A stretch of 33,559 nt of DNA, from NCBI GenBank assembly GCA_025361285.1, contig JANYAP010000028.1, positions 1-33,559 on the forward strand, written 5' to 3'. The DNA comes from Bacteroidales bacterium (GTDB lineage Bacteria; Bacteroidota; Bacteroidia; Bacteroidales; JAAUTT01). The notes beneath the pieces were generated by a model. It did not search any database and had not been told where the DNA came from. It was given only the letters and a program-made list of their open reading frames with translations. Below are positions 1 through 33,559 of the stretch, piece after piece. Each line of letters opens with the position of its first letter. Within the stretch, counting starts at the first letter, position 1. The position numbers were made by a program, and so were the translations under genes.

Positions 1-49
1 ACACAGAGTTTAAAGAATCGCATGCGATTCTTCTCTGTGAACTCTGTGT
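1..49. repeat. Nested palindrome at the window edge
   Basis: Bases 13-32 form a perfect 20-bp palindrome (AAGAATCGCATGCGATTCTT). It is enclosed by a 10-bp inverted pair, ACACAGAGTT at 1-10 and AACTCTGTGT at 40-49. The outer sequence resembles the CTCTGTGT/CTCTGCGG repeats that recur between genes in many Bacteroidota, and a related one lies at 2132-2242. The element may extend beyond the left edge. The rest of 50-191 is AT-rich with nothing recognisable apart from another CTCTGTGT stretch near 131. Confidence 0.6.
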
Positions 50-191
50 AACTTATAAAAGCAAATGAATTAGAATGAGTAATAACTTATAATATATACA
101 ATTACAAATAGATAGCGTAAATATTAATTCTCTGTGTTAAATTTTTTAACCCTTAATTCGCATAAATTATAAATGAATAGGATCTAGTTAT

Positions 192-2060
192 TCACAATAG
201 CTTCTTCACAAAGCCCTTTACCACCGTGTTATTTGGCACTTTAATATCGAACCACTTTTGTAACAGCCAATCGATGCACAGTCCGTGCATGTAGTTATAT
301 GTGGCTTTTCGAAGTCCGTTGCCAATCGAATCTAAATCGATATTTTGATTATCGCTAAAGCCCACTTCGTTATTTGCAAACGTGCCTGATGTGGAATTCG
401 TTAGTTTTGCTCCATAATTTTCGGGGTTTTTACCCGACGGGCTATGCACTGTCATAGCATATCGGTGCCAGAATGCCGATTGTATAAGTTTGTTTTCGAA
501 CATTTGACGTACAATTTCCAGCGAATCGATTGTTTCCTGAAGGGTTTCGGTAGGAAAGCCGTACATAAGGTAGGCATGCACCATAATGCCTTTACTTGTA
601 AGATGTTGAGTTGACTTTACTGCTTGTTCAATTGTAACTCCTTTGTTCATAAGTGTAAGCAATCGGTTGGAAGCAACTTCAATACCGCCCGAAACGGCAA
701 TGCAGCCAGCATTAGCCATAGTTGCGCTTAATTCGGCGTCGAATGCTTTCTCGAAACGAATGTTTGTCCACCAACTAATTACAATTTTACGCTTTATAAT
801 TTCTTCCGATAGCGTGCGCAGTATCTTTGGTGGCGCAGCTTCGTCAACAAAGTGAAAACCGCTTGTATTTGTTTGATTAATAATATTTTCAATTCGATCG
901 GCTAAGAATGTTGCCGAAAGTGGCTCGTAATCGCAAATATACGGCAACGAGGTATCGCAAAATGCACATTTAGCCCAGTAACAGCCTTGTGCTAACGTTA
1001 GTTTGTTCCAACGTCCATCGCTCCAAAGTTTATGCATTGGGTTGGCTAATTCAATTAACGAAATGTATTGGTTTAGAGGCAAATCGGTATAATCGGGACA
1101 TCCGCAATCAGCAAATGGTATTCGATATGGATTGTCTTTTCCTTTGAAAACAACATTGCCGTAATCGTCTATTAAAAAAGTCTTTACAAGTTCCGCGTTT
1201 TTATCTTGAAGATATTCAATAAGTTTTACAATTCCAGCTTCGCCATTATCTAAAAGTATGTAATCGACATATTTAAACACTAATGATTCGGTTAATTCGC
1301 GAAGTTCTGTGCTTACGTATCCGCCACCCCATGCAATTGTAATTTCGGGGAACTTACATTTAATAAATTGCCCGCATTTTACGGCTCCGTACAAATTTCC
1401 CGGAAACGGTATGCTAAAGCCTATAATGTTGGGTTTCCAAAGATTAATTTTTTCTTCGAGAATGGTGAGCATCAATGCGTCGATAAAGTTAGTATCGGTA
1501 TTTACAGCAGTTTCTAAAACATTGAAATTGGATGCAACAATGCTTAAATGCTCGGCATAACGCCCAAGCTCGAAATTTTCGCTTATCGTTTCTCGAATAA
1601 AGTCGGTTAAATCCTCTATGTATAGTGTTGCCAGATGCCTAGCCTTATCGGAAATGCCCAAGCTTCCAAATGTATTATCGAGGTTGGTGATGTTTTGAAA
1701 ACGTGATGCTTCGGGTAGAAATTTACGGGTACAAATACGATTTGCTATGATTGAATCTTCGCCACGGAGAAACCGCATAACGGCGTCGATTGTTTGAATA
1801 TACGCCTGTTGTTGGGCGAATATATGCCGAATGTTTTTGGTTGTTTTCCGCTCAACAATGTATTCGGCAAGTTCGAATATTTGTGTTAACGAGCGTTTGG
1901 TAAATAATCGGTTTATCAACTCAATACCCAAATCGGCTTGATGTACGTTGTAGTTATTCTTTTTAAGAAAGCCTTGCAAATACGCAGTTGCTGGGTATGG
2001 CGTATTTAGCTGGGTTAACGGTGGTGTAATAAGTAATATGTTCGGCGCACAATAGTTCAT
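192..2060 (-). CDS. B12-binding-type radical SAM protein
   Basis: This 622-residue protein has a cobalamin-binding-like N-terminal region (about 1-290). It starts NILLITPPLTQLNTPYPA and ends with a Rossmann-like IIGFSIPFPGNLYGA...AWGGGYVS segment. The radical SAM domain follows. The cluster-binding cysteines are C360, C365 and C368 (GCYWAKCAFCD), giving CX4CX2C instead of the usual CX3CX2C. The cobalamin-ligating DxHxxG motif is not evident, so B12 binding is uncertain. Residues about 50-200 are an insertion that I cannot assign. The segment SGGIEVASNRLL and the YLMYGFPTET strand are typical of the radical SAM barrel. The start is the ATG at 2060. The gene stands alone on the minus strand with repeats on both sides. 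The substrate is unknown; the family includes methylases and cyclases acting on lipids, peptides or cofactors. The family call is firm and the function is not. Confidence 0.85.
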   Translation of the reverse strand: MNYCAPNILLITPPLTQLNTPYPATAYLQGFLKKNNYNVHQADLGIELINRLFTKRSLTQIFELAEYIVERKTTKNIRHIFAQQQAYIQTIDAVMRFLRGEDSIIANRICTRKFLPEASRFQNITNLDNTFGSLGISDKARHLATLYIEDLTDFIRETISENFELGRYAEHLSIVASNFNVLETAVNTDTNFIDALMLTILEEKINLWKPNIIGFSIPFPGNLYGAVKCGQFIKCKFPEITIAWGGGYVSTELRELTESLVFKYVDYILLDNGEAGIVKLIEYLQDKNAELVKTFLIDDYGNVVFKGKDNPYRIPFADCGCPDYTDLPLNQYISLIELANPMHKLWSDGRWNKLTLAQGCYWAKCAFCDTSLPYICDYEPLSATFLADRIENIINQTNTSGFHFVDEAAPPKILRTLSEEIIKRKIVISWWTNIRFEKAFDAELSATMANAGCIAVSGGIEVASNRLLTLMNKGVTIEQAVKSTQHLTSKGIMVHAYLMYGFPTETLQETIDSLEIVRQMFENKLIQSAFWHRYAMTVHSPSGKNPENYGAKLTNSTSGTFANNEVGFSDNQNIDLDSIGNGLRKATYNYMHGLCIDWLLQKWFDIKVPNNTVVKGFVKKLL

Positions 2061-2131
2061 GCGCTAAAAATACGCGTTTTTGATAAGCTATTAAGGTTTT
2101 TGAAAGGTTTATTCTATTTTGAAAAATTATT

Positions 2132-2242
2132 TTAAACGCAAAGCTCGCAAAGTTAACCGCAGAGTAACTGCAGAGTTCGAAAGCCATGTTATTAGCTCTC
2201 TGCGGCTCTTTGCTATTTCTTTGCGGTACTCTGCGGTTAAAA
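2132..2242. repeat. Intergenic inverted repeat, CGCAAAG / CCGCAGAG type
   Basis: A perfect 14-bp inverted pair, TTAACCGCAGAGTA at 2153-2166 and TACTCTGCGGTTAA at 2227-2240, brackets further matching pieces: CGCAAAG against CTTTGCG, and CTGCAGAG against CTCTGCGG. It fills the gap between the radical SAM gene and the kinase gene. The short reading frame across it is not a gene. The composition matches the dispersed CGCAAAG/CGCAGAG intergenic repeats of Bacteroidota; this is recalled, not searched. Confidence 0.65.
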
Positions 2243-2251
2243 ATACAAGAG

Positions 2252-5200
2252 TTATTGTTTCCTTTTTACTAACTCCACTATTTTGCTGTATAATAAATTT
2301 TCGTTAATGGGTTTGGAAATATAATCGTTCATTCCAAATTTTTGGCATTTGGCTACATCGGCTGTGGTTACATCGGCTGTTAATGCGACTATTGGAATTT
2401 GAGATTTCATTGTTTTTCGTATATATTCTGTTGCCTCAAAACCATTCATTTCGGGCATCTGCAAATCCATAAGAATAATATCGTAGGTATTGGTTTGCAA
2501 TTTTTCTATTGCTAATTTTCCATTGCCTACTACTTCAGGTTCAAATCCAAAATCGCTTAAAATAATATTAATTAAAAATTGGTTTAATGGAACATCTTCG
2601 GCTACCAATATTCGAAGGCTTTTAATTTCCGAATCGAGCTTTATTATTTCATTTTCTTCTTCCGATTTTATATCTGTTTTCCCGAAAGGCAATATAAAAC
2701 TAAATGTTGATCCTTCTCCTATCTTACTGCTTACGCTAATGCTTCCTCCTTGGTTTTCAATTAATTGTTTAACAATTGCAAGCCCTAACCCTGTTCCTCC
2801 ATAAGTGTTAGCTATGCTTAGTTCGGCTTGTTCAAAAAGATTAAAAATCGAATCTATTTTGTCATCGTCAATGCCAATTCCTGAATCGGTTATGGCAAAC
2901 TCAATGGCAACATTGTGTTCGGTTTCGGTTAATAATTTGCTGCTTATTTTAATTTTTCCATGGTGTGTAAATTTTACGGCATTGTTTACAAGGTTTAAAA
3001 TAATCTGATTTAATCTTAGCGAATCGCCCAAAAGTATAACTGGTATTTTGCTGTCGTATTCATTTACGAGTTCTAAATTTTTTTCTTTTATTTTCAGGTC
3101 GAAGGAATGTAGTATTGTTGTAATTGATTCGCGTATTTCAAAAGGTTGGTTTTCAAATGTCATTTTACCTGCATCTACTTTTGCCAAATCGAGTATATCG
3201 TTTATAAGCAGGTTTAAAGTTTTGCCACTTGTTTTTATAGCTTGTAAAAATTCGGTTTGTTCTGGGCTTAATTTAGTTTTCAGCAACACTTTTGCAAATC
3301 CTAAAATGGAGTTTAATGGGGTGCGAATTTCGTGGCTCATGTTCGATAAAAACTGTTGTTTAAACTTAACAGCATTTTCGGCTGATAGCTTTGCTTCTAT
3401 CAATTCTTTTTCATACAGTTTGCGTTCGGTAATATCGCTGAACAAAACGGCAAACTTTTCCTTTTCAATAGGATAAGCTTTGTTTGCAAACCAGCGGTTA
3501 GTGTCTTCAAAGTAATTCTCATATTCTACAGGACGCTGATTATCCACCACGTCGGCATAGATATCTATCCATTTATTGAGTGAAGGAAAAACCTGCAGGA
3601 GGGGTTTACCAATCACCATTTCTTTGTTTACTCCGGTTTGTTTTTCGTAGGTGGGATTTACCTCCAGAATACAAATGTCAATTCCTTTACCTACTTTGTT
3701 GCGAATTAGCTCGCATAGGGTGAGACCTTGATCAATGGAAGTGAAAAGGATACGGAACTTTTCTTCTGATATGTGCAGGGCTTCTTCTGCGTTCGCTTTT
3801 TCCAAAGCGGCCCAAGTGCGTTCGGCTGTTTCCTGAACGATAGTAAGATCAAGCTTTGTCCAATTGCGAACTACAGACTGGTTTACACCGAGCAGGCATA
3901 TAAGTTTGTTGTCTTTAACAAGTGGCACGTTGATGTAAGCATGTATTTGCATCTCAAGATTTTTGTCGCGCTCTTCTTGAGTAACCGAGGTATCATTTGC
4001 AACATTTGCTGTTAAAATTACTTCTCCTCGTTTGAGCATAGCAACTTTAGCTTTTACAAATTCTTCAAGCCGATATGTTCCATCGATAGGATCAAGATCG
4101 GAGCTAAAACTGTTGTCGATAACACAACGTTTTCCATCCTTAAGAACCTCGGCAAAATAGCACCTGCTTACGTTTAAGTGTTCGCCAAGCACCTGCATTG
4201 CTTTGATTTTGATTTGTTGAGGAGCACTAAGCAACCTTAAAGCATCGCTCAGCTTTAGTAGGAATGCATGTTGCACTTCGCTTTCAGCAATTCTTTTTCG
4301 TGCAATAGTTTGTTCGGTAATATCGGAAATGGCGAGCAGAATTAATTCCTCGTGATTCATTTTCTGAATTATGCGCCGTGCATTAAGCAGCATTGTTTTT
4401 TCACCAATGAGCGGGAAGGTGTGCGTAATTTCGAAGTCGTGGAAGTGCGTATTTTTTGGAAGTAAGTCTTCGAGAAGCTCTCTGAGAAGTGGAATATTCC
4501 ATTGCTTGTTTCCTAAATCGTACAATAGCTCGCCTTCTGTATCTTCTTCTTTAACTTTAAATATTTTATAGAATGTTTTGTTGGCCGATTTTACACGAAG
4601 ACTTTTATCTAACACAAGCATGGGTTCGTGTATGGTGGCTAATACAGCTTCGGAATAGCCATAGGCTTCGTTAAGTAAGTCGTTGCGGGTTTGCAGTTCC
4701 TGATTGGTGGTGGTGAGTTCCTCGTTGGCCGATTCTATTTCTTCTTTCGAAGTTTCCATCTCTTCGTTCAAGGTTTGCAATTCTTCGTTGCTCGACACTA
4801 CTTCTTCGTTGGCACTCTGTAATTCTTCGGTAAATGCTTCCTGCTCCTGTGCAATTGTAAGCGCATCGGCTTGTGCTGCCGCTAGTTCCTGCTCTAATTT
4901 TTTTATCCTTCGATCCTTTGCAAGCGAAGCCCCCCCTGTCCCCTGAAGGGAGGCTGGGCGAAAAACTTCGACCTGTTCCAGTTCGGTAAAAAGAATTAAA
5001 AGCAAGGGTTCCGCAGATTCAATTTTAAGAGGAACAATTTCTAAACTTAGTATTTTTACTGCTGAATTAATTTTAAATTCAATTCCGCTTTTGCGAACAC
5101 AGTGTTTTGTTTTTATAACTTTTGAAATTGTATTTCGCAATTCGAAAGCAATTTCGGGACGTGCCATTTTTAAAATATTAAAAGTGGCTTTGCCTTTGGG

Positions 5201-6046
5201 ATGAGTAAGAAATAGATCGGTTGTGCCCCGAAACTGCACTATTTCCATTTGGTGATTTATAACAACGCTGGCAGGCATAAATTCCGAAACAAGCACGGCA
5301 TCGATGGCGTTGTCGAGATTGTTGTGATTAACCGAAATGGTTTGGTTGGGTTTGGCTTTATTGGTTACCGTAGTGTTTTTTTCGGTAAGCATTTGCTGTA
5401 CATACCTAGGTAATAGAGCAGGCAAGGTTCGGCTGCCCGAATTTATTTTGCGTAAAAATATTTTGTACTTCTTATTAAAACCTGTAAAAAGATTGGCCGA
5501 CTGAGTGATGTTTTCCGATTTGCCAAGCATTAAAAATCCATCGTCGTTTAAGGCATAATGAAAGGTATTGACTGCTTTTTTTTGTGCTGGGTTATCAAAA
5601 TAAATAAACAGGTTGCAGCAACTAATAAAATCGAGGCGCGAAAAGGGAGGGTCGTGTAAAATGTTATGAGGTGCAAATACGCACAAATCGCGTACGGCTT
5701 TGTTTACACGAAATCCACCATCGGCTTTAGTAAAGAAGCGCTGTATGCGTTTTGGCGAAACGGTTTCCAAATCGTGCTTGGAATAAATACCAATACGAGC
5801 CTTGTTTATTGCCTGTTGGCTTAAGTCGGTAGCAAAAATTTGAACGCGTGTGGTTGTTGCTTTGTCTTCCTGTATTTCGAGCAACATCATTGCCATGGAA
5901 TAAGCTTCTTCGCCTGTAGCACAGGCAGGAACCCATATACGTAGCGTCTCGCCAGTTTTTTTTCGTTTAAGTAGTTTAGGAAAAAGATTTTCTTTTAAAT
6001 ATGTGTGCGTGTCGGTATCACGAAAAAAACTGGTTACATTAATCAA
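2252..6046 (-). CDS. CheR-PAS-GAF-PAS hybrid histidine kinase with REC (3' part of a frameshifted gene)
   Basis: This is the downstream 1264 residues of a CheB-CheR-kinase fusion. The nominal start is a TTG inside the conserved QDLLINVTSFFRD segment of CheR, so it is not a natural N-terminus. Order: CheR methyltransferase (about 1-200, SAM-binding VPACATGEEAYSMAM); linker; a long coiled coil of repeated ANEELQ/SNEELQ heptads (about 380-460); PAS; GAF (about 590-760); PAS; HisKA with FLSNMSHEIRTPLNS (His near 903); HATPase with DSGIGI and GGTGLGL; REC with MDLQMPEMNG (Asp near 1192). There is no membrane segment, so it should be cytoplasmic. In this fusion family the CheB and CheR parts probably modify or sense rather than serve canonical chemotaxis. 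No other chemotaxis gene is in the window. In the same frame the reading extends upstream to about 6107, where it joins the CheB-containing frame. Residues near 361-375 come from an inserted repeat. Confidence 0.88.
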   Translation of the reverse strand: MINVTSFFRDTDTHTYLKENLFPKLLKRKKTGETLRIWVPACATGEEAYSMAMMLLEIQEDKATTTRVQIFATDLSQQAINKARIGIYSKHDLETVSPKRIQRFFTKADGGFRVNKAVRDLCVFAPHNILHDPPFSRLDFISCCNLFIYFDNPAQKKAVNTFHYALNDDGFLMLGKSENITQSANLFTGFNKKYKIFLRKINSGSRTLPALLPRYVQQMLTEKNTTVTNKAKPNQTISVNHNNLDNAIDAVLVSEFMPASVVINHQMEIVQFRGTTDLFLTHPKGKATFNILKMARPEIAFELRNTISKVIKTKHCVRKSGIEFKINSAVKILSLEIVPLKIESAEPLLLILFTELEQVEVFRPASLQGTGGASLAKDRRIKKLEQELAAAQADALTIAQEQEAFTEELQSANEEVVSSNEELQTLNEEMETSKEEIESANEELTTTNQELQTRNDLLNEAYGYSEAVLATIHEPMLVLDKSLRVKSANKTFYKIFKVKEEDTEGELLYDLGNKQWNIPLLRELLEDLLPKNTHFHDFEITHTFPLIGEKTMLLNARRIIQKMNHEELILLAISDITEQTIARKRIAESEVQHAFLLKLSDALRLLSAPQQIKIKAMQVLGEHLNVSRCYFAEVLKDGKRCVIDNSFSSDLDPIDGTYRLEEFVKAKVAMLKRGEVILTANVANDTSVTQEERDKNLEMQIHAYINVPLVKDNKLICLLGVNQSVVRNWTKLDLTIVQETAERTWAALEKANAEEALHISEEKFRILFTSIDQGLTLCELIRNKVGKGIDICILEVNPTYEKQTGVNKEMVIGKPLLQVFPSLNKWIDIYADVVDNQRPVEYENYFEDTNRWFANKAYPIEKEKFAVLFSDITERKLYEKELIEAKLSAENAVKFKQQFLSNMSHEIRTPLNSILGFAKVLLKTKLSPEQTEFLQAIKTSGKTLNLLINDILDLAKVDAGKMTFENQPFEIRESITTILHSFDLKIKEKNLELVNEYDSKIPVILLGDSLRLNQIILNLVNNAVKFTHHGKIKISSKLLTETEHNVAIEFAITDSGIGIDDDKIDSIFNLFEQAELSIANTYGGTGLGLAIVKQLIENQGGSISVSSKIGEGSTFSFILPFGKTDIKSEEENEIIKLDSEIKSLRILVAEDVPLNQFLINIILSDFGFEPEVVGNGKLAIEKLQTNTYDIILMDLQMPEMNGFEATEYIRKTMKSQIPIVALTADVTTADVAKCQKFGMNDYISKPINENLLYSKIVELVKRKQ
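4926..4958. repeat. CCCCCCTGTCCCCTGAAGGG repeat inside a kinase gene
   Basis: A GC-rich stretch with a C7 run and a partly palindromic CCCTGAAGGG core stands out in this AT-rich gene. On the minus strand it is read in frame as RPASLQGTGGASLAK, between LFTELEQVEVF and the RRIKKLEQEL coiled coil. The sequence looks like the dispersed C-rich intergenic repeat common in Bacteroidota. Here it sits in an interdomain linker and keeps the reading frame. Confidence 0.6.
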
Positions 6047-6902
6047 TAAATCCTGATAAAGAATATCTATCTCTTCCTTTTTTTGCGAAAGCAGAGTTGC
6101 ATATTCTAAGTTGAGTTATCTTATACAACAACATTCGGCGAATGATGCGCCGTTTAATGGTGTTCATTTTATATGCGCTAAAATCGACACCGGTGTTTTT
6201 GTATAATTGGTTTAGAATATTTTTTAAATCGGGATTGTTGTTGTCAATAAAATCTTCTTCGCCGTTTTTTACTCCAATGGTTTTTATAAGCGGGTGTTTA
6301 CTTAGCCGCGCCAATTCGAGAGCAATTTCTTTTGGCGACAAAGTAAAATCGACCATACCAGTTGCAATTGCCGAATGCGGCATACTGGTAAATTTTGCAG
6401 TGTTGTTTTGCGCAAAAGTTAACCCACCTTCGTGCTTAATGGCTTTCATACCCACTGTTCCATCGCTACCGCTGCCGCTAAGTATAACTCCTATAACTCT
6501 CTCTTTTTGTGCTTCGGCAAGTGAGGAAAAAAGAATGTCGATAGAAATTGCTACGCTGGTTTCCGAGCGAGGAATAAGTTTTATATGTCCGTCGGTTACC
6601 TCAATACCTTTGTTTACTGGAATAACAAAAACATTATTGGGCAGTATTTTACCCATATCGTCAATTTCCTGCACAATCATTTTTGTCTTTTTTGACAAAA
6701 TTTCGGTTAACATGCTTTTATTGTCGGGGCTAAGGTGCTGCACATAAATAAAAGCCATGCCAGTATCGGCCGGAAGGTATGTTAATAACTCCATCATAGC
6801 TTCCAATCCACCTGCCGAAGCGCCAATGGCAACTACCGGAAAAGTATTTTCCTTTACTTCAGCCTTTGCAGGCGATATCTTTTTGGTTGAGGTTGCTTTC
6901 AT
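6039..6902 (-). CDS. CheB methylesterase plus CheR N-terminus (5' part of a frameshifted gene)
   Basis: Residues 20-210 form a CheB-type methylesterase domain. The catalytic triad is intact: S29 in AIGASAGGLEAM, H56 in YVQHLSPDN and D147 in SGSGSDGTVGM. There is no receiver domain in front of it, as usual for CheB-CheR-kinase fusions. Residues about 225-265 (NILNQLYKNTGVDFSAYK through RRIIRRMLLYKITQL) are the CheR N-terminal helical domain. After L265 the frame turns into unrelated residues and stops at 6039. Shifting frame at 6105-6112 gives EYATLLSQKKEEIDILYQDL, the expected CheR continuation, and joins the next frame. The restored product would be about 1550 residues. The start is the ATG at 6902. 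If the shift is real, a free CheB-like esterase might still be made. Confidence 0.88.
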   Translation of the reverse strand: MKATSTKKISPAKAEVKENTFPVVAIGASAGGLEAMMELLTYLPADTGMAFIYVQHLSPDNKSMLTEILSKKTKMIVQEIDDMGKILPNNVFVIPVNKGIEVTDGHIKLIPRSETSVAISIDILFSSLAEAQKERVIGVILSGSGSDGTVGMKAIKHEGGLTFAQNNTAKFTSMPHSAIATGMVDFTLSPKEIALELARLSKHPLIKTIGVKNGEEDFIDNNNPDLKNILNQLYKNTGVDFSAYKMNTIKRRIIRRMLLYKITQLRICNSAFAKKGRDRYSLSGFID

Positions 6903-7049
6903 TATAAAGAAGTATTTTAGGGAGGTCTGTAATTAATATGTAAAGTTAACAATCTATATACTAAATAAATATTATTAAGGCGAGAAAGTTCAATATGGGC
7001 TGGAGGCTGGAGGCTTTAGGAGCTTCGGTGCGACAATGCTATCACTGGT

Positions 7050-7275
7050 TGTCATCCCTACGTAGGTCGGAATGCATTAGTGGCGTTGTCATCCCGACGT
7101 AGGTCGGAACCGAGTTTACGAGCTCGCCGAAGGCAATCCCAAACGAACGAGCGATGATAATGCAATTACGAAATCTATATGGATTACCTTCGGTGAGGGC
7201 TTCTCCGTTCCGACCTGCGTCGGAATGACAGTATACTTTATTGGATTACCTTCGGCGAGGCTGCGTTGGAATGAC
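7050..7275. repeat. Cluster of dispersed GTCATYCCGACGTAGGTCGGAA repeats
   Basis: The 504-bp gap between the divergent genes at 6902 and 7407 holds several copies of one short repeat. Plus-orientation copies lie at 7050-7074 (GTCATCCCTACGTAGGTCGG) and 7087-7109 (GTCATCCCGACGTAGGTCGG). An inverted copy lies at 7208-7230 (TTCCGACCTGCGTCGGAATG) and a degraded one at 7259-7275. GGATTACCTTCGG is also repeated, at 7191 and 7243. Each copy is self-complementary (CCGACnnnGTCGG) and could form a hairpin. The reading frame crossing the cluster (7116-7445, minus) is not a gene. No gene is seen in 6903-7355. Confidence 0.7.
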
Positions 7276-7355
7276 AGCATACAGCCCTTACGAAGTAGAC
7301 TCAATAGACTTTCGACACAAAAAACCGAATAACCATAAAAACCTAGCTTCCTTAA

Positions 7356-7387
7356 TTTGGGTGCTCTTGAAAAATCATGTAAGTTTG
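7356..7387 (+). promoter_or_regulatory. Bacteroidota-type promoter for aguB
   Basis: TTTG at 7356-7359, a 20-nt spacer, then TAAGTTTG at 7380-7387, matching the -33 TTTG / -7 TAnnTTTG consensus known from Bacteroides and Flavobacterium. Transcription would start near 7394, about 13 nt before the aguB ATG at 7407. Both boxes match the fixed positions exactly. Confidence 0.7.
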
Positions 7388-7406
7388 TCGCTAAAATATT
7401 TAAAAT

Positions 7407-8279
7407 ATGTTGGAAGATAGAAAAGTTAATATTGGTTTGGTGCAAATGAAATGTACTGATTCAAAAGAAGATAATATGCAAAAAGCAATAACCGAAATAA
7501 AACGTTTATCGGCCGACGGTGCCGAAATTGTTTGCCTACAGGAATTGTTTTCGTCGTTATATTTCTGTGATAAAGAGGATCATGCAAATTTTTCGTTGGC
7601 CGAAGCTATTCCGGGCGAAACCACGCGTTTGTTGCAGCAAGTAGCGCTCGATGCCGAGGTTGTGCTTATTGCTTCGCTATTCGAAAAACGCGCCTCTGGG
7701 GTTTATCATAACACAACCGTTGTGATAGATGCCGATGGAACCTACCTTGGCAAATATCGAAAAAATCATATCCCGGACGATCCAGGGTTTTACGAGAAGT
7801 TTTACTTCACCCCAGGCGATACTGGTTATAAGGTGTTTAATACAAAACATGCAAAAATTGGCGTGCTTATTTGTTGGGATCAGTGGTTTCCCGAGGCTGC
7901 ACGAATTACCAGTTTAATGGGTGCCGAAATTCTTTTCTTCCCAACAGCAATTGGCTGGGAGCCAGATAATAAGTCCGAAATAAAAACCGAGCAATATAAT
8001 GCTTGGCAAACTATACAACGCAGCCACGCAATAGCTAATGGCGTTCATGTTGTATCGGTAAACCGAGTTGGCCGAGAAGCTGATACCGATTTCTGGGGTG
8101 GTTCGTTCATATCGAATCCGTTTGGAACAGTTGTTTATCAGGCATCACACGAAAAGGAAGCAACGCATGTTCAGGGAATAAATTTACACGAAAGTGAACA
8201 TTACCGCACGGTATGGCCATTTTTACGCGATAGACGGATTGATACTTATGAGCCAATTGTTAAGAGGTTGATTGATTAA
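7407..8279 (+). CDS. aguB: N-carbamoylputrescine amidase
   Basis: This nitrilase-superfamily enzyme hydrolyses N-carbamoylputrescine to putrescine, CO2 and ammonia in the cytoplasm. It is the second step of the agmatine route. The Glu-Lys-Cys triad is visible: E46 in CLQELF, K119 in YRKNHIPDD and C156 in LICWDQWFPEAAR. The HIPDDPGFYEKFYFTPGD segment, AIGWEP and the C-terminal WPFLRDRRIDTY are typical of AguB. The length of 290 residues is normal for the family. The ATG at 7407 is 19 nt behind the -7 box of a good promoter. The partner gene aguA is on the same strand, 213 nt downstream, with an octamer repeat array between them. The enzyme family is clear, and the neighbour makes the agmatine pathway assignment strong. 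Confidence 0.95.
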   Translation: MLEDRKVNIGLVQMKCTDSKEDNMQKAITEIKRLSADGAEIVCLQELFSSLYFCDKEDHANFSLAEAIPGETTRLLQQVALDAEVVLIASLFEKRASGVYHNTTVVIDADGTYLGKYRKNHIPDDPGFYEKFYFTPGDTGYKVFNTKHAKIGVLICWDQWFPEAARITSLMGAEILFFPTAIGWEPDNKSEIKTEQYNAWQTIQRSHAIANGVHVVSVNRVGREADTDFWGGSFISNPFGTVVYQASHEKEATHVQGINLHESEHYRTVWPFLRDRRIDTYEPIVKRLID

Positions 8280-8288
8280 ATGACAGAT

Positions 8289-8352
8289 GTGAAAATGTGG
8301 AAATGTGAAAATGTGAAAATGTGGAAATGTGGAAATGTGGAAATGTGGAAAT
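8289..8352 (+). repeat. Octamer tandem array (GTGRAAAT)8
   Basis: There are eight contiguous 8-bp units, each GTGAAAAT or GTGGAAAT, starting 9 nt after the aguB stop. Scattered units follow to about 8420, mixed with ACAAATTAC and ACTAATTACT motifs. A sister array lies at 32037-32116. The array sits between aguB and aguA, so changes in copy number would alter the spacing of the two genes. It has no spacers and is not a CRISPR. Confidence 0.85.
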
Positions 8353-8435
8353 GACAAATTACCAATTACAAATGTGGAAATGACAAATGAGGAAATAACA
8401 GATGTGGAAATGTGAAAATTACTAATTACTAATTA

Positions 8436-8473
8436 CTTACGACTTCTGTCTTACGACTTTTCTCTTACGACTT
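8436..8473 (+). repeat. Three 14-bp repeats with CTTACGACTT core
   Basis: CTTACGACTT occurs at 8436, 8450 and 8464, a 14-bp period, ending 19 nt before the aguA start. The spacing is close to one and a third helical turns. It could be a binding array or simply repeat debris. Confidence 0.65.
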
Positions 8474-8492
8474 AATACTCAATACTTAAAAA

Positions 8493-9533
8493 ATGAATAA
8501 CACCCCCCGCACCCTAGGATACCGATTTCTGGCCGAATGGGAAAAACACGAAGCCACTTGGCTTACTTACCCTTACTTAAACGATTCGTTTCCCGGAAAG
8601 CTCGATAGTGTGTATAGTTCTTATATAGAATTTATAAAGCAAATTTCGCTTGGCGAAAAGGTTCGCATTAATGTACCCGACGAATTGCATAAGCAGAAGT
8701 TAATTAATCAATTATATGTTGCAGGAGTCGATTTGTCGGCAATAGAATTATTCTTAAATCCATCCGACGATGTTTGGTGTCGCGACCATGGCCCAGCGTT
8801 TGTTATAAACCCTAATGCTACCGATAAAAAAGCCATTGTAAGCTGGGAGTTTAACGCTTGGGGCGGAAAATATCCCTCGGCGCTCGACAACCAAATACCC
8901 GATAAAATAGCCAGTACGTTTAAACTACCAATTTATCGCCCCGGAATTGTTATGGAAGGTGGTTCTGTAGAGTTTAATGGTGCTGGAACCATTTTAACAT
9001 CGAAAGCTTGCCTATTAAATAATAATCGAAATCCTGGTCTTTCGCTATGTGAAATTGAATCGTACTTATGCGATTATTATGGCGCAATTAAGGTGTTATG
9101 GCTTGGTGATGGCATTGCTGGCGACGACACCAACGGCCATATCGACGATATTACCCGATTCGTTAACGAAAACACAGTAGTTACTGTGGTTGAAACCAAT
9201 GAATACGACGAAAACTACCGTCCGCTTCAAGCTAATTTAGAAGAACTAAAAAGAATGCGCTTGCCCGATGGTAAACCGCTTAATATTATTGAATTACCAA
9301 TGCCAAACGCCCAATATTGGGATGGCATACGGTTACCAGCTTCGTACGCCAATTTCTATATTGCAAACGCTGCCGTTATTGTTCCAACGTTTCGTTGCAT
9401 TCAGGACGAAGTTGCACTCGAAATACTCTCGAAAGTATTTCGCGACCGCCCCGTGGTTGGTATCGATTCGGTTGATATTGTATGGGGTTTAGGAAGTTTT
9501 CATTGCCTAAGCCAGCAGGAACCAGCTGTTTAG
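8493..9533 (+). CDS. aguA: Agmatine deiminase
   Basis: This enzyme converts agmatine to N-carbamoylputrescine and ammonia, the first step before AguB. It belongs to the peptidylarginine-deiminase-like (guanidino-group modifying) fold. All catalytic residues are visible: D98 in WCRDHGP, E155 in VMEGGS, H216 and D218 in NGHIDD, and the nucleophile C338 in GSFHCLSQQEP. The length of 346 residues is normal. The start is the ATG at 8493. No promoter of the TAnnTTTG type lies directly upstream, so expression may depend on read-through from aguB across the repeat-filled 213-nt gap. The arginine decarboxylase that would supply agmatine is not in the window. Confidence 0.95.
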   Translation: MNNTPRTLGYRFLAEWEKHEATWLTYPYLNDSFPGKLDSVYSSYIEFIKQISLGEKVRINVPDELHKQKLINQLYVAGVDLSAIELFLNPSDDVWCRDHGPAFVINPNATDKKAIVSWEFNAWGGKYPSALDNQIPDKIASTFKLPIYRPGIVMEGGSVEFNGAGTILTSKACLLNNNRNPGLSLCEIESYLCDYYGAIKVLWLGDGIAGDDTNGHIDDITRFVNENTVVTVVETNEYDENYRPLQANLEELKRMRLPDGKPLNIIELPMPNAQYWDGIRLPASYANFYIANAAVIVPTFRCIQDEVALEILSKVFRDRPVVGIDSVDIVWGLGSFHCLSQQEPAV

Positions 9534-9566
9534 GGCTAAACCAATGCATTAAACTTTTATAATCAA

Positions 9567-9704
9567 TACTTCGGTAACTTTTTGGTGGGTGTTGGTGACT
9601 TGGTGATTTTGTGGCTATTACATAATTATTGCTACCAAAACACAAAAACACCAAATTGCACCAAATAAAAGAGTTGAAAAATATAATTTGAAAGTTTACC
9701 GAAC
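9567..9704. repeat. Imperfect palindromic intergenic element
   Basis: Outer arms TTCGGTAACTTT (near 9569) and AAAGTTTACCGAA (near 9691) pair imperfectly. Inside them, GGTG-rich sequence (TTTGGTGGGTGTTGGTGACT) faces CACC-rich sequence (CACAAAAACACCAAATTGCA). It resembles the ACCACAAAGACACCAAG-type repeats found between genes in Bacteroidota. It lies downstream of aguA, and no gene is seen in it. Confidence 0.5.
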
Positions 9705-9745
9705 TATTGATAATATAATCCAATGTCGTTTAGTTAAGGTTTTAA

Positions 9746-9956
9746 AAGCCTGAAGGGCTTTAATTTGAATAACCGCCAGTAGAACTGGTGGTAAATTCAA
9801 ATTCGCTCTCCACAACCCTGAACTTATCGGAGCGGTCTCACCGAAGGTAAAGGGTTGAATTTAAACACATTCAACCCATTCAAGGTTGCAAATAGCCCTA
9901 ACTCTTTTAACCACAGGTGTAACCCGTGGCTATTCAAATTAAAGCCCTTCAGGCTT
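9746..9956. mobile_element. MITE/REP-like element with 26-bp terminal inverted repeats
   Basis: The ends, 9746-9771 and 9931-9956, are perfect 26-bp inverted repeats built on AAGCCTGAAGGGCTTTAATT. Just inside each end is a small hairpin: ACCGCCAG/CTGGTGGT at 9772-9792 and CCACAGGT/ACCCGTGG at 9911-9929. The core of about 140 bp contains a second, weaker inverted pair (AACCCTGAA / GGGTTGAAT) and no reading frame of note. This structure fits non-autonomous repeats mobilised by REP-associated (RAYT) transposases. None is in the window, and no clear target-site duplication is visible. Confidence 0.6.
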
Positions 9957-10119
9957 AACTCAACAACATTGAAATAGTCTTCGAAAAAAATTTAAGCGTA
10001 TTGTAGTTTCTAAGCCAATTATTTCTTACCTTAATTATTAAATAATATATACTAGCACGCCTTAATTATATTAGTATATATTATTATAAATAAGTAAGTT
10101 ACCAGAAAATGGATAAGTA

Positions 10120-11565
10120 ATGAATGCTAACCAAAATTCAATTTTATACGTCGACGACGAAGAATACAACCTCGATGTATTTAAGGGATTGCTCGAAGAT
10201 AAGTACCATGTGTTAACCGAAACATCTACTTATAGGGCAATGAATCTGCTTAACTCGCACCAAGTTAAGGTAATATTTTCCGACCAGCGAATGCCCGAGG
10301 AGTCAGGTTTAGCCTTTCTGGAACGCATAACGCCTTTGTATCCCGATGCAATTAAAATAATTTTTACTGCATTTATCGACCACGAAGCAACATTAAAGGC
10401 TATAAACCAAGGTAATATTTACAAATTTATACTTAAACCATGGAATACCAAGGAAGTAATAACAACCATTGATAATGCAATTAGGGAATTCGATTTAAAG
10501 GTCGAAAACAGGCTGTTGGTAAATGAATTACAGAATAAAAACCTCGAACTGGAAGCCGCATTAACATTGGCAAAAGAAAACGAAAAGAAATTCTACGGAA
10601 TATTCGTTAACAACAACGATGGCATTATTATACAAAAGGACAGAAATATACTAGAGGCAAACCCAGCATTACTTAACATGTTAGGTTTAAAAGAAAATGT
10701 AAATAACGGAGAAATAGCCGATTACATTAAACGTAAAATTCCCGACTTGCTGTATAAACCCGAAACGCAAGTAAAAGAACCCAAATCGCATATCGTTGAA
10801 GTCGATTTTCAATCAAACTCAAATACAAAACGAAACATAGAACTTAATAGCTGTAAGATAGACTATAAGGGCAAGCCAGCAATCCTTTCCATAATACGCG
10901 ACATAACCGACCGTAAGCATGAGGAAAAAAAGATTATGGAAGCTATTATCTGCACTCAGGAACAGGAACAAAGCCGCTATGCTCGCGAACTACACGATGG
11001 AATAGGGCCAATACTTTCTACCTTAAAAATGTATATCGAATGGCTTGCCGACAGCGCCAACGTTACTAATAAGGAAAAAATAAGCCGCCAATCGATACAC
11101 GCTATAAACGAAGCCATAAATTTGGTTAAGGAAATTGCCAATAACTTAAGCCCTCATATATTACAGCGCTTCGGACTTGTAAACGCCATAAAAACATATT
11201 TAGAGAGAATTAGTGAGACTAGTAAAATGGAATTTGTTGTTTCGTCGAATTTAACTGGCAAGCTGGTAGATAATACCGAAATTTCGCTTTACCGAATAAT
11301 GCTCGAATGCATAAATAATTCGCTAAAACATGCTGATGCTAAGAAAATTTTTCTTAAATTTAAGAAACAAGAAAACAATATTACAATTAGCTATTCCGAC
11401 AACGGAAAAGGGTTTGACATTAAGCATGTTTCCGAGAATAAAAAAGGTATGGGGCTTTATAATATTCAGAATAGAATTAAACTGATGGGTGGAGATATTC
11501 GAATTACTTCGAATTTAGGCATAGGAACCGATATTGAAATAAATATACCATTGTATGAGCAGTAA
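10120..11565 (+). CDS. REC-PAS-HisKA_3 histidine kinase
   Basis: This 481-residue soluble kinase starts with a receiver domain (about 7-120; D55 in VIFSDQRMPEESG, K106 in ILKPWNT). A short coiled coil (125-155) and a PAS domain (about 155-265, ending SIIRDITDRKHEEK) follow. The dimerisation/phosphoacceptor domain is HisKA_3 (NarX/DesK type), with H292 in SRYARELHDGIGPILSTLK. The ATPase domain shows LECINNSLKHADA, SDNGKGFD and KGMGLYNIQNR. The N-terminal REC means it can receive phosphate from another kinase. The gene overlaps the downstream response regulator gene by 11 nt, so the two form a translationally coupled pair. No membrane segment is present. The start is the ATG at 10120. The upstream 160 nt is very AT-rich, without a clear TAnnTTTG box. 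Confidence 0.92.
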   Translation: MNANQNSILYVDDEEYNLDVFKGLLEDKYHVLTETSTYRAMNLLNSHQVKVIFSDQRMPEESGLAFLERITPLYPDAIKIIFTAFIDHEATLKAINQGNIYKFILKPWNTKEVITTIDNAIREFDLKVENRLLVNELQNKNLELEAALTLAKENEKKFYGIFVNNNDGIIIQKDRNILEANPALLNMLGLKENVNNGEIADYIKRKIPDLLYKPETQVKEPKSHIVEVDFQSNSNTKRNIELNSCKIDYKGKPAILSIIRDITDRKHEEKKIMEAIICTQEQEQSRYARELHDGIGPILSTLKMYIEWLADSANVTNKEKISRQSIHAINEAINLVKEIANNLSPHILQRFGLVNAIKTYLERISETSKMEFVVSSNLTGKLVDNTEISLYRIMLECINNSLKHADAKKIFLKFKKQENNITISYSDNGKGFDIKHVSENKKGMGLYNIQNRIKLMGGDIRITSNLGIGTDIEINIPLYEQ

Positions 11566-12214
11566 AATAAGGGTGTTATTAGTTGACGATCACGATATGT
11601 TTCGCGATGGAGTTAAGTTGCTACTCTCAAGCGGCAGCGAAGTAGAGGTTGTGGCCGAAGCCCGAAATGGACAGGAGTTTCTAGACATAGTTGAGGATAT
11701 TAAACCCGATGTGGTGCTTATGGATATTGCCATGCCAGTAATGGACGGAATAGAAGCATCGCGAATAGTACATGAGCGGTTTCCCGACCTTAAAATATTA
11801 GCACTAACCATGTTTGGCGACGAAAAGTACTATTACCAACTAATTCAGTATAACATAAAAGGGTTTATTCTGAAATCGTCGGGCATAAGCGAGCTAATAG
11901 GCGCGGTTATTCAAGTGTTTAACGGAACAAATTACTTTTCTAACGAGCTATTAGTTAAGCTTTTGGCTAATATTAATTTCGAGAAGTCGAAAATTTCCGA
12001 ACAAATACAAAGCGAAAAGCTGTCGAAGCGCGAAGTTGAAATTATGCAGGAAATTAGCTCAGGATTATCGAACGAAAAAATATCGGAAAAGCTTAATATA
12101 AGCCTCGCCACAGTAAAGACGCACCGTGCCAACTTACTTTTAAAAACAGGTAGTAATAATACCGCCAGCCTTGTAATGTATGCAATTAAGAATAAGCTAA
12201 TTGATGCAGATTAG
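11555..12214 (+). CDS. LuxR/NarL-family response regulator
   Basis: This 219-residue regulator has a receiver domain (1-125) with acidic pocket D11/D12, phosphoacceptor D57 (VVLMDIAMPVMDG), T85 and K107 (FILKSSG). The C-terminal LuxR-type helix-turn-helix is at about 155-215 (LSKREVEIMQEISSGLSNEKI, then NISLATVKTHRANLLLKTG). It is the expected partner of the HisKA_3 kinase encoded just upstream, whose frame overlaps its first 11 nt. It should bind DNA as a dimer when phosphorylated. Targets are unknown. The gene converges on the GNAT gene, with 42 nt between the two stop codons and no obvious terminator hairpin. Confidence 0.95.
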   Translation: MSSKIRVLLVDDHDMFRDGVKLLLSSGSEVEVVAEARNGQEFLDIVEDIKPDVVLMDIAMPVMDGIEASRIVHERFPDLKILALTMFGDEKYYYQLIQYNIKGFILKSSGISELIGAVIQVFNGTNYFSNELLVKLLANINFEKSKISEQIQSEKLSKREVEIMQEISSGLSNEKISEKLNISLATVKTHRANLLLKTGSNNTASLVMYAIKNKLIDAD

Positions 12215-12256
12215 AATTATGTAGGCTTAACCATTGACTAACACGATAAAGACGCT

Positions 12257-12655
12257 CTACTCCGTTCTGGGAATAATAAACCCGTAATCGACTTTTTTGA
12301 ACCCTATTTTAGGGTAAAAATTTGCAGCCCCCGAAGCCGTAAGCAGCAACAGCATGCACTTTGGTCCAATTTGTTCCTTGTTTATTTCAATTAATTGTTT
12401 GCCAATGCCTTTTCGTTGATAAACATTACGTACTGCAATATCGGAAAGGTAACAACAATAAGAAAAGTCGGTAAGGGAGCGGGTTATGCCCACCAAATCA
12501 GTTCCGTCCCAGGCTGTAACAATTAGATTGGAGTTTTTATACATATCGGCAACTCGCTTCAAATCCATAACAGGGCGGTTAATACCAGAGCTTTGGTATA
12601 AATCGGCAATTTGTTCGGCTGGTGGTATAACACCAATTTCGTAAGTAATGTCCAT
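12257..12655 (-). CDS. GNAT-family N-acetyltransferase
   Basis: This is a compact 132-residue GNAT domain. The acetyl-CoA pyrophosphate loop is Q80-R-K-G-I-G85 (VYQRKGIGKQLIE), preceded by the strand CYLSDIAVRNVY. The C-terminal ANFYPKIGFKKVDYGF is the usual GNAT beta-bulge end. It transfers acetyl from acetyl-CoA to an unidentified amine. It lies 99 nt downstream of nspC on the same strand and may be the third gene of a kinase-nspC-GNAT unit, which makes a polyamine or related amine a possible substrate. It is shorter than SpeG-type spermidine acetyltransferases and shows no specific likeness to them. The start is the ATG at 12655. Confidence 0.88.
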   Translation of the reverse strand: MDITYEIGVIPPAEQIADLYQSSGINRPVMDLKRVADMYKNSNLIVTAWDGTDLVGITRSLTDFSYCCYLSDIAVRNVYQRKGIGKQLIEINKEQIGPKCMLLLLTASGAANFYPKIGFKKVDYGFIIPRTE

Positions 12656-12754
12656 AATTGTGGTAGTTTTTTTTGCTAAAATTAAATATATCTTGGATAT
12701 TTAAGATATAAACATCCTAATTTAAAAAATGTTAAACGGCATATAAGATGGTTT

Positions 12755-13897
12755 TTAGCTTAGCTTATTTTTATAATCGGAAAACCCAAATTTACGCACT
12801 AATCTAAACCCGGTATTGTTATTCCAAACGCCAATGGAAGGATGCTGCACCCCATTAAAGAAGGTGGTTTTAACCATAGTGTAATGAATCATATCTTCGA
12901 ATACTATTTTATCGCCAACCTTAAGGGGGTTGTCGAATGACCAATCGCCAACATAATCGCCTGCTAAACAGCTGTTACCCCCCATTCTGTAAGTTGGTTT
13001 TTCCGCTATTGGATTAAAGTACGAACCTTCAATGCGTGGCTTATATGGCATTTCCAAGCAATCGGGCATGTGTCCAGTAAACGAAACATCTAAAATGGCA
13101 GTTGTAATTCCATTGTTGTCAACAATATCGAGAACTGTGGAGACTAAAACACCTGTTTCCCATGCAAATGCGCTGCCTGGCTCGAGAATTACATGCACAT
13201 TGTATTTCTGTTTAAAGTTGCGTAGAATTCTAACAAGGTGTTCAATATCATAACCTTGACGAGTCATTAAATGTCCGCCACCAAAATTTACCCATTTTAC
13301 CTGCGAAATTAAATTGCCAAATTTATGCTCGAATGCGGTTAATGCGTTCTCCAAATCGGTTGGGTATGACTCGCAAAGTGAGTGAAAATGAAGCCCGTCA
13401 ACGCCCTCGGGTAGCTTACCGTTAAGCTGGCTTGCCAAAACGCCCAATCGCGAGCCTGGTGCGCATGGGTTGTAAAGCGATGTTTCTACCTCCGAAAACT
13501 CGTGATTTACCCTTAACCCAACCGAAACACGTTCTTTAGATTGCTGCACACGAGGTAAAAAACGCTGTAACTGATTAATAGAGTTAAAAGTAACATAACT
13601 GCTATATGTAAGTGTTTCGTCGAAATCGACATCGTTATATGCTGCCGAAAACGTGTGTGCTTTGCATTTCATTTCTTCGAAAGCTAGCCTAGCTTCGTGT
13701 AAGCCACTGGCAGCAGCACCCGAAATATATTCCTTAACAATAGGGAAAACGTTCCATAGCGCAAATCCTTTAAAAGCGAGTATAATCTCAACATCGGCGG
13801 CTTTGCTAACCGAGCTTATTATTTGCAGGTTACGGCGTAACAAAGCTTCGTCGATTATGTAACAAGGCGAAGGAACATTGGTGTAATTTATGGCCAT
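12755..13897 (-). CDS. nspC: Carboxynorspermidine/carboxyspermidine decarboxylase
   Basis: This PLP enzyme of the alanine-racemase fold (type III) decarboxylates carboxyspermidine or carboxynorspermidine to spermidine or norspermidine. The PLP lysine is K43 in ILAFKGFALW. The phosphate-binding segment is FGGGHL (about 205-210), with EPGSAFAWETG at 239-249. The active-site Cys from the partner subunit is C310 in MGGNSCLAGD. The length of 380 residues is typical. It is the final step of the route that starts from putrescine, which aguA/aguB in this window would supply. The carboxyspermidine dehydrogenase is not here. The ATG at 13897 is 24 nt behind the stop of the 1602-residue kinase, so the two are probably cotranscribed. 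Which product is made cannot be read from sequence alone. Confidence 0.93.
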   Translation of the reverse strand: MAINYTNVPSPCYIIDEALLRRNLQIISSVSKAADVEIILAFKGFALWNVFPIVKEYISGAAASGLHEARLAFEEMKCKAHTFSAAYNDVDFDETLTYSSYVTFNSINQLQRFLPRVQQSKERVSVGLRVNHEFSEVETSLYNPCAPGSRLGVLASQLNGKLPEGVDGLHFHSLCESYPTDLENALTAFEHKFGNLISQVKWVNFGGGHLMTRQGYDIEHLVRILRNFKQKYNVHVILEPGSAFAWETGVLVSTVLDIVDNNGITTAILDVSFTGHMPDCLEMPYKPRIEGSYFNPIAEKPTYRMGGNSCLAGDYVGDWSFDNPLKVGDKIVFEDMIHYTMVKTTFFNGVQHPSIGVWNNNTGFRLVRKFGFSDYKNKLS

Positions 13898-13921
13898 TTG
13901 TGTGAAGTTTGTAATTAGGAG

Positions 13922-16900
13922 TTAGCCCTCCATTGTGGCTAATTCGTCCTTTAATTGCAACAAAATAATTGGAATAGTTTTTGCGAAAATAGGTATTACT
14001 TCTTTCAGTTTACCGTCGTCAAAGGTAGCTTTTCCGGCGCTTTCCATATCGCGTATTACTTGTTTAAGGCTTTCTATTTCCATAAAATCGATTGATGGTT
14101 TTAGCTTATGTGCTAAATCGCCAACTTTTGAGTAATTATTACGCTCATATTCAACGAGTATTTCATCTAAAATAGGCTGTGTTGTATCGATAAATAATTG
14201 TATCATTTCTCTGATTGAGTCCTTATTATTGCTAAACATGTTCAACAGCGTTTTTAATCCATACAGTTTACCCGAAGCGTTAGCTTGTTTCATATTACCG
14301 TCAATTAATTCATCTAAAGTATTACTTTTGGGCGACGTTTTTTTAACATACTTTCTTATAATGTTTAATAAATCGTCGGCTTCGAAAGGTTTGGTAATAT
14401 AGTCGTTCATGCCCGACTCCAATGCTTGTTCCTTGGAACCCTTTAAAGCAGCTGCAGTTAGTGCAATAATAGGCAAATCGAGCTTTAGCTGCTCACGAAT
14501 TATTACGGTGGCTTCTACGCCTCCCATTTCGGGCATTTGTTTATCCATAAACACAATATCGTACTCTTTTTTCTCAAGCATTTCTATAGCAATTAGCCCG
14601 TTTTCGGCAATATCAGGTTCAACCTTCCAGTTTCGGAAAATAGCTTTAATAAGAAATTGGTTAACTTTGTGATCCTCAGCCACAAGAACACGCAAATTCG
14701 AGAGGTCGATTGGTTCGCTATGATCTTGAATTTCATCTTTTAACACATCTACATTGCCATCGGGCAACGGAATGGTAAAATAAAACTTCGATCCTTTGCC
14801 TTTTTTACTTTCAATATTAATTTCGCCGTTCATCATTTCAACAAGTTGTTTGGAAATGGCTAGTCCCAAGCCAGTTCCGCCATATTTTCGACTTACACTT
14901 TCGTCCTCCTGACTAAAGATATCGAAAATAGATTGTTGCTTTTCAATGTCGATACCAATGCCGGTATCTTTTACATAAAAATTAACAAAATTTATGTTCA
15001 ACTCGCGTTTATCCAATACCACACCTAGCTCAACGTAACCATCGGATGTAAATTTCAGTGCATTCCCCAAAAGGTTAACAAGTATTTGGTTTATACGAAC
15101 CGGATCGCCAAGCAAGCTCATATTAAGCTTAGGATCAATACTATACCGTAAATCTACTTCTTTATCTTTAGCGGTAAATTCGAGCGATTTAATAAGTGAT
15201 GAAACTAATTTATCAATGCGAATATCAATTTTTTCGAGCTGCAATTTACCTTCAGTTATTTTCGAAAAATCTAGTATGTCGTTAATAATCACCAACAAAT
15301 TGTCGGCTGATGAAATAATGGCATCGAGATAATTAGTTTGCGTTTCTTCCATTTTGGTTTTACGCAGTAGCTTGCTTAAGCCAATAATACCGTTCATTGG
15401 AGTACGTATTTCATGGCTCATATTAGCTAAAAATCTACTCTTTGCAACGTTAGCTCTTTCCGATTCGGCTTTTGCCAAAATTAGCTCGGAGGCCATCTTT
15501 TTTATATGATCGATATCGGTGTTAACCCCTGTAATACGAATAGGTTTACCAGCTTCGTCCCATTCCATTATTTTTCCACGAACAAGCACCCATTTATATT
15601 TACCTTTTGCTGTAAGAAGCCGTTGCTCAGTTTCGTAGAACTCAGTTTCTCCGTTTAGGTGTCGCTGCAAATTATTATCGGCTGTTTCCACATCGTCGGC
15701 GAAATAAAGCTTGCGCCATTTGTTGATATGTATTCGGTCGGATTTTGCTGGATACCCTAACATATCGAACGTTGAAGCTGTAAGAAATAATTCGCCCGTT
15801 TGATAGTTCCAATCCCAAAGGCCATTATTACCACCTTTAAGGGCAATTTGTAGTCGTTCTTCGCTTTTCGTAATTATTTCCTCGGCAAGTTTTCGAGAAG
15901 TAATATCGCGGAAAAGCCAAAAATGACCAATATACCTATCGTGCAGAAAAAGAGGCACATAATCTCTTTCGAAGAATCGACCGTCCTGTAATTCAATTTC
16001 TTCGTTTATCTCAATAAATTTATCGGAAAGTACCTTATTAAAACGAGCAATATATTGATCGGGGTTTTTAAAAAGAAGATGTGTTTGCCTAATAATATCA
16101 ACGCTTTGTGATCCAATCATTTGTTCGGGAGGCGATGAAATGGAAAAAAGCATGCAAAACTGCTGATTAATTATTATAACTTTTCCAGCATCGTCCTCAA
16201 CCATTAAGCCAGCCTGTAAACTGCTAATTATAGTCGACAACCTAAGCGAAGTAAATTCTAGCTCTTTTTGCGCTATATATCGGTCGGTAATTTCGCGAGA
16301 AACTGCAGTTATTTCGTTTATACCTCCTTCATTATCAACTATCTGAATGTTTTGCCCAATCCATTTAAGCTTGCCCGATTTAGTTAATATAGGAAATTCA
16401 AGATACGAGCTTGATACCTCATTTTCGACTTGATCTGAAAAGTATTTCGAAACGGAATCCTTGTATTCAGGCAAAACTAAATCGAAGTAATTCATTGTAA
16501 GCAATTCTTGCTCAGAATACTCCAGGAACTTAACAGCAATAGGGTTTACGTATAAAAAGTTACCATTCTCATCCGTTTTAAAAATAATCTCGCTTGCATT
16601 TTCAACTATCTGACGGTAACGCTTTTCGCTAACCTCAATAGTGTGCTTCCAAGTTTTATGTTCAAACGCTCTCGAAATAATTTCGGTAACCCTAACAATC
16701 AGCTTTCGTGTATCTTTTTTCCAATTTACAACTGAACTTATTGAACTAAAGCCAGTTAAACCAATTATATTATTCTCGCCAATAAGCATTGGGGCAATAA
16801 TTAACGATTTAATATTTCGAAAATCAATAAAAAAACTTGTTTCTCTCACACTATCAGGCAATTGCGACAAATGGTTTATATGAATATACTCATTGCGTTT

Positions 16901-18730
16901 TAATTGTTCAAACCACCAACTTAATTCTTTAAGCGGCTTTTCGATGTAGTTATGTGTCTGGTAATTAATTAATTGGTCGGAAAACCAATCATAAACCTTA
17001 CTAACAGTCTGTTTTTGGTAATCGATAAGAAGGATAAATGCCAGATCAGCCTTAATGTTTTTACCAACCATTTCGAGGGCATCATTAATTCCATTATCGG
17101 TTTTGTCGAACGATTGATTTAAAAAATTCGACGAAATATCTTTTAATAGAACATCGTGTGCATGATGTATCAATATTTCGTTTTCGAGACGTTTCTTCTC
17201 AGTAATATCGCGCGAAATACCAGTTGTACCACATATTTCGCCATTACTATCAAAAACTGGGGTAATAAACGATTCAACAACAATGTTTGCACCGTCAACA
17301 ACTAACTCCTCTTCTCTATTAATACGTAACTTGCTCTCGATAACCAGTTTGTCGTCTTCGTTAAATTGAACAACACTCCGTTGGGGGTCTAAATCGTTGT
17401 ACGTTTTTCCAATAATTTGCTCAACAGTTAAACCCGACAATTTTATAAATGGCTCGTTAACAGCTTCGTATTTTCCATCAACATCTTTCATCCAAGCCAT
17501 AAATGGAAGATTATCGAGCAATGATCGTATGCTCGATTTACTTTTCATAAGCGAATCGAACGTTTGCTGAAGTTTGGTTTGCGCTATTTTTCTATCAGTA
17601 ATATCGGTAACTACGGTAAGCATACACCGTTCATTACCAATATTTATAAGGTCGGTAGAAATAATACCATGAACAATGTTGCCGCTTTTATTAATTAAAT
17701 CGACCTCTAAATTCCTAATATTAAGGTTTGTATGTACCTGCGAATTAATATTACTCCAGTCTTCAAAATTTTTATAGATATTTAACTCTGTTGACGATTT
17801 ACCTACAACTTCCTGATTACTATACCCTAAGATACGGCAGAAGCTGTCATTTACGTCAATAATACGTCCATCGACAAAGGAACTGATTGACATTGCCGAT
17901 GGATTAGAACCAAAGGCTTTGGCAAACTTCTCTTCCGAATTACGCAGGTTAGTAATATCCTTACTTAGGGCAAATAGCACGTTTTTTCCGTTCCATATTG
18001 TTCTATTAATTCGCGATTCGACATATATTTTTTGATTATCGCGCGAATATAATGGAACAAAGGAAGTTCGAATGTTTCCAGCAAACATGTGCGTAATAAT
18101 GGACTCAACTTCGTCTTTGTTTTCAGGTGGATGAACTTTAGTTACATGAATGCCAAGCAATTCGTCGAAGGAATAACCCAATTTACTAAGAACTAAATTG
18201 TTAACCTGAAGGATAAGTCCATTTTCGTCGAGTACGAACAAGTAATCCTCAATTTCGTTTAGGAGGTTTCGGTAGTTCTCCTCGCTAACTCTTATACGGC
18301 GCTCAAGTTCAATCTGATGCTTATGTTTAAGTTGGAGATTATAAATTTTTTCAACCACTTTTACAACTTCCAAACGAAAATTAGGTGATGTTTTAAGTAA
18401 AAAATCTAGGGCTCCTTCGCGCATCGCGCCAATAACAATGTTTATATCAGAATCGGCCGACGAAAAAATAATTGAATGTTGGCGATTTTTTAATCGTAAT
18501 TCTTTAATAATGTCAACGCCATTCATCGATGGTAGATTATTGTCCATAATAACAATATCAACATCATCGTTAATCATAAGATAACCTAATGCCTCCTTGC
18601 CGTCGAAAATTTTGGTTAACTTATATTTTTTATCGCTTAACAGATACCCAATAAGTTCCGATTGTGCAATGTCGTCTTCAACAACAAGAATACTAATTTG
18701 ATCTGTAAACCCTTCATTACCTGACACCAT
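13922..18730 (-). CDS. Giant hybrid sensor kinase: REC-PAS3-GAF-PAS3-HisKA-HATPase-REC-Hpt
   Basis: This 1602-residue cytoplasmic protein has no membrane segment. Order: REC with D63 (IVIMDNNLPSMNG); three PAS domains (starting near ENYRNLLNEIEDYLF, EEKFAKAFGSNP and SSIRSLLDNLPF); a GAF-like domain; three more PAS domains (EKRYRQIVENASEIIF, LRLSTIISSLQAGLM and EERLQIALKGGNNGLW, the last PAS_3-like); HisKA with FLANMSHEIRTPMNG (His near 1105); HATPase with DTGIGI and GGTGLGL; a second REC (MDKQMPEMGG, Asp near 1397); and a C-terminal Hpt domain with DLAHKLKPS (His near 1540). It therefore holds a complete internal phosphorelay plus an input receiver. The final output regulator is not obvious; the nearby LuxR-type regulator has its own kinase. 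The start is the ATG at 18730. nspC follows after 24 nt. Confidence 0.93.
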   Translation of the reverse strand: MVSGNEGFTDQISILVVEDDIAQSELIGYLLSDKKYKLTKIFDGKEALGYLMINDDVDIVIMDNNLPSMNGVDIIKELRLKNRQHSIIFSSADSDINIVIGAMREGALDFLLKTSPNFRLEVVKVVEKIYNLQLKHKHQIELERRIRVSEENYRNLLNEIEDYLFVLDENGLILQVNNLVLSKLGYSFDELLGIHVTKVHPPENKDEVESIITHMFAGNIRTSFVPLYSRDNQKIYVESRINRTIWNGKNVLFALSKDITNLRNSEEKFAKAFGSNPSAMSISSFVDGRIIDVNDSFCRILGYSNQEVVGKSSTELNIYKNFEDWSNINSQVHTNLNIRNLEVDLINKSGNIVHGIISTDLINIGNERCMLTVVTDITDRKIAQTKLQQTFDSLMKSKSSIRSLLDNLPFMAWMKDVDGKYEAVNEPFIKLSGLTVEQIIGKTYNDLDPQRSVVQFNEDDKLVIESKLRINREEELVVDGANIVVESFITPVFDSNGEICGTTGISRDITEKKRLENEILIHHAHDVLLKDISSNFLNQSFDKTDNGINDALEMVGKNIKADLAFILLIDYQKQTVSKVYDWFSDQLINYQTHNYIEKPLKELSWWFEQLKRNEYIHINHLSQLPDSVRETSFFIDFRNIKSLIIAPMLIGENNIIGLTGFSSISSVVNWKKDTRKLIVRVTEIISRAFEHKTWKHTIEVSEKRYRQIVENASEIIFKTDENGNFLYVNPIAVKFLEYSEQELLTMNYFDLVLPEYKDSVSKYFSDQVENEVSSSYLEFPILTKSGKLKWIGQNIQIVDNEGGINEITAVSREITDRYIAQKELEFTSLRLSTIISSLQAGLMVEDDAGKVIIINQQFCMLFSISSPPEQMIGSQSVDIIRQTHLLFKNPDQYIARFNKVLSDKFIEINEEIELQDGRFFERDYVPLFLHDRYIGHFWLFRDITSRKLAEEIITKSEERLQIALKGGNNGLWDWNYQTGELFLTASTFDMLGYPAKSDRIHINKWRKLYFADDVETADNNLQRHLNGETEFYETEQRLLTAKGKYKWVLVRGKIMEWDEAGKPIRITGVNTDIDHIKKMASELILAKAESERANVAKSRFLANMSHEIRTPMNGIIGLSKLLRKTKMEETQTNYLDAIISSADNLLVIINDILDFSKITEGKLQLEKIDIRIDKLVSSLIKSLEFTAKDKEVDLRYSIDPKLNMSLLGDPVRINQILVNLLGNALKFTSDGYVELGVVLDKRELNINFVNFYVKDTGIGIDIEKQQSIFDIFSQEDESVSRKYGGTGLGLAISKQLVEMMNGEINIESKKGKGSKFYFTIPLPDGNVDVLKDEIQDHSEPIDLSNLRVLVAEDHKVNQFLIKAIFRNWKVEPDIAENGLIAIEMLEKKEYDIVFMDKQMPEMGGVEATVIIREQLKLDLPIIALTAAALKGSKEQALESGMNDYITKPFEADDLLNIIRKYVKKTSPKSNTLDELIDGNMKQANASGKLYGLKTLLNMFSNNKDSIREMIQLFIDTTQPILDEILVEYERNNYSKVGDLAHKLKPSIDFMEIESLKQVIRDMESAGKATFDDGKLKEVIPIFAKTIPIILLQLKDELATMEG

Positions 18731-18963
18731 ATAATTCGTCTTATACCTTATTTTTAGTTATAAAAGTTACATATAATTTTTTAATATGCCAATAGGCTGA
18801 TGATTAAAAATTAAAATTCCGTTTCTGAAAATTCAGAACTTCTGACCCATTAGTTGTTAATCAGTCGTTTGTTATAGTTTAAATGTAAACAATATTGTCG
18901 TAACGTAACAATAAGGTAATAAGGTTGGTTGTATGGATTCATATTAATCGCTAGAGCTTCAGT

Positions 18964-19902
18964 TTAAAACAATCTTCCTTGCCAAGTATCTAATTCGGCC
19001 AATCTGTTTTCGAGTTTCTGCAAAAGGGTAAATGTGCGTACCAATCCCCAGCCTGGACCTGCCAAAAAGCGAGGTGGCACTTCGGCTGTGAAGCGTTCAA
19101 CCACGAACGCAGGATTTAATTTTTCAAGAAAAGTAATAAAAAACTCAATATATTCGTCCATGCCAAATATTTCAAAATCAGATGGTTGCTTGAGATATTC
19201 GGCAGCCATAACAGTATTTTTGATAATTTGCAACTGATGGAATTTAATGGAATGCAGAGGCAACTGGTTAATTAACGCCACTTCATCGAGCATTTGCATT
19301 CGGGTTTCGCCTGGCAACCCAAATATTATGTGCGCGCCTGTTTTAATGCCTCGTTTGGCTGTTTGCTCAATAGCATAAACACTATCCTCGAAGGTATGGC
19401 CTCGGTTAATTCGGTTTAACGATGTGTTATAACACGACTCGATTCCATATTCTATGGTAACATAATGTTTTTCAGCTATTTCCTGAAAAAAGTCGAGTAT
19501 TTCGTCATCAACGCAATCGGGACGTGTGCCAATAACCAAACCAATTACCCCAGGTACCGCTAAAGCCTCGTTATATAAGGCTCGCAGCCTATTTATTGGT
19601 GCATAGGTATTTGAGAAAGCCTGAAAATACGCCAAAAACTTGCTTGCGCGCCTGTACCTATTAGCATGAAATTCAACTCCTTCGGTAATCTGTTGGGTTA
19701 TCGACTTTTGCGGAATGCAATATGAAGGACTGAATGCATCGTTATTACAGAAAGTACAGCCACCCAGTCCTTTAGAGCCATCGCGGTTTGGGCATGTAAA
19801 TCCGGCATCGATTGTAACCTTCTGAACTCGCTCGCCAAACTGCGAACGGAAATACTCGGTATAATTATTATATCGCCGGCTATGCCCCCAAGGGTATGTC
19901 AT
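18964..19902 (-). CDS. YhcC-type radical SAM protein (TIGR01212 family)
   Basis: The 312-residue protein matches the YhcC/TIGR01212 family: the start WGHSRRYNNYTEYFRSQFG, then CPNRDGSKGLGGCTFC with C37, C49 and C52. The widely spaced CX11CX2C pattern is characteristic of this family. Other family blocks are YFQAFSNTYAP, GLVIGTRPDCV, VTIEYGIES, AHIIFGLPGET and HSIKFHQLQIIKNT. The reaction is not established to my knowledge. The start is the ATG at 19902. Upstream and downstream genes on the same strand are separated by 66 nt (HicB-like) and 233 nt (kinase), so it may be a single transcript or share one with the HicB-like gene. Confidence 0.92.
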   Translation of the reverse strand: MTYPWGHSRRYNNYTEYFRSQFGERVQKVTIDAGFTCPNRDGSKGLGGCTFCNNDAFSPSYCIPQKSITQQITEGVEFHANRYRRASKFLAYFQAFSNTYAPINRLRALYNEALAVPGVIGLVIGTRPDCVDDEILDFFQEIAEKHYVTIEYGIESCYNTSLNRINRGHTFEDSVYAIEQTAKRGIKTGAHIIFGLPGETRMQMLDEVALINQLPLHSIKFHQLQIIKNTVMAAEYLKQPSDFEIFGMDEYIEFFITFLEKLNPAFVVERFTAEVPPRFLAGPGWGLVRTFTLLQKLENRLAELDTWQGRLF

Positions 19903-19968
19903 TTTTGGTTTTTATTAGTTATGCTTTAACCTAAATAAGCATAAAAAAGTAATATTGGATTTTAATTT

Positions 19969-20157
19969 TCAACAATCTACCATAAGCTGCTGTTTTTGAA
20001 TATTCAATAGAAGTTTTAAAGCGTCAATTAATTTAATTTTAAGTTCGTCGATAGTTTTGCATTGTGAAATAGCAGCAGGAAATTCCTCAATTTGCCCAAC
20101 ATACATGCTACTTTCAAGATCCTTTTGAATTAAAATTGTTAAATCGGTTGCTTTCAT
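19969..20157 (-). CDS. Orphan HicB-like small protein
   Basis: This 62-residue protein starts at the ATG at 20157; a longer frame opens upstream only with TTG. The pattern ILIQKDLESSMYVGQIEEFP, then AISQCKTIDELKIKLIDALKLLL, is the partial RNase-H-like fold of HicB antitoxins (strand, strand, 'GKT' turn, helix). No C-terminal DNA-binding extension is present. A HicA toxin of about 60 residues is not found on either side: only 66 nt lie downstream and 136 nt upstream before murA. It may be a solitary HicB-fold protein rather than an antitoxin. Two copies of AATACTAGT lie upstream. Confidence 0.7.
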   Translation of the reverse strand: MKATDLTILIQKDLESSMYVGQIEEFPAAISQCKTIDELKIKLIDALKLLLNIQKQQLMVDC

Positions 20158-20227
20158 AATATCTAAATATTTATCTTGCAAAAGCAACCAAAATATTACT
20201 TTTTTGAAGATGATATATCTTAGTCGT

Positions 20228-20257
20228 AATACTAGTAATATTGATCACAATACTAGT
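20228..20257. promoter_or_regulatory. Paired AATACTAGT sites upstream of the HicB-like gene
   Basis: AATACTAGT occurs at 20228-20236 and again at 20249-20257, 21 bp apart (two helical turns), with TTGATCACAA between them. The region lies 71-100 nt upstream of the HicB-like start and beyond the murA stop. This is the geometry of a paired operator, but function is only inferred. Confidence 0.35.
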
Positions 20258-20323
20258 TACTTACAATCCAATTTCGCCGAGCTGTCTGTAATTGAGAGTT
20301 GTACCAAAGCTCCTGCCCATTTA

Positions 20324-21631
20324 TTATTCAACACGTTCAATTTTCGCTCCCAATTTATTCAATCGAACATCTATTTGTTCGTATCCGCGATCAATTTGCT
20401 CTATGTTGTGGATGGTGCTTGTGCCGTCGGCCGAAAGGGCTGCAATTAAAAGGGCAACGCCTGCGCGAATATCGGGCGAGGTCATTACTGTGCCGCGAAG
20501 TTTAAATTTATTGTCGAGCCCTATAACTGTGGCACGGTGGGGATCGCATAATATTATTTGTGCACCCATGTCGATTAACTTATCGACAAAGAACAGGCGA
20601 CTTTCGAACATTTTTTGGTGTATAAGCACGCTTCCTTTGGCTTGTGTAGCCACCACTAAAAAAACGCTTAACAGATCGGGCGTTAATCCTGGCCATGGAG
20701 CATCGGCAATGTTCATTATCGAGCCATCGATAAATGTTTCAATCTCGTAGGAGTTTTGAGATGGAATATATATATCGTCGCCACGGCGTTCGAGCTTTAT
20801 TCCAAGCCGTTCGAAGGAAATTGGTATTATACCCAAATTATCGAACGATGTATTTTTTATAGTAATTTCGGAATGTGTGAGTGCAGCAAGACCAATAAAA
20901 CTGCCTACTTCAATCATATCGGGTAGAATTTGATGATTACACCCATTAAGGCATTCAACGCCTTCGATAGTGAGCAAATTGGAACTTACGCCCGAAATGC
21001 GCGCACCCATGCTGTTTAGCATTTTGCAAAGTTGCTGTATATATGGTTCACAGGCAGCATTGTAAATGGTGGTAATGCCTTTTGCCATAACCGCTGCCAT
21101 TAGTATGTTGGCTGTTCCGGTAACCGAAGCTTCGTCGAGCAGCATATATGTGCCTTTCAGCGAACTAGCATCTACTTGAAAGGAATTTTCGGCGGCATTA
21201 TAATTGAATTTGGCTCCTAATTTTTCGAATCCAATAAAGTGGGTATCAAGTCGGCGCCTACCAATTTTATCTCCACCAGGGCGAGGAATATATCCTTTGC
21301 CAAATCGAGCAAGCAGTGGGCCAATAATCATTATCGAACCACGCAAGCTTGCGGCTTTTTGCTTAATTTCGGGCGACTTTAGCAAATCTACCTGAACATT
21401 ATCGGCTTTAAAGGTAAATGTCTTATCAGCTGGGCTACTAACCTTTACACCTAGCGACCTTAGAAGGTCAATTAAAATATTTACATCTTTTATATCGGGA
21501 ACATTGCTAATTGTAACAGGCTCGGCTGTAAGTAAACACGCGCAAATTACTTGCAGAGCCTCGTTTTTTGCACCTTGCGGATAAATTTCACCACTAAGCT
21601 GAATGCCGCCCTTAATTTCGAATTTCGACAT
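20324..21631 (-). CDS. murA: UDP-N-acetylglucosamine 1-carboxyvinyltransferase
   Basis: This enzyme catalyses the first committed step of peptidoglycan synthesis: enolpyruvyl transfer from phosphoenolpyruvate to UDP-GlcNAc in the cytoplasm. The 435-residue protein shows the EPSP-synthase fold with K22-N23 (YPQGAKNEAL), the SLRGSIMIIGPLLAR helix and the loop RPGGDKIGRRRLDTH. In that loop the catalytic Cys (C115 in E. coli) is D121. The same replacement in mycobacteria and chlamydiae gives fosfomycin-insensitive enzymes. The C-terminal DIRAGVALLIAALSADGTS block is standard. It starts at the ATG at 21631, 13 nt after the DUF4290 gene, so the two are probably one transcript. Confidence 0.96.
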   Translation of the reverse strand: MSKFEIKGGIQLSGEIYPQGAKNEALQVICACLLTAEPVTISNVPDIKDVNILIDLLRSLGVKVSSPADKTFTFKADNVQVDLLKSPEIKQKAASLRGSIMIIGPLLARFGKGYIPRPGGDKIGRRRLDTHFIGFEKLGAKFNYNAAENSFQVDASSLKGTYMLLDEASVTGTANILMAAVMAKGITTIYNAACEPYIQQLCKMLNSMGARISGVSSNLLTIEGVECLNGCNHQILPDMIEVGSFIGLAALTHSEITIKNTSFDNLGIIPISFERLGIKLERRGDDIYIPSQNSYEIETFIDGSIMNIADAPWPGLTPDLLSVFLVVATQAKGSVLIHQKMFESRLFFVDKLIDMGAQIILCDPHRATVIGLDNKFKLRGTVMTSPDIRAGVALLIAALSADGTSTIHNIEQIDRGYEQIDVRLNKLGAKIERVE

Positions 21632-21644
21632 AACTAATTATCGG

Positions 21645-22274
21645 TTAAAACGAACGACGCTTTCTGGGTGAAGGTATCATTACTTTGTCGCGCTTTTTCT
21701 TGCCTTTATTAAGTATTTCGCTTGTTTCCTCAAAACGGTATGTTTCATCGAGTGTTAAGCGGCCTTTCGAAAGAACACGAAAATCGTTTACAATAACCTG
21801 ATTGTCAACCGCCTCTCTATTCCAAGTAAGATACGATTTTTTCATGTGGTTGGCAATAATCTGCATAAGTGCACGGCGTTCGTCGTTGTCGGGCATATCG
21901 CAAGCCGTATTTATCATACGCTCCAATATTTTACCGTAATGTTTGTATCTAATAGCCGATTGCGGATATTCTACAATCTTCGGCTTTTCCTTAAATGTTT
22001 CGGGTACAGGAATATCATAAGGATAATCGATATCGAGCTTGAAACCCGACATGATGGCAATGTGATCCCAAAGTTTGTGTTTAAAATCGTGAATATCACG
22101 CAAGTGTGGATTAAGGTTGCCCATAACCGTTATTAATGCTTGTGTTAGCTGATTTCGTTTTGTACGATCGGCGGTGTCCATAATCTGATCGACCATTTGC
22201 TGTATATTTCTACCGTACTCAGGCAGTATTAGGTGCTTGCGCGACGTATTGTAATCGTAATCTATCATCTCCAT
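21645..22274 (-). CDS. DUF4290 domain-containing protein
   Basis: This is a basic, mostly helical protein of about 209 residues, recognised as the Bacteroidota-restricted DUF4290 family by DYNTSRKHLILPEYGRNIQ, GNLNPHLRDIHDFKHKLWDH and MKKSYLTWNREAVDNQVIVN. The start is taken as the ATG at 22274 (MEMIDYDYN), possibly 22268. The longer frame to 22289 begins with a TTG that lies inside the promoter -7 box. It ends in a lysine/arginine-rich tail (KGKKKRDKVMIPSPRKRRSF). The function is unknown. Its position just upstream of murA hints at a link with cell-wall growth, but this is only context. Confidence 0.88.
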   Translation of the reverse strand: MEMIDYDYNTSRKHLILPEYGRNIQQMVDQIMDTADRTKRNQLTQALITVMGNLNPHLRDIHDFKHKLWDHIAIMSGFKLDIDYPYDIPVPETFKEKPKIVEYPQSAIRYKHYGKILERMINTACDMPDNDERRALMQIIANHMKKSYLTWNREAVDNQVIVNDFRVLSKGRLTLDETYRFEETSEILNKGKKKRDKVMIPSPRKRRSF

Positions 22275-22286
22275 TATATTTTTTTG

Positions 22287-22318
22287 CAAAGTTAGTATTT
22301 TTAGTGTATAGAATCAAA
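22287..22318 (-). promoter_or_regulatory. Bacteroidota-type promoter for the DUF4290-murA unit
   Basis: On the minus strand TTTG (22315-22318) is followed after 20 nt by TAACTTTG (22287-22294). Both boxes match the -33/-7 consensus. The start of transcription would fall around 22280, just before the ATG at 22274, which rules out the TTG at 22289 as start codon. The -33 box overlaps the end of the helicase gene. Confidence 0.7.
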
Positions 22319-24641
22319 CAATTTTTAATTTCGCAAACTTCAATAGTATCTGTTTTTGACCGCCTTCGGGAAAAAATATTGTTGCTTTTACGTTTGGCTC
22401 TTTTCCTTCCAGACTAATAACTTTCCCTGTGCCAAAACGTTCGTGAATTACCTGCATTCCTGTTTGTATTTCCGATGGATTGTCGGCCTTAAAATTGGTT
22501 GCGGCAGGCTGTTTTGCTTCGGCTTTGCCAAGTTTAATAAGGTTTTTGGGCTGATAAAGTGGTTTAACAACCTCTGGTTCTGCACTTTTTGAATTGCTAA
22601 AACGCGGCTTTCGTGTCCAAAGCGTTTCGTCGGATATTTCAAAATTGTCGTTAATAGGGTTCTTTAACTCCGGAAGATCAAGAAATTGTTCATCTATCTC
22701 GGTAATAAAACGGCTTGGATTACAGCTCTTTACATCTCCCCACTTAAATCGTGTGCCCACATGCGATAAAAAAGCCTTATTTTTAGCGCGGGTAATAGCT
22801 ACGTAAAATAATCGTCGTTCTTCCTCAATATCTTCGAGTTGAGTGGTCGACATTTTACCTGGAAATAATTCCTCTTCCATTCCAACAACAAATACTACGC
22901 TAAATTCCAAACCTTTCGACGAATGAACGGTCATAATGGTTACTTTGTCGTTATCTTCGGGTTTTTCCGAATCGGCATCGGTAAGTAGCGCAACATTTTC
23001 GAGGTATAGTTCGAGAGTGCGAGGCCCTGCATCGGGTTCAGAATCAGTATCTTCTTGTGTAGTGTATTCCTTAATACTATTTAGTAATTCTTCTATATTC
23101 TCGAACTTACTAATGCTTTCGGGGGTTTTGTCGGCTTTAAGTTCCTTAATTATGCCCGATCCGGTAGCCACCTGATAAGCCAGATCGTAGGCATCCATGG
23201 TTTTTATTTGTGCAGCAAACTGCTTTATAAACGAAACAAACTGAGTTATTTTGGTTTTTGTGCCTTTATTTATGTCGATATCTACAAAATCGATACGTGA
23301 AGCAACATCAAAAAAGGCCATATTTTTCTGATTGCCAAACTCTTCAAGTTTACCTATTGTAGTGTCGCCAATTCCACGAGCGGGGTAATTTATAATTCGG
23401 CGAAACGCTTCATCGTCGCGGTGGTTTACTATTAGGCGGAGATAGCTGAGTAAATCCTTAATTTCTTTCCGCTGATAAAACGACAAACCGCCATATACCT
23501 TGTATGGAATGCTACGTTTACGCATCGATTCCTCGAAAATACGGCTTTGCGCATTGGTTCGGTAGAGGATAGCAAAATCGCGGTACATTAGCTGGTTAGC
23601 CATACGTAGGTCGATAATAGTGTTGGCCACTAGGTATCCTTCCTCGATATCTGTTGCCCCCTTCATCACCTTTATTCTATCGCCTTCTTCGTTTTCCGAA
23701 AAAACGCGCTTCTGTATCTGGTTTTTATTTTTCCCGATAAGGCTATTTGCCGCATTTACAATGTTTTGCGTAGAGCGATAATTTTGCTCGAGCTTAAAAA
23801 GCTTATATTCAGGGTAATCGTTACGGAAGTTTAAAATATTTTCGATTTTAGCGCCACGAAACGAATATATACTTTGTGCATCGTCGCCAACCACGCATAT
23901 ATTGTGGTGGTTTTGAGCTAGTTTCTTAATAATTAGATATTGAGCATAATTTGTATCCTGATATTCATCAACCAAAACGTATTGAAACATGTTTTGGTAT
24001 TTCTGTAAAATTTCAGGAAAATCGCGAAATAAAATATTGGTATTCAGCAATAAATCGTCGAAATCCATTACTCCGGCTTTGTAGCATCTAACAACATATT
24101 CGCGGTAAATATCGGCTTGTTGCGGGCGTTTGCAAGCTTTATCCGACTCAATAGCGCGTGGGTTTGCAGCATACGCCTGTGGTGTAATTAAATTGTTTTT
24201 GGCACTCGATATTTTCGAGAACACGTCGTTGGGTTTATAAATCTGATCATCGAGATTCATCGATTTGATTATCTGACGAATAGAGTTTTTGGAGTCTTGC
24301 GAATCGTATATTGTAAATGTTGACGGATAACCGAGAGCTTGCGATTCGAGACGAAGTATTTTTGCAAATATGGAGTGAAACGTTCCCATCCATAGGTATT
24401 TAGCTCTACTTTCGCCTACCAAATGGCCAATTCGTTCCTTCATCTCCTTGGCGGCCTTGTTGGTAAAGGTTAGCGCCAGCACCGAACGTGCGTTTACACC
24501 ATTATCGAGCAAATTAGCCAACCTAAATGTTAATACTCGCGTTTTGCCCGAGCCAGCACCAGCAATAACTAGCGACGGCCCGTTAATATTAGTAACAGCA
24601 TTATATTGAACTTCGTTGAGGTCTTTTAAATAATCTTTCAC
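22314..24641 (-). CDS. PcrA/UvrD-type ATP-dependent DNA helicase
   Basis: This superfamily 1 3'-5' helicase has all its motifs visible: the Q-motif LNEVQYNAV, Walker A AGAGSGKT, ALTFTNKAAKEMKERI, DEYQDTNYAQY (motif II), GDDAQSIYSFRGA (III), LEQNYRS (IV), VTIMTVHSSKGLEF (V) and RRLFYVAITRAK (VI). The C-terminus (TGMQVIHERFGTGKVISLEG...ILLKFAKLKI) is the Tudor-like domain of PcrA that contacts RNA polymerase in other bacteria. The GTG at 24641 (VKDYLKDLNEVQ) is chosen as start, giving 775 residues; the nine extra residues of the frame begin at a TTG within a -7 promoter box. Roles are nucleotide-excision and replication-associated repair. Confidence 0.94.
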   Translation of the reverse strand: MKDYLKDLNEVQYNAVTNINGPSLVIAGAGSGKTRVLTFRLANLLDNGVNARSVLALTFTNKAAKEMKERIGHLVGESRAKYLWMGTFHSIFAKILRLESQALGYPSTFTIYDSQDSKNSIRQIIKSMNLDDQIYKPNDVFSKISSAKNNLITPQAYAANPRAIESDKACKRPQQADIYREYVVRCYKAGVMDFDDLLLNTNILFRDFPEILQKYQNMFQYVLVDEYQDTNYAQYLIIKKLAQNHHNICVVGDDAQSIYSFRGAKIENILNFRNDYPEYKLFKLEQNYRSTQNIVNAANSLIGKNKNQIQKRVFSENEEGDRIKVMKGATDIEEGYLVANTIIDLRMANQLMYRDFAILYRTNAQSRIFEESMRKRSIPYKVYGGLSFYQRKEIKDLLSYLRLIVNHRDDEAFRRIINYPARGIGDTTIGKLEEFGNQKNMAFFDVASRIDFVDIDINKGTKTKITQFVSFIKQFAAQIKTMDAYDLAYQVATGSGIIKELKADKTPESISKFENIEELLNSIKEYTTQEDTDSEPDAGPRTLELYLENVALLTDADSEKPEDNDKVTIMTVHSSKGLEFSVVFVVGMEEELFPGKMSTTQLEDIEEERRLFYVAITRAKNKAFLSHVGTRFKWGDVKSCNPSRFITEIDEQFLDLPELKNPINDNFEISDETLWTRKPRFSNSKSAEPEVVKPLYQPKNLIKLGKAEAKQPAATNFKADNPSEIQTGMQVIHERFGTGKVISLEGKEPNVKATIFFPEGGQKQILLKFAKLKIV

Positions 24642-24665
24642 GTTTTTTTCCTGAAAATTGGACTT

Positions 24666-24673
24666 CAAAGGTA
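24666..24673 (-). promoter_or_regulatory. -7 box (TACCTTTG) ahead of the helicase gene
   Basis: A TAnnTTTG match on the minus strand lies 24 nt upstream of the GTG start at 24641. No TTTG occurs at the proper -33 distance, so this is only a half-match. It lies in the short gap after the cyclase gene. Confidence 0.4.
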
Positions 24674-24683
24674 ATAATTCGAA

Positions 24684-27470
24684 CTAAAGTTTGGGGGTGT
24701 TTTTATTAGTAGGCAACTTTTGAATTTGTTCCTGAGCCGATACTTCGCATAGCAATTTAGCGGTATTTGTATAAAAAGTGTATTGCTCTACAAGCTTCTG
24801 TTGTTGGTTAAACCATTCGTTTTCTGAAACATTAGGTGTTCTTGCCTTAACTTCTTTAAAGTGGTTCATTACATTTTCTACGTAATCTACTCGTCCTAAA
24901 TAATTTAAGCTTGCATCAAGCAATATCGACTCTAACTTATTTGTAACATTATGAACACGTTGGGTGGAATGGATAAGATCGGTAATAATATTAGTTTGTT
25001 CGTCGGGGTATTTAAAATTAGGAAGAATTTCGCGAGCAAATTTTTTACTTGCATGAATGTAGTCGGAGTAGTTGGTAATGAAGCCTGTGTATAAAAATAA
25101 GGCCGCGGTACGCAATATTAGTAATTCTTCGGGCGACGCGCCCTCGGCTCTTCCAATTAGCTCTACAAGCGTACATGTATCCTTAGTGTATTTAGCGTTG
25201 TGAAAGTAAAGGTTTTTAGGTAATTCGCTATTAAGCTTTTCGATAATAAACTCTTCCAAATCGTGCAAGCGTAGTGTTTGCAGTTGCAAGAAAAATTGTT
25301 TGTTCGGAACAAGCTTTAAATCAACCGATAGTTCGGGGCGTATTCCTCTTACAAAATACATATCTATATCGCCCTTATATTTAACAGGCATTTTACCGCG
25401 GTTTTCGCAGATAAAAAAGTCCTTTACCAAATCGAAAGTATGCCCCGATATATTTACTTTGCCCGCTTCGCCCGACGATTGCATGCGGCTGGCAGTGTTT
25501 ACCGTGTCGCCCCAAATATCGTACGAATACCTTTTATGCCCCACCACACCAGCAATTACAGCGCCTGTATGTATTCCTATGCGCAAATCCCAAATATTAT
25601 CGTTTTTTAGTTTTAGTTGTTTCATGTATTCTTGCATTTCGAGGGCTGCAAGCACTACCTCCACTGGGTTAGTGCGGTTTTTGTATGGTATTCCGCCAGC
25701 GCACATGTATGCATCGCCAATGGTTTTTATTTTTTCGATATTATATTTATCCGCAACCGAATCGAAATGAAAAAAGAATATATCAAGCTCATCTATAAGC
25801 TTATCGGGGTTCATTTGTTCGGCAATTTTCGAAAAACCTTGTATGTCGGAGAAAAGTACAGTAACCATGTTAAATTTTTGCGATGTAGCTTTCCCTGTAT
25901 TTTTAAGTTCGTCGGCGGTATCCTTCGGAAGCAAGTTTGCTAGTAAATCGTCGGTTTTTGCTTTCTCTTTCCGTAATTCGGCAGTACGTTGGTTAATAAT
26001 GTGTTCCAGCTTTGCCTTTTCGAGATGATAATCGGCTCTTCGTTTTCGCACATATAATATAATTAAGGTTAATACAATGGAACCATACAAAACCAATGCC
26101 CACCACCTTAAATATATAGGAGCTTTTATGCTGAACGAAAATGTTGCTTCGGGCGATATAATGCCTTGACTGTTTGTTGCTTTAACTTTGAAAGTGTACC
26201 AGCCACGTGGTAAATTGCTGTAAACTATACTTTTATTAAATCGCCATTCGCTCCATTTTTCATCGAACCCTTCAAGAAAGGACGAATATTTCACGTTACT
26301 GCCACTTCTGTAGTCGGTGGCGGTGTATTCGAAGGTAATGTTGCTGGTTGTAGGATTTAATACAACGGAAGGCCTATTCTGTTTGGTGTATGGCTCGAAT
26401 TGGTATAATACGGAGTCGCCTTCGATAAATATTTTCGTTAATAGTGTCGAAAAACTATTATTCGATAACGGCAAATTATTTGCGTCGAAAAAATCGATAC
26501 GAACCAAGCTGCTATTGTAAAGTAGCCATAAACTGCCATTTTTATCGTAAAGTAAATCGTTAATTACATTATTGTTCGGTAAGTTGCTGTTTAACAATTC
26601 GAAATTATTTTTTTTAACATCAAACAGATACAATTTGTTGTTTTTAAATACAATAAGTAGTTTGCCCGAGGAAATTTCGATCGATTTTAAGTACAATTTC
26701 CAATCAATTGACTTGTTGGTGTATATCGACTTCTGAGCTAATGTATTCTTATTAAGGCTTATGAGTCCATTAAACTTATTAGGTTTTATCCATAAACTTT
26801 CCGCACCTTCTACCAAATCGGCAATATTATCATTTTTAATAATACTTGTTAGGTTCGAAAACACCTCTTTGCCTTTTTGCGAGTGGCGTATAATTGCTTG
26901 CAATTTATTTTTAATAAGATAAACGCAATCAGTGCCTTTAAATATTTTCAGACCTAGTACCGACGAATCTATCTCATTTAACGAATTGTTGCTGAATAAC
27001 CAAAGCTGATATTTTGTACTTATATATAGTTCATTATTAACGTAATAAGCATTTTTGGGTTGAGACCAATTTTGCAAAGTAGCAGGAACAAGTATGGTAT
27101 CAATTGTTTTATAGCCGTTTATAAATTTAATGCGTCCTAAAATAGAGGCGTTGGTTAATGCAATGTTGCCGTTACTGTCCTCAACTACAATAAATTTACC
27201 TTCCGCCTGCATTTTCGCCAAATTACTTCCGTCGTACTGCAAAATACCTGCATCGGTTGATATAAAAAGTACGTTCTGGCGATTACTTATTAACTGATAT
27301 GAAATGCTTTTCGGAAAGTTTAAACTAAATGTGGAAATAGCTGTATTTACAGGGCTTTCAGTAGTATTTTGACTTTTAGCTACAAGCTGAAGCAGAAAAA
27401 AAAATAAGATAAAAAGAACAATTTTCTTATCATATCGATTAGAATTCTTATATTTAGAGGGTTTTATCAT
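24684..27470 (-). CDS. Membrane adenylate cyclase with Y_Y_Y sensor region and degenerate HD-like tail
   Basis: About 928 residues from the ATG at 27470 (an upstream ATG at 27488 gives 934; numbering below uses the longer form). Order: signal/anchor helix (KKIVLFILFFFLLQLVAKSQ); propeller-like periplasmic region; Y_Y_Y domain (YSSFLEGFDEKWSEWRFNK...LPRGWYTFKVKATN); transmembrane helix near 463-482; coiled coil; class III cyclase (about 540-725). Catalytic residues are complete: metal Asp in LFSDIQGF and TIGDAYM, purine-selecting Lys (EKIKTIGD) and Asp (YDIWGDTVN), and Asn/Arg in NTASRM. The Lys/Asp pair indicates ATP rather than GTP. Residues about 760-910 resemble the HD phosphohydrolase domain of related proteins, but the metal ligands are replaced (FLYTGF for FHDxGF). 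It should make cAMP in the cytoplasm in response to a periplasmic signal. Confidence 0.9.
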   Translation of the reverse strand: MIKPSKYKNSNRYDKKIVLFILFFFLLQLVAKSQNTTESPVNTAISTFSLNFPKSISYQLISNRQNVLFISTDAGILQYDGSNLAKMQAEGKFIVVEDSNGNIALTNASILGRIKFINGYKTIDTILVPATLQNWSQPKNAYYVNNELYISTKYQLWLFSNNSLNEIDSSVLGLKIFKGTDCVYLIKNKLQAIIRHSQKGKEVFSNLTSIIKNDNIADLVEGAESLWIKPNKFNGLISLNKNTLAQKSIYTNKSIDWKLYLKSIEISSGKLLIVFKNNKLYLFDVKKNNFELLNSNLPNNNVINDLLYDKNGSLWLLYNSSLVRIDFFDANNLPLSNNSFSTLLTKIFIEGDSVLYQFEPYTKQNRPSVVLNPTTSNITFEYTATDYRSGSNVKYSSFLEGFDEKWSEWRFNKSIVYSNLPRGWYTFKVKATNSQGIISPEATFSFSIKAPIYLRWWALVLYGSIVLTLIILYVRKRRADYHLEKAKLEHIINQRTAELRKEKAKTDDLLANLLPKDTADELKNTGKATSQKFNMVTVLFSDIQGFSKIAEQMNPDKLIDELDIFFFHFDSVADKYNIEKIKTIGDAYMCAGGIPYKNRTNPVEVVLAALEMQEYMKQLKLKNDNIWDLRIGIHTGAVIAGVVGHKRYSYDIWGDTVNTASRMQSSGEAGKVNISGHTFDLVKDFFICENRGKMPVKYKGDIDMYFVRGIRPELSVDLKLVPNKQFFLQLQTLRLHDLEEFIIEKLNSELPKNLYFHNAKYTKDTCTLVELIGRAEGASPEELLILRTAALFLYTGFITNYSDYIHASKKFAREILPNFKYPDEQTNIITDLIHSTQRVHNVTNKLESILLDASLNYLGRVDYVENVMNHFKEVKARTPNVSENEWFNQQQKLVEQYTFYTNTAKLLCEVSAQEQIQKLPTNKNTPKL

Positions 27471-27489
27471 ACCAATATTGCTTCGCATT

Positions 27490-27497
27490 CAAAGATA
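27490..27497 (-). promoter_or_regulatory. -7 box (TATCTTTG) ahead of the cyclase gene
   Basis: A TAnnTTTG match ends 1 nt before the ATG at 27488. Transcription would then start inside the first codons, favouring the ATG at 27470. No TTTG is present at the -33 distance. Confidence 0.4.
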
Positions 27498-27533
27498 GTA
27501 TTTTTCTTTATTTTTTAGTTAGTAAGGTGTAGG

Positions 27534-27682
27534 AAATAAGTTCCTACAAGGCGCGCAAAAATTTTAATACCGGAGCTTACTACAGTAAGTGAGAACTCAG
27601 CGAAGCGTTCACGAACACCATTAAAACAAATGGATTTGTGAGTAATTTAAAATTTTTGCAGCAACGCAGTAGGAGCTTATTT
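27534..27682. repeat. Long imperfect inverted repeat between divergent genes
   Basis: The arms at 27534-27567 and 27647-27682 pair over about 34-36 nt. Both carry AAATAAG(T/C)TCCTAC and GCAAAAATTTTAA, and they differ only in the middle. The 79-nt core holds ACCGGAGCTTACTACAGTAA and GAACTCAGCGAAGCGTTCAC and no reading frame. It looks like a MITE or REP-type element. It occupies much of the 369-nt gap between the cyclase and stress-protein genes. The remainder (27683-27857) is AT-rich, without a clear promoter match. Confidence 0.6.
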
Positions 27683-27857
27683 AATACATATTACTTTAGG
27701 TACTCAGAAATGAACACAAATGCAAGTAATAAGTAGCGAGTACAAAGAAACTTGTAATTCTCGTCAATATACTGTTAATTAAAGTATTACAGTTTTATAT
27801 ACATTTTTATAAAATATATCGTATAACCACTAAAACTCCAACAATAATAAAACGGCC

Positions 27858-28691
27858 ATGGAAACACTAATGCAAATAATACTTGTACCTACCGATTTTA
27901 CTGAAGTTGCCGGGTATGCAATTGAGCATGCTTTAAAATTTGCTAAACTTCTTAAAAAAGAAATTCTATTACTTCATATCATTAAAAGAGAGTCGGAGTA
28001 TATGGAAGCAACGCGGGTTATTCAGCAACTTGCCGAAGCAACATTCACAAAATCAGGCATTCGGCCTCATGTAATGATACGCGAAGGAAGCATATTTTCG
28101 ACAATTGGCGAAGTTTCTAACGAAGTAAATGCCGAAATGGTTGTAATGGGAACACATGGAATGCAAGGGCTGCAAAAAATTACTGGAAGCTGGGCGCTTA
28201 AAGTTATTGTTACGTCTAAAGCTCCGTTTATAGTGGTTCAAAGTTCACCAAAGACAGAAAAGATGGAAAACATTGTTTTTCCTGTCGATTTTAAAAAGGA
28301 AAACAAGGAAAAAATAGGCTGGGTAGGCTTTGTGGCAAAAATATTTGGCGCTAAAGTGCATGTATTCAAATCGAACTATACCGATAAGTCGTTCGTGAAG
28401 GAAACAAAACGCAATATGGTTTTTACCGAGAAATTTCTTAGAAGCAAAGAAGTTAATTATGAAATTATTACAGCACTACCTAAAAAGAACTTTGCCGACC
28501 AAACGGTTGATTATGCGCACAATATAGATGCCGATTTAATACTTGTTATCACTACTAAGTCGATAAATATGACCGATTACATATTAGGAGCATCAGAGCA
28601 ATATATTATTACAAACAGCTCTCACATACCAGTTATGTGCATAAATCCACGTCCTACAAGAGTTGGAAGCTTTAGCACATCTGGAGGCTGA
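27858..28691 (+). CDS. Universal stress protein, tandem UspA domains
   Basis: This 277-residue protein has two UspA folds. The first (about 5-135) is well conserved: IILVPTDFTEVAGYAIEHAL, then VVMGTHGMQGLQKITGSWA, a glycine-rich ATP-binding loop, and APFIVVQ. The second (about 145-270) starts NIVFPVDFKKENKEKIGW. Its loop (LVITTKSINMTDYILGASEQYII) lacks the Gly-x2-Gly pattern, so it probably does not bind ATP the same way. The role is stress adaptation in the cytoplasm; partners are unknown. The ATG at 27858 is used; a second ATG four codons later (MQIILVPTDF) is equally close to the family start. Confidence 0.92.
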   Translation: METLMQIILVPTDFTEVAGYAIEHALKFAKLLKKEILLLHIIKRESEYMEATRVIQQLAEATFTKSGIRPHVMIREGSIFSTIGEVSNEVNAEMVVMGTHGMQGLQKITGSWALKVIVTSKAPFIVVQSSPKTEKMENIVFPVDFKKENKEKIGWVGFVAKIFGAKVHVFKSNYTDKSFVKETKRNMVFTEKFLRSKEVNYEIITALPKKNFADQTVDYAHNIDADLILVITTKSINMTDYILGASEQYIITNSSHIPVMCINPRPTRVGSFSTSGG

Positions 28692-28974
28692 TTGTATGTT
28701 TTCGGTTAGATTATATGGCATTATAAAATATACATAACCAAACTTTTAACATAATTTAGGAATGTTTTCAACTCGCAATACTCGAAATTTAAAATCATTC
28801 TAACTGGAACCTGCTTTCCATTTCATTTCAATTTAAGCTCACCAAAATTACTCTCAATATATAACGCTGGCTCAGTGGCATGTTGGTGTTTTGGAGCATG
28901 CATCATAAGCAAGGCTGGATGACAGAAAACAGCATCGCACTCCGTACTAAAATATAAATTTTCACCTAATAAGT

Positions 28975-29008
28975 AAGGATGCCGACCGAAAAGTTGTCAT
29001 CCTTTTTT
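28975..29008 (+). terminator. Intrinsic terminator between the stress-protein and rdgB genes
   Basis: AAGGATG (28975-28981) pairs with CATCCTT (28998-29004). A smaller GAC/GTC pairing is possible inside the loop, and the stem is followed by a T run to 29008. It lies only 33 nt before the rdgB start, leaving little room for a separate promoter, so it could also act as an attenuator. The stretch 28692-28974 contains no gene that I recognise. Confidence 0.6.
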
Positions 29009-29041
29009 GTTTCTTTGCCATGGAAACCTAAAAACACTATT

Positions 29042-29647
29042 ATGCAACATAAAATAATTTTTGCAACCAATAACCCTCATAAGCTGAAGGAAATACAAAG
29101 TTTGTTAGGCAATCATTTCGTACTTTTAAGTTTAAGTGATATTGGTTTTATGGGCGATATTCCTGAAAATGAAGCAACTTTGGAAGGTAACGCAATACAA
29201 AAAGTACATTATATTTTCGACAAATTCCATTTTCCCTGTTTTGCCGATGATACTGGCTTAGAGGTAGAATCGTTAAACGGACAGCCTGGTGTTTTTTCAG
29301 CGCGTTATGCAGGGCAGTTGCACGATTATGGTTCGGAGGAAAACCGATCGGCAGCAAATATAAATAAACTACTCGCAAACCTTATGGGCAAAGCCAATAG
29401 GCATGCACGTTTTCGCACTGTTATTGCTTATTTAGATGGCAAAAACGAATTCACTTTTGAAGGTATAGTAAATGGCTCAATAATTGACGTTAAGCGCGGT
29501 AACGAAGGTTTTGGTTACGATCCTATATTTGTTCCCGATGGTTATAACTGCACATTTGCCGAAATGCCATTGGTTGAGAAAAACAAAATCAGCCACCGCG
29601 CGCGTGCGTTTTCAGGTTTTGTGAAATATATGACAAAAGAAGAGTGA
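29042..29647 (+). CDS. rdgB: XTP/dITP pyrophosphatase
   Basis: This Ham1/RdgB enzyme removes ITP, XTP and dITP from the nucleotide pool by hydrolysis to monophosphate and pyrophosphate. Family blocks: [53 protein letters not shown] with SARYAG, and [15 protein letters not shown] with [11 protein letters not shown]. The ATG at 29042 ([11 protein letters not shown]) is chosen. The frame is open to an ATG at 28979, but those 21 extra residues are encoded across the terminator hairpin and do not look like the family. The resulting length of 201 residues is normal. porZ follows after 61 nt on the same strand. Confidence 0.95.
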
Positions 29648-29708
29648 AAAACTAAATTGTTGAATAATAATAATCCAAGTTATTACGTTATCCCCAAAAA
29701 ATATTATA

Positions 29709-31994
29709 ATGAACAAAATTGTAAGCACCGTATTGCTTTCCTTATCGATAGGCACTGTATTAGCCCAAATACCAGTTGGTGCGTGGCGCGATCATCTGCC
29801 TTATTCTCAATGCTATAAGGTTATTAAAACCGACAATAAAATTATTACAGCTACCGCGAACAACCTGTTTGCGTATAATACTGCCGATAATAGTATCGAA
29901 AAACTATCCACAATAAGTGGTCTATCCGACCTAGGCATTGCCACAATGGAGTATAATATCGAAAAAAAACTATACCTAATAGCTTATACCAACGGCAATA
30001 TCGATATTGTTAAAGGCAATGTAATAAATAATATAGCCGATGTTAAAAATAAAACAATGCTTGGTTCTAAACGAACAAATCATATTTATTTCCATGGTAA
30101 TTATGCATACATTTCATTTTTCTTTGGCATAGTGGTGGTTGATTTGGAGCGTTTGGAAATTAAAGATACATATACGGTAGGCGAAGCAAATGAGCCATAC
30201 GAGGTGTTTTCGGTTGTTGTCGATAACACTGATATATACGCTGGTACCGCGAAAGGTATTTTTAAAGCCGATGTAAACGACCCATTTCTAGTTGATTATA
30301 ATCGTTGGCGCCGAATAGATAATATTCCTAATAGCACCGGCAAGTTCGATAAATTAGCAATATTTGACGGGAAAGTTATTGCAAACAATTATAGAGAAGC
30401 ATACAATACCGACGCTTTATATTACTTGGAGGGAAATAGCTGGAACTCGTTTCTGCCAAATGCTAAATTGCATAAAAACGAACTTCGCGTAAGTGGAAAT
30501 ATGCTCCTAGTAAGCTGTCAAGGTGCTGTTTATACAGTAAATAAGAATTTTGAATCCAGCATTATCGATACTTATGGTTTCGATTCGGCCTACCCACAAA
30601 GCTCATTAATCGACGAAGTTGGAAATTTATGGATTGCCGACCAGCGTTCGGGTTTGGTTAGTCGCCGAGCCAATTCTTCCGAATTTTCAAGCACTTTTCC
30701 TAATGGACCTAATACTAATGGATTAATAAATATGCTTTGGTCTAATGGTTCACTCTACGTTACAGCTGGCGGATTAGATGCTTCTTGGAACAACATTTCA
30801 AGAGCAGCCGAATTTTATAAATTTTCGGACGAAACTTGGACGAGTGTTTCAAATACAAGCACTATCGATTATATATCGGTGGTTGCCGATCCAGTAGATC
30901 CAGCAAAAGTATATATTGGATCTTGGAACAATGGTGTTTTCGTTTATGATGGCAACAAGTTGGTTGAAAAGTATTATTACGATAACAGTCCATTGCAGAG
31001 TAGCATACCTGGAACTCCTTTTGTGCGTATTGGAGGTATGATTTTCGACGATGCTAAAAACCTTTGGATAATAAATAGTGGCGTTAAATACCAATTAATT
31101 AAAAAAAAACCGAATGGCGAATGGGAGGCGTTTGAATTAGCGCTGGGAGATAATACAAACGACCACACAATAGGTGGTATTCATCAGGATCGCAATGGAA
31201 TGTTTTGGATAGTTGTACCACGAGTTACAGGCAGCGGAATATCTGTATTTAAGTCGAAAAACGAAAAACGATTCTTCAACCCTAAGAGCTTGTTGGGCGA
31301 TGTAATTCCTCATATTTATTGTATTACAAGCGATAACGATGGTGTGGTTTGGGTAGGAACCGACCGTGGTGTGGTTACGTATTCTAACCCAGAAAGCGTG
31401 CTTGATGGAAATATCGATGGCGACCAACCCAAAATACCTCGAAACGATGGTACTGATATCATTGACCCTCTTTTAGGTACAGAAACTGTTAATTGCATGG
31501 CAGTTGATGGAGCTAACCGCAAATGGTTCGGCACCGAAAAAGGTGGCGCGTATTTGTTTTCGCCCGATGGAACTAAAGAAATACACCATTTTACCACAGT
31601 AAATAGCCCCTTGTTTTCCAATAGTATTAAAAGCCTTGCTATTGATGAAAAGAGCGGCGAAGTGTTTTTTGGGACTGACCAGGGAATTATTTCATATCGG
31701 TCTAATGCCACTGTGGCTACCGACGATTTTACCAATGTGTACGTGTTTCCCAACCCTGTTCGAGAAGACTATCATGGCGACATTATTATTACCGGCTTGA
31801 TTGCCGATGCTTCAGTTAAAATAACCGACGTTTCGGGAAATCTGGTTTACGAAACTAAATCGCTTGGCGGACAAGCTGTTTGGGATGGAAATACAGGCGG
31901 GGGAAAACGAGTTGCAACTGGCGTATATTTGATTTTCTGCACTAATAGCGATGGTACTAGAACATTTGTTACCAAGATGTTGGTTGTGCATTGA
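29709..31994 (+). CDS. porZ: PorZ-like type IX secretion protein
   Basis: This 761-residue secreted protein has a signal peptide (1-19, cleavage near VLA-Q). Two beta-propellers follow, built of Reg_prop-like repeats such as GNLWIADQRSGLVS, GVVWVGTDRGVVTYS and NRKWFGTEKGGAYLF. The C-terminal domain (about 675-761) is of the type IX secretion kind: VYVFPNPVREDYHGDIIITG, SVKITDVSGNLVYE, ATGVYLIFC and KMLVVH. The N-terminus (IPVGAWRDHLPYSQCYKV) and the architecture match PorZ. PorZ is the surface component of the T9SS attachment complex that delivers anionic LPS for anchoring cargo. Related propeller proteins exist, but the start motif and length favour PorZ. It probably shares a transcript with rdgB. 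Confidence 0.85.
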   Translation: MNKIVSTVLLSLSIGTVLAQIPVGAWRDHLPYSQCYKVIKTDNKIITATANNLFAYNTADNSIEKLSTISGLSDLGIATMEYNIEKKLYLIAYTNGNIDIVKGNVINNIADVKNKTMLGSKRTNHIYFHGNYAYISFFFGIVVVDLERLEIKDTYTVGEANEPYEVFSVVVDNTDIYAGTAKGIFKADVNDPFLVDYNRWRRIDNIPNSTGKFDKLAIFDGKVIANNYREAYNTDALYYLEGNSWNSFLPNAKLHKNELRVSGNMLLVSCQGAVYTVNKNFESSIIDTYGFDSAYPQSSLIDEVGNLWIADQRSGLVSRRANSSEFSSTFPNGPNTNGLINMLWSNGSLYVTAGGLDASWNNISRAAEFYKFSDETWTSVSNTSTIDYISVVADPVDPAKVYIGSWNNGVFVYDGNKLVEKYYYDNSPLQSSIPGTPFVRIGGMIFDDAKNLWIINSGVKYQLIKKKPNGEWEAFELALGDNTNDHTIGGIHQDRNGMFWIVVPRVTGSGISVFKSKNEKRFFNPKSLLGDVIPHIYCITSDNDGVVWVGTDRGVVTYSNPESVLDGNIDGDQPKIPRNDGTDIIDPLLGTETVNCMAVDGANRKWFGTEKGGAYLFSPDGTKEIHHFTTVNSPLFSNSIKSLAIDEKSGEVFFGTDQGIISYRSNATVATDDFTNVYVFPNPVREDYHGDIIITGLIADASVKITDVSGNLVYETKSLGGQAVWDGNTGGGKRVATGVYLIFCTNSDGTRTFVTKMLVVH

Positions 31995-32036
31995 AAAGAT
32001 TACAGATGTGCAATTACAAATTACAGATGGGAGAAT

Positions 32037-32116
32037 GTGAAGATGTGAAGATGTGAAGATGTGAAGATGTGAAGATGTGAGAATGTGAGAATGTGAGAAT
32101 GTGAGAATGTGAGAAT
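32037..32116 (+). repeat. Octamer tandem array (GTGAAGAT)5(GTGAGAAT)5
   Basis: Ten contiguous 8-bp units, five GTGAAGAT then five GTGAGAAT, with a degraded unit before (32029) and after. The array begins about 40 nt after the porZ stop and is led in by TTACAGATGTGCAATTACAA. The unit and the lead-in (ACAGATG, AATTACAAATTAC) match the array behind aguB, so both belong to one repeat family. Confidence 0.85.
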
Positions 32117-32207
32117 GTGAAAGTGAGAAGATGAAATGATCTGTAGATTAATAGTAGTGTGCTATTAACAATAGTTCCGGCAAAAACCTATTTTTATGTA
32201 TTTCGTA

Positions 32208-32238
32208 TTTCAACTTGTTAATAATTAACAAGTTGAAA
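32208..32238. repeat. 31-nt perfect palindrome
   Basis: TTTCAACTTGTTAAT and its exact reverse complement flank a single central A. No clear T run follows on either strand, so it is not a classic terminator, although it could still end the porZ transcript or serve as a protein-binding site. It lies 43 nt beyond the intron 3' end in the exon direction. Confidence 0.6.
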
Positions 32239-32314
32239 AAAGCTGACCGAAGTATTGTTTTTGCAATAAGTACATATGAAATCGAGTAGGTAGGGGGATT
32301 ACTCCCCCGCCCTC

Positions 32315-33069
32315 TCACACCACCGTGCATGCTTTCGCACACGGCGGTTTCCTTAAATTGTTTAACCGTTCGTAGTTTAATGTTAGGTTATACAAACCTT
32401 GTGCTTCAAACCACTCATTACCCATAGCCAGATTAGCTTGTGGGCAATTTGATTTACGCCAAAATCCTTTTCCCGATAAAGCTAATATCCAACTTTGCCA
32501 TTTCTTTACGCCCATGTTTTCTAAAAAACGTTGTAGCGTAATAACTCGTTTGCATTGCTTGAGCCGATAACAACGTAGTTTACGCCGTATCCACCCATCA
32601 AGGTCGTGCAAAAGTTTGCGGCATTGTGCATATTGATAGTAATTGAGCCACCCTCGTAATACAGGCGTTAATTCGGCAATTATTTGCGCAAAACTCCTGC
32701 CCCTATTCCGTTTGGTTATGGTTCTTACTTTTTCTTGAATTTGTCAAGGCTCTTTTGCGCTATTGTTAGCATACCTCCGTTGAGTACGGTGTATCCTAAA
32801 AATTTGGTTTGGCGACTAAGGCAAACTTTACTCTTTTCTTTATTTACTATGAGTTTTAGCTTACCTTCGATAAAGCCCATTACCGATTGCATTACCCTCT
32901 CTCCTGCACTTTGGCTTCGTACGAAGATATTGCAATCGTACGCATATCGAACAAATTAGTGTCCCCTCCGTTCCAGTTCCGTATCCAATTCGTCTAAAAC
33001 TATATTAGACAAATTTAGAACTAACTGTTCCTTAAATTTAAAGATTTGAACCTTCGTTTTGGTTTGCAT
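32315..33069 (-). pseudogene. Group II intron reverse transcriptase/maturase remnant
   Basis: From an ATG at 33069 the frame reaches LSNIVLDELDTELERRGH and meets a stop at 32956-32958. It resumes as FVRYAYDCNIFVRSQSAGER, then KLKLIVNKEKSKV and KFLGYTVLNGG, and stops again at 32725. A frameshift in the A run at 32728-32733 leads into VRTITKRNRGRSFAQ, LRGWLNYYQYA and the maturase domain LDGWIRRKLRCYRLKQ (32315-32611). All of the protein before the LSNIVLDEL block is missing, and the catalytic YADD is YAYD. The final residues are encoded by intron domain V. It cannot make an active enzyme. Confidence 0.9.
32319..32348 (-). ncRNA. Group II intron domain V
   Basis: A 30-nt hairpin on the minus strand: 9-bp lower stem starting ACCGCCGTG, a 2-nt bulge on the 3' side, a TGC/GCA upper stem and a GAAA loop. 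The CGC triad at its third to fifth bases is the group IIC variant of AGC. The upper stem is about 2 bp shorter than the usual 34-nt domain. Confidence 0.75.
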
Positions 33070-33458
33070 GACCTTAACTAATATGTCCGCTGACTTCGGC
33101 GTGAGCTCAGTCGAACGCTGACTTCTTAACTCCGTCGCAGATATTATCGCTAATATCCTAGCCCTCCAAGGTACGGACCAAGACCTCTCGGGATAAGGTT
33201 CTTCCCTTTCATTAGGTTCTGCCTGATTTACTGTAAGCGATTACGGTTGATTTTTGGGCTTGCGCAATCCATTGCTCGCTCTCCCTCCGCAGTTCAGCCT
33301 TGTATCAGGTTTCTGTACGTCAAAACGCCAATTTTGCTGATGGCTTCCTTCAGATTTCACCTCACGGTGAACACCCTTGCCATTCGCTAACACTTCCTAT
33401 CAACTCGGTGTGTGCAGGGACTTACACCCTGCAAGTCAAAGAACTATGCCCGGCATAC

Positions 33459-33494
33459 AAAAAAGAGCATCTCGTTTCCGAGACACTCTTTTTT
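33459..33494 (-). terminator. Intrinsic terminator, insertion target of the intron
   Basis: On the minus strand AAAAAAGAGTGTCTCG, loop GAAA, CGAGATGCTCTTTTTT: the stem has one internal 2-nt mismatch and a T6 run. Because the arms are A-rich and T-rich it could work in both directions. It lies 21 nt behind the stop of the partial gene at 33516, and the intron begins at the very next base. Confidence 0.85.
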
Positions 33495-33515
33495 ACGATT
33501 TTGCTGATCGTTTGG

Positions 33516-33559
33516 TTAATTATATCCGAAAGTAATCGAATATGTTCCTGTGTAAACGC
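33516..33559 (-). CDS. C-terminal end of a gene, possibly an outer-membrane protein (partial)
   Basis: Only the last 13 codons are inside the window (VYTGTYSITFGYN, then TAA). The alternating hydrophobic/polar pattern with aromatics is what the last strand of an outer-membrane beta-barrel looks like, but 13 residues cannot prove it. The frame is supported mainly by the terminator placed 21 nt after its stop codon and by the intron inserted behind that terminator. Confidence 0.45.
   Translation of the reverse strand, partial: VYTGTYSITFGYN

Follow-up and report, generated by a model that had tools for sequence, protein, structure and literature searches.

Class C (IIC) introns are described, in excerpts of PMC4424553, as inserting at intrinsic terminators, a target choice that, judging by excerpts of PMC7161350, has been put to use; the former excerpts also mention a CGC in domain V of some group II introns. 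The window analysed here, a stretch of 33,559 nt that is one whole contig (G000:C83) of a Bacteroidales draft genome of 202 contigs, carries a group II intron on its minus strand, 1178 nt long and running from 33458 (5' GTATG) to 32281 (3' CGAT). As far as the excerpts of PMC4424553 and PMC7161350 describe class C introns, the locus resembles them in its insertion at a terminator, its CGC triad and, on the side of its relatives, three proteins in which Pfam finds no endonuclease domain and a reverse transcriptase of class C type in locus L046; it differs from them in that the window copy is broken in both its protein and its RNA core. Its 5' end reads GTATG, not GTGYG. We consider it highly probable (about 0.93) that a class C intron inserted behind a terminator and then decayed, the copy now being most likely inert. 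In its choice of site the intron follows what is established for class C, and this is not new. The features that delimit the element, its target and the surviving parts of the ribozyme are as follows.

33516..33557, minus strand: VYTGTYSITFGYN with a stop at 33518-33516, probably the C terminus encoded by the upstream gene, which the contig end truncates (translation).
33459..33494, minus strand: intrinsic terminator of the upstream gene, which lies to the right on the minus strand; it serves as 5' exon and intron target hairpin (folding).
32281..33458, minus strand: the whole 1178-nt relic of a class C group II intron (Rfam matches and alignment to ten full-length relatives).
33198..33371, minus strand: domain I core of the ribozyme (RF02001, group-II-D1D4-3; 113.3 bits, cut-off 32).
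32319..32348, minus strand: domain V in a short form, with a 9-bp proximal helix, a 2-nt bulge, a 3-bp distal helix and a GAAA loop (RF00029; covariation).
32281..32316, minus strand: domain VI and the 3' end, CGAT (RF00029; alignment A2).

Searching the window with Rfam placed the domain I core at 33371-33198 (E = 1e-22) and domains V/VI at 32349-32281 (RF00029; 45.3 bits, cut-off 40, E = 5.9e-6), so that both parts of the ribozyme expected of a class C group II intron are present with scores above their cut-offs, and the last base of the RF00029 match is the proposed last base of the intron (32281). A first-pass annotation of this DNA had called for such a covariance-model search, and had placed the 5' end at the base after a T6 run, the 3' end at an AT, and a CGC triad and GAAA loop in domain V. 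Each of these observations stands, on a strand that the annotation had not named: the intron begins with GTATGCCGGGCATAG, its first base, 33458, following the TTTTTT of the hairpin without a gap; it ends in CGAT at 32281; and the triad and the loop both lie in 32319-32348. The terminal AT fits the 3' AY of class C introns, and the 5' end is GTATG in the window and in nine of the ten full-length relatives introduced below, the tenth (L056) having GTGTG (vs GUGYG).

The hairpin upstream of the intron (33494-33459) has a 16-bp stem, a GAAA loop and T6 at the end of its 3' arm, with a minimum free energy of -20.6 kcal/mol and a z-score of -6.4 (200 shuffles) or -7.2 (1000 shuffles). A junction was scored as lying behind a terminator when a hairpin of -9 kcal/mol or lower ended within 7 nt of it, with five or more T among the final 10 bases and z <= -2.5. 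By this measure a terminator-like hairpin stands at 24 of 28 distinct 5' junctions, the window's included (1000 shuffles); the exceptions are L056 (z -2.44), L069 (3 T), L009 and L068. Random window positions passed in 8 of 4000 cases, with 100 shuffles each instead of 1000. The window junction thus lies behind a terminator in the manner of class C introns, which upholds the exact placement proposed in the first-pass annotation. Joining the two flanks produces a run of eight T, six of which remain 5' of the intron, and it is plausible that the terminator of the upstream gene still works and that termination has been retained. The call of that gene's C-terminal end is weak because it comprises only 13 residues.

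Relatives were sought in bacterial and archaeal genomes, the query being the longest frame still open in the window copy (32743-32318). This search returned 48 loci (L046-L093), the closest of which carry Bacteroidales-type names, with others from Saprospiraceae, Oligoflexia, Lentisphaerae and more. Ten relatives, their ends set by pattern, were delimited end to end; nine bear Bacteroidales-type names and one (L056) that of an Ignavibacteriales MAG. They measure 1906-1936 nt and all contain an open frame with YADD; the listed frame of L054 extends to the intron end and the first methionine of L055 lies inside the frame, so that the coding ends of these two are provisional. No 5' end was found for L052, which is not counted as full length. 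The flanks of the ten are unrelated, and the introns themselves align to the window copy. The nine full-length members of L046-L055, among them L049 from Seramator thermalis, share with the window intron its ends, its short domain V and an upstream hairpin with a T run; they differ from it in their length, in their open YADD frame and in being without the 25-nt insertion described below.

We assign the window intron to class C on the basis of the protein matches of L046 and other relatives, the CGC triad and the type of target. Among solved structures the L046 protein has its best match in the GsI-IIC reverse transcriptase (PDB 6ar1; 376 bits, vs 138 bits for LtrA), and the L046 and L048 proteins both score above the TIGR04416 cut-off. 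Pfam finds RVT_1 and GIIM and no endonuclease domain in the L046, L048 and L049 proteins; the window itself yields fragments of RVT_1 and GIIM only and, in contrast to the GsI-IIC enzyme, keeps just the C-terminal half of such a protein, in two frames. A CGC triad in domain V is tied to class C, and the window has one, within ACCGCC at 32348-32343. The relic of a class IIC intron named in the first-pass annotation is therefore supported by the Rfam matches, the GsI-IIC-like protein of a relative, the triad, the type of target and the lesions.

Domain V is 30 nt long (ACCGCC GTG TGC GAAA GCA TG CAC GGTGGT) and shorter than the RF00029 consensus, and the first-pass annotation had left open whether it was decayed or a variant. 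The 3' ends of the fetched loci and the window could be parsed in 51 of 60 distinct cases, a sample biased in that the loci were mostly fetched by the intron's own protein piece and that some genomes contributed several copies; 40 of these 51 ends, the window's among them, have 19 letters between ACCGC and GGTGGT, the others having 20 (three ends), 21 (four), 22 (three) or 24 (one). Nine of the ten full-length relatives have the 19-letter form, L056 having 20. Because relatives with open reverse transcriptase frames share the same short form, decay of domain V is ruled out, and what stands is a variant of the lineage. In an alignment of 15 sequences (10 distinct rows, window included), both partners have changed in 4 of the 12 domain V pairs, and pairing holds in 97.7% of all cells, vs 41-59% when the partner is slid, which argues from sequence comparison that the short domain V is a maintained structure. 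Such a hairpin could be taken for decay, yet it is widespread in a lineage whose reverse transcriptase frames are open. RF00029, applied to 16 loci, gave 8 matches in 7 of them at 40.5-47 bits (cut-off 40), the 47-bit match being to a domain V of the longer form, and gave none in L046, L049, L054, L056, L058, L060, L061, L063 or L067. The general Rfam model scores the short form near its cut-off, and such introns may consequently be under-annotated. A narrow literature search returned no paper on a short domain V in IIC introns, which is no proof of absence. We regard as improbable a bolder proposal, in which a large and mainly Bacteroidota sublineage of class C, with the relic as one member, has a 3-bp distal domain V helix under a GNRA loop, and its active members would dock the shortened hairpin into a correspondingly changed domain I receptor. 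If true, this sublineage would offer a natural experiment on the limits to shortening of the catalytic hairpin in group II introns.

The protein and the RNA core of the window copy both bear lesions, which together with the surviving coding fragments are located as follows.

33093..33117, minus strand: 25-nt insertion splitting the motif AAGTCAGCAGA..CATAGTA (alignments; R1 score).
33018..33019, minus strand: deletion junction, with the loss of about 760 nt (L048 positions 414-1173) and of L046 protein (IEP) residues 1-251 (L048 alignment; tblastn of the L046 protein).
32743..33012, minus strand: reverse transcriptase fragment, L046 IEP residues 252-341 (tblastn; RVT_1).
32318..32740, minus strand: maturase domain fragment, L046 IEP residues 343-483, in another frame and still open (GIIM; tblastn).

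Alignment to L048 shows 760 nt of the ORF to be missing, and tblastn with the L046 protein recovers the two remnants in two different frames. The reverse transcriptase fragment (RVT_1 at 32955-32743, E 4.6e-7) contains an in-frame stop at 32958-32956 and has YAYD in place of YADD, the altered codon lying at 32940-32938; the maturase fragment matches GIIM with E 2.6e-19 in Pfam and is 79% identical to the L046 protein. Deletion, stop, YAYD and frameshift leave the window copy with no intact reverse transcriptase/maturase frame. The RNA core is affected by the 25-nt insertion, which is flanked on either side by AAGTCAGCG and interrupts a motif that we take to be domain III, most positions of which are invariant across 15 aligned stretches from 14 loci; the conserved stretch behind the domain I core is presumably domains II/III. 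RF01998 covers the stretch split by the insertion and is present in all ten full-length relatives; it is absent from the Rfam list for the window at E up to 1, and was likewise not found in L057 and L060. A model built from the 15 aligned stretches around the motif (R1), run with filters off on 401 bases, matched the window at 27.8 bits (E 7.7e-8). Scores of 86.9, 91.5 and 94.2 bits were obtained for L046, L050 and L048, all three part of the training set, 83.5 bits for L006, a relic outside it, and 46.2-60.4 bits for seven more distant members, two of which (L061, L063) are in the training set; L057, another shortened copy, scored 14.2 bits, and R1 found no match in L052, L060 and L074. The absence of RF01998 and the R1 score indicate that the conserved stretch is not intact in the window. 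Four lesions break the protein, and the 25-nt insertion disrupts the RNA core; the first-pass annotation mentions neither kind of damage. That insertion contains TTCGACTGAGCTCA; TTCGACTNNGCTCA occurs five times in the genome vs none for its reversed control, and a 23-nt string from the insertion has no other occurrence in the genome at up to 3 mismatches. A link between the insertion and a small dispersed palindrome is only a guess.

In the course of events that we favour, a class C group II intron would have used the terminator hairpin of a minus-strand gene, together with its T run, as a target and reverse-spliced into the DNA immediately downstream, the intron's own reverse transcriptase copying it in. 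Decay would have followed: most of the reverse transcriptase would have been lost to a deletion, what remained would have acquired a frameshift, an in-frame stop and a substitution in the active site, and the 25-nt insertion would have broken the conserved motif of the RNA core. The outcome would be an inert copy lying outside coding sequence and doing little harm. In this account the data establish the element's anatomy, its lesions, its family and the position of its relatives behind terminators, while the insertion, the inertness and the continued termination are inferred. On these lesions the window copy is predicted to be unable to move by itself and probably unable to splice. Some residual activity is conceivable, since domain V and domain I (45.3 and 113.3 bits) score in the range of the relatives (40.5-47 and 81-145 bits, respectively) and the R1 score of 27.8 bits is still significant.

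The domain I and domain V/VI scores would also fit a different reading, in which the element is a non-autonomous intron that lost its ORF and whose splicing and movement continue in trans with the help of a related maturase. Introns lacking an ORF are known to use maturases in trans, and the genome has a related partial copy that stands behind a hairpin of its own. Against this, the 25-nt insertion breaks a mostly invariant motif, the R1 score falls far below the 86.9-94.2 bits of L046, L050 and L048, and the remnants of the coding frames, which carry a stop codon, a frameshift and an altered active site, resemble decay rather than an intron neatly built without an ORF; we judge this reading very unlikely. 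Less probable still, to the point of being nearly negligible, is that the intron is intact and its lesions arose in sequencing or assembly. The draft genome is fragmented, with the window as one of its contigs, and copies of this intron end contigs in G041; artefacts would nevertheless have to account for several separate kinds of lesion inside a single contig, among them the 760-nt deletion and the 25-nt insertion. An intron that inserted and then decayed in place remains our preferred reading, and the window copy, of little import by itself, illustrates in detail the decay of a class C intron downstream of a terminator.

An empty site was sought by comparing the joined flanks (251 nt) with 119 genomes, the window's own included, with no convincing counterpart. 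Two candidates were rejected: G000:C26 (82%, query 91-200) reflects a dispersed palindromic repeat of the 3' flank, with weak likeness 5' of the junction, and G080:C209 (86%, query 97-133) reaches into the 5' side by no more than five T. Behind the left-hand gene, G001 and G004, two genomes of the same genus, have different sequence, and the right flank extends for 101 nt, where the contig ends. We infer the act of insertion; since no empty site was found in the 119 genomes and the right flank is so short, the event and its date are unproven, and the word 'dated' in the first-pass annotation lacks support. The repeat of the 3' flank (window 32205-32259) includes a near-perfect palindrome of 31 nt (TTTCAACTTGTTAATTATTAACAAGTTGAAA) and has copies on contigs C26, C54 (two) and C110 of the same genome and weaker ones in G001. 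Nearby, at 32034-32133, behind the gene at 29709-31994, an 8-base unit (AATGTGAA) is repeated 12.5 times in tandem.

The second, partial copy in the window's own genome lies at a contig edge and is 85% identical over 342 nt; its readable part has no 25-nt insertion, and it ends before the place of the deletion. The position of this copy at a contig edge and its lack of the insertion suggest that a helper for the window intron may exist unassembled; in a search of the assembled genome with the L046 protein, the window's two fragments were the only matches. The genome further contains domain V-like matches of another type on contigs C144 and C90 (L003 and L004), at 36.9 and 36.6 bits, below the Rfam cut-off.

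Shortened copies occur elsewhere. L006 (926 nt, in G052) stands behind a terminator-like hairpin, its 5' end altered and its domain V damaged, and L057 (1277 nt, in Seramator thermalis) also stands behind a terminator-like hairpin. At L047 a second class C-like intron (3464-5362), of 1899 nt, with a longer domain V and an open stretch of 529 codons with YADD, begins 4 nt (TTTA) past the 3' end of the first, and because of this spacing the domain VI hairpin of the first intron may have served as the target hairpin of the second.
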